This document shows positions 1 through 64,000 of a stretch of 64,000 bases of DNA, in pieces. The stretch lies in assembly GCF_027622855.1 (NCBI RefSeq), contig NZ_JAPZVR010000006.1, positions 248,001-312,000 on the forward strand. The letters run 5' to 3'. The notes below the pieces were generated by a model, which had not been told where the DNA came from, ran no database searches, and saw only the letters and a list, made by a program, of their open reading frames with translations. How positions within the stretch are numbered: position 1 is the first letter of the stretch; the number at the start of each line of letters is the position of its first letter. The position numbers were made by a program, and so were the translations under genes. This DNA is from Glycomyces algeriensis (GTDB taxonomy: Bacteria; Actinomycetota; Actinomycetes; Mycobacteriales; Micromonosporaceae).

Positions 1-1026
1 CCCGAGCCGGTCTCCGGCGACATCGTCACCGCCCCCGGCCTGGAGCTGCGCGGGCGGTTCGCGGAGGAACGCTACGACGTGTGGGCGAACGTCCTCGGCC
101 TCAAGCCGCACGGCGGCGAGGAGACGCTCGTCGTCTACTGCATCGACATCCACACCCCGCTCGACACCGAGAGCCCGTACACCGAGGGCGACTGGGAGGA
201 GTCGGAGGTCGCGAACCTCGAAGAGGTCCGCTGGGTCCTGTTCAACGGCTTCCCGAACGTGGGCGCCGAGGAGCTCATCGAGTCCTCCGGCGCCGAGGTG
301 AACCCCGACTGGTCCGATGAGGAGGTCGCCGAGGTCGCTTACGCCGGCACGCAGGCCGCCGTCTGGCACTTCACCGACGCCTGGGACCTCTTGGAGGACA
401 ACCCGGTCAAGGGCGGCAACAGCGGCGAGGACGAAGCGGTCCTCGCGGTCTACCAGCACCTGACCGAGGACACCGGGCGCGTCCCGGACCCGTCCGAGTT
501 CACCGTGGACCTGGAAGGCGAGGAGTCGGCGACGTACGCCGACGGGCGCTTCGGGCCCTACACGATCCGCTCCAACGCCGGCCCGGTCGAGCTCACCGCC
601 GAAGGCGGGCGCCTCGAGACCGAGGGCGGCGACGCGGTCGAGTCCCGCAACGACGGCGAGAAGTTCTGGATCGTCCTCGACGAGGACACGAACGAGATCA
701 CCGTCAACGGCACCGCCGCCTACGACCTCCCGGTGGGCCGGGTCTTCCTGGCCACCACCGAAGAAGCGCTCTCGGACGACGCGGTCAACCCGATGACCGT
801 GCGCGACTCGCAGAAGCTCATCCTCGCGCAGCCGCGCGAAGGCGAGGTCCCCGCCGAATGGCGCTTCGCCCTCGACGCGCCCCCGGAGGCCAGCGCGCCG
901 CCGAAGCCGCAGCTGCCCGTCACCGGTTCGACCTTGAGCGTCGCGTTCGCGGCGGGCCTGGCGCTCCTGGTCGGCGGCCTGACGGTCATCACGATCGGCA
1001 AGCGCCGCAGGGCCTCCGACCACTAG
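1..1026 (+). CDS. LPXTG-anchored Cys-Gln thioester surface protein (5' truncated)
   Basis: The reading frame is open from base 1, so the true start and signal peptide lie outside the window; 341 residues are visible. The GTG at 79 is internal, because the residues before it align with the neighbouring paralogue at 1455-2576. A Cys in VVYCID (visible residue 47) and a Gln in AGTQAAVW (residue 118) are the pair that forms the internal thioester in TQXA/thioester-domain adhesins. The C terminus carries a sortase signal: LPVTG (about 305-309), a hydrophobic stretch and a KRRR tail. It is probably covalently anchored to peptidoglycan and able to bond covalently to amines on a target surface. The two paralogues in tandem suggest duplication. 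Thioester chemistry is inferred from motifs only. Confidence 0.82.
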   Translation, partial: PEPVSGDIVTAPGLELRGRFAEERYDVWANVLGLKPHGGEETLVVYCIDIHTPLDTESPYTEGDWEESEVANLEEVRWVLFNGFPNVGAEELIESSGAEVNPDWSDEEVAEVAYAGTQAAVWHFTDAWDLLEDNPVKGGNSGEDEAVLAVYQHLTEDTGRVPDPSEFTVDLEGEESATYADGRFGPYTIRSNAGPVELTAEGGRLETEGGDAVESRNDGEKFWIVLDEDTNEITVNGTAAYDLPVGRVFLATTEEALSDDAVNPMTVRDSQKLILAQPREGEVPAEWRFALDAPPEASAPPKPQLPVTGSTLSVAFAAGLALLVGGLTVITIGKRRRASDH

Positions 1027-1454
1027 GACCTGAAGGACGCGGGCGTCCGCTTGCCGATGGCGAGCGCCCGCTGCCGCAGGAGCGTTCCGGACCACGTCGA
1101 ACGGTCCGGACCCGGGCGCGCTCCGCGGTTCCAGGAATGCCCGGTGCATGGTGCGGCCGGGGCTGGGGGAAGCGATCCCCCCTGGCCCCGGCCACTTCCG
1201 TCCCACCGGTATCCACTCGTCACCGTCCTTCGCCGACGGCGCGGCCGATACCAAATCGTTATAGTGGCGCGGCTCTCCGGAGCCGCGCCATTTCCGTTGC
1301 CGCGCAGTCGAAGTGCAGTTCCGGGATTTCCGGCCGCGAAATGCAACCGGCAGCGGGCCGCTAACGTGTCGCATGAAGAGTCTGTACCGATTTACGACTC
1401 GCAAGCACCCCCAGACCGCGTCAATCCCTCGGAAAAGCAAAGGGAATTCAACCA
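1027..1454. other. Intergenic region between the two thioester protein genes
   Basis: No credible gene was seen in these 428 bases. They hold a GC-rich stretch with short imperfect hairpins (1070-1200), an intrinsic terminator at 1265-1295, and the leader of the downstream gene. That leader contains the recurring motif TTTACGACTCGCAAGC at 1391-1406 and a Shine-Dalgarno-like AAGGGA about ten bases before the ATG at 1455. Confidence 0.6.
1265..1295 (+). terminator. Intrinsic terminator hairpin
   Basis: An 11-bp perfect stem (1265-1275 with 1280-1290), TCCG loop, followed by TTT. It lies about 240 bp after the first thioester gene and before the second, so it probably ends the first transcript. 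Confidence 0.65.
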
Positions 1455-2576
1455 ATGATGACCAAAGCCCTGAAGGGGACGATGGCCGCTGCTGCGGGCG
1501 TCGCGCTCGGCCTCACCGGCGTCACCGCCGCCCAAGCCCAGGACGAGGAAGCGGGCATCCTCGCCGCCGGCGACGTCGTGATCGAGGACCCGGGCATCCG
1601 GCTGAACGGCAAACTGGACGGCCTCGACAAGAAGCCGCACGCCAACATGATCGCCCTCGACCCCGGCGACGGCGAGTACCGCACCGTCTACTGCATCCAG
1701 CTCGGTGTCCCCCTCAAGAAGGACAATGCCCACGAAGAGCGCCCGTGGGAGGAGATCCCTGTCGAGGACCTCCCGATGGTCCTCGGCGTCCTCACCCTCG
1801 GCTACGACGGCACCAACGCCGGCGAGCTCCTCGAAGAGGCGGGCCTGGCCAGCGACGACTACGGCGACGTCACCCAGGAGCAGCTGGCCTACGCGGCCAC
1901 CCAGTCCGCCATCTGGTCGCTGACCGACGGCTGGGACCTCAGCACGAGCGACCCGACCGAGGACGACGTCGCCGACGAGATCGTCCCGGCGCTCCAGGAG
2001 TGGCTGCTCGCCAACGCCGTGCCCGTCGAGGAGCCTGAAGAGCCCTTCTTCGACTACGACGACACCGACGCCAAGGTCGAAGGCTCCACCGTCGGTCCGT
2101 TCACCGTCGACACCAACATCGACTCGCTCAGCTTCGAGCAGCCTGAGGGTGCCACCGTCATCGACGAGAACGGCGAGGAGCTCACCGCCCTCGCCGACGG
2201 CCAGGTCTTCTCCGTGAAGTTCGACAAGGCCGAGACCGCCTCGGTCACGATCGTCACCGACACCGTCGAATGGACCACCCAGGCCGGCCGCACTTTCGTC
2301 CCGGTCGACGCCGAGGGCGCGAACGTCGAAGGCCAGCGACTCATCCTCGCCGAGGAGTTCACCGAGGAGTTCTACTACGAGATCCCCTTCGAGATCGTCG
2401 TCGAAGAGGTCCCGAGCCAGTCCCCGAGTGAGTCCCCGAAGCCGCAGCTGCCCGTCACCGGTTCCAGCCTGACCACCGTCGCCACCGTCGGCGGCGCGGT
2501 CCTGCTCGCCGGCGTCGCCGCGATGGTGCTCATGCGCCGCCGCGCCGCCCGCGCGGACTGGGGCTCGGACGCTTAA
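1455..2576 (+). CDS. LPXTG-anchored Cys-Gln thioester surface protein
   Basis: A 373-residue secreted wall protein. Residues 1-29 are a signal peptide ending in TAAQAQ. A thioester domain follows with the reactive Cys80 (TVYCIQ) and Gln150 (ATQSAIW), the paired residues of TQXA-type Cys-Gln thioester adhesins. The second half is an acidic beta-rich region, then a Ser/Pro linker, LPVTG (about 332-336), a hydrophobic helix and an RRR tail for sortase anchoring. Two ATG codons (1455, 1458) follow an AAGGGA ribosome site; either could start. It is a paralogue of the truncated gene to its left, with the same LPVTG tail. The likely role is covalent surface attachment or a pilus/aerial surface coat; the target is unknown. 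Confidence 0.85.
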   Translation: MMTKALKGTMAAAAGVALGLTGVTAAQAQDEEAGILAAGDVVIEDPGIRLNGKLDGLDKKPHANMIALDPGDGEYRTVYCIQLGVPLKKDNAHEERPWEEIPVEDLPMVLGVLTLGYDGTNAGELLEEAGLASDDYGDVTQEQLAYAATQSAIWSLTDGWDLSTSDPTEDDVADEIVPALQEWLLANAVPVEEPEEPFFDYDDTDAKVEGSTVGPFTVDTNIDSLSFEQPEGATVIDENGEELTALADGQVFSVKFDKAETASVTIVTDTVEWTTQAGRTFVPVDAEGANVEGQRLILAEEFTEEFYYEIPFEIVVEEVPSQSPSESPKPQLPVTGSSLTTVATVGGAVLLAGVAAMVLMRRRAARADWGSDA

Positions 2577-2600
2577 CAGCGACTGAACACTGCGACAAAC

Positions 2601-2637
2601 GCCACACGCCCGCTGGTCACACCGGCGGGCGTGTGGC
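2601..2637 (+). terminator. Terminator-like hairpin after the thioester gene
   Basis: A perfect 13-bp stem (2601-2613 with 2625-2637) with an 11-base loop, 24 bases after the stop codon. There is no U-run, so efficiency is uncertain. Confidence 0.55.
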
Positions 2638-2648
2638 ATACTTGCCGC

Positions 2649-2717
2649 GTGACTCAGAGCGCGCGATTTTACTTTTACTACGGCCGGACCCGTCCGAGCC
2701 GTAGGTCGTCGCGCTGA
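2649..2717 (+). CDS. Phe/Tyr-rich attenuator leader peptide
   Basis: A 22-codon open frame starting at GTG 2649 and ending at TGA 2715-2717 reads MTQSARFYFYYGRTRPSR and then RSSR. Codons 7-11 (2667-2681) are five successive aromatic codons, Phe-Tyr-Phe-Tyr-Tyr. It sits directly before alternative RNA hairpins and a strong terminator, upstream of the chorismate mutase gene, whose product lies on the Phe/Tyr pathway. This is the classical arrangement for ribosome-mediated attenuation: scarcity of charged tRNA-Phe or tRNA-Tyr would stall the ribosome and change the folding. Translation of the peptide is inferred; no obvious strong ribosome site is seen, so the leader may be nearly leaderless. 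Confidence 0.7.
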   Translation: MTQSARFYFYYGRTRPSRRSSR

Positions 2718-2761
2718 CACAACGACCTACAGGCCCCGGGCGAACAGCCCGGGGCTTTTTT
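2680..2761 (+). promoter_or_regulatory. Transcription attenuator upstream of chorismate mutase
   Basis: Three mutually related stems are visible. Segment 1:2 pairs 2680-2689 with 2692-2702 (one bulged A). Segment 2:3 pairs GTAGGTCGT at 2701-2709 with ACGACCTAC at 2722-2730 and can extend through GCC (2698-2700) to GGC (2732-2734). The terminator pairs GCCCCGGGC at 2733-2741 with 2747-2755 and is followed by six T (2756-2761). A ribosome stalled on the aromatic codons would cover segment 1 and favour 2:3, whose extension invades the base of the terminator. The overlap of the antiterminator with the terminator is small, so the exact switch is uncertain. Confidence 0.65.
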
Positions 2762-2775
2762 CACGCCTGGGCAGA

Positions 2776-2798
2776 TGTACGGCTCGCAAGCGTCGCCG
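2776..2798 (+). repeat. Recurring intergenic motif (TACGGCTCGCAAGC type), copy near chorismate mutase
   Basis: TACGGCTCGCAAGCGTCGCCG at 2778-2798 matches, with one mismatch, the reverse complement of 27528-27548, and a looser version lies at 30608-30628. Shorter relatives are at 1391-1406 and 7651-7662. All lie 40 to 120 bases before a gene on the + strand. Function unknown. Confidence 0.5.
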
Positions 2799-2855
2799 AG
2801 AGGCGGCTCACCCGCCCGGAGTTCGATACCGAATCGCTCTTTAGGAGAAGCCCTG

Positions 2856-3119
2856 ATGACCGCATCCGCTGAAATCGCACCCGACGAACTCCAGGACCTG
2901 CGCGTCGAGATCGACGCCCTGGACGCCGAGATCATCCGCCTCTGGCAGCGCCGCGCCGAAGTCTCCAAGCGCATCGGCGAGATCCGCATGGCCAACGGCG
3001 GCACCCGCCTGGTCCTGGACCGCGAGCGCGCCATCCTCGAGAAGTACCGCGCCGCCCTCGGCGACGACGGCATCCAGATCGCGATGCTCGTCCTCCGCTC
3101 GGGCCGCGGACCGCTCTAA
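2856..3119 (+). CDS. Chorismate mutase, AroQ type
   Basis: An 87-residue all-helical protein. It would convert chorismate to prephenate, the first step committed to phenylalanine and tyrosine, in the cytoplasm. The AroQ pattern is visible: LRVEIDALDAEIIRLWQRR (helix 1 with its Arg), AEVSKRIGEIR, then LDRERAILEKYRAAL. The start is ATG 2856 because TAGGAGAAG lies seven to thirteen bases upstream; in-frame upstream codons belong to the leader. The gene follows a Phe/Tyr attenuator, which fits its role. Length is normal for a free-standing monofunctional enzyme. A hairpin dyad (3126-3162) follows the stop and overlaps the pcrA promoter. Confidence 0.88.
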   Translation: MTASAEIAPDELQDLRVEIDALDAEIIRLWQRRAEVSKRIGEIRMANGGTRLVLDRERAILEKYRAALGDDGIQIAMLVLRSGRGPL

Positions 3120-3125
3120 AGAGTG

Positions 3126-3173
3126 ATGCCGCGCCGTGAAAGTGTCATACCCGGCGCGGCATAATTGGTGGCG
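3126..3173 (+). promoter_or_regulatory. Dyad and probable leaderless promoter of pcrA
   Basis: A perfect 11-bp inverted repeat (3126-3136 with 3152-3162) flanks a 15-base loop; it may terminate the chorismate mutase transcript. GTGAAA (3136-3141) and CATAAT (3160-3165) are spaced by 18 bases and would place the transcript start at about 3172-3174, at the pcrA ATG, which has no Shine-Dalgarno sequence. A leaderless mRNA is likely. Confidence 0.45.
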
Positions 3174-5402
<2,229 letters not shown>

Positions 5403-5527
5403 GCACGACTCACTGTCGTACCCGTGTGGGATGGTGTCCTTTTCACTGGTAGTGGAGAAGGTGGGATAGGGAGGGTACCCGGGGCCGCCCGTACGGCCGC
5501 GGATCGGCCAGCGTCGATCGGCCCGCG

Positions 5528-6307
5528 TCAGCGCAGGTCGAGCCCGACCTCCGACAGGTAGCTCAGCGGCTCCACCGGCTCGCCGTTCACATGCACTTCG
5601 AAGTGGACGTGCGAGCCGAAGGACCGGCCCGTGTTCCCCGCGTTCGCGATCTGCCCGCCCCCGTCCACCCAGTCGCCCTCGCCCACGAGCACCTCCGAGT
5701 TGTGGGCGTAGTACGTCTCCACACCCTCGCCGTGGTCGATGATCACGAGGTTCCCGAACCCCGTCTCCCACCCGGCGTGCTTCACCGTGCCCGGATACGC
5801 GGCGTACACCGGGTCCCCGGTCTCCGCGTCGAAGTCCACCCCGTTGTGGTTGCGGCCCCAGCGCTGCCCGAACAGGGACGTGATCGTGATGTCGTCCAGC
5901 ATCGGCTCCCACTTGATCTGCGCGTCCTGCCCCGTCACCGGCGACGTCCGCTCAGACAGCACGACCTCCTCGGCCGTCGCCGCACCCAGCGGCGCACCGG
6001 ACGGCGACCCGCCGTCCGCGACCGTCTGCGGCACGCTCGCCTCCGCGGCCAGCGCCGCGATGTCCGCGACCGCCTGCGACGAACCGGACTCCTCCTCACC
6101 GGAGGAGAACCCGGCGCCCGTCGCCATGGCGACGATCGACGCCCCGGCCACGGCCGAGCCGACGACGGCGGTGTAGCGGCGTTGCGTCCCCGCCAGCAGC
6201 GGGGAGAGTTCAGCGGCCCACGAGGCGCGGTGCTGGCCCCTCGTGCGATGCGGCCGGGCGGCGTGACGCCTGATGAGATCGGCGGATACCGGTCCGGTGT
6301 CGGACAT
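5528..6307 (-). CDS. M23 family metallopeptidase (membrane-anchored)
   Basis: A 259-residue peptidoglycan endopeptidase candidate. A basic cytoplasmic N terminus is followed by one hydrophobic segment (RYTAVVGSAVAGASIVAMA), an Ala/Ser-rich linker, and a C-terminal LytM/M23 domain. Zinc ligands are visible in RNHNGVDFD (His and Asp) and in GSHVHFEVHVNG (HxH). The domain reads SLFGQRWGRNHNGVDF to HVNGEPVEPLSYL, so it is complete. The start is ATG 6307, preceded on its strand by GGAG at seven bases; a longer open frame to 6421 lacks a ribosome site. It stands alone between pcrA (convergent) and the heme oxygenase gene. It could be active or a LytM regulator; the full ligand set favours activity. 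Confidence 0.85.
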   Translation of the reverse strand: MSDTGPVSADLIRRHAARPHRTRGQHRASWAAELSPLLAGTQRRYTAVVGSAVAGASIVAMATGAGFSSGEEESGSSQAVADIAALAAEASVPQTVADGGSPSGAPLGAATAEEVVLSERTSPVTGQDAQIKWEPMLDDITITSLFGQRWGRNHNGVDFDAETGDPVYAAYPGTVKHAGWETGFGNLVIIDHGEGVETYYAHNSEVLVGEGDWVDGGGQIANAGNTGRSFGSHVHFEVHVNGEPVEPLSYLSEVGLDLR

Positions 6308-6482
6308 GTGTGCTCCGAGATTGTGGCGGTGCCCATCGGCGGCGGCGGAGGACTGGGTCAGTCCCGGGGGGCCGGCCGTGGGCCTGGCAACCGCCACACG
6401 GTAGCGCCGCGAACGGCGCACCCGCGAGATTCGTCACCGCCCGGCGTGTCGCGACAATCAGGACAATTCCGGGCGGTAGTGA

Positions 6483-7472
6483 TCACGCGTTCTCGAGTGC
6501 GGCTTTCGACTCGGTGAACAGCCGCACGATCTCCGGCCGCACCTCGGCCCGCTCCGACAGCGGACCGGCCCACTGCACCCGGACCGCCACCTCGGCCCCG
6601 TCCACCAGGACCGCGAAGTCCGCGCCTTCGCCGTCGAACCCGGTCATCCGGGCCGCCTCGGCGCCGCGTTGGCCGCCCGCGCCCTGGCAGATCACGAGCG
6701 TGTCGGCCACGTGGTCGATGTTCATGTGGTGGCAGATCGCGGCGATCACCTTCGGTTCGAACGGGTTGCGGCCCAGGCCTTCGCCGAGTGCCGCGAGCAC
6801 CGCGCCGTTGTGGTCATAGGCGAGGAGGACCTCCTCGATGACGCGCGCCTTGTCGGCCTCGGGCAGGTCGACCGCGTCCAGGCGCGAGCGGTACTCCTCC
6901 TTGAACGCCTTGGGGCTCTTGATGTCCGCGAACTCGTAGAACGAGGCGCCCTCGGCCTCGAAGCCGAAGTTGCGGCGCGCGGCCTTGCCGAAGGCCTGCC
7001 CGCCCGAGAGGTCGCCGAGGTAGCGGGTGTACGCGTGGGCGATGTAGCCGCCGGGCCAGTCGGCCGAGACCGCGTCGATCCGGTCCACGTAGGCGCGCGT
7101 CGCCGGGAGCGGTTCGATGCCGGAGCGCCACTTCGGTCCCATCAGGAATCGCAGGTCCGCTTCGAGCGCGGGAACGCGCGCCAGCTCGGGGAACACGAAC
7201 GGGCCCGCCACCGCGTCGTCGGCGAACCGCGCGGCCGCGGCCTCGATCGCCTCGTACACGAAGTACTGCTGGGCGTGCCAGCGCGTGTAGTCGTCCACGC
7301 TCAGCGAGCCGTCGAAGAGCCGGTCGAACACGCCCGGGTCCTTGACCGCGTCCGCGTCGGCCGACGGGTCGAGGCCTTGGTGGCGCGACCAGGAGGCCTC
7401 GCGGATCCGGGCCGAGAAGAGGGGCGCCCCGGCGTCGGCCGGGCCGTTCGCAGCGGCGGTGTCAGCAGGCAT
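6483..7472 (-). CDS. Heme oxygenase with C-terminal DUF2470 domain
   Basis: A 329-residue cytoplasmic protein that would open heme to biliverdin, CO and iron. Residues about 20-235 are the heme oxygenase fold: an N-terminal region containing SWSRHQGLDP, then YIAHAYTRYLGDLSGGQAFGK, which carries the conserved distal-helix GDLSGG glycines. Residues about 245-329 are a DUF2470 domain (CHHMNIDHVADTLVICQ), a small module linked to heme or iron proteins. ATG 7472 has AAGGA eight bases upstream. A 15-of-19 match to the IdeR/DmdR iron box lies 39 to 57 bases before the start, so expression is probably induced by iron limitation for iron salvage from heme. No heme importer is adjacent. Confidence 0.9.
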   Translation of the reverse strand: MPADTAAANGPADAGAPLFSARIREASWSRHQGLDPSADADAVKDPGVFDRLFDGSLSVDDYTRWHAQQYFVYEAIEAAAARFADDAVAGPFVFPELARVPALEADLRFLMGPKWRSGIEPLPATRAYVDRIDAVSADWPGGYIAHAYTRYLGDLSGGQAFGKAARRNFGFEAEGASFYEFADIKSPKAFKEEYRSRLDAVDLPEADKARVIEEVLLAYDHNGAVLAALGEGLGRNPFEPKVIAAICHHMNIDHVADTLVICQGAGGQRGAEAARMTGFDGEGADFAVLVDGAEVAVRVQWAGPLSERAEVRPEIVRLFTESKAALENA

Positions 7473-7510
7473 GTGCGCATTCCTTATCGAACAACGATCA
7501 TATTCTTGAG

Positions 7511-7529
7511 TAAGGCGAGCCTAACCTAC
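7511..7529 (-). promoter_or_regulatory. IdeR/DmdR-type iron box for the heme oxygenase gene
   Basis: Read on the minus strand the 19-mer GTAGGTTAGGCTCGCCTTA matches the consensus TTAGGTTAGGCTAACCTAA at 15 of 19 positions, with the first half nearly perfect. It lies in the promoter region of the heme oxygenase gene. Iron-dependent repression is inferred from the established IdeR/DtxR operator. Confidence 0.75.
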
Positions 7530-7745
7530 ATGAGTGCGCACGGGTAGGCGTACGAACTCCCGACCCGTCAGCAAGGCCGCCGCGGCCATCGGTGAGAATG
7601 GTATGAGCCGTGCTCACCCGCGCGGCTGAACCAGAAAGAGCACGAGAATCACGGTCGCAAGCCTTCCCCAGGGAGAGCGGACTGTGGCACCATGGGCTCT
7701 ACTGGTCCCCTTGACAGCACATTCCCACACCTCACGGGAGGCCTC

Positions 7746-7979
7746 GTGAAACCGGTCAGACTACTCAAGCGGTTCGGCGCTGCCATTGCCGCGGGTCTCC
7801 TTGCGCTCGGCCTTATCGCTGGCACCGCCACCGCGGCAAGCGCCGGCGGCGGCTCCGGTGAGATCTCAGCCGGGGGCGGCTCCGGCGAGATCTCCGCCGA
7901 GGGCGGCGGTTCGGGCGAGATCTCCGGCGGCTCCGGCGAGATCTCCGCGGTCCCGCTCGGCTCGGGCGAAATCAGCTAA
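7746..7979 (+). CDS. Small secreted peptide with five GSGEIS repeats
   Basis: A 77-residue protein of unknown function. GTG 7746 is chosen because GGGAGG lies four bases upstream; the in-frame ATG at 7692 lacks one. Residues 1-33 are a clear signal peptide (KRF basic start, hydrophobic core, TATAASA cleavage site). The mature part is only 44 residues: GGGSGEISA, GGGSGEISAE, GGGSGEIS, GGSGEISAVPL and a final GSGEIS that ends the protein. The mature peptide has no Cys, Lys or Arg and is acidic. The next gene, a membrane GGDEF-EAL protein, starts 29 bp later on the same strand, so the two are probably co-transcribed. It may be a processed signal, a linker-like surface peptide or a structural secretion product; I do not recognise the family. 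Confidence 0.7.
   Translation: MKPVRLLKRFGAAIAAGLLALGLIAGTATAASAGGGSGEISAGGGSGEISAEGGGSGEISGGSGEISAVPLGSGEIS
7845..7976 (+). repeat. Tandem GSGEIS-coding repeats
   Basis: Five copies of an 18-base core coding Gly-Ser-Gly-Glu-Ile-Ser within 132 bases. Copies 1 to 4 use GAGATCTC for Glu-Ile-Ser and so each contain a BglII-like AGATCT core; the last copy uses GAAATCAGC. Spacers code for one to five residues. Confidence 0.85.
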
Positions 7980-8008
7980 CGCCGAGGTCCGAACATGGTC
8001 GACGCACG

Positions 8009-10540
8009 ATGCCGGTGAGCAGGAACCGCGAACGCACGCTGTTCCGGGTCATGCCCCGCGTGATCACCGGCCTCATGCTTGCCATCGCCGTCAGCGGCCT
8101 GGTCTACTTCGGGCCGCCGGCGACCTACCCCGTGCTGCAGCTGGCGGTGTTCATCACCGCCTTCTTCGTCGCCCAAGGACTGCTGGTCCAGCATGAGGCC
8201 CGCGGGATGCGGATCTCGTTCAACCTCACCGACATCCCGCTGGTCATCGCGCTGTTCTACCTGCCCCCGTTCTGGGTGGTGGCGACCAAGTTCCTCGCGG
8301 CGTCGCTGTTCTATGGCAAGCGCTACGTCCGCGAGGACATCGGCCTGCTCAAGCCGCTGTTCAACAGCGGGCTGACCGCCGCCGGCACCACCATGGCGGC
8401 GTTCTACGTGAGCTACATGGGCCTCGGTCCGGCCACGTCGGCCCGCACCTGGCTGATCCTGGTGTCGGCGATCGTCATCACCGGGCTGTTCACCACGGTC
8501 TTCATCTCACTGATGCTGTTCTTCATCTCCGGATGGGACAGCGTCGTCAAGGCCTGGATCGGCTTCGCGCTCACCATGGTCGGGCCCGTCCTCGCCGCGT
8601 GCGTGGGCCTGATGTTCCTGGTCCTGCTCGACGCCTCGATGTGGACCTCCATGCTCATCGGGCTCGTCGTGATCGCCTTCACGTATCTCGCCCGCAGCTA
8701 CATGGTCCTGCGGCGCCAGCGCCAGGTCCTGCGCGAACTCAACGACTTCACGCAGCTGGTGGTGGATTCGGTGCGCTCCAAGCGACTCATCGACGCCATG
8801 CTCGGGCGGCTGCGCGACATCCTGGCCGCCGAGTCGGCGACCGTGTGGGTGCCCGAGGCCGGGCGGTACCCGCAGATCCGGCTCACCTCCACACTGGACG
8901 ACGCCGGGCTCACCGACCTCGACCCGATCCCCGACGCGCTCCAGCGCGAGGTCATGGATTCGGGCAGGGGCCTGCTCCTCAGTCCGACGAACGGCACCCG
9001 CGAGCAGAAGGCCGTCCTCGAGGAGGCCGGACTGCGCGGCGCCATGCTCGTCCCGCTCCGCTCCGGCGACGAGGTCTACGGATGTCTGTCCGTGGCCGAC
9101 CGGATCGGCGGCGAGATCTCCCATTTCGTGCCGGTCGACCTGCAGCTGATGGAGACCATCGCCGCGAACGTCGGCATCGCCGTCCAGAACGAGCGCCTCC
9201 TCGACCAGCTCCGCTACGACGCCTACCACGACCCGCTGACCGGCCTCCCCAGTCGCCGCCGCTCGCTCGCGGCGCTCCAGGAGGCCCTCTCCATCACCGT
9301 GCCCGGCGAGGTCGTCGCCGTCTTCATGTTCGATGTGGACTCGCTCCACGAGATCAACGACGCCCTCGGCCACGAGGCCGGGGACACCGCGCTCAAGGAG
9401 TTCGCCAAGCGCCTCAAGGACCACGCCCCCGCCGCGTCGTTCCTCGGCCGCATCGACTCCGACGAGTTCATCCTCCAGACCCGCCTCGCCTCCACGGACG
9501 AAGCGCTCGACACCGCGCGGCGCCTGCGCGCCGCCGTCCAGGGGCCGTTCGAGGTCGGCGGCGTCGCCGTGAGCCTCTCTGCGGCCGTCGGCGTCGTCAC
9601 GCACCCGGACTTCGCCGCCGACGCCGACGAGCTCCTCAAGCGCGCGGACGGCGCCACCAGGCAGGCCAAGAACGCCGCGGACGGCGTGCAGCTCTACCAT
9701 TCCGGCCTCGAATCCGAGAGCCTGCGCCGCATCGGCCTCGCCGCCGACCTGCGCCGGGCCCTCGACCGCGGCCAGCTCGAAGTGCACTTCCAGCCGAAGG
9801 TCCGCCTCGACCGCGCCCTCGGCGACCCCGGCGCGGTCCTGGGTGCCGAAGCGCTCGTGCGCTGGCCGCACCCGACGTTCGGGCTCGTCGCCCCGGAGGA
9901 GTTCATCCCGATCGCCGGGTCGACCGGGCAGCTCGGGCAGCTCACCGAGATGGTCCTGGACGAGGCCCTGCGGCGCTCGGCCGAGTGGGCCGGCGAGGAC
10001 GGGCCGCTGCCGATGGCGGTGAACCTGTCGCCGCGCACGCTCGCGGACGCGGACTTCCCGGACAAGGTCGCAATGCTCCTGGAGCGGCACGGGGTCCCGG
10101 CGGAGCGGTTGACGTTCGAGATCACCGAGGACGACGTGGTCTCGGGGGAGCCGCGGCTCACGCCGGCGCTCGACCGGCTGCACGAGATGGGCGTGCGCCT
10201 CTCGGTGGACGACTTCGGCACCGGGTACTCCTCGCTGGCGTACCTGCGGCGGCTGCCGGTGCAGGAGATCAAGATCGACCTGCGTTTCGTGCAGGGCATG
10301 GCGACCGACGCGGACGACCGCGCGATCGTGGAGGCGGTCCTGGGCCTGGCCCGGCACTTCGCGATCGACGTCGTCGCCGAGGGCATCGAGGCCCACCAGA
10401 CCGTCGAGCAGCTGCGCGAGCTGCAGTGCGAGGCCGGTCAGGGCTACTACTTCTCGCGTCCGCTGCCGGCCGACCGGTTCGCCGCGTGGCTCTCCCAGCA
10501 GGACGGCGGGCGCGGTCAGAGCCGTCTTCGGGTGGTCTGA
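8009..10540 (+). CDS. Membrane GGDEF-GAF-EAL cyclic di-GMP protein
   Basis: An 843-residue protein. Residues about 12-232 form six or seven membrane helices (a MASE-like sensor), about 245-395 a GAF-like domain, about 400-565 a GGDEF domain and about 575-840 an EAL domain. The GGDEF signature is degenerate: GRIDSDEF at about 478 replaces GG(D/E)EF, so cyclase activity is doubtful. The EAL side keeps its catalytic set: AEALVRW (about 613), NLSPRTL, FEITEDD, DDFGTGYSS (about 734), IKID, AEGIE and GQGYYFSRP. It is most likely a c-di-GMP phosphodiesterase with a GTP-sensing or inactive GGDEF. The start is uncertain: ATG 8009 lacks a strong ribosome site and could be coupled to the peptide gene 29 bp upstream. 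Confidence 0.88.
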   Translation: MPVSRNRERTLFRVMPRVITGLMLAIAVSGLVYFGPPATYPVLQLAVFITAFFVAQGLLVQHEARGMRISFNLTDIPLVIALFYLPPFWVVATKFLAASLFYGKRYVREDIGLLKPLFNSGLTAAGTTMAAFYVSYMGLGPATSARTWLILVSAIVITGLFTTVFISLMLFFISGWDSVVKAWIGFALTMVGPVLAACVGLMFLVLLDASMWTSMLIGLVVIAFTYLARSYMVLRRQRQVLRELNDFTQLVVDSVRSKRLIDAMLGRLRDILAAESATVWVPEAGRYPQIRLTSTLDDAGLTDLDPIPDALQREVMDSGRGLLLSPTNGTREQKAVLEEAGLRGAMLVPLRSGDEVYGCLSVADRIGGEISHFVPVDLQLMETIAANVGIAVQNERLLDQLRYDAYHDPLTGLPSRRRSLAALQEALSITVPGEVVAVFMFDVDSLHEINDALGHEAGDTALKEFAKRLKDHAPAASFLGRIDSDEFILQTRLASTDEALDTARRLRAAVQGPFEVGGVAVSLSAAVGVVTHPDFAADADELLKRADGATRQAKNAADGVQLYHSGLESESLRRIGLAADLRRALDRGQLEVHFQPKVRLDRALGDPGAVLGAEALVRWPHPTFGLVAPEEFIPIAGSTGQLGQLTEMVLDEALRRSAEWAGEDGPLPMAVNLSPRTLADADFPDKVAMLLERHGVPAERLTFEITEDDVVSGEPRLTPALDRLHEMGVRLSVDDFGTGYSSLAYLRRLPVQEIKIDLRFVQGMATDADDRAIVEAVLGLARHFAIDVVAEGIEAHQTVEQLRELQCEAGQGYYFSRPLPADRFAAWLSQQDGGRGQSRLRVV

Positions 10541-10638
10541 CCGCACTGCTGTGGCCCGCACCGCAAGGCAGGCCCCGTGTTCGATCCGGGCGACCCGTCA
10601 TGTACTCTTGTCAAGGCCGCGAGGGAAGCCTCGCGATC

Positions 10639-10711
10639 GCCCCTATAGCTCAGTCGGTAGAGCGTCTCCATGGTAAGGAGAAGGTCTGCGGTTCGATTCC
10701 GCATGGGGGCT
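10639..10711 (+). tRNA. tRNA-Thr (anticodon GGT)
   Basis: A 73-base cloverleaf. The acceptor GCCCCTA pairs with TGGGGGC, the anticodon arm reads CTCCATGGTAAGGAG with GGT, and the T arm contains GGTTCGATTCC. The 3' CCA is not encoded. It is the first of two tRNAs before rpmG. Confidence 0.95.
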
Positions 10712-10786
10712 CGGAAGCACTTCAGGCTAGTATTCAGCGAAGTGCAGTACTGCTCACACAGAGCCATCTGGTGGCAGTGAGCGCAC

Positions 10787-10858
10787 GGCGGTGTAGCTCA
10801 GTGGTAGAGCAAACGACTCATAATCGTTGTGTCGGCAGTTCGATCCTGCCCATCGCTA
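10787..10858 (+). tRNA. tRNA-Met (anticodon CAT, elongator type)
   Basis: A 72-base cloverleaf. The acceptor GGCGGTG pairs with CATCGCT, including G-U pairs, the anticodon loop is CTCATAA and the T arm is GGCAGTTCGATCCTGCC. G1-U72 pairing and the absence of the three G-C anticodon-stem pairs argue for elongator rather than initiator Met. Confidence 0.92.
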
Positions 10859-10861
10859 CTT

Positions 10862-10908
10862 TTGTAAAGCGTCGACCACCGAGGTATGCTGGTCGACGCT
10901 TTGTTTTG
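10862..10908 (+). promoter_or_regulatory. Overlapping tRNA-Met terminator and rpmG promoter
   Basis: A 13-bp perfect stem (10866-10878 with 10890-10902) followed by TTTG ends the tRNA transcript. Within it lie TTGTAA (10862-10867) and TATGCT (10885-10890) with a 17-base spacer, a good promoter for rpmG-hadAB. Confidence 0.6.
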
Positions 10909-10960
10909 TTCAAGGAACGGTCCGCCAACCGGCGGGTCGAGTTAGAGGAAGGCACTCATC

Positions 10961-11128
10961 GTGGCCAAGGCTACTGACGTCCGCCCCAAGATCACCATGG
11001 CGTGCGTGGAGTGCAAGGAGCGCAACTACGTCACGAAGAAGAACCGGCGGAACCACCCCGACCGGCTCGAGCTCAAGAAGTACTGCCCGCGCTGCAAGAC
11101 CTCGCAGGTCCACAAAGAGACCCGCTAG
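10961..11128 (+). CDS. rpmG: 50S ribosomal protein L33
   Basis: A 55-residue ribosomal protein starting at GTG 10961 with AGGAAGG about nine bases upstream. It reads [20 protein letters not shown], with two CxxC pairs (CVEC and CPRC), so this is the zinc-binding form of L33. Actinobacteria often carry two L33 copies, one zinc-free and induced by zinc loss; this appears to be the zinc-containing one beside the tRNA and had genes. It leads directly into the two MaoC-type genes, a conserved actinobacterial order. Confidence 0.95.
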
Positions 11129-11146
11129 TCTTCCCCGCTCCGGTAC

Positions 11147-11545
11147 ATGCTCAACACTTCGTATGCAGGCCGGTCCTTGCCGCCCACCGAACCGGTGGTC
11201 ATCACCCCGGATTCGGTGACCCGTTTCGCCCAGGCCCTCGGCCTCGACGACGACGGCACCGTTCCGCCCACATTCTTGATATCGCTCACGCTGCCCGCGG
11301 CGGAGCGGCTCATCGACGACCCCGACTTCGGGCTCGACTGGAGCCGCGTCCTGCACCGCGAGCAGCGTTTCGCGTACCACCGCGAGCTGCGGGCGGGCGC
11401 CGCCGTGTCGTGCACCTCGACCATCGAGTCGATCAAGTCCGTCGCGGGGAACGACCTCCTGGCGCTGCGCACCGACGTCACCGACGGCGAAGGGCTGGCC
11501 GCCGAGGTGTGGACGACCCTGTTCGTGGCCGGAGACCCCGCATGA
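11147..11545 (+). CDS. MaoC-like (3R)-hydroxyacyl dehydratase subunit, HadA-like
   Basis: A 132-residue hot-dog protein of the FAS1-like dehydratase type that in mycobacteria forms HadA. The ITPDSVTRFAQALGL and LDWSRVLHREQRFAYHREL stretches are typical; the hydratase-2 catalytic motif is absent, as expected for this partner, and is provided by the next gene. ATG 11147 follows rpmG by 18 bases and the stop overlaps the next start (ATGA). With its partner it would dehydrate 3-hydroxyacyl intermediates; whether that serves mycolate-like or ordinary type II fatty acid elongation cannot be told here. Confidence 0.85.
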   Translation: MLNTSYAGRSLPPTEPVVITPDSVTRFAQALGLDDDGTVPPTFLISLTLPAAERLIDDPDFGLDWSRVLHREQRFAYHRELRAGAAVSCTSTIESIKSVAGNDLLALRTDVTDGEGLAAEVWTTLFVAGDPA

Positions 11546-11961
11546 GCCTGAGCGAACTCTCGGTCGGCGAGACCGTGTTCACCACGGCGTTCGCCGTCAC
11601 GCGGGCCGACCTCGTGGCCTACGCGGACGCTTCCGGGGACCAGAATCCGATCCACCAGGACGAGGCCGCGGCGAAGGCCGCCGGGCTCCCTGACGTGATT
11701 GCCCACGGCATGTACACGATGGGCCTCGTCGCCCGCGCCGTGCGCGAGTGGGCCAATGGTGCCGGGATCGACGCGACCCTCGCGGACTTCTCCGCGCGCT
11801 TCGCGAAGCCCGTGGTAGTGCCCGCCGACGGCGGCGCCGAAGTGGTCGTGGAGGGCAAGGTCCGCAAGCTCGACGCGACCTCGGTCGAACTGGCGATGAC
11901 CGTGCACAGCGCGGGCGAGAAGGTGCTCGCCCCGGCGCGTGCGACCCTCGCCGCGAAGTGA
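11542..11961 (+). CDS. MaoC-like (3R)-hydroxyacyl dehydratase subunit, HadB-like
   Basis: A 139-residue hot-dog protein with the hydratase-2 motif GDQNPIHQDEAAAKAAG followed by VIAHGMYTMG, containing the catalytic Asp and His. It overlaps the HadA-like gene by four bases and so is translationally coupled. The pair forms a heterodimeric 3-hydroxyacyl-ACP dehydratase in relatives. In many actinobacteria murB follows; here the operon ends in a strong terminator instead. Confidence 0.88.
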   Translation: MSLSELSVGETVFTTAFAVTRADLVAYADASGDQNPIHQDEAAAKAAGLPDVIAHGMYTMGLVARAVREWANGAGIDATLADFSARFAKPVVVPADGGAEVVVEGKVRKLDATSVELAMTVHSAGEKVLAPARATLAAK

Positions 11962-11972
11962 CGAAGCTACTG

Positions 11973-12009
11973 AAACGGCGCTGACCTGCTGGTCAGCGCC
12001 GTTTTTGTT
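11973..12009 (+). terminator. Intrinsic terminator of the rpmG-had operon
   Basis: A 14-bp perfect stem (11973-11986 with 11991-12004), TGCT loop and a T-rich tail, between convergent genes. Confidence 0.88.
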
Positions 12010-12044
12010 TGTTCACAGGCCTGTGGATAACTTGTTCCGCGCCG

Positions 12045-12896
12045 TTACGAGGAGTAGTCGAAGAAGCCCTTGCCGCTCTTGCGGCCGATCTCGCCGGCCG
12101 CGACGAGGCGGCGCAGGAGCGCGGGCGGGAAGAACTGCGGGTCCGCGGTGTCCTCGTAGATGTTCTCGGTCGCGTGCGTGATCACGTCGATGCCGGTGAG
12201 GTCGGCGGTGGCGAGCGGTCCCATCGGGTGGCCGAAGCCGAGCCGGCAGGCCGTGTCGAGGTCCTCGGCGGAGATCACGCCGTCCTCCACCAGCCGGGCC
12301 GCCTCGTTCACCAGGGCGCAGATGAGGCGCGTGGTCGCGAACCCGGCGACGTCGCGGTTGACGACGACGCAGGTCTTCCCCGCGGTCTCGGCGAACTTGC
12401 GGGCGGCCGCGAGCGTCTCGTCGCTGGTGTGGATGCCGCGCACCAGCTCGCACAGCTGCATCATGGGGACGGGCGAGAAGAAGTGGGTGCCGACGACCCG
12501 TTCGGGGTGCGTTGCGGCGGCGGCGATCTCCGTGATCGGGATGGCCGAGGTGTTCGTCGCGAAGACCGTCTCGGGCGAGCAGATCCCCGAGAGCGTGCGG
12601 AACACCTCCTGCTTGACCGCGAGGCGCTCGAAGACAGCCTCGACGCAGATCTGCGAGCCCGCGGCGGCGTCGAGGTCTGTCGCCGTCGTGATGCGGGCCA
12701 AGGCGGCCTCCGCGTCCGCCGCGGTGACCTTCTCCTTGGCGACGAAGCGGTCGAGTGAACCGCGGATCGCCGCCTGCGCGCGGTCGAGTGCGCCCGCGTC
12801 AGTGTCGATCAATGTGATGTCCAGGCCGCCCAGGCTCGTGACCTGCGCGATCCCGGAGCCCATGAGTCCCGAACCGATTACCGTGACTTTTGCCAT
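12045..12896 (-). CDS. 3-hydroxyacyl-CoA (3-hydroxybutyryl-CoA) dehydrogenase
   Basis: A 283-residue NAD-dependent dehydrogenase that oxidises 3-hydroxyacyl-CoA to 3-ketoacyl-CoA or runs in reverse. The Rossmann motif GSGLMGSGIAQ is at residues about 8-18, then ATNTSAIPITEI, THFFSPVPMMQLCELV with the catalytic His, and NRDVAGFATTRLI in the dimerisation domain. The length matches the stand-alone Hbd/FadB2 form. It is divergent from pduO, with only 24 bases between starts. Confidence 0.92.
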   Translation of the reverse strand: MAKVTVIGSGLMGSGIAQVTSLGGLDITLIDTDAGALDRAQAAIRGSLDRFVAKEKVTAADAEAALARITTATDLDAAAGSQICVEAVFERLAVKQEVFRTLSGICSPETVFATNTSAIPITEIAAAATHPERVVGTHFFSPVPMMQLCELVRGIHTSDETLAAARKFAETAGKTCVVVNRDVAGFATTRLICALVNEAARLVEDGVISAEDLDTACRLGFGHPMGPLATADLTGIDVITHATENIYEDTADPQFFPPALLRRLVAAGEIGRKSGKGFFDYSS

Positions 12897-12920
12897 GGGG
12901 CGAGGCTATATGGTCGGTGC

Positions 12921-13562
12921 ATGGCGGTCAATCTCACCAGGATTTATACGAAGACCGGCGACGACGGCACGACCGGTCTCGCCGACTTCTCGCGCGTCCC
13001 GAAGACGCACGTCCGGCTCGCGGCCTACGGGGACGTGGACGAGGCGAACGCGGTGATCGGCGCGGCGCTCGCCCTGCACCGGGGCGAGATCGGGGAACGG
13101 GAGCGGGAGATCCTGCTCGCGGTCCAGAACGACATGTTCGACGTCGGCGCGGACCTCGCGACGCCGGTGACGCCGGATCCGAAGTACCCGCCGCTGCGCA
13201 TCGACGAGTCCTATGTGACGCGGCTCGAGGGCTGGATCGACGAGTGCAACGCCGACCTGGAGGCGCTGCGGTCCTTCATCCTCCGCGGCGGCACGCCGGG
13301 CGCCGCGTTGCTGCACCAGGCGTGCACGGTGGTGCGGCGGGCCGAGCGTTCGGTGTGGGCGCTGCTCGACGCCGAACCGGACACGACCCACCCGGTGCCC
13401 GTGACCTATCTCAATCGGCTTTCGGACCTGCTGTTCGTACTCGCCCGGAAGGCCAACCCGGGCGGCGACGTGCTCTGGAAGCCCGGCGCGGGAAGCGGCG
13501 AGTTACCGCTTGCCGGGCTGTTCGAGGGGGAAATGAGCAGGTTTCTTTCCTGCGTGTTGTGA
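12921..13562 (+). CDS. pduO: Cob(I)alamin adenosyltransferase, PduO type
   Basis: A 213-residue enzyme that transfers adenosyl from ATP to cob(I)alamin to make coenzyme B12. The N-terminal IYTKTGDDGTTGLADFSRV is the ATP-binding signature; RSFILRGGTPGAALLHQACT and VVRRAERSV carry the conserved Arg and Glu; NRLSDLLFVLAR ends the helical bundle. TATATG at 12907-12912 lies nine bases before ATG 12921 and there is no ribosome site, suggesting a leaderless transcript. Related actinobacteria carry this gene near atpC and DUF2550, which are 8 kb away here. Confidence 0.93.
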   Translation: MAVNLTRIYTKTGDDGTTGLADFSRVPKTHVRLAAYGDVDEANAVIGAALALHRGEIGEREREILLAVQNDMFDVGADLATPVTPDPKYPPLRIDESYVTRLEGWIDECNADLEALRSFILRGGTPGAALLHQACTVVRRAERSVWALLDAEPDTTHPVPVTYLNRLSDLLFVLARKANPGGDVLWKPGAGSGELPLAGLFEGEMSRFLSCVL

Positions 13563-13593
13563 AATCGTTACTGCTCTGCGCAGGCGATCCAGC

Positions 13594-13635
13594 TTGACGA
13601 GAGCGATAACACAGGTGAGGATATGAGCGGTAACA
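13594..13635 (+). promoter_or_regulatory. Promoter with two LacI-type half operators for the sugar importer
   Basis: TTGACG (13594-13599) is a plausible -35. Two direct repeats, GAGCGATAACA (13601-13611) and GAGCGGTAACA (13625-13635), lie 24 bases apart. Read in reverse they begin TGTTAnCGCTC, matching one half of the common LacI-family operator TGTTAnCGnTAACA. No regulator gene is adjacent. Confidence 0.4.
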
Positions 13636-13694
13636 TGCGTTCACGCAAATATCGAAAACCCTCATATTCACACGCTTGAAAGGCGACCCCCAAC

Positions 13695-14684
13695 GTGTTC
13701 AAGAAAGCTCTCGCCGGCATTGGCGCCGGTGCACTCCTCCTCGGTATGGCCGCTTGCGGCGGCGGCGACGGCGGCTCTGAAGGCGGCGGCGACGACGGCA
13801 GCCTCGTCATCGGCTTCGCCCAGGTCGGCGCCGAATCCGCTTGGCGCACCGCCAACTCCACTTCGATCCAGGAAGCCGCCAAGGCCGCCGGCCACGACCT
13901 GAAGTTCGTCGATGGGCAGCAGGACCAGGAGAAGCAGATCGCCGCGGTCCGCGACTTCATCAACCAGCAGGTTGACGTCATCGTCCTGGCACCGGTGGTC
14001 GAGACCGGCTGGACCGACGTCCTCCAGGAGGCCGAGGACGCGGGCATCCCCGTCGTCCTCGCCGACCGCGGCGTCGAAGCCGCCGACGAGGCCCTCTACG
14101 TGACGCGCCTCGGGTCCGACTTCGCCGAGGAGGGCCGCAAGGCCGGCACCTGGGCGGCCGAGACCTTCGCCGCCGACGCCGACGGCACCCGGATCCTCGA
14201 GCTCCAGGGCACCACCGGCTCCGCTCCCGCGAACGACCGCAAGGCCGGGTTCTTCGAGGTCCTCGACGCCGAAGGCCTGAACTACGAGATCGTCGACTCC
14301 CAGTCGGGCAACTTCACCGCCGAAGAGGGCAAGGCGGTCATGGAAACCTTCATCACCACCCACGGCCTCGACGGCATCGACCTGCTCTACGCCCACAACG
14401 ACGAGATGGGCCTCGGCGCGATCCAGGCCATCGAAGAGGCCGGCAAGGTCCCCGGCACCGACATCCAGATCATCATCGTGGACGGCTCGACCGCCGGCTT
14501 CCAGGCGGGCGTCGACGGCAAGCTCAACTACATCGTCGAGTGCAACCCGGCCTTCGGCCCGCAGCTGATGGACGTCCTCGAGTCGGTCGTCGCCGGCGAC
14601 GAGGTCGAGAAGTTCACCCCGGTCGAGGAGGGCGTCTTCGACGCCACCCAGTTCGAGGCCGAGCTCCCGAACCGCCAGTTCTAA
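13695..14684 (+). CDS. Sugar ABC transporter substrate-binding lipoprotein (YtfQ-like)
   Basis: A 329-residue lipoprotein. The signal ends at LLLGMAAC with the lipidated Cys21, followed by a Gly/Asp linker and a periplasmic-binding-protein type 1 (ribose-family) domain: IGFAQVGAESAWRTANSTS, FINQQVDVIVLAPVV, LQGTTGSAPANDRKAGF, YAHNDEMGLGAIQAIEEAG. The AQVGAESxWRTAN start is close to the galactofuranose-binding YtfQ group, so furanose sugars are a reasonable guess for the ligand. It is the first gene of a four-gene importer; GAAAGGCG precedes GTG 13695. Confidence 0.88.
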   Translation: MFKKALAGIGAGALLLGMAACGGGDGGSEGGGDDGSLVIGFAQVGAESAWRTANSTSIQEAAKAAGHDLKFVDGQQDQEKQIAAVRDFINQQVDVIVLAPVVETGWTDVLQEAEDAGIPVVLADRGVEAADEALYVTRLGSDFAEEGRKAGTWAAETFAADADGTRILELQGTTGSAPANDRKAGFFEVLDAEGLNYEIVDSQSGNFTAEEGKAVMETFITTHGLDGIDLLYAHNDEMGLGAIQAIEEAGKVPGTDIQIIIVDGSTAGFQAGVDGKLNYIVECNPAFGPQLMDVLESVVAGDEVEKFTPVEEGVFDATQFEAELPNRQF

Positions 14685-14694
14685 CGGCATCACC

Positions 14695-14735
14695 GCAGCG
14701 TCCGGGCGGGCCCCTCGGGTCCGCCCGGACGCTGC
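14695..14735 (+). terminator. Strong intra-operon hairpin after the binding protein
   Basis: A perfect 15-bp stem (14695-14709 with 14721-14735), 11-base loop and no U-run, between the binding protein and ATPase genes. It probably stabilises the upstream mRNA or partly terminates, so that more binding protein is made than transporter. Confidence 0.6.
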
Positions 14736-14792
14736 CGGTCCCCGCCGCTTCAAGCTTCTGCATCTTCCAACCCCAAGCGAAGGTCTACTCCC

Positions 14793-16313
14793 ATGTCTGA
14801 CGACCCGATCGTCCAGATGACCGGGATCAGGAAGGACTTCACCGGTGTCCGCGCCCTCGACGGCGTGGACTTCACCCTCAGGCCAGGAGAGATCCATGCC
14901 GTCATGGGGGAGAACGGCGCCGGCAAGTCCACACTGATCAAGGTCCTGACAGGCGTCCACACGCCGGACGCCGGCGACATCCTGCTCGACGGGAAGCCGG
15001 TCAGGTTCCACAGCCCGGGCGCGGCCCAGGCCGCCGGCATCTCCACGGTCTACCAGGAGGTCAACCTCACCGACAACCTGTCGGTGGCCGAGAACCTCTT
15101 CGCCGGGCGCGAACCGCGCCTCGGACCGTTCATCAACTTCCGCGCCATGCGCCGCAAGGCGAAGGCGCTCCTGGACGACATCGGGATCGACCTCAACGTC
15201 GCCGCGCCCCTGTCCTCCTACTCGATCGCCATGCAGCAGCTCGTCGCCATCAGTCGGGCCGTCGACATCGAGGCGAAGGTCCTCATCCTCGACGAGCCCA
15301 CCTCCTCGCTCGACCGCGACGAGGTCGAGGTCCTCCTCGGCGTCATGCGCCGCCTCGCCGAGAAGGGCACCGCCATGGTGTTCATCTCGCACTTCCTCGA
15401 CCAGGTCTACGAGATCTGCGACCGGATGACGGTGCTGCGCAACGGGACCCTCGTCGGCGAATGGGCCACCGCGGACCTGCCGCAGAACGAGCTCATCGGG
15501 CACATGCTCGGCCGCGAGGCCGCCGCCCTCGAGCAGATCGAGCGGGCCGCCGCCGCGCACCACGTCGCCGACGAGGAACCGCTGGTCAAGGCTCAGGGCC
15601 TGGGCCGCAAGGGCTCCATCGCCCCGTACGACCTCGACGTGCGCCGCGGCGAGGTCGTCGGCCTCGCGGGCCTGCTCGGCTCCGGCCGCACCGAGACCGT
15701 CCGGCTCATCGCCGGCGCCGACCGCGCCGACTCCGGATCGCTCACCTTCGACGGGCAGTCCGCACGTGGCCACAACCCGCGCACGGCCGCCGCCCGCGGC
15801 ATCGCCTTCTGCCCGGAGAACCGCAAGACCGAAGGGCTCGTAGGCGACCTCACGGTCGCGGAGAACATGATCCTGGCGCTGCAGGCGTCCCGCGGCTGGG
15901 CCCGGTCCATCCCGGTGGCCCGGCGCGACAAGCTCGTCGCCTCGTTCATCGAGAAGCTCGACATCCGCCCGGCCAACCCGGACATGCCCGTCAAGAACCT
16001 CTCCGGCGGCAACCAGCAGAAGGTGCTCCTGGCCCGCTGGATGCTCATCCAGCCCAAGCTCCTCATCCTCGACGAGCCCACGCGCGGCATCGACGTCGGC
16101 GCCAAGGCCGACATCCAGCGCCTCGTCGCCGAACTCTCGGCCGAGGGCATGGCCGTGCTGTTCGTCTCCGCCGAACTCGACGAGGTCACCCGCCTGTCCG
16201 ACCGGATCGCGGTCCTGCGCGACCGCGAACTCGTCGCCGTGCTCGAATCCGAGGCCGACATGACCACCGAACGCATCGTCGACACCATCGTGTCGGGAGG
16301 GCGGGCATCGTGA
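14793..16313 (+). CDS. Sugar ABC transporter ATPase, two nucleotide-binding domains (YtfR-like)
   Basis: A 506-residue double ATPase of the RbsA/MglA/YtfR class. Domain 1 has GENGAGKST, the signature region (SIAMQQLVAISRA) and ILDEPTSSLDRDE. Domain 2 has the degenerate Walker A LLGSGRTE normal for this class, LSGGNQQKVLLARW and LILDEPTRGIDVGAK. It energises import with the two permeases that follow. Its stop overlaps the next start (GTGA). Confidence 0.93.
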   Translation: MSDDPIVQMTGIRKDFTGVRALDGVDFTLRPGEIHAVMGENGAGKSTLIKVLTGVHTPDAGDILLDGKPVRFHSPGAAQAAGISTVYQEVNLTDNLSVAENLFAGREPRLGPFINFRAMRRKAKALLDDIGIDLNVAAPLSSYSIAMQQLVAISRAVDIEAKVLILDEPTSSLDRDEVEVLLGVMRRLAEKGTAMVFISHFLDQVYEICDRMTVLRNGTLVGEWATADLPQNELIGHMLGREAAALEQIERAAAAHHVADEEPLVKAQGLGRKGSIAPYDLDVRRGEVVGLAGLLGSGRTETVRLIAGADRADSGSLTFDGQSARGHNPRTAAARGIAFCPENRKTEGLVGDLTVAENMILALQASRGWARSIPVARRDKLVASFIEKLDIRPANPDMPVKNLSGGNQQKVLLARWMLIQPKLLILDEPTRGIDVGAKADIQRLVAELSAEGMAVLFVSAELDEVTRLSDRIAVLRDRELVAVLESEADMTTERIVDTIVSGGRAS

Positions 16314-17359
16314 ACGCCTACGCGAAGCGCCTGATGTGGCCGGTGCTGATCCTGGTGGCGCTCATCGCCGTCAACATCATCACCACCGGCATCGACTTCA
16401 TCGTCCCGAGCGTCAACGACGACCGCCTCGGCGGCGCGTTCGTCAACATCCTCCGCCGCTCGGCGCCGCTCCTGCTCATCGCGCTCGGCATGACGCTCGT
16501 CATCGCCACCAAGGGCATCGACCTCTCCGTCGGCGCCGTCTACGCCATCGGCGCGGCCATCGCCTGCCAGATGATCATCGACTCGTCCGACCAGACCGCC
16601 GCGGGACTCGTGTTCTCCGCCATCGCGATCGCCCTGGTCGTCACCGCCGTCATCGGCGCGTGGAACGGCGTCATGGTCGCCTACTTCGGCATCCAGCCGA
16701 TCGTCGCGACCCTCATCCTCATGATCGCCGGGCGCGGCATCGCGCAGCTCATCACCGGCGGCCAGATCCCGAAGGTGCAGGACGCGAGCCCGTTCACCGA
16801 GCTCGGCCGCGGCGCTTTCCTGACCGTGCCGATCCCGATCTGGATCGCGGCCCTCGTCCTGGTCGCCCTCGCGCTCCTGACCCGCCGCACCGCGCTGGGC
16901 ATGCTGCTCGAATCGGTCGGCGGGAACCCCGAGGCCAGCCGCCTCGCGGGCATCCGCTCCAAGGGCATCACAGTCCTCGTCTACCTCGTGTGCGGGCTCT
17001 GCGCGGGCCTGGCCGGGCTCATCGGCGCCGCCAACCTCGGCAGCGCGGACGCCAACAACGGCGGCCAGTGGATCGAGCTCGACGCGATCCTCGCCGTGGT
17101 CATCGGCGGCACCGCGCTGCTCGGCGGCCGGTTCTTCCTGCTGGGCACCACCATCGGCGTGGTCATCATCGGGACGCTCGAGGACACCATCATCAACGTC
17201 GGCCTCTCCAGCCAGTGGCAGTTCACCGCCAAGGCCATCGTGGTCTTCGTCGTCGCACTGCTCCAGAGCCCGGAGTTCCGGGGCTGGTTCCTGAAGCCGT
17301 TCAAGCGGAAGCCGGCGGCCCCGGCGACCGCTCCCGCCGAGGAGGCCGTGGCGAAATGA
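16310..17359 (+). CDS. Sugar ABC transporter permease (YtfT-like)
   Basis: A 349-residue membrane protein of the ribose/xylose (BPD_transp_2) permease family with about eight to ten helices. Typical segments are IALGMTLVIATKGIDLSVGA, GMLLESVGGNPEASRLAGI and AVVIGGTALLGGRFFLLGT. GTG 16310 overlaps the ATPase stop; the stop overlaps the next ATG. The C terminus is a cytoplasmic Lys/Pro/Ala tail. Confidence 0.92.
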   Translation: MNAYAKRLMWPVLILVALIAVNIITTGIDFIVPSVNDDRLGGAFVNILRRSAPLLLIALGMTLVIATKGIDLSVGAVYAIGAAIACQMIIDSSDQTAAGLVFSAIAIALVVTAVIGAWNGVMVAYFGIQPIVATLILMIAGRGIAQLITGGQIPKVQDASPFTELGRGAFLTVPIPIWIAALVLVALALLTRRTALGMLLESVGGNPEASRLAGIRSKGITVLVYLVCGLCAGLAGLIGAANLGSADANNGGQWIELDAILAVVIGGTALLGGRFFLLGTTIGVVIIGTLEDTIINVGLSSQWQFTAKAIVVFVVALLQSPEFRGWFLKPFKRKPAAPATAPAEEAVAK

Positions 17360-18384
17360 CGACGCAGACACTGACCGAGCGCCCCTCGCGCTCGACGCTG
17401 TTCGACGGCCTCACCCGGTACATCCCGATCGGCGCCACCGTGGCGCTCCTCATCGCGCTCTACGTCGGCGGTGTCGCGAACTACGACAACTTCGACAGCC
17501 CCCAGGTCGTCGCCAAGCTGTTCATCGACAACGCCCCGCTGCTGGTCATCGCCATCGGCATGACCTTCGTGATCCTCTCGGGCGGCATCGACCTCTCCGT
17601 GGGCTCGGTGATGGCGTTCTCGACGATGGCCTGCGCGTGGCTCACGGTCGACGCCGGGATCGCCGCGCCGCTCGCACTGGTCATCGTGCTCGCCTTCGGC
17701 ACCGGCTGGGGCCTGCTCATCGGCGCGGTCATCCACTACTTCAACGTGCAGCCGTTCATCGCGACCCTGGTGGGGCTCTTCCTCTTCCGGGGCCTGACGC
17801 TGCAGGTCTCCGACACGGACGTGTCCATGCGCGAGGTCGAGTTCTGGCAGTGGGGCATGACGCACGTCGACTTCTTCGGGAAGGTCAAGGACGGCGGCTT
17901 CTGGCTGCCGTACCTGTCGTTCGTGGCGTTCGCGGTCGTGATCATCGCGTTCGTGGTGCTGCACTACACGCGGTTCGGCCGCAGCACGTACGCCGTCGGC
18001 GGCTCGGAGCAGTCCGCGCTGCTCATGGGCCTCCCTGTGGCGCGCACCAAGATCGGCGTCTACGCGATCAGCGGGTTCTGCGCGGCCCTCGCGGGGATCC
18101 TGGCCGCGTTCGCGACCAAGAGCGCCAACCCGCTCGCGAACGTCGGCGCCGAGCTCGACGCGATCGCCGCCGTGGTCATCGGCGGGACGCTGCTGACCGG
18201 CGGGGCCGGGTTCGTCCTCGGCACGCTCGCGGGCGTCATGGTCTGGGGCATGCTCAACACGCTCATCGCCTTCCAGGGGAACCTGTCCTCGTGGTGGGCG
18301 CGGATCGTGATGGGGATCCTGCTGCTGGCGTTCATCCTCCTGCAGCGCGTGCTCGCCCGCTCGGGCGAGAAGCGGCGCACTTAG
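17356..18384 (+). CDS. Sugar ABC transporter permease (YjfF-like)
   Basis: A 342-residue second permease of the same family, with VIAIGMTFVILSGGIDLSVG, FGRSTYAVGGSEQSALLMG and AVVIGGTLLTGGAGFVLGT. The gene order (binding protein, double ATPase, two permeases) is the same as ytfQRT-yjfF, which imports galactofuranose in Escherichia coli. The start ATG 17356 overlaps the upstream stop. The operon ends in a hairpin at 18403-18436. Confidence 0.92.
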   Translation: MTTQTLTERPSRSTLFDGLTRYIPIGATVALLIALYVGGVANYDNFDSPQVVAKLFIDNAPLLVIAIGMTFVILSGGIDLSVGSVMAFSTMACAWLTVDAGIAAPLALVIVLAFGTGWGLLIGAVIHYFNVQPFIATLVGLFLFRGLTLQVSDTDVSMREVEFWQWGMTHVDFFGKVKDGGFWLPYLSFVAFAVVIIAFVVLHYTRFGRSTYAVGGSEQSALLMGLPVARTKIGVYAISGFCAALAGILAAFATKSANPLANVGAELDAIAAVVIGGTLLTGGAGFVLGTLAGVMVWGMLNTLIAFQGNLSSWWARIVMGILLLAFILLQRVLARSGEKRRT

Positions 18385-18402
18385 GCTTCACTCTCCGCAC
18401 CG

Positions 18403-18436
18403 CGAGGGCCGTCCATCACCTGATGGGCGGCCCTCG
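18403..18436 (+). terminator. Terminator hairpin of the sugar importer operon
   Basis: A 16-bp stem (18403-18418 with 18421-18436) with one G-U pair, 18 bases after the last stop codon. Confidence 0.7.
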
Positions 18437-18448
18437 TCGTTGCACGGC

Positions 18449-18478
18449 TCGACAGAGTTCTACGGCGAGATGTAGTAT
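18449..18478 (+). promoter_or_regulatory. Putative promoter of the ABC-2 exporter operon
   Basis: TCGACA (18449-18454) and TAGTAT (18473-18478) with an 18-base spacer, 40 bases before the ATPase start, in a locally AT-rich stretch. Confidence 0.45.
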
Positions 18479-18518
18479 GTGTGCTATCAATGAATGAACG
18501 TATGCAACGGAGATGAAG

Positions 18519-19444
<926 letters not shown>

Positions 19445-19448
<4 letters not shown>

Positions 19449-20296
19449 GCGTCAACACCCTCCACGAGTACCGGACCGGCTGGAAGCGCGCGCTGATCCA
19501 GACCAAGATCTCGCTCACGTCCCCCGGGGACCTGATGGGCTTCCTCATGCCGACCGGGATCGCGATCATCGTGCTCCTGTTCATGCAGAAGGCCGACTTC
19601 GAAGGCGCACCGGTCTCCTTGGGCTCCATGAACATGCCGAGCCTCATCGGCATGAACGTCGTCTTCGGCGGCATCACCGCGATGGTCGGCTCGCTCGCGA
19701 TGGACCGCACCAACGGCACGCTCCTGCGCGCCAAGTCGATGCCCGGCGGCATGACCGGCTACCTCGTCGGGAACCTCGTCTCCACGGCGATGTTCATCTG
19801 CGTCACGGTCGTCATGCTCCTCGCCGTGGGCCTGCCGCTGTTCGACGGCCTCGAGTTCGGGACCCCCGACCGGTGGCTGCTGTTCGTCGCTGTGCTGCTG
19901 ATGGGGCTCATCGCGGCGCTGCCGATCGGCGCGGTCATCGGGGCGCTGCTCGACAATCCGCGGAACATGGGGCTCGTCATGCTTCCCATCATGGGCCTGA
20001 TCGCGATCTCCGGGATCTTCTACCCGATCACGGCCCTGCCGGGCTGGTTGCAAGGCGTCGGGCAGGTCTTCCCGATCTACTGGATGGGCCTGGGGATGCG
20101 GCACGCGCTGCTCCCGGAGTCCATGGCGGCGGTGGAGATCGGCGGCGAATGGCGCACCGTTACCATGTTCGCCGTGCTCGCGCTGTGGGCCGTGGTCTCG
20201 ATGGCGTTGGCGCCCAGGCTGCTGCGGCGGATGTCGCGGCGCGAGTCGGGTTCGACGGTGGCGGCGCGCCGCGCCGACATGCAGAGGGACTGGTGA
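19445..20296 (+). CDS. ABC-2 type exporter permease
   Basis: A 283-residue six-helix membrane protein of the ABC-2 family. It begins with an amphipathic cytoplasmic stretch, then helices such as LMGFLMPTGIAIIVLLF, GYLVGNLVSTAMFICVTVVM and LVMLPIMGLIAISGIFYPIT, the last being the family's conserved re-entrant Pro-rich region. ATG 19445 overlaps the ATPase stop. Confidence 0.9.
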
Positions 20297-20303
20297 TCGA
20301 GGC

Positions 20304-20531
20304 GTGGCCGGGGACGAGGTCTTCAACCGCATCGCGATGCTGCGCGCCGAGCGGGGCGTCTCGCGGCGGCAGCTGGCCGACGCCCTCGGCGTCCACTACC
20401 AGACCGTCGGCTACCTCGAACGCGGCGAATACAGCCCGAGCCTCTACCTCGCGTTGAAGCTCGCCGAGTACTTCGAGGTGCCGGTGGAAGTCGTCTTCTC
20501 CACCAAGCCGTTCCCGCGCATCGGCGCCTGA
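20304..20531 (+). CDS. XRE-family transcriptional regulator
   Basis: A 75-residue single helix-turn-helix protein: RIAMLRAERGVSRRQLADAL, then GVHYQTVGYLERGEYSPSLY with the recognition helix, then a short dimerising tail. It follows the ABC permease by seven bases, and such small XRE proteins commonly control the exporter operon in which they lie. GTG 20304 is used. Confidence 0.87.
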   Translation: MAGDEVFNRIAMLRAERGVSRRQLADALGVHYQTVGYLERGEYSPSLYLALKLAEYFEVPVEVVFSTKPFPRIGA

Positions 20532-20554
20532 CACAGACTGCATTCCGGCAATAC

Positions 20555-20612
20555 GGGCCCCGCGCTCCGGCAACACCACGGCCTCAGGCCGGCCGCAGCG
20601 CGGGGCCTTTTT
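20555..20612 (+). terminator. Terminator of the exporter-XRE operon
   Basis: Outer stem GGCCCCGCGCT with AGCGCGGGGCC (20556-20566 with 20597-20607), an inner GC-rich hairpin, and a run of five T. Confidence 0.85.
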
Positions 20613-20651
20613 GTCGAAGCCGAAGTGCCATACGCATGGCAGAGTGGGACC

Positions 20652-20876
20652 ATGCTGAAGACGACGGTGTATCTGACCTCGGAGGAGAAGGACGGGATTC
20701 GGCGCGCTGCCGCGGAGCGCGGCATCTCCGAAGCCGAGCTCATCCGGGAGTTCATCGATGCCGGCCTGGAGCCGGCAACGCCGCAATGGGACCAGCTGCC
20801 GGTGATCAACAGCCCGGAACTCGCCGCGATCGGCGACGAAGAGGAGTTCCTCCGCTCGAATGACTTCGATCGGTGA
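20652..20876 (+). CDS. Ribbon-helix-helix antitoxin (VapB/CopG-like)
   Basis: A 74-residue protein. The N terminus MLKTTVYLTSEEKDGIRRAA is a ribbon-helix-helix beta strand and helix, followed by ISEAELIREFIDAGL (second helix). The acidic C terminus (ELAAIGDEEEFLRSNDFDR) would wrap the toxin. ATG 20652 has a GTGGGA site close by. The stop overlaps the GTG of the PIN gene. Because that toxin is truncated, this antitoxin may now be free or a relic. Confidence 0.8.
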   Translation: MLKTTVYLTSEEKDGIRRAAAERGISEAELIREFIDAGLEPATPQWDQLPVINSPELAAIGDEEEFLRSNDFDR

Positions 20877-21196
20877 TCATCTGCGACACGAACTGCCTCA
20901 TCAGCCTCGTCAACGCCGACGATCAGCACCACGAGGAGGTCCGTCGCCTCGCCGCCGCGCAGACCCGGCCGCTCATCGTCAGCCCACTGGTGCTGGCGGA
21001 ATTCGACTACCTCGTGCACAAGGTCGTGAGCAACCACGCGGCGCGGCGCATCCTGTCCGGCTTGCTGCAAGGCGGTGCTTTCCGTTTGCTGCCCAAGGAC
21101 GGAGGCACTCGAATCGGCCGCTCAGGCAATGAAGAAGGCCCGCGGGAGTCGCCTCCTGCGGGCCTTTCGGGTCCGGGTCAGTCGCGGCCCGAGTAG
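20873..21196 (+). pseudogene. VapC-like PIN toxin, frameshifted and truncated
   Basis: The first 76 or so residues are a good PIN domain: VIICDTNCLISLVNADD with the first acidic site, VSPLVLAEFDYLVHK with the second, then HAARRILSGLLQGGAFRLLP. After LLPKD the frame runs into GGTRIGRSGNEEG, which is not PIN-like. The neighbouring frame from about 21102 reads EALESAAQAMKKA, resembling the helix expected next, and then meets a terminator. So the gene seems to have a one-base shift near 21100 and to have lost the C-terminal half with the remaining catalytic Asp residues. It is probably inactive. Confidence 0.7.
21135..21167. terminator. Bidirectional terminator between vapC and the DUF2550 gene
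   Basis: A 14-bp stem with one G-U pair (21135-21148 with 21153-21166) and a TCGC loop; T-rich on the + side and AAG/TTC on the other. It serves the convergent genes. Confidence 0.8.
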
Positions 21197-21615
21197 AACT
21201 CGGCCCCGGGCGGGGCGGCTTCGAGCCAGGAGAGGAAGCCGGTGACCGCGGAGGTGGTCATCGCGAGTTCGACTTCGCCTGTGGCGCTCTTGCAGCGCAG
21301 GATCGCGACTTCGGGGGGGAAGATCTGGGCTTCGGGGCCGACCGGCTTGCGGCGTTCGGAGACCTGGACGTCGTGGCGCAGCAGCGAGTAGCGGGGACCG
21401 AACGCGAGGGAGAACATCCGGTACCAGCGGAGCGTGCCGCTCTCGTAGACGGCGAAGCCGGGGGCCCAGCCGCGCCCCTCCATGTGCCGGGAGAGCCTGG
21501 CCGCCATGGCGACCGAGCCCGAGCGGGACAGGAAGGAGCGGCGGACGTAGGTCAGCACCAAGAACACCGCGACGGCCGCCGCCAGTGCGGCGACGACGAG
21601 CAGTGCCTTCAGCAT
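21178..21615 (-). CDS. DUF2550 membrane protein
   Basis: A 145-residue protein of a family restricted to Actinobacteria and usually encoded just after atpC. One N-terminal helix (LKALLVVAALAAAVAVFLVLTYV) is followed by a basic segment and a PH-like cytoplasmic domain (GTLRWYRMFSLAFGPRYSLLR, EVAILRCKSATGEVELAM). Function unknown. ATG 21615 starts two bases after the atpC stop, so the two are coupled. Longer in-frame upstream sequence overlaps atpC and is rejected. Confidence 0.88.
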   Translation of the reverse strand: MLKALLVVAALAAAVAVFLVLTYVRRSFLSRSGSVAMAARLSRHMEGRGWAPGFAVYESGTLRWYRMFSLAFGPRYSLLRHDVQVSERRKPVGPEAQIFPPEVAILRCKSATGEVELAMTTSAVTGFLSWLEAAPPGAEFYSGRD

Positions 21616-21617
21616 GG

Positions 21618-21899
21618 TTATGCCGAAGCGGGGGCGACCGCCTCGGCGGTCTCGGCGAGGATGGTGACCCCGTCGGTGGTCACCGACAGGAAGCCGCCCT
21701 CGATCTGCCAGGCCAGTTCGCCGCCGTCGACCGGCTGCACCCTCACGGTGCTGTCGATCTGCAGCTCGCCCAGCAGGGGTTGGTGGTTCGGGAGGATTCC
21801 CAGTTCGCCTTCGGTGGTGCGCGCGTACACGGCCTTGGCCGTTCCGGACCACACTTTCGAGTCGACTGCTACGACTTCGACGTTCAGTTGCCCTGCCAC
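21618..21899 (-). CDS. atpC: F-type ATP synthase epsilon subunit, short form
   Basis: A 93-residue protein matching the beta-sandwich domain of epsilon: MAGQLNVEVVAVDSKVWSG, ELGILPNHQPLL and WQIEGGFLSVTTDGVTILAE. It stops where the C-terminal helical hairpin of about 40 residues would begin, so the inhibitory epsilon C-terminal domain is missing; actinobacterial epsilon is usually about 120 residues. It links F1 gamma to the c ring. The rest of the atp operon is not adjacent: crp lies upstream with a terminator between. That is unusual, as atpC normally follows atpD. Confidence 0.88.
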   Translation of the reverse strand: MAGQLNVEVVAVDSKVWSGTAKAVYARTTEGELGILPNHQPLLGELQIDSTVRVQPVDGGELAWQIEGGFLSVTTDGVTILAETAEAVAPASA

Positions 21900-22020
21900 A
21901 ACGCTCCTTCGCAGACTCCGGGATGGTTACCGGAAGTCTAGACGGACGCGGGTGCGAACGTCGAATCGCCCAAGGGCGGGGGACGGGGTGATCACCCGCA
22001 CTGACCGGGGGAAGGAAGAA

Positions 22021-22043
22021 GGCCCCCGGCGATGCCGGGGGCC
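22021..22043 (-). terminator. Terminator after crp
   Basis: A 10-bp perfect stem GGCCCCCGGC with GCCGGGGGCC and a three-base loop, then TTCTTCCTTCC on the minus strand. It separates crp from atpC transcription. Confidence 0.75.
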
Positions 22044-22063
22044 TGCAAGTTCACACTTGGGCG

Positions 22064-22741
22064 TTACACGCGGGCGCGCCGAGCCAACCGCTCGGGGTCC
22101 ATGATGATGACGCTCTTGCCGTCCAGGCGCAGCCAGCCGCGGCCGGCGAAGTCGGCGAGGGCCTTGTTCACGGTCTCGCGGGAGGCGCCGACCAGCTGGG
22201 CGAGCTCTTCCTGCGTGAGGTCGTGGGTGACGCGGAGGACGCCGCCGTCGCGGGTGCCGAAGCGGCTCGCCATGTGCAGGAGGGCCTTCGCGACCCGACC
22301 GGGGACGTCGGTGAAGATGAGGTCCGCCATCGAGTCGTTCGTGCGACGCAGCCGGCGTGCTATCACCCGGAGCAGCTGCTCGGCGATCTCGGGCCGGTTG
22401 GCCAGCCAGGGGCGCAACGCGGTCTTCGACAGGCGGGCCAGGCGGGTGTCGGTCAAGGCGGTGGCGGTGGCGGTGCGGGGACCGGGGTCGAACAGCGCGA
22501 GCTCGCCGACCATGTCGGACGGGCCCATGACCGCGATCAGGTTCTGGCGGCCGTCGGCTGAGCGGCGGCCCAGCTTCACCTTCCCGGACATGACGATGTA
22601 CAGACTGTCACCCGGCTCGTTCTCGGTGAAGACGGTCTGGCCCTTGTTGACGTCGATGTACTCCATCTCTTTGATGAGCGACTCGACAGCTTCGGGGTCT
22701 ACGCCCTTGAACAGGGCGGCCCTGGCCAATACATCTTCCAT
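22064..22741 (-). CDS. crp: Crp/Fnr-family cAMP receptor-like transcription regulator
   Basis: A 225-residue regulator. The cyclic nucleotide-binding domain (about 8-120) includes [20 protein letters not shown] and the phosphate-binding cassette [19 protein letters not shown], with the Glu and Arg that contact cAMP. The C-terminal winged helix contains [30 protein letters not shown] with recognition helix SRETVNKAL. Length and sequence match the mycobacterial and streptomycete CRP. ATG 22741 is chosen (reads [11 protein letters not shown]); a GTG four codons earlier overlaps the ribosome site. In related genomes crp neighbours nth-tlpA-nudix-marP, as here. Confidence 0.93.
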
Positions 22742-23045
22742 GTCCGTTCGCACCTTTCTTCAACGCACCGCTAGTGCAAGTACTGAGTCTATGCCTCTTG
22801 TCCGCATTGCGGGAGCGAGACCCCCGTAAATCCACATGCGCACGTTCGCGCCGGAATCGACATTCGTATCCGAATGAATGCGCTCCGTCGGTTCCGAGCG
22901 TCACCCCGAGAGGCTCACCACGCCGTCTCAGCAGGGTGTACGTTCCGGAAAACGGAAAGCGTCGACAGCGACCGGTACAGCCTACCTGCAATGTGACGCC
23001 ACGCCCAGTATCAGGCAATGGCGTAATTCCACAGGAACCCACAGA
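22742..23045. other. Regulatory region between crp and marP
   Basis: No gene was seen. The stretch is more AT-rich than its surroundings. It carries a perfect dyad CATTCG-TATC-CGAATG at 22861-22876 and an AATGTGACGCCACGCC stretch at 22989-23004 that holds one half of a CRP site (TGTGA). Both are candidates for control of crp. Confidence 0.4.
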
Positions 23046-24242
23046 TCAGGTGCAGGATCCGGTGCCGACGGGGCCCGAAGCGGTGCGCCCCGCGTCCAGG
23101 ACAGGCGCGGACTCGTCCATGGTGAGCGCGTAACCGGTCTCGGGGTCGTCGATCGCGGCGGCGAAGATGACTCCGATCACCTCGCCCTGCGGGTTGAGCA
23201 GGGGGCCGCCGGAATTACCGCCGATGATCTGCGCGTAGAGCTGGTAGACCTCGCGGGTCACGGTCCCCGAGTCGTAGATGTCGGGGCCGGTGACGATGCG
23301 CGCCTCGCGGATGCGGGCGGCGGTCGCCGTGTACGGGCCGCCGCCGGGGTAGCCGAGGACGATCGCGTCGTCGCCGGAGGCGGCGGTGTCGGACTCGAGG
23401 GGGAGCGGTTCGGCGTCGAGTTCGGGGACCGAGAGGATCGCGAGGTCCTTCTCGGGCTCGAACACGACGACCTCGGCGTCGTACAGGTCGCCGTCGGACT
23501 CGACCTGGACCTGCTCGGTGCCGGCGACGACGTGCGCGTTCGTGGCGACGAGGCCGTCGGCGTAGACGAAGCTGGAGCCCTCGATCTGGCGGTCGCACGA
23601 GGGGGCGGTGCCGTGGACCTTGAGGACCGAGTCCTCGGAGCCGGTGACCACGCCGGAGGCGGCGAGCTCGGGGTCGGGCGGGTCGACCTCGCGGGCCTCG
23701 GTCGGGTCGAGCCCGGAGAACACGTCCGGCATCCCGGAGGTGTTGAGCGCTTCGCGCATCGACTCGTAGACGCCTTTGACGGCCTCGGGCATGTGCTCGT
23801 CGATGCCGCTGAGGAGGCTCGAGTTGCGGACGGCGGAGGCGACGGCGGGCATCGAGGAGTTCGCGAGCGGCGCGGCCGCGACCCAGGTGACCAGGAGGAC
23901 GGCGACGACGGAGACGAGCGGGCCGGCGAGGTGGTCGAGCCGCTTCGAGCCGTCCGTGCGCAGCCGCCTGCGGAGCTTGTAGCCGATGGAGGTGGCGATG
24001 GCCATGCCGCCCAAGGCGAGTGCGAAGACGACGAGGAGCGAGGCGACGAGCTTCGCGAGGGCCTCGGTGTAGAAGTCGGCCGCGAACGGCGCGAGCTGGG
24101 TGCCGAGGATGGCGCCGCCGAGGAAGCCGAAGAAGGTGGTCGCGGAGGCGATGAACCCCTCGCGGTAGCCGTTGACGGCGAACAGGAGCGCCAGCAGCAC
24201 GATGACGACGTCGACGAGGAGTCCGGCAGTGGTCGGCTCCAT
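23046..24242 (-). CDS. marP: MarP-like membrane serine protease (CvpA domain plus trypsin domain)
   Basis: A 398-residue protein. Residues about 8-170 hold four membrane helices of the colicin V production (CvpA) type. Residues about 210-390 are a secreted chymotrypsin-fold domain: GLVATNAHVVAG (His), EKDLAILSVP (Asp) and IGGNSGGPLL (Ser). In Mycobacterium tuberculosis MarP protects against acid and oxidative stress by acting on periplasmic targets. Disulfide-forming Cys residues (PSCDRQ and GSCT at the C terminus) fit an oxidising exterior. It is the last gene of the S8-nth-tlpA-nudix-marP operon. Confidence 0.9.
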   Translation of the reverse strand: MEPTTAGLLVDVVIVLLALLFAVNGYREGFIASATTFFGFLGGAILGTQLAPFAADFYTEALAKLVASLLVVFALALGGMAIATSIGYKLRRRLRTDGSKRLDHLAGPLVSVVAVLLVTWVAAAPLANSSMPAVASAVRNSSLLSGIDEHMPEAVKGVYESMREALNTSGMPDVFSGLDPTEAREVDPPDPELAASGVVTGSEDSVLKVHGTAPSCDRQIEGSSFVYADGLVATNAHVVAGTEQVQVESDGDLYDAEVVVFEPEKDLAILSVPELDAEPLPLESDTAASGDDAIVLGYPGGGPYTATAARIREARIVTGPDIYDSGTVTREVYQLYAQIIGGNSGGPLLNPQGEVIGVIFAAAIDDPETGYALTMDESAPVLDAGRTASGPVGTGSCT

Positions 24243-24253
24243 GCGCCCTCCGT

Positions 24254-24907
24254 TCAGTGCCGTTCGAGCTCCATCAGCCGTTCGGCGTCCCAGGGGCGGG
24301 CCCAGCCGCCCAGGTCCAGCAGCCACGACAGTACCCCGGCGGTGAAGCCCCAAATCAAGGGCACGCCAGCGATCTGGAAGCCCGGGCCGCTGCGGCCGGA
24401 GGGGAACGGGACGGTGCCGCGCGAGGCCGGGTCGGCCAGGAGCGGCAGCGGGACCTGATGCGCGGCGGCCACTTCGGAGGCCGCCTGCGGTGCGACCAGG
24501 TGTGGGCGCGTCCACAGGGCGAGCACGGGCGTGACCGCGAAGCCGGACACCGGGATCCAGAGTTTCGGGAGCGAGGGGCCGACGGCCACCGACGCCGGGT
24601 CGACCGCGAGCTCCTCGGCAGCCTCGCGCAGTGCGGTCGCCGCCGCGTCGGCGTCGCCGGGCTCGGTGCCGCCGCCCGGGAACGCGACCTCGCCCGGGTG
24701 GTGGCGCAGGGTCGCGGCCCGCTGCTGCAGCAGCACCGACGGGCCCTCTTCGCTGTCCTTGAGCAGCACCAGGACTGAGGCGGTGCGGGCGTCCGCCTCC
24801 TGGTACGGCTGCAGGTGGTCGGCGATCACGCGCATCACGGTGGGCGGCTCGGCCTCGGCCGCGGCCTTGAGCAGCGGCGGCCACCAGTCGGGTCGGGGAC
24901 CGCTCAT
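24254..24907 (-). CDS. NUDIX hydrolase, CoA pyrophosphatase-like
   Basis: A 217-residue cytoplasmic hydrolase. The NUDIX box lies in FPGGGTEPGDADAAATAL followed by REAAEEL, with the metal-binding Glu residues; the LLQQRAATLRHHPGEVAFPGG lead-in is typical of the CoA-diphosphatase (NudL-like) group in this operon position. It would hydrolyse CoA or related dinucleotide pyrophosphates. Its start overlaps the tlpA stop (ATGA). Confidence 0.87.
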   Translation of the reverse strand: MSGPRPDWWPPLLKAAAEAEPPTVMRVIADHLQPYQEADARTASVLVLLKDSEEGPSVLLQQRAATLRHHPGEVAFPGGGTEPGDADAAATALREAAEELAVDPASVAVGPSLPKLWIPVSGFAVTPVLALWTRPHLVAPQAASEVAAAHQVPLPLLADPASRGTVPFPSGRSGPGFQIAGVPLIWGFTAGVLSWLLDLGGWARPWDAERLMELERH

Positions 24908-25464
24908 GCGAGCTCCAGACCGAACGCGGCCTCGGCGGTCTCGACCATCGCCTCGGTGGTGACGCCCGGTTCGGCCACGACCTCGGCCACCGTGCCGTCC
25001 GGGTTCACGTACGCCATGCCCGGCAGCCCCGGCACGCCGAGCCCGATGCGAACGGCCTCATCGGGATCGAACACGGAGGGGAACGTCATCCCGAACGACT
25101 CGGCGAACGAGCGCCCCACGTCCCGGGTGTCGGCGGTGTCCACGCCGAGCACGTCGACCTGGTCGCCGTACGCCTGGTAGAACGCCTCGACCTCCGGAGC
25201 CTCCGCCTGGCAGGGCCCGCACCAGCTCGCCCACAGGACCACGACCATCGGCTTCGCGCCGGGTCCGACCGCGGTCGCCGCCTCGTCGCCGAGGCAGTCG
25301 AGGTCGAGTTCGCCGACCCCGTCGATCGGCGTCGCACCGGAAGGGCACGTGACGGACCAGGTCGGATCGCCCTCGACGGGGACCGACGCGGCGGGGTCCG
25401 GCGCCTCGCTCGTGCAGGCCGCCAAGAAGAACAGTGCGGCAGCAGCCGTCAGGAGCCGCTTCAC
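24904..25464 (-). CDS. TlpA/ResA-like thiol-disulfide lipoprotein
   Basis: A 186-residue exported protein. GTG 25464 gives a lipoprotein signal ending LFFLAAC with Cys17. The thioredoxin fold contains [20 protein letters not shown] (CxxC), [19 protein letters not shown] and a cis-Pro loop in [14 protein letters not shown]. Two extra Cys (VTCPSG, LDCLG) precede the active site. It probably reduces disulfides in exported proteins, such as cytochrome c maturation or MarP substrates. It overlaps nth by four bases. Confidence 0.88.
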
Positions 25465-26225
25465 GAGCTCACCGCATGCTCGATGCCCGCAAGCCGAATG
25501 AGCTCGTCCACGTTGTCGCCCTTGAGGAGCTTCACCGCTTCGGCCGGGTCCGTGGGGCCCTCGCCGTACGACGGGCAGTGCTTCGCGAGCGTGCACGCGC
25601 CGCACGCGGGCTTGCGGGCGATGCAGACCCGGCGGCCGTGAAAGATGATCCGGTGCGAGAACATCGTCCACTCGCGGTGCTCCACGAGCTTCTGCAACTG
25701 GTACTCCAGCTTCACGGGGTCTTTGCCGTCGACCAGGCCGAGCCGGTTCGTGATGCGGATCATGTGCGTGTCGACGGTGATGCCCGGGACGCCGAACGCG
25801 TTGCCGCGGATGACGTTCGCCGTCTTGCGGCCGATCCCCGGAAGCTTCACCAGGGACTCCATGTCCTCCGGGAGCTTCCCGCCGTGCTGCTCGACCAGCG
25901 CCTTCCCCAGGCCCATGATCGACTTCGCCTTGTTCCGGTAGAACCCCGTCGGCCGGATGATCGCCTCGACCTCCTCGGGGTTCGCCTCCGCGTAGTCCTC
26001 CGCGGAGCGGTACTTCGCGAACAGCGCCGGCGTCGTCAGGTTCACCCGCACATCCGTGCACTGCGCCGACAGGATCGTCGCCACCGCCAGCTCGAGCGGA
26101 TTCGTGTAGTCGAGCTCGCAATGCGCGTCCGGGTGGGCCGCAGCGAGGAGGCGGTCGATGACGCGGGCCCGGCGCTTCTTGGCCAGCTCGCTTTCGGTGC
26201 CCTTCCGGGCGTCGGCGGCGGTCAC
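25461..26225 (-). CDS. nth: Endonuclease III
   Basis: A 254-residue DNA glycosylase and AP lyase for oxidised pyrimidines. It has the helix-hairpin-helix [15 protein letters not shown] containing the catalytic Lys, the catalytic Asp in [10 protein letters not shown], and a [4Fe-4S] cluster with Cys spaced 6-2-5 ([17 protein letters not shown]). GTG 26225 overlaps the S8 protease stop. A basic N-terminal extension of about 20 residues is normal for actinobacteria. Confidence 0.95.
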
Positions 26226-27370
26226 CCCGCCATCGTACGCGGGCGCCCCGGCAGCCGGCCGCCTCGCCGCGCGCCCCGCCCGCCTCGCAGGAGCAGCGCG
26301 GACACCCCGATCAAGCCCCCGCCGGCGGCCGTCGCCGCCGCACTCAGCACCGGTGAGATCCCCGCCTCGGCGGGCTCCGCCACACGCGGCAGGACCTCCG
26401 CCTCGACCGCCGCGGCCGCGTCCACGATCCCTTCGCCCAGCCCCGGCGCGCCCGCCACCGCAGTCTCGGTGAGCGCCCGCCGCACCTGATCGGCGCTCCA
26501 CTCCGGATGCGCCGAACGCACCAGCGCCGCCGCACCCGACACCACCGCCGACGCGAACGACGTGCCCGTCACCGACTTGTACCCGCCGCCCGGCTTCGGC
26601 GCGTACAGGTTCGCGCCCGGCGCCGCCAGGTCCGTCTCCTCGCCCGTCACCGCCGTCCGCCACCGGTCGCCGTGCTCGTCCGCGCCCGTCACCGCCAGCA
26701 CCTCCGACACCCGCGCCGGGAACCACACGTCCTCGGCCGGCGCCTCCTCGCGCTGGTTCCCCGTGCACGCCACGATCAGCACGTCGTGCTGCTCCGCGTA
26801 CGCGATCGCCTCCGCGAACGCCGGCGAGTCGTAGTGGCCGCCCAGCGAGAGGTTCACGATGTCCGCGCCGTTGTCCACCGCCCACTCCACGGCCGCGCCC
26901 ACCATCGCCGAATCGTGGTACCGGTTCTCGTCGTCCAGCACCCGCACCGGCAGGATCTCCGCGTCCGGGGCGACCCCCGGGTACCGCGACTCCGCGCTCC
27001 CCGCGATCAGCCCCGCCACCGCCGTGCCGTGCCCCACCGGATCGGCCTGGCCGAACGCCCGCTCGTAGACCGGCCCCGGGTCCGACCCGAACGCCAGCAG
27101 CCGCGGCTCCGCGCCCGGATCCACATCGACGTAGCTCCGGCCCGGCAGCACCGAGCCGTCCAGCGCCGGATGGTCCGCATCCACACCCGAGTCGATCACC
27201 GCCACCGTGACCCCCGCACCGGTCGCCACCGGCCACGCGTCCGGCGCCCGGACCGCCGAGAGATGCCAGGCGACGGGCGTGGAGGCCCAGCCCGTGTGCG
27301 CGGAGAGCAAGAGCGCCAACAGCGTCGAGCACAGGCAGGTGAGAACGAAGCGTGCAGAGCGGTCCCCCAT
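26222..27370 (-). CDS. Mycosin-like S8 subtilisin protease
   Basis: A 382-residue membrane-anchored serine protease. ATG 27370 gives a signal peptide ([24 protein letters not shown]). The catalytic triad is in [12 protein letters not shown] (Asp), [15 protein letters not shown] (His) and [16 protein letters not shown] (Ser), with the oxyanion Asn in [12 protein letters not shown]-terminal helix ([19 protein letters not shown]) and Arg tail anchor it, as in type VII secretion mycosins (MycP). No ESX core genes are adjacent, though an SseB-domain gene lies divergently next door. It is the first gene of the nth operon, a place where this protease is not usually found. Confidence 0.88.
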
Positions 27371-27527
27371 GAGAACCGGATCGTTACACAGCGACAGGCC
27401 CACAGCGTGGGAATGACACACGTTCTCCTTTATGAATTCGTTATTCTCGCCCTACTGACGGAAACTTGACAGCGCCCTCGCGTTACGGTGACGATCGCGA
27501 GGGGACGCCGCGTTCGCTCGACACGCA

Positions 27528-27550
27528 CGGCGAAGCTTGCGAGCCGTAAC
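27528..27550 (-). repeat. Recurring intergenic motif, copy before the SseB-domain gene
   Basis: Read on the minus strand, TTACGGCTCGCAAGCTTCG and the following CCG match the copy at 2776-2798 with one difference in the 21-base core. It contains an AAGCTT palindrome and CGGC/GCCG ends. It lies 43 bases before the GTG at 27593. Confidence 0.5.
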
Positions 27551-27592
27551 TGTGCACCGCCCCGTCCAAGACCGGTAGGGGGGAAGGGCTGA

Positions 27593-30076
27593 GTGGGATC
27601 GATGTGGGAACCCAGTAACGAGATCGAGCACCGCCTCCGCGAGGCGCTGCGAGCCGAGGACCAGGACGGATACTTCCGCATCCTGGCGCAGATCGAACTC
27701 GTCCTCCCATTGTCCTATGAGGACTCGAACGGGTCGGGCGCCGACACCTGGGCCACCTGGACCACCGACGACCGCACCCACATCCTCGCCTTCACCTCCG
27801 AGACCGCCCTCCAGACCTGCCTGCGCGACAACGCCGGCGCCTCCCGCCGCGTCTCCTTCGCCGCGCTGGCCGAGGCCTGGCCGGACGAGGAGTGGTGGCT
27901 CGCCGTCAACCCCGGCCTGCCGATCGAGGGCTACCTCCCGGCCTGGTTCGTGACCCAGGTCGCCCAGGGCATGACCACCGTCCCGGCCGACCCCTCCGAA
28001 CAGGCGCCTCCCGCCGACCCGTACGGCGACACCTATTCCTCTGGCGCGCAAGCGTCCCCGTTCGCCGCCGCGCAGTCCGACCCGTTCGCGAACCCGATGG
28101 CGCCCGCCCCCGAACCGCGCCGCGAGAGCTTCATGCCCCCGGCCCCGCCGGTGCCCGACGTGCCGCCTGCGCCGCGGCGCTCCGCGGACCTGAACGGCAC
28201 CGCGCAGCAGCAGTCCACCGTCGGCGGCACCACCCCCGCGGGCCTCCCGCTGCGCCAGCCGCCGCGCGACGAGACCCCCGAACCCGACGGATTCAACGGG
28301 CACGCCTTCGCGTCCCAGCCGCCGCCCGAGCCCGAGCAGTCCCAGCCCCGCTCGCAGGGATTCGGCTCCCAGCCGCGCGGGACCGGATCGCAGCCGCGCG
28401 AGTTCGGCTCGCAGCCGCAGGGCTTCGGCTCCCAGCCGCAGCAGTACTCGCAGCCGCCGGCCGTGCCGACCCCGCAGGCGTTCCCGGCCGACCCGCAGTG
28501 GCCGAGCCAGCAGGGCCAGCCGAACCCGCAGGACCAGTGGCCCGACGCGCCGGACTGGCTGCGCGAGCAGCAGCCCGACCCGTCGACGCTGCCGACCCGC
28601 GCACCCGCCCCGCCGCACGCCGCGCCCACCCCGTACCCGGCGGGCGAGTCCTTCGGCGGCGCCCCCGCATACGGCGCGCCGACCCCGGCCGCGCCGCAGC
28701 GCCAGGCGTTCCAGAGCGGCGGCGACGCGTTCGGCAACGACCCGTTCGGCTCCGCCGCCTTTGACGCCGACGCCGAGGCGCAGCGCTCCGCCGAGTCGTT
28801 CGCCTCCATGTCGAGCGCGTTCGGCCGGCGCCCCGCCGACGAACCGCAGCCCAGCGCCCAGCCGCAGGACCAGACCCGGCCCGAGGAGCTCACCGGCGAG
28901 GAGGCCGAGCCGCTGCTCGCCGCGGCCGCGTCCTCCGGCGACACCGCCGCGTTCCTCCAGACCCTCCTGTGCGCCAGCGTGATCCTCCCCATCGGGGACC
29001 CCGAGGCCGCGCACCTGCGGGTCGGCGACCCGGCGTTCCGGTGGGCCAGCGACATCGTCGACGGCATCATCGGCATCACCGTCTACACCACCATCGAGCG
29101 CATGGCCGAGCGCGCGGGCGAGGACACCCCGCACACGATCGTGCCGTTCGGCTGGCTCATCCAGCACTGGCCGGCGCAGGACTACGCGCTGTACGTCAAC
29201 CCCGGAACCTCCGTGGGCGCCAACATGAGCGGCCCCGAGATCGAGCCGCTCATCAAGTGGGCCGAGGCGAAGGACCTGCTCACCTTCGCCACCGAGATGG
29301 AGAAGCGCCAGGCCGCGGCCGCGCGCGCCAACTCGCCGTCGCACAAGGTGCAGCCGGTCCTGTGGCAGAAGACCATCCCGCACCAGCAGGTGCCGTTCTA
29401 CCTCGAACGCGGCTACGACCGGGTCGGCGGCTTCATCCACCCGGCCGAGGCCGTGGAGCACCTGCGCACCCCCGCGCAGCTGTACCTCGCGCTGGGGCTC
29501 ATCCGCCTCAACGAGGAGTTCAGCCCCGCCGACGACTCGGTGCACGTCCTCCGCTGGATCGGCTACCGCACCGACCTCTACCCGGTCGCCATGGGCGGCA
29601 ACGACTACGCGACGGCCGAAGCGCGCGGCGGCACCGTCGTCGAGCCCGGCCCGTTCCGCGGCGACGGGTTCGCGCCCTCCGAGGGCGACGAGCGGATCCC
29701 CGAGCACAAGGTCGACTCGGTGCGCCTCCCGCACGGCGCGAAGATCCTCCGGATCGACTCGCGCGGCGAGGTCGCCGAACTCGCGCTCTACGACGCCGAC
29801 ACCCGCGAGTGGACGCCCGTCGACGGCGCGTACTCCCTCGGCCCCGCCGCGATCGAGGCACCGCCGACGCCGGCGCTGCCCGCCGCGCCTTCGGTGCCCG
29901 CGCCGAACGGCCCGATGGGCGAGGCGTACGGCTACGACGGCGCCCCTGGATACGACAGCGCACTGGGCGAAGCCTGGGGCGACGCGGACGGCCACTACGA
30001 CCTCGTGCGCCCCAAGCCCGAGGAGCGGGCCGCGCACGTGCTCGACACCCGCGACCGCGAATGGAAGGACGCCTGA
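27593..30076 (+). CDS. SseB-domain protein with long Pro/Gln-rich linker
   Basis: An 827-residue protein of unknown precise function. Residues about 5-125 are an SseB N-terminal-like domain (EIEHRLREALRAEDQDGYFR, LPLSYEDSN, TLLxx-type repeats, WWLAVNPGLPIEGYLP). A second copy is at about 445-560 (ASSGDTAAFLQTLLCASVIL, DYALYVNPGTSVGANMS), so the domain is duplicated. Between them lie some 310 residues rich in Pro, Gln and Gly with SQPR/SQPQ repeats (28340-28460). The C-terminal part (about 585-780) is a further globular region (VPFYLERGYDRVGGFIHP). SseB domains are common in proteins encoded near actinobacterial type VII secretion genes. No signal peptide or membrane helix. GTG 27593 follows AAGGG; ATG 27602 is an alternative. 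The next gene overlaps. Confidence 0.75.
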   Translation: MGSMWEPSNEIEHRLREALRAEDQDGYFRILAQIELVLPLSYEDSNGSGADTWATWTTDDRTHILAFTSETALQTCLRDNAGASRRVSFAALAEAWPDEEWWLAVNPGLPIEGYLPAWFVTQVAQGMTTVPADPSEQAPPADPYGDTYSSGAQASPFAAAQSDPFANPMAPAPEPRRESFMPPAPPVPDVPPAPRRSADLNGTAQQQSTVGGTTPAGLPLRQPPRDETPEPDGFNGHAFASQPPPEPEQSQPRSQGFGSQPRGTGSQPREFGSQPQGFGSQPQQYSQPPAVPTPQAFPADPQWPSQQGQPNPQDQWPDAPDWLREQQPDPSTLPTRAPAPPHAAPTPYPAGESFGGAPAYGAPTPAAPQRQAFQSGGDAFGNDPFGSAAFDADAEAQRSAESFASMSSAFGRRPADEPQPSAQPQDQTRPEELTGEEAEPLLAAAASSGDTAAFLQTLLCASVILPIGDPEAAHLRVGDPAFRWASDIVDGIIGITVYTTIERMAERAGEDTPHTIVPFGWLIQHWPAQDYALYVNPGTSVGANMSGPEIEPLIKWAEAKDLLTFATEMEKRQAAAARANSPSHKVQPVLWQKTIPHQQVPFYLERGYDRVGGFIHPAEAVEHLRTPAQLYLALGLIRLNEEFSPADDSVHVLRWIGYRTDLYPVAMGGNDYATAEARGGTVVEPGPFRGDGFAPSEGDERIPEHKVDSVRLPHGAKILRIDSRGEVAELALYDADTREWTPVDGAYSLGPAAIEAPPTPALPAAPSVPAPNGPMGEAYGYDGAPGYDSALGEAWGDADGHYDLVRPKPEERAAHVLDTRDREWKDA

Positions 30077-30438
30077 TGCGCGACGGCTACATCGCCCGCT
30101 GGAAGGGCGCCGAATACGACTCGAGCCCCGACGGCGCCCACGTGCGGCTGTACTCGCCCACGGGCGGCGACGGGTTCGTCGAGGTCGCCGACGGCCGGTT
30201 CCGGCGCGGCGTGCCGATCGGCGAGCTCGAGGACTTCTTCTACGTGCGCACCGTCGCCACCTGGCGCGGCGAACCGTTCCTGGTGCTCGGCGCCTCGGGG
30301 GAGTGGCTGCGGCTCGAGTACCGCGGCGGACGCAGCGACGTCGCCCGCTCGCTCGGGCTCGAACCGTACGACAACGGCGTGTACCAGATCTGGGCGCCGG
30401 CCGAGGAAGTCACCGACATCAGCGAGCAGTACCTCTAA
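30076..30438 (+). CDS. Hypothetical protein coupled to the SseB-domain gene
   Basis: A 120-residue soluble protein that I cannot assign. It reads MRDGYIARWKGAEYDSSPDG and continues as a beta-rich chain (VRLYSPTGGDGFVEVADGRF, PFLVLGASGEWLRLEYRGG) ending in an acidic tail EEVTDISEQYL. The YIARWKGxEYDxSPDG start with repeated short strands suggests a small beta-barrel. Its ATG overlaps the upstream TGA, so it is made with the SseB-domain protein and probably binds it. Confidence 0.7.
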   Translation: MRDGYIARWKGAEYDSSPDGAHVRLYSPTGGDGFVEVADGRFRRGVPIGELEDFFYVRTVATWRGEPFLVLGASGEWLRLEYRGGRSDVARSLGLEPYDNGVYQIWAPAEEVTDISEQYL

Positions 30439-30456
30439 GACCTAGACCACGCAGCG

Positions 30457-30482
30457 AGCCCCCGGCCGGCCGGGGGCTTTCC
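30457..30482 (+). terminator. Terminator after the SseB pair
   Basis: AGCCCCCGGCC (30457-30467) is directly followed by its complement GGCCGGGGGCT (30468-30478) and TT; the loop forms from the central bases. Confidence 0.75.
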
Positions 30483-30545
30483 GCATGCCCGGGCCAGGGC
30501 GAACGCACAGGGCCTGAACATGAAACAAAACTGTCAGGAGACCGC

Positions 30546-30598
30546 TTTCACATAGGTGTCGTTTGATGTATAGTTCAGGAAAATAAGAAAGCGTTTGC
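30546..30598 (+). promoter_or_regulatory. Promoter and LacI-like operator of the DUF993 sugar operon
   Basis: TTTCAC (30546-30551) and TATAGT (30569-30574) are spaced by 17 bases. GAAAGCGTTTGC (30587-30598), resembling a LacI-family operator with a central CG, would overlap the transcript start. A copy of the recurring CTCGCA-type motif lies at 30608-30630. The 126-base untranslated leader ends with AAGGAG (30709-30714) before ATG 30724. Confidence 0.5.
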
Positions 30599-30607
30599 CT
30601 TCGTCTT

Positions 30608-30630
30608 CGGCGGAGTCTGCGAGCCGCACC
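30608..30630 (-). repeat. Recurring intergenic motif, diverged copy before the DUF993 operon
   Basis: Read on the minus strand, TGCGGCTCGCAGACTCCGCC and the following G keep the CGGCTCGCA and CGCCG blocks of the copies at 2776-2798 and 27528-27550. It lies 94 to 116 bases before ATG 30724. Confidence 0.4.
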
Positions 30631-30723
30631 CCTTCGCGCAGTCCGCGGCGAAGCGCGCGGCCGTACCTCCGCGCATCGCCGGCAAGCGCTTCCGCAGCCA
30701 TGTTCGGCAAGGAGCACATCCCT

Positions 30724-31878
30724 ATGGCAGAGAGAATCACCGTCGGCATCGCCCTCAACGGGGTGACCGGTCGCATGGGCTACCGGCAGCACCTCGTGCG
30801 CTCACTCCTCGCCATCCGCGAGCAGGGCGGCGTCGAGCGCGCCGACGGCAGCGTGATCTGGCCCGAGCTCACCCTGGTCGGCCGCAGCGCCGACAAGCTC
30901 GCCGAGATCGCCGGCCGCCACGGCCTCGACAAGTACACGACCAGCCTGGACGAGGCCCTCGGCGACGACAAGATCGACGTCTACTTCGACGCCCTCACCA
31001 CCCAGCACCGCCTCGCCGCCGTCAACTCGGCCATCAAGGCCGGCAAGCACGTCTACACCGAGAAGCCCATCGCGACCAACCTCGACGACGCCCTCTCCCT
31101 GGCCCGCGCCGCCCGCGACGCCGGCGTCAAGAACGGCGCGGTCGCCGACAAGCTGTACCTCCCCGGCCTTCGCAAGCTCAAGCGCCTGGTCGACTCCGGC
31201 TTCTTCGGGCGGGTCCTCTCCGTGCGCGGCGAGTTCGGCTACTGGGTCTTCGAAGGCGACTGGCAGGAAGCGCAGCGGCCCTCCTGGAACTACCGCGCCG
31301 AAGACGGCGGCGGCATGGTCCTCGACATGTTCCCCCACTGGTCCTACGTCTTCGAGGAGACGTTCGACAAGGTCAAGTCCGTCTCCGCCCACGTCACCAC
31401 CCACATCCCCGAGCGCTTCGACGAGCAGGGCAAGGCCTACGCCGCCACCGCCGACGACGCCGCGTACGCGATCTTCGAACTCCAGGACGGCACCGTCGTC
31501 CAGATGAACTCCTCCTGGGCCACCCGCGTCGACCGCGAGGAGCTCGTCGAGTTCCACGTGGACGGCACCGAGGGCTCCGCCATCGCCGGCCTGCGCAAGG
31601 CCCGCGCCCAGCACCGCGCGCACACCCCCAAGCCCGTCTGGAACCCCGACATCGACCAGCCGATCCCCTTCCGGCAGCAGTGGCACGAGGTCCCCGACAA
31701 CGAGGTCTTCGACAACGGCTTCAAGATCCAGTGGGAGGAGTTCCTGCGCCACGTCGTCGACGACGAGCCGTGGCACCACGACTTCCTCGCCGCCGCCCGC
31801 GGCGTCCAGCTGGCCGAGGCCGGCTACCGGTCCGCCCGCGAAGGCCGCCGCATCGAGCTGGAGGACCTGGTCCTGTGA
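30724..31878 (+). CDS. Gfo/Idh/MocA-family oxidoreductase
   Basis: A 384-residue NAD(P)-dependent dehydrogenase of the glucose-fructose oxidoreductase family. Residues 1-125 are a Rossmann domain (VGIALNGVTGRMGYRQHL, an unusual nucleotide-binding start) with HVYTEKPIATNLDDA, which holds the catalytic Lys of the EKP motif. The C-terminal alpha/beta domain includes SWNYRAEDGGGMVLDMFPHW, with the usual catalytic Asp and His. It is the first of three overlapping genes with DUF993 and a TIM-barrel isomerase; together they probably degrade a sugar or cyclitol. The substrate is unknown. Confidence 0.88.
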   Translation: MAERITVGIALNGVTGRMGYRQHLVRSLLAIREQGGVERADGSVIWPELTLVGRSADKLAEIAGRHGLDKYTTSLDEALGDDKIDVYFDALTTQHRLAAVNSAIKAGKHVYTEKPIATNLDDALSLARAARDAGVKNGAVADKLYLPGLRKLKRLVDSGFFGRVLSVRGEFGYWVFEGDWQEAQRPSWNYRAEDGGGMVLDMFPHWSYVFEETFDKVKSVSAHVTTHIPERFDEQGKAYAATADDAAYAIFELQDGTVVQMNSSWATRVDREELVEFHVDGTEGSAIAGLRKARAQHRAHTPKPVWNPDIDQPIPFRQQWHEVPDNEVFDNGFKIQWEEFLRHVVDDEPWHHDFLAAARGVQLAEAGYRSAREGRRIELEDLVL

Positions 31879-32966
31879 CCCGCAAGTTCACCTCACGCGT
31901 CATCTACTCCGCGGCCCACGTGGTCGCGGACCCCTTGGCGGACAACGGCCCCGGCCGCCCCGCCCAGGTCGACTGGGACGCCACTCTTCGCTACCGCCGG
32001 CACCTGTGGGACCTCGGCCTCGGCATCGCCGACGCCATGGACACCGCCCAGCGCGGGATGGGCCTCGACTGGGAGGCCACGAAGCAGCTCATCCGCCGCT
32101 CCGCCGAGGCCGCCGGCCCGGACGACCTCCTCGCCTGCGGCGTCGGCACCGACCAGCTCGCCGCCGCACCGACCACTATGGACGAGATCCGCGCGACCTA
32201 CCTCGAGCAGCTCGCCGTGGTCGAGGACGCCGGAGCGGGCACGATCCTCATGTGCTCCAGGGCCCTCGCCGCGAGCGCGAAGAGCGCCGACGACTACAAG
32301 GCTCTCTACGCCGAGCTCCTCGGCGAGGTCAGCGGCAAGGCGATCCTGCACTGGCTCGGCCCGATGTTCGACCCGTCCCTCGAAGGCTACTGGGGCTCTT
32401 CGGACCTCGACGCCGCCGCGGACACGTTCATCGAGATCATCACAGAGAACGCGGCGAAGATCGACGGCATCAAGATGAGCCTCCTCGACGCCGAAGCGGA
32501 GATCGCGGTGCGCCGCAGGCTCCCCGCAGGGGTCCGCTGCTACACCGGCGACGACTTCAACTACCCGCGCCTCATCGCCGGCGACGAGTTCGGTCACTCC
32601 GACGCGCTCCTCGGCATCTTCGACCCGCTCGCGCCGCTCGCCTCCAAGGCCGTGCAGCGCTTGGACGAGGGCGACATCGCCGGCTTCCACGCGATCCTCG
32701 ACCCCACGGTGCCGTTGGCGCGCAAGGTCTTCGAGGCCCCCACATTCAACTACAAGACCGGCGTCGTGTTCCTCGCGTGGCTCTCGGGCCACCAGGACCA
32801 CTTCAAGATGGTCGGCGGCCTCGAATCGGCCCGGTCCATCAAGCACTTCGGCGAGATCGTGGACCTCGCCCTCGAAGTGGACCTCTTCCCGGACGAGGCG
32901 CTCGCCATCGACCGCTTCAACGCCCTGCTCAAGGTCGCGGGCCAGCCGAAGCGGACCCTCGCATGA
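31875..32966 (+). CDS. DUF993 family TIM-barrel protein (dihydrodipicolinate-synthase-like)
   Basis: A 363-residue protein of a family of unknown function related to DapA-type aldolases. It reads FTSRVIYSAAHVVADPLADN at the start; GTILMCSRALAASAKSADDY and GKAILHWLGPMFDPSLEGYW lie mid-chain; KIDGIKMSLLDAEAEI carries a Lys in the position of the DapA Schiff-base Lys, and GVRCYTGDDFNYPRLIAGD follows. That suggests an aldolase or dehydratase acting on a keto-sugar made by the upstream oxidoreductase. GTG 31875 overlaps the upstream stop and the downstream gene overlaps its end. Confidence 0.85.
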   Translation: MTRKFTSRVIYSAAHVVADPLADNGPGRPAQVDWDATLRYRRHLWDLGLGIADAMDTAQRGMGLDWEATKQLIRRSAEAAGPDDLLACGVGTDQLAAAPTTMDEIRATYLEQLAVVEDAGAGTILMCSRALAASAKSADDYKALYAELLGEVSGKAILHWLGPMFDPSLEGYWGSSDLDAAADTFIEIITENAAKIDGIKMSLLDAEAEIAVRRRLPAGVRCYTGDDFNYPRLIAGDEFGHSDALLGIFDPLAPLASKAVQRLDEGDIAGFHAILDPTVPLARKVFEAPTFNYKTGVVFLAWLSGHQDHFKMVGGLESARSIKHFGEIVDLALEVDLFPDEALAIDRFNALLKVAGQPKRTLA

Positions 32967-33775
32967 GCATCATGGAGCGATTCTCCTTCAACCACGCCAC
33001 CGCGAAGTTCTGGGACCAGCGGGAGGCCGTCGAAGCCTGCGCCCGCACCGGTTCCGGGATCGGCCTGTGGCGCGAACCGGTGCAGGAGGCCGGCCTCGAG
33101 GCGAGCGCGAAGCTCGTCGAGGACTTCGGCGTCCAGGTCACCAGCCTGTGCCGGGCCGGGTTCTTCACCGACCCGACCGAGGCCGCCCTCGCGGACAACC
33201 GCAAGGCGATCGACGAGGCCGCCGCGATCGGCTCCCCGACGCTCGTGCTCGTCTCGGGCCCGATCCAGCCGGGCGGCACCATCGACAGCGCCCGCGAAGG
33301 CGTGAAGACGGCCCTGGCCGAACTCGCGCCGTACGCGCTCGAGCAGGGCGTGACGCTCGCGATCGAGCCGCTGCACCCGATGTTCGCCTCGGACCGGTGC
33401 GTGGTGGCCACGCTGAAGGAGTCGCTCGACCTGGCCGCGCCGTTCGACCCGGCCGCCGTCGGCGTCGTGGTCGACACGTACCACATCTGGTGGGACCCGG
33501 AGGTGTGGAACGGGATCGAGCGCGCCGGCGCCGAAGGGCGCATCGCCTCGTTCCAGCTCGCCGACTGGGTCACCCCGCTCCCGGCGGGGGTCCTCACCGG
33601 ACGCGGGCAGCTCGGCGACGGCTGCATCGAGATGCGCCGCTACCTGGACGCGGTGGACGCCACCGGGTTCGACGGCCCGATCGAGGTCGAACTCTTCAAC
33701 GACGCGCTCTGGGCCCGCCCGGGCGCGGAGGTCTTCGAGGAGACCAGGGCCGCTTTCGAGCGGGTCCTGCGATAG
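32963..33775 (+). CDS. Sugar phosphate isomerase/epimerase family TIM-barrel protein
   Basis: A 270-residue xylose-isomerase-like TIM barrel (AP endonuclease family 2 fold). Metal ligands are suggested by LAIEPLHPMFASDRC (Glu), VVVDTYHIWWDPEV (Asp, His) and IEVELFNDALW (Glu). Enzymes of this type epimerise or isomerise keto-sugars and inositol derivatives. It ends the three-gene operon, after which two large hairpins stop transcription. Read with its neighbours, the pathway may be oxidation, isomerisation and aldol or dehydration steps on one sugar. Confidence 0.87.
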   Translation: MSIMERFSFNHATAKFWDQREAVEACARTGSGIGLWREPVQEAGLEASAKLVEDFGVQVTSLCRAGFFTDPTEAALADNRKAIDEAAAIGSPTLVLVSGPIQPGGTIDSAREGVKTALAELAPYALEQGVTLAIEPLHPMFASDRCVVATLKESLDLAAPFDPAAVGVVVDTYHIWWDPEVWNGIERAGAEGRIASFQLADWVTPLPAGVLTGRGQLGDGCIEMRRYLDAVDATGFDGPIEVELFNDALWARPGAEVFEETRAAFERVLR

Positions 33776-33778
33776 GCG

Positions 33779-33895
33779 CCGCGGGCGCGGACCGGCAGGT
33801 TGGACAGGCCGGACCCCGCGCCCGCGGACGAGCCCCCCGGAATGCCGCGGGGGCGGGGACGGTTGGGGTCAAGTACTCCGTCCCCGCCTCCGCGG
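33779..33895. terminator. Double hairpin terminator between convergent operons
   Basis: Hairpin 1 pairs 33779-33790 with 33816-33827. Hairpin 2 is an 18-bp stem with one G-U pair, 33845-33862 with 33878-33895. They lie between the TIM-barrel gene and the sortase gene. Confidence 0.75.
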
Positions 33896-33921
33896 TCGGC
33901 TTTCCGGGGGCGGGCGGACGC

Positions 33922-34677
33922 TCAGTCCTTGAAGTGGTCGCGGCCGTTCAGCGGCCGGGCGCGGTCCTTCGCAGTGGCGTCGCGGTGGCCGGTGTAGGTC
34001 GCGAAGACCACGAGGTTCTCGGTGTAGTCGCCGGACTCCCGGTCGAACGCGCCGCCGCAGGTGATCAGGCGCAGGGCCGGTTGGGGCTCGATGCCGAAGA
34101 CCTCTTCGTACGGCAGGCGCCGCTTCGCGTAGGACTCGATCGCGGTCACCTCGAACGCGACCACGATGCCGTCCCCACGGGTGACCTCGATGCGGTCGCC
34201 CTCCTCGATTTCCTTGAGCGGGAAGAACACCGCGGGCCCGGAGCGCTCGGTGTCCACATGCCCCATGAGGACCGCGGGGCCGAACTCGCCGGGCGTGGGG
34301 CCGGTCTCGAACCAGCCGGCCTCATGGGGCCGCCACATCCGGGGGACCTCGAAGTTCCCCTCGTAGTCGAGGCCGAGCGCGGTGAGCGGAGCGTGGACGC
34401 CGACCGCGCCGATGTCGACGCGCGTCGGCTCGGAGCGGTCGAGCCAGGTGCCGCCCGCGGGGTCGGCGACGGCGAACGGGTCGTCGTGGAACGGGCTCCC
34501 GAAGTGCGGCATCCGGAACGCCGGCACGGGGACGACGCTGCCGAGCATGAGCCCGAGGCCCCCGGCGAGCACGAACGAGAGGACGACAGCGGCCACCGGC
34601 CGGAACGCGGGTTCCGGCCGGTGGACGGGCCGTTCTCGGGTCGGTGCCCCGCCCGCCGGTTCAGACGGCGGGGACAT
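33922..34677 (-). CDS. Class F-like sortase
   Basis: A 251-residue transpeptidase with an N-terminal membrane helix (FRPVAAVVLSFVLAGGLGLML) and a sortase beta-barrel. Catalytic residues are seen in AVLMGHVDTERSG (His), ALRLITCGGAFD (Cys) and probably the Arg/Tyr region of YTENLVVFATYTG; the expected Arg is not obvious in the usual place. The small single-domain form fits the actinobacterial class F group. It overlaps the surface-protein gene upstream by 17 bases, so that protein may be its substrate or partner, although it lacks LPXTG. Confidence 0.85.
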   Translation of the reverse strand: MSPPSEPAGGAPTRERPVHRPEPAFRPVAAVVLSFVLAGGLGLMLGSVVPVPAFRMPHFGSPFHDDPFAVADPAGGTWLDRSEPTRVDIGAVGVHAPLTALGLDYEGNFEVPRMWRPHEAGWFETGPTPGEFGPAVLMGHVDTERSGPAVFFPLKEIEEGDRIEVTRGDGIVVAFEVTAIESYAKRRLPYEEVFGIEPQPALRLITCGGAFDRESGDYTENLVVFATYTGHRDATAKDRARPLNGRDHFKD

Positions 34678-35137
34678 TGCTGCGGCGCCTGAGCAGCCAG
34701 AGCCCGGCCGCGGCGATCAGCACCGCGGCGGCGCCCGTCCACAGGACCGCCGTGGCCGCCTCCGAGGCCGTCGAGCCGCCGCCGGTGGCCGCGCCGGTTC
34801 CCGAGGTCACCGTGAACTTCGTCGATGACGTGTCGGAACCGCAGGTCACCGTCACCGTGTACACCCCGGGCTTCATCTTCTCCGTGACGGTGAAGCTGCC
34901 CTGCGCGTTGTTGTTGTTCTTCGGCAGCTTGAAGCTCGTGTCGGTGTTCTCGACATCGCCGGTCGCGTCCAGGTCGCAGTTCGCAGCGAGGACGTCCACA
35001 CGGGTGCCCGTGGCGCCCGCCGTCGGCGAGAGTGTGACCGTGATGGCCGCGTTCGCCGGAGCGGCGCTGGTCAGCACGAGCGCGGCGCTGAGACTCAGCG
35101 CGGCGAGCATCCCTCGGATGGGCTGCGTCATTCGCAT
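34661..35137 (-). CDS. Small surface protein encoded with the sortase
   Basis: A 158-residue exported protein. ATG 35137 follows GGAGGAACC; the ATG two codons later is an alternative. A signal peptide (MLAALSLSAALVLTSAAPANA) precedes an Ig-like beta domain of about 75 residues with two Cys (AANCDLD, VTVTCGSDT) that may form a disulfide. Gly/Ser/Thr linker, one helix (AVLWTGAAAVLIAAAGLWLL) and RRRSNVPAV end it. That is the shape of a sortase substrate, but no LPXTG-like pentapeptide precedes the helix, so it may simply be membrane anchored. Confidence 0.75.
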   Translation of the reverse strand: MRMTQPIRGMLAALSLSAALVLTSAAPANAAITVTLSPTAGATGTRVDVLAANCDLDATGDVENTDTSFKLPKNNNNAQGSFTVTEKMKPGVYTVTVTCGSDTSSTKFTVTSGTGAATGGGSTASEAATAVLWTGAAAVLIAAAGLWLLRRRSNVPAV

Positions 35138-35394
35138 GGGCACGGTTCCTCCCCGAACGGCGCCGGGTCGCACCCGGCACGTGACGTGTCAATGGCTCAC
35201 GGTAACGGCTCTTGTGGACGCGGAAGGCGGTTTCAAGGGAAAACCGGCACGCCCGGCCACGCCTGGCGAGTCGGGAATCGGACAGCCTGCTCCGGGAAGC
35301 GGACGAGGCTCAGCTGCGAAGCGGGCGGACAATTCAGCCGCGAAGCGCGGCTCGAGGTCTGGAATACTTCGGCCGCATCTGCCACGATGAGGGG

Positions 35395-35856
35395 ATGAGG
35401 CTTCCCGGGAGCGGTCTGGTCAGCGGTCTCGCCGCGACCGCGCGCACCGCCGCGCGCCGCACGGTCACCAGCCAGTACCCGGAGCACGAGCCGGAACTGC
35501 CCGAGCGCACCCGGGGCGTGATCGCCCTGCACGAACCGAACTGCACCTCCTGCATGCTGTGCGCCCGCGAATGCCCCGACTGGTGCATCTACATCGACTC
35601 CCACAAGGAGACCGTCGAGGTCGAAGGCGCCGCCCGGCCGCGCCAGGTGAACGTCCTCGACCGCTTCGACATCGACTTCTCGCTGTGCATGTACTGCGGG
35701 ATCTGCGTCGACGTGTGCCCCTTCGACGCCCTGTTCTGGGCCCCCGACTTCGCGTACGCCGAAGGCGACATCCGGAACCTCCTCCACGACAAGGAGCACC
35801 TGGGGGAGTGGATGGGCACCGTCCCGGACGCCGCGAAGCCGGAGGGCGTCGAGTGA
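35395..35856 (+). CDS. nuoI: NADH dehydrogenase subunit I-like ferredoxin
   Basis: A 153-residue two-cluster iron-sulfur protein. [16 protein letters not shown] and [16 protein letters not shown] carry the eight Cys for two [4Fe-4S] clusters as in NuoI, which passes electrons to NuoB. The start is uncertain: ATG 35395 lies against GAGGGG with too short a spacing. It is coupled to nuoJ (GTGA overlap). The rest of complex I is absent here, so it is either a second partial copy or a remnant. In Streptomyces a partial second nuo cluster also exists. Confidence 0.85.
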
Positions 35857-36386
35857 CGCTGGCCGACGTCCTGCTCCTGGCCTTCGGGCTCCTCTCGCTC
35901 GGCGCCGCGCTCGCCGTCGTGACCACGAAGCGGATCGTGCGGGCCGGACTGTGGCTCGCGGTCGCGTTCGCCGGGATCGCCGGGGCCGCGCTCGTGCTCA
36001 CCGCCGAGTTCCTCGCCTGGGTGCTCGTCCTCGTCTACGTCGGCGCGATCGTCGTGCTGCTGCTCTTCGCGACCATGCTCACCAGGGCCCCGACCGACCC
36101 CGCCGACGACCTCGACCGGGCGCGGCTGCCCGGCGCGCTCATCGCCGGCGGCGTGGGGCTCGGCCTCGCGGCCGTCGTCATCGGCGCCTTCGGCTGGACG
36201 AAGGCCGGGACCGCCGACCGCGAGAGCGGCGGGGCCGCCGTCATGGGCGAAGCGGTCTTCGCCGACTGGGTGCTGCCGTTCGAAGTCCTGTCGCTCCTGC
36301 TGCTCGCGGCCCTGGTCGGAGCGGTCGTCGTCTCCACTCGGACCAGTGGCGCCACTGAACACAATCACGTAACGAAGGATTACTAG
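35853..36386 (+). CDS. nuoJ: NADH dehydrogenase subunit J-like membrane protein
   Basis: A 177-residue membrane protein with five helices, e.g. [40 protein letters not shown] (the NuoJ hallmark with the pi-bulge Gly) and [23 protein letters not shown] 35853 overlaps nuoI. The next NuoK, L, M and N are missing; a DUF885 gene starts 22 bases after the stop. It may associate with NuoI only if the partner subunits are encoded elsewhere. Confidence 0.83.
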
Positions 36387-36407
36387 CCGCGCGGTAAGCT
36401 GGCGCCC

Positions 36408-38051
36408 ATGACCTCACCGATATTCGCACTGGCCGACGAGTACATCACCGCGTACGCCCGGCTGCACCCCATGTTCGCCGGATCCGTCGGCATCAAGGGC
36501 GACTTCGGCGTCGCCACCGATTTCGGCCCCGAGGCCGTCGAGGAGCGGGCCGAGCTCGACCGCGACACGCTCGCGAAGCTCAACGCCCTCGCGTCGACCG
36601 GCCCCGCCGACGACCTGGCGCGCCTCCACATGGCCGAGCGCCTCAGCGTGAGCGTCGCCCAGCACGAGGCCGGCGAGTGGCGCCGCGCCCTGCGCGTCCC
36701 CTACGGCATGCTGCAGAGCCTGGTCGGCTACGTGGACCTCGCGCCGCGCCGCACCGAGAACGACTGGCGGCTCACCGTCTCCCGCATGCGCGCCATCCCC
36801 GAGATGCTCGCGACCTGGCGCCAGACGCTCAACGCCGGGATCGAAGCGGGCCAGACGGTCGCCCGCCTCCAGGTGTCCGAAGGCGTCAAGCAGGCCCGCC
36901 GCAACGCCGGGACGCGCGTCTTCGACAAGCACGTCCAGGCCTACGGCGACGGCCCCCAGGCCCGCGACCTGCGCGAAGCCGCCGAAGCCGCCTACGGGGC
37001 CTTCAACGGCATCGCCGACTACCTCGAGGGCACCTACGCCCCGCACGCCGCCGAGCGCGACGGCGTGGGCGAGGAGCGGTACCTCCTCGCGGCCCGCTCC
37101 ACCCTCGGCGCGGTCCTCGACCCCCGCGACGCCTACGACTGGGCCTGGGACGAACTGCACCGCATCGAGGACGAGATGGCCGCTGAGGCGGACAAGATCG
37201 TCCCCGGCGCCGGGCTCGACGAGGTCATCGCCCACCTGGACGCGACCCAGGCCGTCGGCACCCACGAGGAGTACCTGGCCTGGCTCACCGAGAAGCACCA
37301 GGGCGCCCTCGAAGCGCTGAACGGCGTGCACTTCGACATCGACCCGCGCCTGATGAACCTCGACGTGGAGGTCGTGCACGGCTCCTCCGCCGGCTCGGCC
37401 TACTACACCGGCCCGAGCGAGGACCTCTCCCGGCCCGGCCGCACCTGGTGGCCGGTCGCCGAGCGCGAGACCTTCCGCATCTGGGGCGAGCTGACCACCG
37501 TCTTCCACGAAGGCGTGCCCGGCCACCACCTCCAGATCGGCCAGACCAAGGTCACCGGCGACGGCCTCTCCCGCTTCGCGAAGGTCTTCGGCTCGGTCTC
37601 GGGCCACGCCGAGGGCTGGGCGCTCTACGCCGAGCGCCTCTCCGACGAGCTCGGCTGGTTCGCCGACACCGGCAGCCGCCTCGGGATGCTCAAGGGCTCG
37701 GCCCTGCGCGCCGCCCGCGTCGTGATCGACATCGGCTGGCACCTCGACCTGCCGCTGCCCGCCGCCGAGGCCAAGCTCCACGGCGAGCGCTGGAACTTCG
37801 ACACCGCGCTCGAGGTGCTCAAGACCCGCGGCCGCATCGCCGAGCACCGCGCCTACCCGGAGATCGTCCGCTACGCGGGCTGGCCCGGCCAGGCCATCTG
37901 CTACAAGCTGGGCGAACGCGCCTGGGTCGACGCCCGCGCCGAGGCGCAGGCCGCCGCCGGCGCCGACTTCGACCTGAAGGCCTGGCACACCCGGGCCCTC
38001 AACCTCGGCCCGATCGGCCTCGACAACCTGGCCACGGTGCTGCGCGGGTAG
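36408..38051 (+). CDS. DUF885 family metallopeptidase
   Basis: A 547-residue cytoplasmic protein of the DUF885 family, which is linked to M32-like or gluzincin metallopeptidases. The zinc site is in TTVFHEGVPGHHLQIGQTK, an HExxxHH-like HEGVPGHH motif, with a further Glu in FGSVSGHAEGWALYAERL. No signal peptide. It is a complete family member by length. Substrates in relatives are unknown but include peptides. It ends in a GAAA-loop terminator. Confidence 0.86.
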   Translation: MTSPIFALADEYITAYARLHPMFAGSVGIKGDFGVATDFGPEAVEERAELDRDTLAKLNALASTGPADDLARLHMAERLSVSVAQHEAGEWRRALRVPYGMLQSLVGYVDLAPRRTENDWRLTVSRMRAIPEMLATWRQTLNAGIEAGQTVARLQVSEGVKQARRNAGTRVFDKHVQAYGDGPQARDLREAAEAAYGAFNGIADYLEGTYAPHAAERDGVGEERYLLAARSTLGAVLDPRDAYDWAWDELHRIEDEMAAEADKIVPGAGLDEVIAHLDATQAVGTHEEYLAWLTEKHQGALEALNGVHFDIDPRLMNLDVEVVHGSSAGSAYYTGPSEDLSRPGRTWWPVAERETFRIWGELTTVFHEGVPGHHLQIGQTKVTGDGLSRFAKVFGSVSGHAEGWALYAERLSDELGWFADTGSRLGMLKGSALRAARVVIDIGWHLDLPLPAAEAKLHGERWNFDTALEVLKTRGRIAEHRAYPEIVRYAGWPGQAICYKLGERAWVDARAEAQAAAGADFDLKAWHTRALNLGPIGLDNLATVLRG

Positions 38052-38063
38052 ACGCGAACACGG

Positions 38064-38096
38064 ACGGGCCCAAGGCGAAAGCCTTGGGCCCGTTTG
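38064..38096 (+). terminator. Terminator after the DUF885 gene
   Basis: A perfect 13-bp stem (38064-38076 with 38081-38093), GAAA tetraloop, then TTT on the + strand. It may also serve the CHAD gene on the opposite strand. Confidence 0.85.
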
Positions 38097-38159
38097 CTAT
38101 TCGGTGGTGTCAGTAATCTGGTGAGCGCGACTTCGTCACCCTTACAAGATCGCTGCTCG

Positions 38160-39041
38160 CTAGGCCCACCGCTCGACCATGCCCGCTATGGCATTGTCGA
38201 TCTGCTCGCCCAGCTGCCGCAGATGCTCCTTCTCGAGGCCGGCCAGGCTCGTGGTGAGCCGGTCGGCCCGGTCCGCGCCCGGCAGGCGCAGCAGCCAGTT
38301 GCGGGCGATCACCGACTGGCGGTACCGGTCGAGCAGGTGCTCGAGGTCCGCCACCGGGATGACGACGTCCATCGCGGCCTGCCCGAGCGCGGTCGCGGCG
38401 GCTTCGGCGAGGTAGTGCGCCTGGCGGGCCGCGATGCGCGTCTCGTCGCGTGCGAGCACGAGGTCGGTGGCGTGGCCGAGTCTGCCGTAGGTGTCGAGCA
38501 GGTGCGTCTTGGCCTTCGAGAGGTCGCCCATGAGCGCGGACGCGGGCCTGTCGCCGTCCCGGGTGAGCCGGGCGTGCTCGATGAAGAGCCGCACCTGGCT
38601 GAGCAGGACCGCGACCCAGGTCTGCGAGGCGATCCCCTCGGTCTGGCGGTAGGACTCGCGCATCTCGTGCTCAAGGGCCGCATACCATTTCGGGTACTCG
38701 GAGGTCTCGAGCGCGAGCTGGTCGAAGCGGTCGGAGAAGTGCACGCGGAGCTTCTCGAGGTCCTCGGTGTGCTTGAGCGCCTCGAGCAGGTGGTCGAGTT
38801 CCCGGCTGCGCGGCGGCGTCTCGGTGAACAGGTGCGAGTAGCCGCGGATGACGGTGCGCAGCCGGTGGATGGTGACGCGGACCATCCCGGCGGAGCCGGG
38901 CGCCTGCCGCTCGAAGGCCGCTATGGCGCGGTTGAGCGCGTCGACGTGATCGGAGATGTAGGTCTGGACGACGACGCCGGCGCGTGTCGACGCCGTCATC
39001 GGCTGCGGGCCGGCGTGTGCCGGCGCTGCGGGTGCTGACAT
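38160..39041 (-). CDS. CHAD domain-containing protein
   Basis: A 293-residue all-helical protein. VRVTIHRLRTVIRGYSHLF is the conserved histidine-rich start of the CHAD module (VHxxRVxxRRxR type), and LARDETRIAARQAHYLAEAA with YRQSVIARNWLLRL marks the second four-helix bundle. CHAD domains bind inorganic polyphosphate; there is no CYTH domain here. It is probably polyphosphate-granule associated or involved in its metabolism. The start is ATG 39041. Confidence 0.83.
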   Translation of the reverse strand: MSAPAAPAHAGPQPMTASTRAGVVVQTYISDHVDALNRAIAAFERQAPGSAGMVRVTIHRLRTVIRGYSHLFTETPPRSRELDHLLEALKHTEDLEKLRVHFSDRFDQLALETSEYPKWYAALEHEMRESYRQTEGIASQTWVAVLLSQVRLFIEHARLTRDGDRPASALMGDLSKAKTHLLDTYGRLGHATDLVLARDETRIAARQAHYLAEAAATALGQAAMDVVIPVADLEHLLDRYRQSVIARNWLLRLPGADRADRLTTSLAGLEKEHLRQLGEQIDNAIAGMVERWA

Positions 39042-39175
39042 GGCTCCTCCCCCCGGAAGACCTGCTGAGTCAAGTATCCAGCAGCCCTCCGGAGGGAGGA
39101 GTCGAAGCGGCGATTATGTCGACGAACGTTCAGGTTTCAGCCCTGTGTTCGTCGTCTCCGCGAATCACCGCGTTG

Positions 39176-40315
39176 TCACGCGGGCATGCACTCCAGGGTC
39201 GGCATCGTCGTCAGGTTGCCGCTGACGTTGAAGCCGAAGCTCGCCGTCCCGCCCGATGCGATCGTCGCGTTCCAGCCGGAGGGTCCGGCCATCTGCATGT
39301 CGCCCATCGTGGTGATCGTGGTGTTCCACGAGTCCCTGACGGTGATGCCGGAGTTCGGCGCCCACAGCCAGTGGATCATCCAGTTGCTCATGGTCGAGGG
39401 ACTGGTGTTCTTGACGGTGATGTTCACGGTCGCGCCGCCGCTCCAGGAGTAGATGGAGGACGTGGCGGTGCAGGTGCCCGTCGGGCCGCCGGTCGGCGTC
39501 TCGGTCGGGTCGCCCGTGGGGGTCTCGGAGGTGGGAGGGTCGACCACGCCGCCGTCGTTGCCCGGCAGGTTCGCGCCCGGGCGGATGCCGGTGACCTCGC
39601 CGTTGCCGCCGTCGAAGACGACGTCGGAGCAGGCGTAGAAGTTCTCGTTCGAGTCCGAGCGCACCCAGTGCGTGAAGACCATGTGGTAACCGGACTTCTG
39701 CGGCAGGGTCAGGTTCGCGTAGTAGTAGTGGTCGTCGCTCCCGGGCCCGCCGTTGGAGGCCGGGTTCGTGAAGGTCTGGAACTTCTCGAGGTCGTCCCAG
39801 GCGAGCGGCTGATTCGGGTCCCATCCGTCCTTGGTGATGTACAGGTCGAACTTGCCGGGGTGGTGGGCCCAGTTGTTGTAGCGCCACTCGACGGTGTCGC
39901 CGGCGGTCACGTGGGTCTTCGGCCAGTTGCCCGGGTCGTTGAACGCCGAGAAGTCGTACGGGCCGCGGCCGCCGCCGTCGCAGATCTGGCCGTCGGGGAT
40001 GTACCCGACGGTCTTGCCCGCGCCGTTGGAGTCGAGGTTGCCGAACCAGTTGTAGAACGGGGTGGACCCGCCCTGGTCCAGGGCGGCCTGGCAGGCCTCG
40101 TTGTAGGGGTCGAGCTGGCCGCCCCCGCTGAGGCCGTCGAAGTAGCAGAAGTACTGGCGCGAGCCCGGGAAGACCGTGGCGCCGTGGGCCTCGGCCTCGT
40201 CTCTGCTGAAGAGGCCTGTGATGGTCATGGCCGTTACGGCGGCCAGGACCATTGACATGACGGCGGCGATTCTGCGGCGTCTGCCGCCGAGTGCCGCCGT
40301 GGCGGTGGTGGACAT
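39176..40315 (-). CDS. AA10 lytic polysaccharide monooxygenase with CBM2
   Basis: A 379-residue secreted copper enzyme that oxidatively cleaves cellulose or chitin. The signal peptide ends at AEA, leaving mature His44 (HGATVFPG) as the first histidine-brace ligand; the second is in NNWAHHPGKFDLY. The catalytic domain runs to about 245, a Pro/Thr linker (ETPTGDPTETPTGGPTG) follows, and residues about 275-379 are a family 2 cellulose-binding module (SIYSWSGGATVNITVKN, WTxx). ATG 40315 has GAGGAG upstream. A CebR-like operator (40337-40350) precedes the gene, so cellobiose induction is likely and cellulose the likely substrate. Confidence 0.92.
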   Translation of the reverse strand: MSTTATAALGGRRRRIAAVMSMVLAAVTAMTITGLFSRDEAEAHGATVFPGSRQYFCYFDGLSGGGQLDPYNEACQAALDQGGSTPFYNWFGNLDSNGAGKTVGYIPDGQICDGGGRGPYDFSAFNDPGNWPKTHVTAGDTVEWRYNNWAHHPGKFDLYITKDGWDPNQPLAWDDLEKFQTFTNPASNGGPGSDDHYYYANLTLPQKSGYHMVFTHWVRSDSNENFYACSDVVFDGGNGEVTGIRPGANLPGNDGGVVDPPTSETPTGDPTETPTGGPTGTCTATSSIYSWSGGATVNITVKNTSPSTMSNWMIHWLWAPNSGITVRDSWNTTITTMGDMQMAGPSGWNATIASGGTASFGFNVSGNLTTMPTLECMPA

Positions 40316-40336
40316 GGAGTTACTCCTCTGCCGGAC

Positions 40337-40350
40337 ATGGAGCGCTCCCA
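40337..40350 (-). promoter_or_regulatory. CebR-type operator before the LPMO gene
   Basis: On the + strand ATGGAGCGCTCCCA matches TGGGAGCGCTCCCA, the known box of the cellulose-utilisation repressor CebR, at 12 of 14 bases. It lies 22 bases before the LPMO start codon. No CebR gene or cellobiose importer is in the window. Confidence 0.65.
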
Positions 40351-40504
40351 ACCTGGCCCTCGAGGAGCCAGCGCGATCTCGTGGACTGCTGCTGACAGTA
40401 TCGTGATATTCGAGTGTATCTATATCTATTGGTGGAACGCAACGGTACCCGGCCGCCCGGCAAGGAACTGCTCGATTCCGGCGCACGCGGATACACTCGG
40501 CTCC

Positions 40505-40954
40505 ATGGACACCGGAGACACCGCACCCGCATTCACCCTCGCCGACGAGACCGGAACGCCCCGCAGCCTCGACGAACTCCTCGAGTCCGGCCCCGTCGTG
40601 CTCTTCTTCTACCCGCAGGCGATGACCCCGGGCTGCACCGCCGAGGCCTGCCACTTCCGCGACCTCGCCGCCGACTTCCAGGCCGCCGGCGCCACCCCGG
40701 TCGGCATCTCCACCGACACGGTCGACCGCCAGGCGGCCTTCGCCGCCAAGCACTCCTTCGGCTACCCGCTCCTGTCCGACCCGGAGGGGAAGATCGCCGA
40801 GGCCTTCGACGTGCGCCGCAAGCTCGGCATCGTCGGGACCAAGCGCAAGACCTTCGTCATCGGCGAAGGCCGGACCGTCCTCGGCGCGTTCAAGAGCGAG
40901 CTGAACATGAACGCGCACGCGGACAAGGCCCTGGAACTCCTCAAGTCCCGGTAG
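40505..40954 (+). CDS. bcp: Bcp/PrxQ-type peroxiredoxin
   Basis: A 149-residue thiol peroxidase. The peroxidatic Cys is in YPQAMTPGCTAEACHFRDL, with a second Cys five residues on as resolving Cys, as in PrxQ. LLSDPEGKIAEAFDV and KTFVIGEGRTVLG complete the thioredoxin-like fold. It reduces hydrogen peroxide and alkyl hydroperoxides. A paralogue lies at 59588-60061. Confidence 0.92.
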   Translation: MDTGDTAPAFTLADETGTPRSLDELLESGPVVLFFYPQAMTPGCTAEACHFRDLAADFQAAGATPVGISTDTVDRQAAFAAKHSFGYPLLSDPEGKIAEAFDVRRKLGIVGTKRKTFVIGEGRTVLGAFKSELNMNAHADKALELLKSR

Positions 40955-40960
40955 CGAAAA

Positions 40961-40981
40961 GAGGCGGCCCTAGGGCCGCCT
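40961..40981. terminator. Terminator between bcp and rdgB
   Basis: GAGGCGGCCC with its complement GGGCCGCCTC around a central CTAG (TA loop); serves both convergent genes. Confidence 0.7.
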
Positions 40982-41007
40982 CGATCCGTTGGTCTATGTG
41001 TTGTGGG

Positions 41008-41071
41008 GCTTCAGATGCCGGTCGCAAGCTCCCGGCCGAGCTTCAGATACCGGTCGCAAGCTCTCTGAACG
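41008..41071. repeat. 32-bp tandem duplication of the rdgB 3' end
   Basis: Two units of 32 bases start at 41008 and 41040. The right one contains the last codons and stop of rdgB (RELATGI and TGA); the left one repeats ELATGI and stop with few changes. The duplication lies outside the coding frame. Confidence 0.8.
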
Positions 41072-41627
41072 CCTTGCCCCGGTGGGAGATCGCGTTCTTC
41101 TCCCCTGCGGTGAGTTCGGCGCTGGTGCGGTCGAAGCCTTCGGGGGTGAAGAGCGGGTCGTAGCCGAAGCCGTTGGCGCCCTTCGGTTCACGTCCGACGG
41201 TCCCGCGCATCTCGCCGTGGACCACGAGCTCGCGCCCGTCGGGCCAGACGATCGCGGCGGCGCAGACGAACTTCGCGCCGCGCAGGCTGTCAGGGACGTC
41301 GGCGAGCTGCTCGAGGAGCAGCGCGTTGTTCGCCGCGTCGTCCTTGGCGCTGCCGGCCCAGCGGGCCGAGAGCACTCCGGGCATCCCGTTGAGGGCGTCG
41401 ACGGCGAGACCGGAGTCGTCGGCGATCGTCGCGAGCCCGGTGTGCTTGACACCGTCGTGGGCCTTGAGCAGCGCGTTCCCCGCGAACGTCAGTTCGGTCT
41501 CGGGGGTCTCGGGGTAGTCGGCGACGGCGTTCAGGCCGACGAGCTCGATGTGCGGGGCGGCCTCGGCGAGGATCTCCCGCAGCTCGTCGATCTTCCCGGC
41601 GTTGCGGGTGGCGAGGAGGACCCTCAT
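41043..41627 (-). CDS. rdgB: Non-canonical purine NTP pyrophosphatase (RdgB/HAM1)
   Basis: A 194-residue housecleaning enzyme that hydrolyses dITP and XTP to the monophosphate. It begins with [20 protein letters not shown]; the catalytic region is [14 protein letters not shown] and [15 protein letters not shown] with the metal-binding Asp; [20 protein letters not shown] is also conserved. It overlaps rph by four bases, the standard rph-rdgB pairing. Confidence 0.95.
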
Positions 41628-42352
41628 GGCGAGAGCAGGGTCCGGGCCTGGAGGCCGGCGAGTTCCTTGCAGCCCTTGAGAGCCAGGTCCAGCAGCGAGT
41701 CGAGCTCGGCGCGGTTGAAGACCGCTTCCTCGCCCGTGCCCTGGACCTCGACGAAGTCGCCTTCGCCGGTGCAGACCACGTTCATGTCGACCGAGGCGGC
41801 CACGTCCTCCTCGTAAGGGAGGTCGAGCACCGGCACGCCGTTCACAACGCCGACGCTGATCGCCGCGACCGAGGTCGTCAGGATCTTGTCGGGCTTGCGG
41901 GCGATCTTCTGCTCTTTGAGCCAGTCCACGGCGTCGTGCAGGGCCACGTAGGCCCCGGTGATCGCCGCGGTGCGCGTCCCGCCGTCCGCCTGCAGCACAT
42001 CGCAGTCGAGCGTGATCGTGTTCTCGCCAAGGGCTTTGAAGTCGATGCAGGCGCGCAGGGAGCGGCCGATGAGACGCGAGATCTCATGCGTCCGGCCGCC
42101 GATCTTCCCGCGGATCGACTCGCGGTCGGAGCGCGAGTGCGTGGACCGCGGCAGCATCGAGTACTCGGCGGTCACCCACCCCTCGCCGGACCCGCGCCGC
42201 CAGCGCGGCACGCCGGGCGTCACCGTCGCGGTGCAGAGCACCCGCGTGCGGCCGAATTCAACGAGCACCGAGCCCTCGGGGTGGTCGGTCCAGGAGCGGG
42301 TGAACTTCACGGGGCGCAGCTCATCGGCGGCGCGCTTGTCAGGTCGAGTCAT
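41624..42352 (-). CDS. rph: Ribonuclease PH
   Basis: A 242-residue phosphorolytic 3' exoribonuclease for tRNA maturation. It has [20 protein letters not shown], the arginine-rich [20 protein letters not shown] phosphate site, [16 protein letters not shown], and [23 protein letters not shown] 42352 is chosen; the longer upstream frame has no ribosome site. The rph-rdgB order matches other actinobacteria. Confidence 0.96.
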
Positions 42353-42508
42353 CCCCACCAGACTACGGGACCCCTGACGCGTGTGAAACACTAGTTGCTG
42401 CCCATCGCCGGACCACCCGGCACGGCACCCGGCGCATCGGCGACGATGCCGCCGGCCACTGCTGGCGCGAGTGGCGACTGATCCTTCCGATCCGCCGCGC
42501 CGCGCTGC

Positions 42509-42590
42509 GCGCGAGTGGCGGAACTGGCAGACGCGCAGGATTTAGGTTCCTGTGTCCTAGGACGTGGGGGTTCGAGTCCCCCCTCGCGCA
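42509..42590 (+). tRNA. tRNA-Leu (anticodon TAG)
   Basis: An 82-base class II tRNA with a long variable arm. Acceptor GCGCGAG pairs with CTCGCGC; the anticodon stem CAGGA/TCCTG holds the loop TTTAGGT with TAG; the T arm is GGGGGTTCGAGTCCCCC. CCA is not encoded. Confidence 0.93.
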
Positions 42591-42595
42591 CGATG

Positions 42596-42625
42596 AAGGC
42601 CCCGGTCATGCGGGGCCTTTCTTGC
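42596..42625 (+). terminator. Terminator after tRNA-Leu
   Basis: AAGGCCCC and GGGGCCTT form an 8-bp stem with an 8-base loop (42596-42619), followed by TCTTG. Confidence 0.75.
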
Positions 42626-42634
42626 TGTCAAGGG

Positions 42635-43747
42635 TCAGGCGGCGCAGAGGACCGGGACGCGCTGGACGAGGTTGTTGGCGAAGCCGCCGCGGTTCCAGGG
42701 CTGGGACAGGGGCTGGGTGCGGCCTTCGGCGTCGGTGGCGCGGGCGCACAGGACGTGGTCGCCGGGGGCGGCGGTCCAGGTGTACTGCCAATGGCGCCAG
42801 GCCCAGCGGTGGTCGGTGGGCGGTTCGAGGTTGGCGGGGTTCCAGGTGCGGCCGTCGTCGGTGCTGATGTCCACGGCGCTGATCGGGGCCCGGCCGGACC
42901 AGGCGCGGCCTTCGAGTTGCACGCTGCCGGGGCGGACGACGCGGGAGCGGGACATGAAGTCGGGGAAGCCGGGCGGGACCATCAGGGCGCGCGGGGCGAT
43001 GCGGGTGACCGGCACGCCCTCCTCGTCCGGTTCCTGCCGGAGCCGGTAGGCCGTTGTCTGCTGGAAGCCGGTGAAGGGGCGCTCGGCGATCGTGATGTCG
43101 CGCAACCATTTGACGTGCGCCATGCCGTACCAGCCGGGGACGACCAGGCGGAGCGGGCGGCCGTGCTGCGGCGGCAGCGGTGCGCCGTTCATCGCGTAAG
43201 CGACCAGGACCTCGGGTGTGCCGCCCAGGGCCGTGTCGAGGGGGAGGGCGCGCTGGTAGTCCTGTTCGACGCCGCGCTCCACGCCGTGGTCGGCGCCGGT
43301 GAAGACCACGTCGACCGCGCCGTCCCGCACGCCTGCTTCATTGAGGAGGGTCCGCAGGGGCACACCGGTCCAGTCGGCGGTGCCGACCGCTTCGAGCAGC
43401 CAGGGCTGGCTCACCGGGCGCGGGGAGAGGAGCGCGCGGCCGTTGCCGGCGCATTCCATGGTGACGCGGGTGGTGACCGCATGGAGCGCTCGGAGCCCGG
43501 CCATGTCGAGGCGCAGCGGGTGCTCGACGTGGCCGCCGACGGTCAGCTCCCAGGACGTGTCGTCGGCGACGTACGGGATGTCGTAGTGGGTGAGGACGTA
43601 GTGCATGCCGGGCGGGGTCACGTCATAGCGCAGGCCTTCGAGCGGCAGGCCGTGATTGCGGGCGGCGAGCGAGAGCTCGTCTCGGCCGATGCCTTCTTCA
43701 GGTTCGGCCAGGCGTGCAGGTGTGCTGATGTCCTCGAAGCGGACCAC
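42635..43747 (-). CDS. Sulfite oxidase-like molybdopterin enzyme
   Basis: A 370-residue oxidoreductase with the sulfite oxidase (Oxidored_molyb) fold. RVTMECAGNGRALLSPRPV carries the Cys that ligates molybdenum, and GRPLRLVVPGWYGMAHVKWL the conserved pterin-contact Arg/Trp region. The C terminus is the Mo-co dimerisation domain (SVQLEGRAWSGRAPISAVDI). No signal peptide or Tat motif, and no heme domain, so it is a cytoplasmic form. It may oxidise sulfite or reduce oxidised substrates such as methionine sulfoxide. Confidence 0.88.
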   Translation of the reverse strand: MVRFEDISTPARLAEPEEGIGRDELSLAARNHGLPLEGLRYDVTPPGMHYVLTHYDIPYVADDTSWELTVGGHVEHPLRLDMAGLRALHAVTTRVTMECAGNGRALLSPRPVSQPWLLEAVGTADWTGVPLRTLLNEAGVRDGAVDVVFTGADHGVERGVEQDYQRALPLDTALGGTPEVLVAYAMNGAPLPPQHGRPLRLVVPGWYGMAHVKWLRDITIAERPFTGFQQTTAYRLRQEPDEEGVPVTRIAPRALMVPPGFPDFMSRSRVVRPGSVQLEGRAWSGRAPISAVDISTDDGRTWNPANLEPPTDHRWAWRHWQYTWTAAPGDHVLCARATDAEGRTQPLSQPWNRGGFANNLVQRVPVLCAA

Positions 43748-43780
43748 GCCCTGATCGTATCGCCCGGGGGCCGGAAAGGG

Positions 43781-43823
43781 CCGTGCTCAGCGCAAAGGCC
43801 TCGGGCCCTCGCGCTGAGCACGG
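43781..43823 (-). terminator. Hairpin at the end of the mannoside operon
   Basis: A perfect 13-bp stem CCGTGCTCAGCGC (43781-43793) with GCGCTGAGCACGG (43811-43823) and a 17-base loop, immediately after the beta-mannosidase stop codon. Confidence 0.65.
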
Positions 43824-43829
43824 TCGCGG

Positions 43830-46364
43830 TCAGAGCAGGTCGTTGGCGCAGCGGACGGCCGCCGCGAACGCGGCCGGGTCGGCGCCACCGGTCGCGCTGA
43901 CACGGATCTCGGCGGTCTCGCCGGCGCGGAGGGTGACCATGCCGCGGTCCGGTCTGGCGGTCGGGTGGACGGTGTCGGCGAGGCAGTGCGCGTCGCGGAC
44001 GAGGGAGGTCGCGGTCAGGCGCAGCAGGACCGTGTCGCCCTCGCCGACCGCTTCGATGCGCAGCGGCTTCGGGTCGAGGTGCTGGTCGACGACCTCGGCG
44101 GCGTACCGGAACGCGGGGGCGAACCCGGAGCCGGGCGCGGTGACGGCGACGATCGCCTCGGCCGCCGGGTCGCCGAACGCGGCGACGTCGGCGGGCACCG
44201 CGACCTGGGCGCTGCCGCGCGCGGGGACGCTGACCTCGACCACGGTCTGGGCGAGCACGATGCCGTCGAAGGTCTCGCGGGTCAGGGTGAATGCGCCCGC
44301 GTAGTCCTCGCCCGTGTCGTTGACGAGCACGAGGGCCAGGTGGTCGGGCGCGGGTTCGGTGCCCTCCCACGCGTTCGCCTGGGCCTCTTGGGAAGCGCGC
44401 GGCTGGAGCGTGGCCAGGCGCGGGGCGTAGGCGTCGCGCAGGGCGTGCCACATGGGCTTGCGGTGCTCGTTGAAGTCCACGGCGGCCCAGGAGACGACGG
44501 GCCAGTTGTCGTTGAGCTGCCACATGATCGTGCCCGTGTTGTGCGGGGTGAGCGAGCGGCAGTGCTCGACGCCGAAGCGGATCGCGTGGGCCTGGTTCAG
44601 CTGCGTCGTCCAGTGCCAGTCCTGAATGGACTGCGGGTGGGGGAGGTGGCCCTTCCAGCCGCGCTCGAGCTTCGCGTTGCCCAGGTTCGCCTTCTGGTGC
44701 ACCAGCATCTGCGGCCCGAACGGGTCGAGCGGCTCGTCGTGCACCACCGCCGCGAGCGTGGACCAGGCGGGCGGGGCCTGGAAGCCGAACTCGGAGAGGA
44801 AGCGCGGCTTGTACTCGGCGTACTTCGTGTAGTCCTCGCGGTTCCACACGTCCCAGATGTGCATGGTGCCGTAGCGCTCGTCGTTCGGGTGCCGGTAGTC
44901 GCCGAAGGAGTACGGGCTTGCCGGGGAGTACGGGCGGGTCGGGTCGAGCTCGGCCAGGAGGCCCGGCAGGACCTCGCTGTAGTAGGCGTCGCCCCAGCCG
45001 CGCTCGTCGACGCGGTGCGCCCACTCCCAGTCGACCGAGCCCCAGGTGTTCTCGTTGTTGCCGTTCCACAGCACGAGCGAGGGGTGGGCGCTCAGGCGCG
45101 TCACGTTCTCGCGGACCTCGGCCTCCACTTCGGACCTGGTGTGCGCGTCTTCGCTGTACGCGGCGCAGGCGAACGGGAAGTCCTGCCAGACGAGCAGGCC
45201 GCGTTCGTCGGCGAGGTCGTAGAACGCCTCGGACTCGTAGATCCCGCCGCCCCACACGCGCAGCAGGTTCATGTTGGCGTCCAACGCATCCGCGAAGCGG
45301 CGCGCGTACCGGTCGGCGTCGATCTCGGTGAGGAACGCGTGGTCGGGGATCCAGTTCGCGCCGCGCACGAGCACGCGCTCACCGTTGACCTGCAGCAGGA
45401 ACGGCGCGCCCGCCGCGTCGGGAGCGGTGTCGAGCGCGACGGTGCGGAAGCCGACCCGGCCGTTCCAGGCGGCATCGGCGGTGGCGACCGCGACGCCGTA
45501 CAGCGGCTGGTCGCCGTAGCCGACCGGCCACCAGCGGCGCACGTCCGGGACGCGCACTTCCACCGTGGTCGAGGACGCGCCGGGCGCGACGGTGCCCGTG
45601 GCCTGGCTGGTCCCGCCGTCCGGGCCGGTCACCGTGATCGTGACCGGCACCGGTGCGTCGCCTTGGGCGCGTTCGATGTCGACGTGCGCGGTGAGGACGC
45701 CGTCGTGGCCGCCGCCCACGCGCTCGACCACGTCCACGAGGGGACGGACCGCGGCGACGCGGACCCCGGTCCAGGACTCGAGGCCGATGGGCTTCCAGAT
45801 CCCGGCCCCGGCGACGTCGATGCCCCAGTCCCAGCCGAAGGAGCAGGCCATCTTCCGGATCTGGTTGTACTCGTGGTGGTTCACGCGCGGCAGCGCGCCG
45901 TCGCGCTCGGCCCGCGCCTCGGTCTCGGGCACCGGCGCGGCGAACTCCACGGTGAGGGTGTTCGCGCCTTCGCGCAGCGCCCGGCGCACGTCCCAGCGGT
46001 AGCCGCGGTGCTGGTTCTCCGTGCGGCCGATCTCGATCCCGTTGAGCGACACGACGGCCACGGTGTCGAGCCCGTGCGCGACCAGGTCGTGGCGGGCGGA
46101 GCCGTCGTCGGTCCAGTCGAACTCGGTCGAGAACCGCCAGGCGGTGTCGCCGATCCACTGCTGCGCGGTCTCGTTGTCCCCGTCGAACGGGTCCGCGATG
46201 AGTCCCGCCCGGACCAGGTCCAGGTGGGCCTCACCGGGAACGGCGGCTGGGATGCCGGCCGCGAGCGGGACCGCTACCGCCTCGGGTGCGTCGGCGGCGA
46301 GGCCGGACGCGGTCAGCGTCCAGCCCTCGTGGAGCGCGCGGAAGGTCGAAGGAAGGTCGGTCAT
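43830..46364 (-). CDS. Beta-mannosidase, glycoside hydrolase family 2
   Basis: An 844-residue enzyme releasing mannose from the non-reducing end of beta-mannosides. It has an N-terminal jelly-roll (SFGWDWGIDVAGAGIWKPIG), a central Ig-like domain and a TIM barrel: HPSLVLWNGNNENTWGS with the acid/base Glu in the NE pair, and KPRFLSEFGFQAPPAW with the nucleophile Glu. C-terminal beta domains follow. No signal peptide, so it acts on imported oligosaccharides. It overlaps manA by four bases and belongs to the mannoside locus with GH113, kinase and importer. Confidence 0.93.
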   Translation of the reverse strand: MTDLPSTFRALHEGWTLTASGLAADAPEAVAVPLAAGIPAAVPGEAHLDLVRAGLIADPFDGDNETAQQWIGDTAWRFSTEFDWTDDGSARHDLVAHGLDTVAVVSLNGIEIGRTENQHRGYRWDVRRALREGANTLTVEFAAPVPETEARAERDGALPRVNHHEYNQIRKMACSFGWDWGIDVAGAGIWKPIGLESWTGVRVAAVRPLVDVVERVGGGHDGVLTAHVDIERAQGDAPVPVTITVTGPDGGTSQATGTVAPGASSTTVEVRVPDVRRWWPVGYGDQPLYGVAVATADAAWNGRVGFRTVALDTAPDAAGAPFLLQVNGERVLVRGANWIPDHAFLTEIDADRYARRFADALDANMNLLRVWGGGIYESEAFYDLADERGLLVWQDFPFACAAYSEDAHTRSEVEAEVRENVTRLSAHPSLVLWNGNNENTWGSVDWEWAHRVDERGWGDAYYSEVLPGLLAELDPTRPYSPASPYSFGDYRHPNDERYGTMHIWDVWNREDYTKYAEYKPRFLSEFGFQAPPAWSTLAAVVHDEPLDPFGPQMLVHQKANLGNAKLERGWKGHLPHPQSIQDWHWTTQLNQAHAIRFGVEHCRSLTPHNTGTIMWQLNDNWPVVSWAAVDFNEHRKPMWHALRDAYAPRLATLQPRASQEAQANAWEGTEPAPDHLALVLVNDTGEDYAGAFTLTRETFDGIVLAQTVVEVSVPARGSAQVAVPADVAAFGDPAAEAIVAVTAPGSGFAPAFRYAAEVVDQHLDPKPLRIEAVGEGDTVLLRLTATSLVRDAHCLADTVHPTARPDRGMVTLRAGETAEIRVSATGGADPAAFAAAVRCANDLL

Positions 46365-47587
46365 CGCTGATCCTCTTGGTGTTCGGGTGTCGGGTGGTGC
46401 TGTGACGGCGCCTCATTGACCGTGGCCAGGAAGACTTCGCCGGTGCCGGTGATCGCCACCGGCGACTCCTCCGGCGTGAGGTACCAGGCGGTACCGGGGG
46501 CGAAGTCGGTGCCGGCGATCCGGCCGCGACCGGTCGTCGCGATGGCGACGGCCGGGCCGTCGAGGCGGATCGAGGCGGACGCGGTGTCGAGGTCGAGCTG
46601 GTAGAGCGCGAAGTCGGGCACGTCCGGGCGGAAGCGGCGCACGCCGGGCGCGGGGTGCTCGGGGTCGAGCCGCGGGACCGGCAGCGGTTCGCAGTCGAGG
46701 ACGTGCAGCAGCTCCGGCACGTCGATGTGCTTGCCAGTGAGGCCGCCGCGCAGCACGTTGTCCGAGGCGGCCATCAGCTCGATGCCGACGCCGTCGAGGT
46801 ACGCGTGGAGGTTCCCGGCGGGCAGGTACAGCGCCTCGCCGCGGCGCAGGCGCACCCGGTTGAGCAGGAGCGACACGGCCGCACCGGGATCGCCGGGGTA
46901 GGCGGCCGCGAGCTCGCGCACGGTGGCGAGCGCGGCGGCGGCGTCGTCTGGCAGGCCTTCGGCTTGCGCGGCGAGGTGCACGAGGCGGGCGACGGCCGGT
47001 GCGGCGTCGCCGCCGAGGAGCCACGCGACCGTGGCGCTGTAGCCGTCCTCGAGGTGCTTCGCGAACGCCCGCAACGGTGCCGAGTCGTCGAGTGCGATGA
47101 TCGCGTCCAGGATCGAGCGGGCCTCCGCGACCGGCCGGAACCCGCACAGCGCGTCGAACGTCTCGCTCACGGCCACGATGAGCTCGGGCTTGTGGAACGG
47201 GTCGCGGTAGTTGCGGTCCGCGGCGTCGAGCGCGAGCCCGGCGGCGTTCTCGCGGGCGAAGCCCTCGGCCGCCTGCTCGGGATTCGGGTGGGCCTGCAGC
47301 GAGAGCGGGGAGCCGGCCGCGAGGACCTTGAGGAGGAACGGCAGGCGCTCGCCGGCGGCGAAGTGCGGCCCGAGAGCGCTCTCGGGATCCTGCGCGATCC
47401 ACTGCCGCAGGTCGGCGGCCCCGCCGGCCGCGGCCGGATCGAGGAGCCGCGCGGGCGAACCCGCGTGGGCGCCCAGCCACAGCTCGGCTTCGGGGCCGCC
47501 CGTGGCCGGGCGGTCGAGCAGTGCCGCGATCCGGCCGACCGCGCCCCACGCGTACGGCCGGGGGTCGTTGTCGATGGGGATGAGCAA
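46361..47587 (-). CDS. manA: Mannose-6-phosphate isomerase, type I
   Basis: A 408-residue zinc enzyme converting mannose 6-phosphate to fructose 6-phosphate. It has SPLSLQAHPNPEQAAEGFAR with the zinc Gln/His, YRDPFHKPELIVAVSETFDA with Glu/His, and NVLRGGLTGKHIDVPELL with the active-site Arg/Lys. It overlaps the beta-mannosidase gene, so mannose released in the cytoplasm is channelled into glycolysis once phosphorylated by the kinase upstream in the locus. Confidence 0.94.
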   Translation of the reverse strand: MLIPIDNDPRPYAWGAVGRIAALLDRPATGGPEAELWLGAHAGSPARLLDPAAAGGAADLRQWIAQDPESALGPHFAAGERLPFLLKVLAAGSPLSLQAHPNPEQAAEGFARENAAGLALDAADRNYRDPFHKPELIVAVSETFDALCGFRPVAEARSILDAIIALDDSAPLRAFAKHLEDGYSATVAWLLGGDAAPAVARLVHLAAQAEGLPDDAAAALATVRELAAAYPGDPGAAVSLLLNRVRLRRGEALYLPAGNLHAYLDGVGIELMAASDNVLRGGLTGKHIDVPELLHVLDCEPLPVPRLDPEHPAPGVRRFRPDVPDFALYQLDLDTASASIRLDGPAVAIATTGRGRIAGTDFAPGTAWYLTPEESPVAITGTGEVFLATVNEAPSQHHPTPEHQEDQR

Positions 47588-48100
47588 AGCCGTTCCCTCT
47601 CTTCGGATTGTTGTGGTGTGGTCGTCAGGTCAGGTGATGCGGGCCGGTGTCGAAGGCTGCGGTGCCGCGAACCGTCGGGTTCGCGGTCCGCCGCGCGCCT
47701 TCCGGGCGCACAGGCCGCTCGGCGAGCGGATCGGCTCGGCCGGCGCCGCGGGCACAGCCCTCGGGAGCAGGTCGCCCGGCGGCGCCGCAAGCGTCAGTGC
47801 CCGCGATCTGCCGGGCGCGTCGGCCGCTTGCGAGCGGGATGACCCAGCCGGTGCGGGCCGCCGCGCCTGCGGGTGCCCGGCGCGCTGGACACGGTGCGCT
47901 GCGGAGCCTGGGGATCGGCCCGCGGTGCGAGCCGACGCCTTGGAGGTGAGCGCCGAGCGCGACCCGCACGTCCCCGCCTTCCCGACCCGGCCCTCCGGTC
48001 GGGCGCCTGCCGTCTCGGCGCGGCCGATCCGGCAGCGCCGCAGTGAGAATGGAGTCTTCGGCGGGCCACCCGTTCCCGTTCCGCATGGCGACCATGCTCC
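47588..48100. other. 513-bp gap inside the mannoside locus
   Basis: No gene is supported. Open frames of up to 156 codons exist on both strands, but they are compositionally biased (Arg, Ala, Gly, Pro) with no recognisable domain. Short inverted repeats such as 47687-47708 and 47986-48007 are present. It separates the kinase gene from manA, so either a promoter for manA-beta-mannosidase lies here or the operon has a long non-coding spacer, possibly the decayed remains of a gene. Confidence 0.5.
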
Positions 48101-49042
48101 TCAGGCGCCGGCCTGCGGCACGCGTGCGGCGGCGATGCGGGCGGCGAGCGCGCTCGACGCGGCGACGTCCGGGAGCAGCCCGGCGCCGTCGAGCGGGTGC
48201 GATTCGCCCACGGCCACTTCGGCTCCCGGAAGCGTCGCCTGGACCTCGCGGGTGAACGCCTCGGCGAGCGCCGGTGCCGTGAAGACCCCGCCGATGCCGC
48301 GCACGCGCGGCCGTTCGGCACCGTCCTCGCCGGTGCGGCGCAGGCCCGCGAGGGCCGAGAGCGCGAGCTCCCGGCCGGCGCGGTCGAGGATCGCGGCGGC
48401 GACCGCATCGCCTTCGGCCGCAGCGGCGGTCACGGCCCGCGCGTACCCGGCGGTGCGGCGCACGCGGTCCGCGTCGGCCTGGAGCTCCAGGTAAGCCTGC
48501 TCCAGATCGGGGAAGTCGGCCCTGACCAGGTCGGTGAGCGCGGTCGCGTCACCGCGGCCGTCGTGGGCGCGCATGACCGCGTCCAGGCCGGCCCGGCCGA
48601 TCCAGTAGCCGCTGCCGGCGTCGCCGATGAGGTGGCCCCAGCCGTCGACGCGGGCGACCTCGGTGCGGCCCACCGCGAGTGTCACGACGCCGGTCCCGGC
48701 GGCGACCACGGCCCCGCACCCGTCGCCGAGCGCGCCGAGGAACGCGGAGACCGAGTCGTGGGCAATGTGGACGGACTGCACGCCGCCCTCGCGGTACCGC
48801 TCGAGGAGGCCGGCCGCCTCGGCGTGCGCGGACTCCAGGCCCGAGACGCCGAGCGCGAGCCGCTCGAAGGCGTGGCCGTCGGCGACGGCCCGGTCGACCA
48901 CGGCGGCGAGCTGCGGCAGGAGCGGGCCGTCGGTGCGGATCCCGGGCGCCGACCACTCGGTGGCGCGGCTCCCGTCCCGAAGGCGCACTTTGACACTGGT
49001 CTGCCCTGCGTCGATCGCCAGTGTCGCGGTCGCACCGTTCAC
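48101..49042 (-). CDS. BadF/BadG-type sugar kinase (N-acetylglucosamine-kinase-like)
   Basis: A 313-residue ASKHA-fold kinase. The phosphate loop is TLAIDAGQTSVKVRL, the second is CGAVVAAGTGVVTLAVG, and GHLIGDAGSGYWIGRAGLDA is the conserved sugar-kinase segment. Relatives are annotated as N-acetylglucosamine or glucosamine kinases. In this locus, with beta-mannosidase, GH113 and ManA, mannose is the likely substrate, which the pathway otherwise lacks a kinase for. GTG 49042 overlaps the GH113 stop. Confidence 0.85.
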   Translation of the reverse strand: MNGATATLAIDAGQTSVKVRLRDGSRATEWSAPGIRTDGPLLPQLAAVVDRAVADGHAFERLALGVSGLESAHAEAAGLLERYREGGVQSVHIAHDSVSAFLGALGDGCGAVVAAGTGVVTLAVGRTEVARVDGWGHLIGDAGSGYWIGRAGLDAVMRAHDGRGDATALTDLVRADFPDLEQAYLELQADADRVRRTAGYARAVTAAAAEGDAVAAAILDRAGRELALSALAGLRRTGEDGAERPRVRGIGGVFTAPALAEAFTREVQATLPGAEVAVGESHPLDGAGLLPDVAASSALAARIAAARVPQAGA

Positions 49043-49992
49043 TGGGCGGTCCTCTCGGTGTAGTGGCGGGCGATCACATCGGCCGCGGGCTTGGCGTAGG
49101 GGCAGTAGTCGTCGTTCGCGGCCGCTTCGTCCTCGGTGTAGAGACGCGGCGGCCAGTCCCAGAGCATGAACCCGCCGACCCACGGCCGGGCGTCGCAGGC
49201 GGCGAACATGGCCTCGTAGTACCGCGCCTGCTCCGCACCGGAGGGCTCGCCCGGCAGGGCCCAGTCGTTGGGCTTGTCGGGGGAGCCGGTGCGGGAGGGG
49301 CAGCCGGCCTCCATGAAGAAGAACGGCTTGCCCGCGGCGGCCACGGCCGGCTCGATCCGGTCGAGCTCGGCCTCCCACCCGTCGACCGGGTAGTAGCCGG
49401 AGGAGGAGACCACGTCGACGGCGTCCCACCAGGTGACGCGGTCCTCCTGGTACTTGTCGCAGTTGTACGTGATGAGTCCTGAGTAGACCCCGCGCACATC
49501 GGCGATGAGCGCGCGCCACTCGAACTCGCGGGCGTCGGCCCGCACCATCTCGCAACCGACGCAGAGCATCTCGCAGCCTTCGGCTTCGGCGATGCGGGCC
49601 GCGTGCATGATGAACTCGCGGTAGGACGCGAACCACTCGCCCCACGTCGGCTCCCCGGGCACGTCCCGGTCGAAGAAGCCGATGTGGGCGCGCCAGGTGC
49701 CGTCGCCGACGTTGACCACGGGCTTGAGGCACACCTTGAGGCCGTGGGACTTCGCCTCGCGGATCGCCCACACCACTTCATCGTCAGTGACCGTGGGCGC
49801 CTCGCGGAACGGGACCTCGGTCGACTGGGCGGTCTCCTGGACCGCGGCGTAGGCGAGCGCGGTCCAGTTGGCGCCGATGCCGGTCATCGCGCGCATCGAC
49901 TCGGCGGCCTCCGGGGCCGCCCACGTGCCGCGCACCCCGGTCCAGCCCCAGGTCATCCCCGCTACGTACGGGGCCAGAGGATTCGCGGTCAT
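49039..49992 (-). CDS. Glycoside hydrolase family 113-like endo-beta-mannanase
   Basis: A 317-residue TIM-barrel enzyme. It matches the GH113 pattern: GMTWGWTGVRGTW at the start, LCVGCEMVRADAREFEWRAL with a probable acid/base Glu, and KPFFFMEAGCPSRTGSP with the nucleophile Glu; GGFMLWDWPPRLY follows. No signal peptide, so it would cut imported mannooligosaccharides. ATG 49992 overlaps the permease stop. The family assignment is from motif recall only. Confidence 0.75.
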   Translation of the reverse strand: MTANPLAPYVAGMTWGWTGVRGTWAAPEAAESMRAMTGIGANWTALAYAAVQETAQSTEVPFREAPTVTDDEVVWAIREAKSHGLKVCLKPVVNVGDGTWRAHIGFFDRDVPGEPTWGEWFASYREFIMHAARIAEAEGCEMLCVGCEMVRADAREFEWRALIADVRGVYSGLITYNCDKYQEDRVTWWDAVDVVSSSGYYPVDGWEAELDRIEPAVAAAGKPFFFMEAGCPSRTGSPDKPNDWALPGEPSGAEQARYYEAMFAACDARPWVGGFMLWDWPPRLYTEDEAAANDDYCPYAKPAADVIARHYTERTAQ

Positions 49993-50846
49993 TTCACGGC
50001 TCCCGAGGTGAGGCCCCTGTAGATCCACCGCTGGAGGAACAGGAACGCGATGAGGGTGGGGATGATGACGATGAGCGTCCCGGCCGAGATGACCTCCCAC
50101 TGCGCGCCGAACGGCCCCTTGAACCGGAACAGCGAGGTGGAGATCAGGTCCTGCGAGGGCAGGTACAGGAACGGCGTGTAGAACTCGTTGTAGATCGCGA
50201 TGCCCTTGATGATGACGACCGTGGCGATCGCCGGCCGCAGCAGCGGCAGGATGACCTTCCAGTAGATCGTCCAGCGGCTCGCGCCGTCGATCATCGCGGC
50301 CTCGTCGAGCGAGGTCGGGATGGCCTGCATGAACTGGATGAACAGGTAGATCGCGATGATGTCCGTGCCCATGAACAGCAGGATCAGCGCGGCCTTCGTG
50401 TCGTACAGGCCCATGCCGTTGATGACCTGGAAGGTCGCGACCTGGCTGGTCACGCCCGGGACGAGCGTGGCGATGAGGAACAGCGCGAACACGAGCTTCT
50501 TGCCGCGGAACTCGAACCGGTCGAGCCCGTAGGCGGCCATGGTGCCGATGAGGATCGTGCCGGCCAGCGAGACGACGAGGACGATGCCGGTGTTGAGGAT
50601 GCCCTCGAGCATCTCGCCGCTGTCGAAGGCGGTCACGTAGTTCGAAAGGTTGAGCCAGTTCGACGGTGGCGTGAGCGCACCGGTCGTGCCGTACTCCTCC
50701 GAGGTCTTCAGGCTCGCGAACAGCACCGTGACGAGCGGCAGGAGCGTGCACGCCGCGGCGATGACCAGGCTGAGGTACTTCGCGGTGCCGACGGTGACCC
50801 GCTGCGCCTTCGCGCCCGTGCGTGGGACATTGTGGATGGTGGTCAT
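49989..50846 (-). CDS. Oligosaccharide ABC transporter permease (MalG-like)
   Basis: A 285-residue inner-membrane permease with six helices and the EAA loop DEAAMIDGASRWTIYWKVIL facing the ATPase. It is the second permease of the mannoside importer. No ATPase gene is present; such actinobacterial importers often share a genome-wide MsiK ATPase. Confidence 0.93.
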   Translation of the reverse strand: MTTIHNVPRTGAKAQRVTVGTAKYLSLVIAAACTLLPLVTVLFASLKTSEEYGTTGALTPPSNWLNLSNYVTAFDSGEMLEGILNTGIVLVVSLAGTILIGTMAAYGLDRFEFRGKKLVFALFLIATLVPGVTSQVATFQVINGMGLYDTKAALILLFMGTDIIAIYLFIQFMQAIPTSLDEAAMIDGASRWTIYWKVILPLLRPAIATVVIIKGIAIYNEFYTPFLYLPSQDLISTSLFRFKGPFGAQWEVISAGTLIVIIPTLIAFLFLQRWIYRGLTSGAVK

Positions 50847-51817
50847 GTCAGGTCCACCTTCTCGTCGGGGAAGAGCTTGCGCTGCACGAAGGTCACCACG
50901 AGGACGATCACCAGGAGCACGACGGCCATCGCGGAGGCGATGCCGACCTGGCGGTGGGTGAACGCGGTCTGGATGGTCTGGATGACGAACGTCGAGGTGC
51001 CGTTCGCGCCGCCGGTCATGATGAACGGGATCTCGAAGACCGAGAGCGAGCCGGCGATCGACAGGACGAAGCACAGGCCGATGATGCGGCGGATGCCCGG
51101 CAGGATGATCGCCCAGAACTGCTGCCACTTGTTGGCGCCGTCGAGCTCGGCGGCCTCGTAGATGTCGCTCGGGATCGACTGGATCGCACCGAGGAACAGC
51201 ACGAAGTTCATGCCCATGTACCGCCACACGCTGGTGCCGGCGAGGGACCAGTTGGCGATCTCGGGGTCGCCGATCCACTGCGGCGGGTCGGTGAGGCCGA
51301 ACCACGACAGGACCGTGTCGAGCGTCCCGTCCGGCTGGAACAGGTACAGGAACACGAACCCGATGGCGACGCCGTTGATCAGGTACGGGAAGAACAGCAC
51401 GCCGCGGAAGAAGTTCCGGAACCTCGTGTTGAAGCTCAGGATCGTCGCGAAATACAGCGCGAGCCCGATCTGCAGGAACGAGGCGCCGAAGTAGTAGAGG
51501 CTGACGTAGAAGACCTCGAAGATGCGCGGGTCGGTGAAGACCTGCACGTAGTTCTCGAAGCCCACGTAGTTCAGGTCCTGGTCGATGCCGTCCCAGTCGG
51601 TGACGCTGAAGTACAGCAGGTTCGCCGCGGGCCAGTACGTGAGCAGGAGCAGCAGCGCTACCGCCGCCGCGATGAACAGGTACGGGGTGAGCTGGCGCCG
51701 CGTCTGCCTCCAGGTCCGCCGCCGGGCGGCCCCGGAGGGCCGCACGGGGCGGCCCTCCGGGTGGAGGCGGTCGGCGCCCGTGTCCGCCGAGGCGGGACCG
51801 GTTGCGTTGATCGCCAT
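50843..51817 (-). CDS. Oligosaccharide ABC transporter permease (MalF-like)
   Basis: A 324-residue permease with a cytoplasmic N terminus rich in Arg and six helices (PYLFIAAAVALLLLLTYWPA at the start), and the EAA-type motif EAAELDGANKWQQFWAIILP. ATGA overlap with the next permease gene. First permease of the mannoside importer. Confidence 0.93.
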   Translation of the reverse strand: MAINATGPASADTGADRLHPEGRPVRPSGAARRRTWRQTRRQLTPYLFIAAAVALLLLLTYWPAANLLYFSVTDWDGIDQDLNYVGFENYVQVFTDPRIFEVFYVSLYYFGASFLQIGLALYFATILSFNTRFRNFFRGVLFFPYLINGVAIGFVFLYLFQPDGTLDTVLSWFGLTDPPQWIGDPEIANWSLAGTSVWRYMGMNFVLFLGAIQSIPSDIYEAAELDGANKWQQFWAIILPGIRRIIGLCFVLSIAGSLSVFEIPFIMTGGANGTSTFVIQTIQTAFTHRQVGIASAMAVVLLVIVLVVTFVQRKLFPDEKVDLT

Positions 51818-51827
51818 TGGTGTTCCT

Positions 51828-53153
51828 TTAGCTCGCGACCCGTTCGACCGACTCGCTCCAGCGAGCGTTCAGGTCGGCGAAGAAGCTCTCCTTGTCGCCG
51901 TCGGCGGCGCCTCGGGCGACGTCGACGAGCTCCTGGCGGTAGATGTTGCCGAACAGGTCGACCTGCGAGTCGCTGGAGACCTCGTTGAGCAGGCCCTCCT
52001 CACCGGACGGGGCGGCGTTCATCTCCATGAGCTGGACGCCGTTCTCCTCGAGGCCGGCCAGGTTCTCGGGCAGCGGCGCGGCCTTCACGGTGGAGATCAT
52101 GGCCTCGTTCTCGGCGAAGCCGGACTCCTCGATGAACCACTGGATCCAGGCCCAGGCCGCGGCCTTGGACTCGGAGTGGCGGCTCACGGCGAGGTTGTAG
52201 TCGCCGCCGATGACCGCGTGCTGGGTGCCGTCGACGTTCGAGGGGAACGCCATGTAGCCGATGTCGTCGGCGGAGGCGCCGTTGTCCTCGGCGGCGGCCT
52301 GCATCTGCGAGATCGCCCAGGAGCCGAGGGTCATCGTGCCGATCTTGCCGGTCGCGATGTCGATCTTGGACTGCTCCCAGTTCGTGGTCAGCGGGTCCTC
52401 TTCGGTCAGGCCCGCGGCGACGGCGTCGTAGAGCAGGCCGTCGATCGCGTACATGTCCTTGCCCTCGGTCCAGGGCGCGGTGTCCTTCGCCATCTCGCTG
52501 GAGGCGTCGGGGTTGGCGGTGACGCCGCCGAGGTTCCCGAAGGACTGGCCGAGGGGCCAGCCGTCCTTGTAGTTGGTGTACATCGGGATGGCGTCGGTGT
52601 TGTCCTTGACCTGCTGCAGCGCGGCGATGAACGCCTCAGGGGTGGTGGGCAGCTCGGTGATGCCGGCCTGCTCGAAGACGCGCTTGTTGTAGAGCACGCC
52701 GTTCGCGTTGCCGCCGATGGCGAGCCCGTACTGGGTCCCGTCGTAAGCAGCGCCGTTGAGGAACCGGTAGGTCGCCTCGAACTCGGCCTTCTCGCCGAGC
52801 GGCTCGAGGAACTGGTCGAACTGGTTCGGCTGGATCGCGGCGGGGATGCCGATGACGTCGCCGTAGTTGTCGCTGCTGAGGCGGGTGGTCATCTCGCCCG
52901 CGTAGTCGGTGATGCCTTCGACTTCGACCGAGACGTCCGGGTACTTCTCCTCGAACGCCGCGATGTACTCGTCGAACTTGCCGCTTTCGACGAGGTCGGT
53001 GCGCCAGGTGATGATCTTGAGATCACCCTCCACCTCGCCGTCGATCGTGTTCGAGGGGTCGTTGTCGCCGGCGCCGCCGGTGGTGCAACCGCTCAAGGCG
53101 ATAGCGGCGGCGGCGAAGGTCGCGACACCGGCCAATGCCTTCTTGGGTCTCAT
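51828..53153 (-). CDS. Extracellular substrate-binding lipoprotein of the mannoside importer
   Basis: A 441-residue family 1 solute-binding protein. The lipoprotein signal ends at AIALSGC with Cys23. The first lobe contains LKIITWRTDLVESGKFDEYI, and the second IGGDYNLAVSRHSESKAAAW and WIQWFIEESGFAENEAMIS. Such proteins bind oligosaccharides. It heads the operon with the two permeases, GH113, kinase, ManA and beta-mannosidase, so beta-mannooligosaccharides are the probable ligand. The LacI gene is divergent. Confidence 0.9.
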   Translation of the reverse strand: MRPKKALAGVATFAAAAIALSGCTTGGAGDNDPSNTIDGEVEGDLKIITWRTDLVESGKFDEYIAAFEEKYPDVSVEVEGITDYAGEMTTRLSSDNYGDVIGIPAAIQPNQFDQFLEPLGEKAEFEATYRFLNGAAYDGTQYGLAIGGNANGVLYNKRVFEQAGITELPTTPEAFIAALQQVKDNTDAIPMYTNYKDGWPLGQSFGNLGGVTANPDASSEMAKDTAPWTEGKDMYAIDGLLYDAVAAGLTEEDPLTTNWEQSKIDIATGKIGTMTLGSWAISQMQAAAEDNGASADDIGYMAFPSNVDGTQHAVIGGDYNLAVSRHSESKAAAWAWIQWFIEESGFAENEAMISTVKAAPLPENLAGLEENGVQLMEMNAAPSGEEGLLNEVSSDSQVDLFGNIYRQELVDVARGAADGDKESFFADLNARWSESVERVAS

Positions 53154-53230
53154 GGGGACTCCTTGTCGGGTTCTTCATTGAACTGCTCCGCGCGGCCGTT
53201 CAAGCGGAGCGATTGAAAGCCTAGGTTCTG

Positions 53231-53238
53231 AACCGGTT
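53231..53238. promoter_or_regulatory. Candidate LacI operator (AACCGGTT)
   Basis: The 8-bp palindrome with a central CG lies in the intergenic region between the divergent lacI-type and binding-protein genes. With its outer T and A it reads T-G-AACCGGTT-A-A. It is in the position expected for the regulator of both genes. Confidence 0.4.
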
Positions 53239-53426
53239 AATCGCAAGTTCATGTCAACGCTGTCTTGTTATCGATCAGTGACCTGAGTGATGCTGGTAAC
53301 GGTATTGAGCTGGCGATTCATTTCGATCGAGCGGCAACCTTTTCATCGAAACTCGTTCGACTGTCCGACGATGGACATCGCTGAGCTTGACCGGGTAAGC
53401 TCAACTTTCAGGGGGAGGGGTCCGGT

Positions 53427-54440
53427 ATGGCGGTGCAGCAGCGCGCGACGGTCGAGGACGTCGCGAGGCTCGCGGGGGTCAGTTCGAAGACCGTGTCGCG
53501 GGTGTTCGGGAACCGGGACCTCGTGGCCCCGGCGACGGTGGAGCGGGTGCTCGACGCCGCGAAGCGGCTGCGGTTCCGCCCCAACTCGCTGGCGCGGACC
53601 CTGCGCCGCGGCGGCGGCACCGACACGATCGGCTTCGTCATGGGCGAGCTCGGCAACCCGTTCTACTACGGGATCGCCTCCGGGATCGAGCAGGAGGCCT
53701 CGCGGAACGGGAACGCGCTCGTCGTCGCGACCACCGGCGACACCCCGGACGGCGAGGAGCGGGTGGTCGACGCCCTGCTCGCGCAGCGGGTCGGCGCGCT
53801 CCTGCTGGTGCCCGTGGCCGCCGACCAGTCCTACCTCGAGGGGGAGCGGCACCTGGGGACGCCGGTGATCGCCATCGACCGGCCCGCCCGCAACCTGGTG
53901 GCGGACGCGATCGTCCTCGCCAACCGCAGCGGCGTGTTCGACGCGACCTCGCGGCTGCTCGCCCGCGGCCACCGCCGCGTCGGCTATGTGTGCAACCCCG
54001 CCGCCGTGAAGGCCCAGGCCGAGCGGGTGCAGGGGTACCGGGAGGCCATGGCCGCGTACGGCATCGGCGGCACCTCGCGCTGGGAGCGGCTCGTGGACGA
54101 CCCGCGCGCCGCGCCGGAGCGGATCGTCGCGGACCTGCTCAGCAGCGCCGACCCGCCGACCGCCCTCATCACCGGGAACAACCGGATGACGATCGGCGCG
54201 CTTCGCGCCATGCGCGGCCTCGGCGAGGACGCGCCGGCCCTCATCGGCTTCGACGACTTCGACACCGCCGACGTGCTCGGGGTCAGCGTCATCTCCCACG
54301 ACCCGGTGGAGCTTGGCCGCCGCGCGGCCCGCCTCGCGATCGAGCGCATCGGCGACCCGCTCGGGTTCACTCAGCGCATCGAACTGCCGACCCGCTTCAT
54401 CGGCAGGGGATCGGGGGAGCGCCCGCCGCCGAAGGCGTGA
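53427..54440 (+). CDS. LacI-family transcriptional regulator
   Basis: A 337-residue repressor. The N-terminal helix-turn-helix is ATVEDVARLAGVSSKTVSRV, then the hinge RFRPNSLARTLRRGGGTDT, and a periplasmic-binding-like sugar domain (IGFVMGELGNPFYYGIASGI, PVIAIDRPARNL). It lies divergently from the mannoside operon and probably represses it until a mannoside or its product binds. ATG 53427 follows GGGGGAGGGG. Confidence 0.92.
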   Translation: MAVQQRATVEDVARLAGVSSKTVSRVFGNRDLVAPATVERVLDAAKRLRFRPNSLARTLRRGGGTDTIGFVMGELGNPFYYGIASGIEQEASRNGNALVVATTGDTPDGEERVVDALLAQRVGALLLVPVAADQSYLEGERHLGTPVIAIDRPARNLVADAIVLANRSGVFDATSRLLARGHRRVGYVCNPAAVKAQAERVQGYREAMAAYGIGGTSRWERLVDDPRAAPERIVADLLSSADPPTALITGNNRMTIGALRAMRGLGEDAPALIGFDDFDTADVLGVSVISHDPVELGRRAARLAIERIGDPLGFTQRIELPTRFIGRGSGERPPPKA

Positions 54441-54545
54441 GCCCGGGCGCGGCGTGAGGGCGTAGCGCCGGGCGGGCCAGGGCCGCTCGACCATGCGGGG
54501 GCGCGATGCGCTCGCGGCGGAGGACTCCGAACGGTTTCGGCCGCA

Positions 54546-54784
54546 CTCGCCGGGGCGCAGCGCTCGGCGGTTTGCGCGGTTCGACCCTGCCAGCGCGATG
54601 CGCTCGGCCGCGGCCGATGCCCGACCGCTGCAGAACGCCGGCGGCCCGGCTGCTCGCCGGGGCGCAGCGCTCGGCGGTTCCCGCGGTCCGACCCTGCCAG
54701 CGCGATGCGCTCGGCCGCGGCCGATGCCCGACCGCTGCAGAACGCCGGCGGCCCGGCTGCTCGCCGGGGCGCAGCGCTCGGCGG
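54546..54784. repeat. 107-bp tandem repeat, two full units and a partial third
   Basis: Units start at 54546, 54653 and 54760; each begins CTCGCCGGGGCGCAGCGCTC. Units one and two differ at only a few bases around 54571-54583 and 54678-54690; the third breaks off after about 25 bases. A looser related stretch lies at 54503-54545. The repeat codes Arg/Ala-rich text on either strand, not a recognisable protein. Confidence 0.9.
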
Positions 54785-54829
54785 GCCCGAGCGGCTCGAC
54801 GCCCTCGGCCGTTCCGCTTCCGAACGCAT

Positions 54830-54858
54830 GCGGCCCCCGGCGCATCGCCGGGGGCCGC
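54830..54858 (-). terminator. Terminator of katG
   Basis: A perfect 12-bp stem (54830-54841 with 54847-54858) with a five-base loop, just beyond the katG stop codon. It can act in both directions. Confidence 0.8.
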
Positions 54859-54873
54859 CATGCTGTCAGGGCG

Positions 54874-57388
<2,515 letters not shown>

Positions 57389-58096
57389 GTGACCGAAGCG
57401 ACCGAGCCCAAAGACCGCGTCCTCGTCGTCGACGACGAGGAGAACATCGGCGCGCTCCTGTCCGCCACCCTCCGCCTCACCGGCTTCGAGGTCGACGTCG
57501 CCCGCGACGCCGCCGAAGCCCTCCGGGCCGCCGCCCGCTTCGAGCCCGACCTCGTGATCCTCGACGTCATGCTCCCCGACATGGACGGCTTCGAGGTCGC
57601 CCGCCGCCTGCGCGCCGCCCGCGACCTGCCCGTCCTCTTCCTCACCGCCCGCGACGCCGTGCGCGACCGCGTCACCGGCCTCACCGTCGGCGGCGACGAC
57701 TACGTCACCAAGCCCTTCGACCTCGAAGAGGTCGTCCTCCGCGTCCAGGCCATCCTGCGCCGCGCCAAGGCCCCCGCCCCGCCCGAGGACCGCGTCCTGC
57801 GCTACGCCGACCTCGAACTCGACGAGGAGATCCACGAGGTCCGCCGCGCCGGCCGCCCCGTCGAGCTCTCGCCCACCGAGTTCAAGCTCCTGCGCTACCT
57901 CATGCTCAACGCCGGCAAGGTCGTCAGCAAATCCCAGATCCTCGACCGCGTCTGGAACTACGACTTCGGCGGCAACGGCCGCATCGTCGAGTCCTACGTC
58001 TACTACCTGCGCAAGAAGATCGACCAGGTCGAACCCGCGCTCATCCAGACCGTGCGCGGCTTCGGCTACGCCCTCAGGGAACCGCGATCAAAGTGA
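57389..58096 (+). CDS. OmpR/PhoB-family response regulator
   Basis: A 235-residue regulator. The receiver domain has Asp9-Asp10 acidic residues (VLVVDDEENIG), phosphoacceptor Asp59 in LVILDVMLPDMDGF, and Lys in VTKPFDLEEVVLR. The winged helix (about 140-232) ends with RIVESYVYYLRKKIDQVEPA and LIQTVRGFGYAL. GTG 57389 has GAAGGAG five bases upstream. It overlaps the kinase gene (GTGA). The regulated genes are unknown. Confidence 0.94.
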   Translation: MTEATEPKDRVLVVDDEENIGALLSATLRLTGFEVDVARDAAEALRAAARFEPDLVILDVMLPDMDGFEVARRLRAARDLPVLFLTARDAVRDRVTGLTVGGDDYVTKPFDLEEVVLRVQAILRRAKAPAPPEDRVLRYADLELDEEIHEVRRAGRPVELSPTEFKLLRYLMLNAGKVVSKSQILDRVWNYDFGGNGRIVESYVYYLRKKIDQVEPALIQTVRGFGYALREPRSK

Positions 58097-59580
58097 GTAA
58101 GCCTCGGCGCTGGCGGCACTGGACCGTCCGCTCCCGCATGGCGTTCACGATCGTGACACTGTGCGCGCTCGCGCTGGCCGCGGCGGTCCTGGCCGCCACG
58201 CTCCTGCTCCAGAACGTGCTCACCGACCGGATCGACTCGCAGCTGCGGACCGCCGCGACGGCCATGCGCGACGAGGCGCCCCGGGCCCAGGACGACGGGT
58301 TCGAGCCGCCCGGCCCGCAGCCGGGGATGCCGGACGCGCCGCAGGTCTACGTCTACGACGCGGGCGGCTCGCTGCTCCACTCCTTCGGGGACGACGACGC
58401 CGCCGCGCTCACCGGCCTGGGCGACCTCGCCGCGAGCACCGGCGAGACCGCCACCGTGGAGGACGCGGACGGGAACTCCTGGCGCGTCCTCGTCGAGGAG
58501 GGCGACACGGCGGACACGTACGTCGTCTACGCGCTGTCCTCGGAGTACGTCAGCGCGGCCACCGAGTCGCTGCTGCTCATCGGCGGCGGGGTGACGCTCG
58601 CGATCCTGCTGCTGCTCGCCGTGAGCGCGTTCTGGGTCGCGCGGCTCGGCCTGCGCCCGCTCGACCGGATGCAGGCGACCGCGGACGCGATCGCCGAAGG
58701 CCGCCTCGACGCGCGCGTCACCGACACCGACCCGCACACCGAGACCGGGCGGCTCGGCGCCGCCCTCAACACGATGCTCACCCGCATCCAGGCCGCGCTC
58801 GACGCCAGCGCCGCCTCCGAGGCGCGCCTGCGGCAGTTCCTCGCGGACGCCTCGCACGAACTGCGGACCCCGCTGACCTCGATCAAGGGGTTCGCGCAGC
58901 TGTACCGGCGCGGCGGGGTGCCGCCGGGGCCGGCGCTCGACGAGACCATCGGGCGGATCGAGGCGGAGTCCAAGCGGATGGGGCTGCTGCTGGACGACCT
59001 GATGCTGCTCGCGTCACTGGACCGGCGGCGGCCGCTGAGCCGCGGGCCGGTCGACCTGCTCGGCGTCGCGGCCGACGTGGTCGGCGACGCGCACCTGCGT
59101 GAACCGGGCCGGTTCATCGCGCTCGAATCCCTGCACGGCTCCGACGACGACCTGCTCGAAGCGGTCGACATCAGCGGGGACGAGCCGCGGCTGCGCCAAG
59201 TCCTCACGAACCTCGTGGCGAACGCGCTGCGGCACACGCCGTCCGACGCGCGGATCACCGTGCGCCTGGGCTGGAGTGCGGACCCTGAAGGGCCGCGGTG
59301 CCTCGCGCAGGTCGGTGTGGTCCCGGTGCTGCCGGCGGCCGTGGTCGAGGTGGCCGACACCGGGCCCGGGGTCGCGCCCGAGCACGCCGAAGGGGTGTTC
59401 GAGCGGCTGTACCGGGTCGACCAGAGCCGTCTCCGTGGCCGCTCCCGCGGCGCCGAAGGCGGCTCGGGGCTGGGCCTGTCGATCGTCGCGGCCATCGTGA
59501 CGGGTCACGGCGGCTGCGTGCGCCTGTGCGAGACGCCCGGCGGCGGAGCGACGTTCCAGGTGGTCCTGCCGAGATCTTGA
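58093..59580 (+). CDS. Sensor histidine kinase
   Basis: A 495-residue membrane kinase. TM1 is at about 16-39, an extracellular sensor of about 115 residues follows (with QVYVYDAGGSLLHSFGD), TM2 at about 159-187, then HAMP, the HisKA box DASHELRTPLTSIKGFAQLY with His255, and an HATPase domain (NLVANALRHTPSDA, DTGPGVAPEHAEGVFERLY, GSGLGLSIV). The organisation resembles actinobacterial TrcS/MprB-like sensors. GTG 58093 overlaps the regulator gene stop. Confidence 0.93.
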   Translation: MSKPRRWRHWTVRSRMAFTIVTLCALALAAAVLAATLLLQNVLTDRIDSQLRTAATAMRDEAPRAQDDGFEPPGPQPGMPDAPQVYVYDAGGSLLHSFGDDDAAALTGLGDLAASTGETATVEDADGNSWRVLVEEGDTADTYVVYALSSEYVSAATESLLLIGGGVTLAILLLLAVSAFWVARLGLRPLDRMQATADAIAEGRLDARVTDTDPHTETGRLGAALNTMLTRIQAALDASAASEARLRQFLADASHELRTPLTSIKGFAQLYRRGGVPPGPALDETIGRIEAESKRMGLLLDDLMLLASLDRRRPLSRGPVDLLGVAADVVGDAHLREPGRFIALESLHGSDDDLLEAVDISGDEPRLRQVLTNLVANALRHTPSDARITVRLGWSADPEGPRCLAQVGVVPVLPAAVVEVADTGPGVAPEHAEGVFERLYRVDQSRLRGRSRGAEGGSGLGLSIVAAIVTGHGGCVRLCETPGGGATFQVVLPRS

Positions 59581-59587
59581 CCGGGGT

Positions 59588-60061
59588 CTACTCGGGGAGG
59601 CCGAGCTGCTTCTTCAGGCGCGCGACGTGGCCGGTGGCCTTCACGTTGTACTGCGCGAGCTCGATGTCGCCGTGCTCGTCGACGACGAACGTCGAGCGGA
59701 CCACGCCGACGATCGTGCGGCCGTAGTTCTTCTTCTCGCCCCACGCGCCGTACTCCTCGAGCACCTTGTGCTCGGGGTCGGACAGGAGCGGGAAGGTCAG
59801 GCCGTCGCGCTCGACGAACTTGGCCAGCGCCTCCGGGGCGTCGGGGGAGATCCCGAGCACCGCGTAGCCGGCGGCCTGCAGACCGGTGAGGCTGTCGCGG
59901 AAGTCGCAGGCCTCCTTGGTGCAGCCGGGCGTCATGGCCTTCGGATATGCGAACAGGATCACCTTGCGGCCCTGGAGGCTCGACAAGGTCACCGGGTCGC
60001 CGGTGTCGGTGGTCAGCGTGAAGTCAGGCGCCGTCTCACCAGGCTGAAGTCGTACGTTCAC
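59588..60061 (-). CDS. bcp: Bcp-type peroxiredoxin, second copy
   Basis: A 157-residue thiol peroxidase. The peroxidatic Cys is in YPKAMTPGCTKEACDFRDS with a second Cys five residues later; LLSDPEHKVLEEYGAWGEKK and VVRSTFVVDEHG follow. It is nearer the canonical E. coli Bcp than the copy at 40505 (the KKNYGRT segment). GTG 60061 is used because AGGG lies about nine bases upstream; a longer frame to 60106 is not supported. Confidence 0.92.
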   Translation of the reverse strand: MNVRLQPGETAPDFTLTTDTGDPVTLSSLQGRKVILFAYPKAMTPGCTKEACDFRDSLTGLQAAGYAVLGISPDAPEALAKFVERDGLTFPLLSDPEHKVLEEYGAWGEKKNYGRTIVGVVRSTFVVDEHGDIELAQYNVKATGHVARLKKQLGLPE

Positions 60062-60181
60062 AGGTCGCAACCCTACCGGTCGTCCCTGACAATCGCCTGG
60101 GAGCACGCTTGGCGGTCCCTGTCCGGCGGTCGGCGGCTTCCCGACACTTCCCGGTCCGGCTTGACGGCGAGAGGGCGGCTA

Positions 60182-60198
60182 TTGCAAAATAATTGCAA
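60182..60198 (+). promoter_or_regulatory. Nur-type nickel regulator box
   Basis: TTGCAA-AATAA-TTGCAA fits exactly the Nur (nickel uptake regulator) consensus tTGCaa-N5-ttGCAA described in Streptomyces. It lies upstream of the CbiMNQO-type genes at a promoter-like spot, which argues for nickel-dependent repression. Confidence 0.7.
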
Positions 60199-60279
60199 TA
60201 GCCTGACAGTGGGCTGTTGATTCCGCGCGTGGGCGCCCTGCATCCGGCAGGGCGACCGCCACCACCTCCCCGGCCCGCC

Positions 60280-60333
60280 CTAGGGCCTGTCCTGTGAATC
60301 AGGGAGCTCCCTGATTCACAGGACAGGCCCTAG
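60280..60333. repeat. Perfect 54-bp palindrome flanked by CTAG
   Basis: The left arm 60280-60306 and the right arm 60307-60333 are exact reverse complements with no loop and meet at GAGCTC. The outer 4 bases on each side are CTAG, which fits the YTAR target of IS5-family elements, so this could be a pair of terminal inverted repeats joined head to head. In RNA it would be a 27-bp hairpin in the leader of the metal transporter operon. No other copy was noticed. Confidence 0.85.
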
Positions 60334-60365
60334 CCCCCACAACCAGTCGAAAGGCGGCACTGCCC

Positions 60366-61061
60366 GTGTCAGACCTGGCGCTGCACATCCCGACGGACGT
60401 CGTCAACGGACCGACCTCCCTCGCCTTCGCCCTCCTGGCCGCCGTCGCCGTCGGCCTCTGCGTCGTCATGGCCCGCAGGCACCTCGACGAGCGGCTCGTC
60501 CCGCTCGCGGGCCTCGCGACCGCGTTCATCTTCGCCGCGCAGATGCTCAACTTCCCCGTCGCCGCCGGCGTCTCCGGCCACCTCCTCGGCGGCGCGCTCG
60601 CCGCCGCGCTCCTCGGGCCCTGGCTCGGGGCGCTCTGCGTCACCGTCGTCATCGTCATCCAGGCGCTCCTGTTCGCGGACGGGGCCGTCACGGCCCTGGG
60701 CCTCAACGTCGTGAACATGGCCGTCATCGCCAGCTTCACCGGCTACGCCGTGATCGTCCTGGCGCTCAAGGTCCTCCCGCGCACCCGCTGGGGCCTGGGC
60801 GCCGCGGTCTTCGCGGCCGCGCTCGTCAGCGTCGTCGCCGCCTCGGCCGGGTTCGTGCTCCAGTTCTGGCTCGGCGGCGAGGAAGTCGGCCAGTCCTTCG
60901 GGGCCATGGCCGCCGCGATCCTCGGCACGCACGTCCTCGTCGGCATCGGCGAGGGCGTCATCACCGCCGGCGCCGTCACCGCGGTCGCCGCCGCCCGCCC
61001 CGACCTCGTCCACGCCCTGCGCGGCAGCCGCCTCGCCGAGACCGCCAAGGAGTCCGTGTGA
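60366..61061 (+). CDS. cbiM: ECF metal transporter S component, CbiM/NikM type
   Basis: A 231-residue membrane protein that binds Co2+ or Ni2+ and delivers it to the energy-coupling factor. About seven helices. Metal site pieces: LHIPTDVVNG near the start (family: MHIPDG) and NFPVAAGVSGHLLGGALAAA with the ligand His. ALLFADGAVTALGLNVVNMA is also conserved. GTG 60366 has GAAAGGCGG upstream, but it places the His at residue 7, whereas family members use an N-terminal Met-His. CTG 60381 would give that start but lacks a ribosome site. The Nur box points to nickel rather than cobalt. Confidence 0.9.
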   Translation: MSDLALHIPTDVVNGPTSLAFALLAAVAVGLCVVMARRHLDERLVPLAGLATAFIFAAQMLNFPVAAGVSGHLLGGALAAALLGPWLGALCVTVVIVIQALLFADGAVTALGLNVVNMAVIASFTGYAVIVLALKVLPRTRWGLGAAVFAAALVSVVAASAGFVLQFWLGGEEVGQSFGAMAAAILGTHVLVGIGEGVITAGAVTAVAAARPDLVHALRGSRLAETAKESV

Positions 61062-61399
61062 AGACCAAGCGCTTCTGGGTCACCGGCACCATCGTCACGC
61101 TGCTCCTCGCCGGAGTCGTGTCCCTGTTCGCCTCCGCCTCGCCGGACGGGCTCGAGTCGGTGCTCCTCACCGGCTGCGACACCGCCGACGGCGAGATCAC
61201 CGGCGGCGCCTGCGTCCTCCAGGCCGCGGGCGACCACGAGATCGGCGGCGCCTTCGCCGACTATGGGGTGTCCTTCCTGGACAACGAGATCCTCGGCGCC
61301 TCGCTCGCCGGGATCCTCGGCGTCCTCCTCACCCTGGCCGTCGCCACCGGCCTCTTCTGGCTCCTCGCGCGCGGCAAGCGCACCCAGGAGGAGGCGTGA
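61058..61399 (+). CDS. cbiN: ECF metal transporter subunit CbiN/NikN (PDGLE protein)
   Basis: A 113-residue protein with one helix at each end: FWVTGTIVTLLLAGVVSLFA and SLAGILGVLLTLAVATGLFW. The extracytoplasmic loop starts with SASPDGLESVL, the PDGLE motif shared by NikN and CbiN, and has two Cys (TGCDTADG, GACVLQ) that may form a disulfide. It is needed for loading the metal. GTGA overlaps couple it to cbiM and cbiQ. Confidence 0.87.
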   Translation: MKTKRFWVTGTIVTLLLAGVVSLFASASPDGLESVLLTGCDTADGEITGGACVLQAAGDHEIGGAFADYGVSFLDNEILGASLAGILGVLLTLAVATGLFWLLARGKRTQEEA

Positions 61400-62154
61400 G
61401 CCCGGTCGACGGGCTCTACCGGCCGGGGGACACCCCCGTCCACCGGCTCCGGCCGCAGGTGAAGATCGTGGCGCTCGCCGCCTTCACCTGCGCCATCGCC
61501 GCCACCCCGCGAGAGGCGGTGTGGGCCTTCGGGGTCTACGCCGCCCTCCTCATCGGACTGTTCGCGCTCGCCCGCGTGCCGCTGACCTGGCTGCTCTCCC
61601 GCAGCCTCATCGAATCGCCGTTCCTGGTGCTGGCCCTGGCGTTCCCGTTCATGGTCGACGGGCCCGCCGTCCAGATCGGGTTCCTCCAGGTCTCCGAACC
61701 GGGCCTGTGGGCCGGATGGAACCTCCTCGCCAAGGCCACCCTCGGCGTCTGGGCCGCTCTCCTGCTCTCGGCCACCACGCCGATCGCCGGGGTCCTCGCC
61801 GGACTCTCCCGGCTGCGCTGCCCCGAGATCCTCCTGCAGATCACCGCGTTCGCGATCCGCTACGCGCACCTCACCGTCGCCGAAGTGACCCAGATGCGCC
61901 TCGCCCGCCTCGCCCGCTGCGACGACCCGCGCTTCCTCTGGCAGGCGAGCGCCCTCGCCCGCAGCCTCGGCGTGGTCTTCATCCGCTCCTTCGAACGCGG
62001 CGAACGCGTCTGGCAGGCCATGGCCGCCCGCGGCTACACCGGCCGCCTCCCGCTCGAAGTCGGCCCGGCCCCCGCCAGTGCGCTCCAATGGTCGGCCGCG
62101 CTCGCCGCACCGGCCCTCGCGGCCGGGATCGCCACGTGGACGGTGTTCGCATGA
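61396..62154 (+). CDS. cbiQ: ECF transporter transmembrane component CbiQ/NikQ
   Basis: A 252-residue membrane scaffold with five helices and the two coupling helices that contact the ATPases: MRLARLARCDDPRFLW and SFERGERVWQAMAARGY (the Ala-Arg-Gly signature). RBS GGAGGAGG precedes GTG 61396. It links CbiMN to the CbiO dimer. Confidence 0.9.
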   Translation: MSPVDGLYRPGDTPVHRLRPQVKIVALAAFTCAIAATPREAVWAFGVYAALLIGLFALARVPLTWLLSRSLIESPFLVLALAFPFMVDGPAVQIGFLQVSEPGLWAGWNLLAKATLGVWAALLLSATTPIAGVLAGLSRLRCPEILLQITAFAIRYAHLTVAEVTQMRLARLARCDDPRFLWQASALARSLGVVFIRSFERGERVWQAMAARGYTGRLPLEVGPAPASALQWSAALAAPALAAGIATWTVFA

Positions 62155-62903
62155 GCGCCCTCGACATCACCGGCCTCGAACACGTCTACCCCGATGGGCA
62201 CCGCGCCCTCGACGGCGTCGACCTCCAAGTGCGCGAAGGCGAACGCGTCGCCATCCTCGGCCCCAACGGCGCCGGGAAGACCACGCTCATGCTCCACCTC
62301 GCCGGCCTCCTCACCGCCACCGCGGGCGACGTCCGGGTCGGCGACCTCAAGGTGGGCAAGAAGACCCTCGCCGAAGTCCGCCGCCGCGTCGGCATCGTCT
62401 TCCAAAGTCCGGACGACCAGCTGTTCATGCCCACCGTCGCCGACGACGTGGGCTTCGGCCCCGCGAACCTCGGCCTGCGCGGACCCGAACTCGCCGCCCG
62501 GGTCGCCGCCGCGCTCGCCCAAGTGGGCCTCGCCGACCTCGCCGACCGCCCGCCCCACCACCTCTCGGTCGGCCAGCAGCGCCGCGCCGCACTCGCGGGC
62601 GTCCTCGCCATGCGCCCGGACATCGTGGTCTGCGACGAACCGAGCGCCAACCTCGACCCGGCCGCCCGCCGCGACCTCGCCGCCATCCTGCAGTCCACCG
62701 CGCCCACCCTGCTGCTCGTCACCCACGACCTGCCGTACGCCCTGCAGCTGTGCGAACGGTCGGTCATCCTCGACGCGGGCCGCGTCGCCGCCGACGGCCC
62801 CACCGCCGAGATCCTCGCCGACACCGCACTGCTGCAGCGGCACCGGCTCGAACTCCCCTTCGGCTTCTCCCTGGAGACGGCGCTGGCGGCGATGCGGGCA
62901 TAG
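62151..62903 (+). CDS. cbiO: ECF transporter ATPase CbiO/NikO
   Basis: A 250-residue ATPase. Walker A is GPNGAGKTTLMLHLAGL, the Q-loop VFQSPDDQLFMPTVADDVGF is the ECF signature, LSVGQQRRAALAGVLAM is the LSGGQ-type motif (S-V-G), and VVCDEPSANLDPAARRD Walker B with switch TTHDL-like LVTHDLPYALQL. It powers metal uptake. The operon ends in a strong terminator shared with the dsbA-like gene. Confidence 0.93.
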   Translation: MSALDITGLEHVYPDGHRALDGVDLQVREGERVAILGPNGAGKTTLMLHLAGLLTATAGDVRVGDLKVGKKTLAEVRRRVGIVFQSPDDQLFMPTVADDVGFGPANLGLRGPELAARVAAALAQVGLADLADRPPHHLSVGQQRRAALAGVLAMRPDIVVCDEPSANLDPAARRDLAAILQSTAPTLLLVTHDLPYALQLCERSVILDAGRVAADGPTAEILADTALLQRHRLELPFGFSLETALAAMRA

Positions 62904-62975
62904 CGCCGATCCCGCGGACCCTTGAGCAGGCCCCGCGGGACGGCCGGCCCGGGCACACGTCCCGCCGGCGCCGAA

Positions 62976-63009
62976 AAGGGGCGCGGCCGGGAGAACGGCC
63001 GCGCCCCTT
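62976..63009. terminator. Bidirectional terminator between cbiO and the DsbA-like gene
   Basis: A perfect 14-bp stem AAGGGGCGCGGCCG (62976-62989) with CGGCCGCGCCCCTT (62996-63009) and a six-base loop; A/T-rich ends on both sides. Confidence 0.85.
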
Positions 63010-63025
63010 GCATTCACCTGTAGGA

Positions 63026-63763
63026 TCAGCCCGCGGCGAGTGCGGCCTGGACCACGTCGGCGACCGCCGAGTTCTCGACCACTTCGCCGTTCACCTTCGC
63101 GGTCGGCGTGCCGGTGACGCCCTGGTCGGACGTGGCGCTGGTGTTGCCCTCCTGGACCCAGCCGCGGTACTTCTCGCTCTCCACACAGGACTGCCAGTCG
63201 GCGCCGAGGCCCACGTCGTCGGTGCCGATCGCGATGAGCTCCTGATCGGTCAGGCCGGAGGTGTTCTCCGCGGGCTGGTTCGCGTAGAGCGCCAGCGTGT
63301 AGTCGAGGAACTGCTGCTCGCCGACGTCGGCGGCGCACACGGCGGCCGCGGCCGCGCGGCTGGAGTACTCGGTGCCCGCGCTCAAGCGGTCGAGGATCGC
63401 GAGCGGGTGGTAGTTCACCGTCACGGAGCCGTCGTCGACCCAGGACTGGATCTGCTCGGCGTACGCGGACTCGAACTGGTTGCAGGCCGGGCACATGTAG
63501 TCGATGTAGAGGTCGACCTGGACCGGGCCGTCGCCGATCTGCACGCCGAACGTGTCGGTGACCTGCGCGGCCGGATCGTTGACCTCGTACTCAGGTTCGC
63601 TGTTCATCCAGATGCCCCAGGCGAGGAGCCCTCCGATCAGCACGACGGCGGCGCCGATCGCCACCCCGAACACGATCTTCCGGCGCCGCGCCTCCGCGGC
63701 CTGCTGCCTGCGCAGCGCCTCGGCGGCCTGGCGGCGGTCGGTATTCCGGTTCGACTTCCCCAT
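63026..63763 (-). CDS. DsbA-like membrane thioredoxin-fold protein
   Basis: A 245-residue protein. A basic N terminus with QAAEALRRQQAAEARRR (possible coiled coil), one membrane helix (IVFGVAIGAAVVLIGGLLAWGIW), then a thioredoxin_4 domain: VDLYIDYMCPACNQFESAYA with CPAC, a DsbA-type helical insert (AAVCAADVGEQQFLDYTLAL) and the cis-Pro loop GVTGTPTAKVNGE. It would introduce or isomerise disulfides in exported proteins. It is convergent with cbiO and divergent from the CopC gene. Confidence 0.9.
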   Translation of the reverse strand: MGKSNRNTDRRQAAEALRRQQAAEARRRKIVFGVAIGAAVVLIGGLLAWGIWMNSEPEYEVNDPAAQVTDTFGVQIGDGPVQVDLYIDYMCPACNQFESAYAEQIQSWVDDGSVTVNYHPLAILDRLSAGTEYSSRAAAAAVCAADVGEQQFLDYTLALYANQPAENTSGLTDQELIAIGTDDVGLGADWQSCVESEKYRGWVQEGNTSATSDQGVTGTPTAKVNGEVVENSAVADVVQAALAAG

Positions 63764-63832
63764 GTGCCTCGCTCAGCCTTTCTGCGGTCCAACTCTCGAT
63801 TCACGAAGCGGATTCGAGTACGCTCAGCGGCG

Positions 63833-64000
63833 ATGCGCTCCCGATCCAACGACCGCCGCACTGCCGCACAAGCGACCCGCTTCGCCTGGTCGTCGCTCGC
63901 AGCGGCCCTGCTCGGCGTGCTCTTCGGCGCGCTCTGGGCCTCAGGGGCCTGGGCGCACGCCTCGGCCACCAAGACCACGCCCGCCTCCGGCGCGCTCCTG
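63833..64000 (+). CDS. CopC-like copper-binding protein (3' truncated)
   Basis: Only the first 56 codons are in the window. A twin-Arg-containing N terminus and hydrophobic core (WSSLAAALLGVLFGALWASG) end at AWA, leaving mature HASATKTTPASGALL. A His at the mature N terminus with SxPxxG(A)xL after it is the CopC start, where the His1 binds Cu(II). The rest, including any CopD fusion, lies outside. Confidence 0.75.
   Translation, partial: MRSRSNDRRTAAQATRFAWSSLAAALLGVLFGALWASGAWAHASATKTTPASGALL

Follow-up and report, generated by a model that had tools for sequence, protein, structure and literature searches.

We describe a locus in which a gene for a short repeat peptide with a predicted signal peptide lies just ahead of the gene of a membrane c-di-GMP enzyme, and in which the core of the peptide varies between species together with the membrane sensor domain of that enzyme. 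We think it likely that the peptide is an exported signal, read by the sensor of the neighboring c-di-GMP phosphodiesterase. This ligand-receptor reading is favored because the two genes are adjacent, the units of each precursor are homogenized, the covariation is specific to the sensor, and core and sensor have been exchanged as a matched block.

The features of the locus are listed in Table 1, with positions counted in the window, i.e., the whole 64-kb stretch of DNA that was analyzed. Re-reading of 7746-7979 confirmed the original prediction of a 77-codon signal-peptide gene with five GSGEIS units, the last one C-terminal. The translation is VKPVRLLKRFGAAIAAGLLALGLIAGTATAASA (from the GTG) followed by GGGSGEISAGGGSGEISAEGGGSGEISGGSGEISAVPLGSGEIS. 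There is an alternative in-frame ATG at 7692, but the VKP or VNP start recurs at 21/21 loci of the genus (Glycomyces), and the GTG is therefore taken as the start. All five exact units fall in the 44-residue mature part, which contains six Glu but lacks Cys, Lys, and Arg, i.e., the peptide is Cys-free and acidic, as had been claimed. The signal peptide and its cleavage site were called by eye and from hydropathy, without a dedicated predictor. Consensus scans covering 7450-8100 found neither a terminator-like nor a sigma-70-type promoter-like site. The window peptide matches no Pfam or NCBIfam family at E ≤ 1, and this includes the pentapeptide repeat models (0 Pfam families at E ≤ 1). A search for a second copy elsewhere in the genome gave nothing convincing, the next match (E 0.036) lying within a 584-aa open frame. 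The upstream neighbor, on the opposite strand, is a heme oxygenase gene, and tRNA-Thr and tRNA-Met genes lie downstream of the locus.

Table 1 Features of the peptide-enzyme locus, in window coordinates.
Feature	Position	Strand	Remarks
Shine-Dalgarno-like GGGAGG	7736-7741	+	four bases 5' of the GTG; by eye
Exported multi-copy peptide precursor	7746-7979	+	predicted; 77 codons, GTG start, stop at 7977-7979 (read from the sequence)
Sec signal peptide (predicted), 33 residues, ...ATAASA	7746-7844	+	hydropathy and by eye
GSGEIS unit 1	7851-7868	+	
GSGEIS unit 2	7878-7895	+	
GSGEIS unit 3	7908-7925	+	
GSGEIS unit 4	7929-7946	+	
GSGEIS unit 5, C-terminal	7959-7976	+	a unit is likewise terminal at the 20 other complete loci of the genus
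Spacer between peptide ORF and enzyme ORF, 29 bp	7980-8008	+	without terminator-like site
Membrane GAF-GGDEF-EAL enzyme, predicted c-di-GMP phosphodiesterase	8009-10540	+	starts at ATG 8009
Membrane sensor domain, about residues 15-250	8051-8758	+	S-component-like by predicted structure; varies with the peptide core
GAF domain, residues 260-392	8786-9184	+	Pfam
GGDEF domain, residues 405-556, degenerate motif	9221-9676	+	Pfam and motif table
EAL domain, residues 579-818, catalytic motifs present	9743-10462	+	Pfam and motif table

The membrane GGDEF-EAL gene predicted just after the peptide gene is indeed there, at the spacing given, and its product also carries a GAF domain. GAF, GGDEF, and EAL (E 2.3e-69) are the only Pfam families matched by the window enzyme at E ≤ 1, with no histidine kinase among them. 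The EAL catalytic motifs are present in the window enzyme, according to a motif table that lists 52 of 94 aligned proteins, and RIDSDEF stands in place of an intact GG(D/E)EF motif, which is not what is expected of a diguanylate cyclase. From its sequence, the enzyme is predicted to be a c-di-GMP phosphodiesterase. It resembles RmdB of Streptomyces, described as a 6TM-GGDEF-EAL phosphodiesterase, in being a membrane GGDEF-EAL protein of a sporulating actinomycete with the same predicted activity; this likeness is drawn from the description, and the RmdB architecture is given without a GAF domain and without mention of a peptide partner in the excerpted text (PMC6205966).

Comparison of predicted structures indicates that the sensor model resembles ECF S-components, a solute-binding fold, and the domain is accordingly modeled, as a prediction, with that fold, whose relatives bind small molecules. 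Identity to RibU, ThiT, BioY, and FolT is 9-16% in the rows for those proteins, and unlike these S-components the domain is fused to GAF-GGDEF-EAL. S-component-fold receptors of the 5TMR cluster (PF07694) have been reported with GGDEF and EAL fusions, according to the partial text of PMC11109136, and they share with the window enzyme a predicted S-component-like membrane domain attached to cytosolic signaling domains. Unlike the members of that cluster, for which the same partial text mentions no peptide ligand (PMC11109136), the window enzyme is paired with a peptide gene and has no match to PF07694 (5TMR_LYT) at E ≤ 1; this family is also absent among the 25 of 30 Pfam families that are listed for 26 relatives.

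The pairing of the two genes is not a coincidence. Under a scan rule that combines a signal peptide with either a repeated 6-mer at the C terminus or a terminal W-x, the peptide locus is the sole match within the window, and the rule matches at the locus in 43 of 79 related loci against 8 matches elsewhere in 833,061 bases, which rules out a chance association. The original prediction implied that the peptide and its linkage to the enzyme gene would be conserved in relatives; indeed, the enzyme is present in 22/22 genus genomes, and the pair is found in all 22 of them (including L092, which is split over contigs) and at most loci of the family. The distance from the end of the peptide ORF to the aligned enzyme start is 20-51 bp in the 21 loci with a complete 5' end.

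Within the genus, the unit at the C terminus takes 16 forms among 21 species (for example GSGEIS, GSGEIA, VSGEIN, GSGELN, SSGEVA, NSSDIG, NSADVG, and NSGDLQ), five forms each being common to two species. It ends the ORF in 21/21 complete loci and is followed by two further residues in L092. Precursors of 20 species contain at least two units, joined by linkers that vary. Unit identity is 0.93 within a precursor, a value lowered because the unit pattern also caught a few non-units, versus 0.54 between species, and the observed value was reached in 0 of 2000 shuffles. The arrays of L015 and L016 are mixed, part GSGEIS and part GSGELS, as if replacement were in progress.

The strongest result is the covariation between core and sensor, which looks like a pherotype signature. 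Among 20 Glycomyces, core distance correlates with sensor-domain distance at r 0.778, the corresponding values being 0.522 for GAF, 0.252 for the signal peptide, 0.029 for GGDEF, -0.026 for EAL, 0.019 for the flanking heme oxygenase gene, and 0.083, 0.107, and -0.041 for three downstream genes. EAL distance tracks the flanking genes in the same species (0.715 to 0.899). Given six controls, the partial correlation between core and sensor is 0.674 (permutation p 0.0002, n = 20), where, as for all such p values on distance matrices, some effects of relatedness remain. The covariation was repeated, more weakly, in Micromonospora relatives. Across 46 loci of the Micromonospora group (12 of 58 omitted, as were L153 and L179, which lack a picked core), core distance correlates with sensor (0.54), GAF (0.46), GGDEF (0.142), and EAL (0.159), and the partial correlations are 0.370 for the sensor (p 0.0005) and 0.078 for GAF (p 0.08). 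With all 58 non-Glycomyces loci, the sensor partial correlation is 0.359 (p 0.0005). The L144 core was set by hand from another reading frame.

Sensor and catalytic trees of 21 Glycomyces differ, and single core positions fit the former better: position 4 requires one change on the sensor tree versus five on the catalytic tree, and position 1 four versus twelve; whole cores show little difference (15 versus 16 changes). The six D-type species form a sensor clade (support 95/95) that is rejected by the catalytic data (p-AU 6e-56), and the pair L014 and L019 shows the same pattern (p 1.4e-4). The pair L011 and L018 is rejected by the catalytic data (p 0.004); it forms no clade in the best sensor tree, yet is not rejected there (p 0.21). 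The groups used in these tests were named from their cores after the sensor distances were known. Thr/Ala at sensor residues 74 and 127 covary with core position 4, in a set of 21 species that is too small for claims about contacts.

Mosaic boundaries are also visible in the DNA. Upstream of the peptide start in Glycomyces, the adjoining 150 nt correlate with the catalytic tree (r 0.871) and not with the core (0.056). The signal-peptide DNA is mixed, correlating at 0.463 with the catalytic part and at 0.26 with the core, which places the exchanged zone approximately between the beginning of the mature peptide and the end of the sensor. In M. arida (core FDFVWT) and M. noduli (core IDLIWT), the EAL domains are identical over residues 570-820, and 46% of residues differ between the two sensor domains; the DNA identity of this pair is 59-68% in the first kilobase of the enzyme gene and 95-100% beyond 1.2 kb. 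Further upstream their DNA is unrelated, so that no upstream boundary can be set for this pair. Between M. orduensis and Micromonospora sp. ALFpr18c, related DNA returns 1.2-2 kb upstream (up to 91%).

Exchange as one block raises the question whether the enzyme is merely co-expressed with a peptide signal that acts on some other receptor, for example after re-import, in which case the covariation would only reflect joint transfer. The covarying region is contiguous, and linkage alone therefore gives some correlation. Nevertheless, the signal-peptide DNA of the same ORF correlates with the sensor at 0.382 versus 0.768 for the core, and the core correlation shows no decay along the sensor, with r 0.655 for residues 15-64, the block closest to the peptide, and the best value, r 0.771, for residues 121-180. 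As the upstream DNA goes with the catalytic tree, the signal-peptide DNA is only weakly associated with the core, and the nearest sensor block is not the best one, linkage alone can be ruled out; another receptor is in addition hard to reconcile with the linkage to this sensor type, which is kept across orders despite different precursor architectures, and we regard it as improbable. Matched alleles that are exchanged between species are typical of toxin-immunity loci as well, and the peptide might act on non-kin while the membrane domain confers immunity or self-recognition. Such polymorphic antagonism or kin recognition appears very improbable, given that the sequences that were checked have an intact c-di-GMP enzyme as the partner, that the peptides are short (and acidic and hydrophilic in Glycomyces), and that no toxin family was matched in the Pfam and NCBIfam searches.

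The exported-signal reading can be formulated as follows. We propose that the small ORF, once expressed, would provide a multi-copy precursor which is exported by Sec and then cleaved by proteolysis into several copies of a short linear peptide, with GSGEIS or SGEIS as the probable released core in this species. The peptide would be bound outside the membrane by the S-component-like sensor of the adjacent enzyme, and binding would be relayed to the EAL domain by way of a long helix and the GAF domain, altering c-di-GMP breakdown and, probably, development. We infer the enzyme response, including its direction, and the process controlled as the biological output because c-di-GMP acts in actinomycete development, as stated in the excerpted text of PMC6205966. 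Species would fall into compatibility types (pherotypes), with core and sensor exchanged between species as a matched block and the upstream region and catalytic domains staying with the species. The earlier suggestion that the peptide is exported, processed, and perceived as a signal by the membrane domain of the enzyme next to it thus gains support, at the level of sequences and models, from conservation, covariation, and a predicted S-component-like sensor.

Peptide pheromones with pherotypes are already known from the ComX-ComP and AIP-AgrC systems of Firmicutes, and by analogy the present locus would work like these. Here too, the gene of an exported peptide lies beside that of a polytopic membrane receptor (22/22 genomes in the genus, 51/58 and 56/60 loci in the family by rule), and peptide and membrane domain show matched polymorphism next to a conserved catalytic part. 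It belongs to neither system because the receptor is not a histidine kinase; unlike in both, the receptor is a c-di-GMP enzyme with a predicted S-component fold, and the precursor is often multi-copy and apparently unmodified, with no dedicated processing gene seen beside it in Glycomyces. Several identical units per exported precursor, kept alike within a species, are also found in yeast alpha-factor and further multi-copy peptide precursors; this is an analogy only, to a eukaryotic system, and no dibasic sites are seen in the bacterial precursor.

The system would bring a new family of ligands and a family of sensors that is not catalogued, and its output would be unusual; no earlier description was found in the open-access PMC literature. 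Sporulating actinomycetes use c-di-GMP as a developmental switch, and it is largely an open question which signals from outside control it; for the ten enzymes of S. venezuelae the signals perceived by PAS, PAC, and GAF domains are said to remain unknown in the partial text of PMC6205966. The locus offers an easily synthesized candidate ligand, a linear peptide of five or six residues, together with a defined sensor and natural specificity variants that can serve as controls. If our reading is true, peptide signaling would be linked directly to a c-di-GMP enzyme and the S-component fold would gain a peptide ligand, which could allow development, and perhaps antibiotic production, to be triggered or blocked in Micromonospora, Salinispora, Actinoplanes, and Glycomyces.

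GSGEIS is the form taken in this species by a far broader group of peptides, in which the core normally contains a Trp (xxxWx). The enzyme is found in 145/150 family genomes. By rule, an upstream exported small ORF with a Trp-centered core is present at 51/58 and 56/60 non-Glycomyces family loci in two sets that have many organisms in common, versus 4/890 and 21/2468 background windows, respectively. Nine of the eleven rule misses (L032, L053, L061, L063, L074, L104, L148, L178, and L179) show such a peptide by eye, that of L032 without a clear signal peptide, and L030 and L153 show none by eye. Examples of cores are DFEWN, DIIWT, DVIWN, and DYSWG, single or repeated, as in Stackebrandtia albiflava (DHEWH, three times) and Micromonospora sp. 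15K316 (DYSWG, six times). The family cores used for the repeat and tail counts and for the 46- and 58-locus correlations were chosen by their Trp, which is therefore invariant in these sets by design. In 25/58 precursors the ORF stops with the core, and in 33 the core is followed by a tail, which begins with Ala-Pro or Met-Pro in 23/33, a possible processing signal.

The small protein could instead be a tethered accessory subunit, in which an uncleaved signal anchor lets the C-terminal motif dock in cis on the sensor of the same cell and no diffusible signal is made. Small membrane proteins dock in this way on some sensor kinases (MgrB-PhoQ), and adjacency and covariation would be expected from docking no less than from a free ligand. 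This reading also suits the many Micromonospora precursors that have a length of only about 40-55 residues and a core placed shortly behind the hydrophobic segment. Nevertheless, Glycomyces precursors carry a typical ASA site, and the arrays of up to 22 units and the fusions to exported subtilases described below are hard to fit to one-to-one docking, which makes a tethered subunit unlikely.

Beyond the family, 2/16 loci from other families of the same order have the peptide by rule and two more (L076 and L080) by eye. The sensor-domain profile matched 47/296 class genomes at 94 places. Of these places, 40 were examined together with the DNA ahead of them; 39 belong to other orders, and the remaining one, in which no upstream repeat peptide is seen by eye, belongs to the same order. 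By eye, a repeat peptide or a repeat-tailed protein lies upstream in 23/39 of the loci from other orders, as a short ORF in 9 and as the tail of a large ORF in 14. Each of the 14 proteins with a tail has a match to Peptidase_S8 (E 4e-37 or better), and the fusion of array and protease suggests that the subtilase may cut its own array. The arrays, e.g. (GAGWR)n, are fairly homogeneous per genome, with 4-mer counts of 22 for GAGW, 9 for GLTW, 11 for GLRW, 13 for GSQW, and 10 for GSTW, and GASL occurs 18 times in a short peptide array.

Two of these sequences speak for a purely structural repeat, i.e., a solenoid of pentapeptide repeats or a surface protein that has nothing to do with the enzyme: (GASLT)18 of L220 matches Pfam Pentapeptide (E 1.8e-30), and the L246 tail matches GETHR pentapeptide repeats (E 6.3e-8). 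By eye, however, the core is repeated in only 8/58 family precursors with a picked core; most have a single core, so a solenoid is impossible there and can be ruled out. Together with the variable linkers in Glycomyces and the linkage to and covariation with the sensor, this leaves a structural role hardly credible. Returning to the signal reading, we see even chances that these loci represent a widespread, undescribed class of cell-cell signaling in Actinomycetes, in which short linear peptides from multi-copy precursors, in some orders fused to a subtilase that may itself release them, would act on S-component-fold sensors that directly set c-di-GMP, and matched cassettes recombining between species would give every species or strain its own developmental signal. 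Two of the loci from other orders deviate slightly in layout, with an extra ORF between tail and enzyme in L216 and an array interrupted by the contig end in L217.

Among the class loci, i.e. the 40 sensor-domain loci fetched with their upstream DNA (39 from other orders of Actinomycetes), 14 encode exported subtilases whose C-terminal tails are near-perfect, Trp-centred tandem repeats, located upstream of a gene whose sensor belongs to the family represented by the window enzyme. All of the repeat-tailed exported proteins tested at these loci gave a Peptidase_S8 match (14/14). It is possible that the repeat-tailed subtilase combines precursor and maturation protease in a single protein.

In the named Micromonosporaceae loci (L129-L184), the tail following the core opens with Ala-Pro or Met-Pro in 23/33 precursors, a possible protease signal. 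At three loci, the peptide ORF carries two unit versions within one array, perhaps reflecting an ongoing replacement of one unit type by another. At three further loci, the repeat peptides lack an obvious signal peptide; these may use a different export route or another start codon.

Several genomes of other orders (L188-L214, L215-L254) contain up to six sensor-domain genes each, and two of those in genome G366 have related yet distinct peptide ends, RRWI and HRWS. Multiple sensor genes with differing peptide ends could possibly constitute parallel channels.

Features discussed, with locus or window positions
Feature	Location	Strand	Remark
Repeat-tailed subtilase	L232:2360-3802		
Repeat-tailed subtilases	L242, L245, L246, L248, nine further class loci		
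GSGEIS + GSGELS	L015, L016		Mixed array
SSGEFA + SSGEVN	L028		Mixed array
DADWQ repeat	L032		Upstream of enzyme
GGSWT repeat	L080		Upstream of enzyme
TPGTGWH repeat	L221		Upstream of enzyme
GAGG and 7-codon ORF	Window 7984-8018		
Heme oxygenase with DUF2470 domain	Window 6483-7472	-	Divergent from peptide gene

In the window, no Shine-Dalgarno sequence lies close to the enzyme's start codon at 8009. A GAGG lies 7 bases 5' of the ATG at 7995, which starts a 7-codon ORF whose TGA (8016-8018) falls among the opening codons of the enzyme ORF, an arrangement that, judged from the window sequence alone, possibly allows translational coupling. On the other side, a comparison of 20 Glycomyces sequences shows the heme oxygenase gene adjoining the peptide gene in 19.
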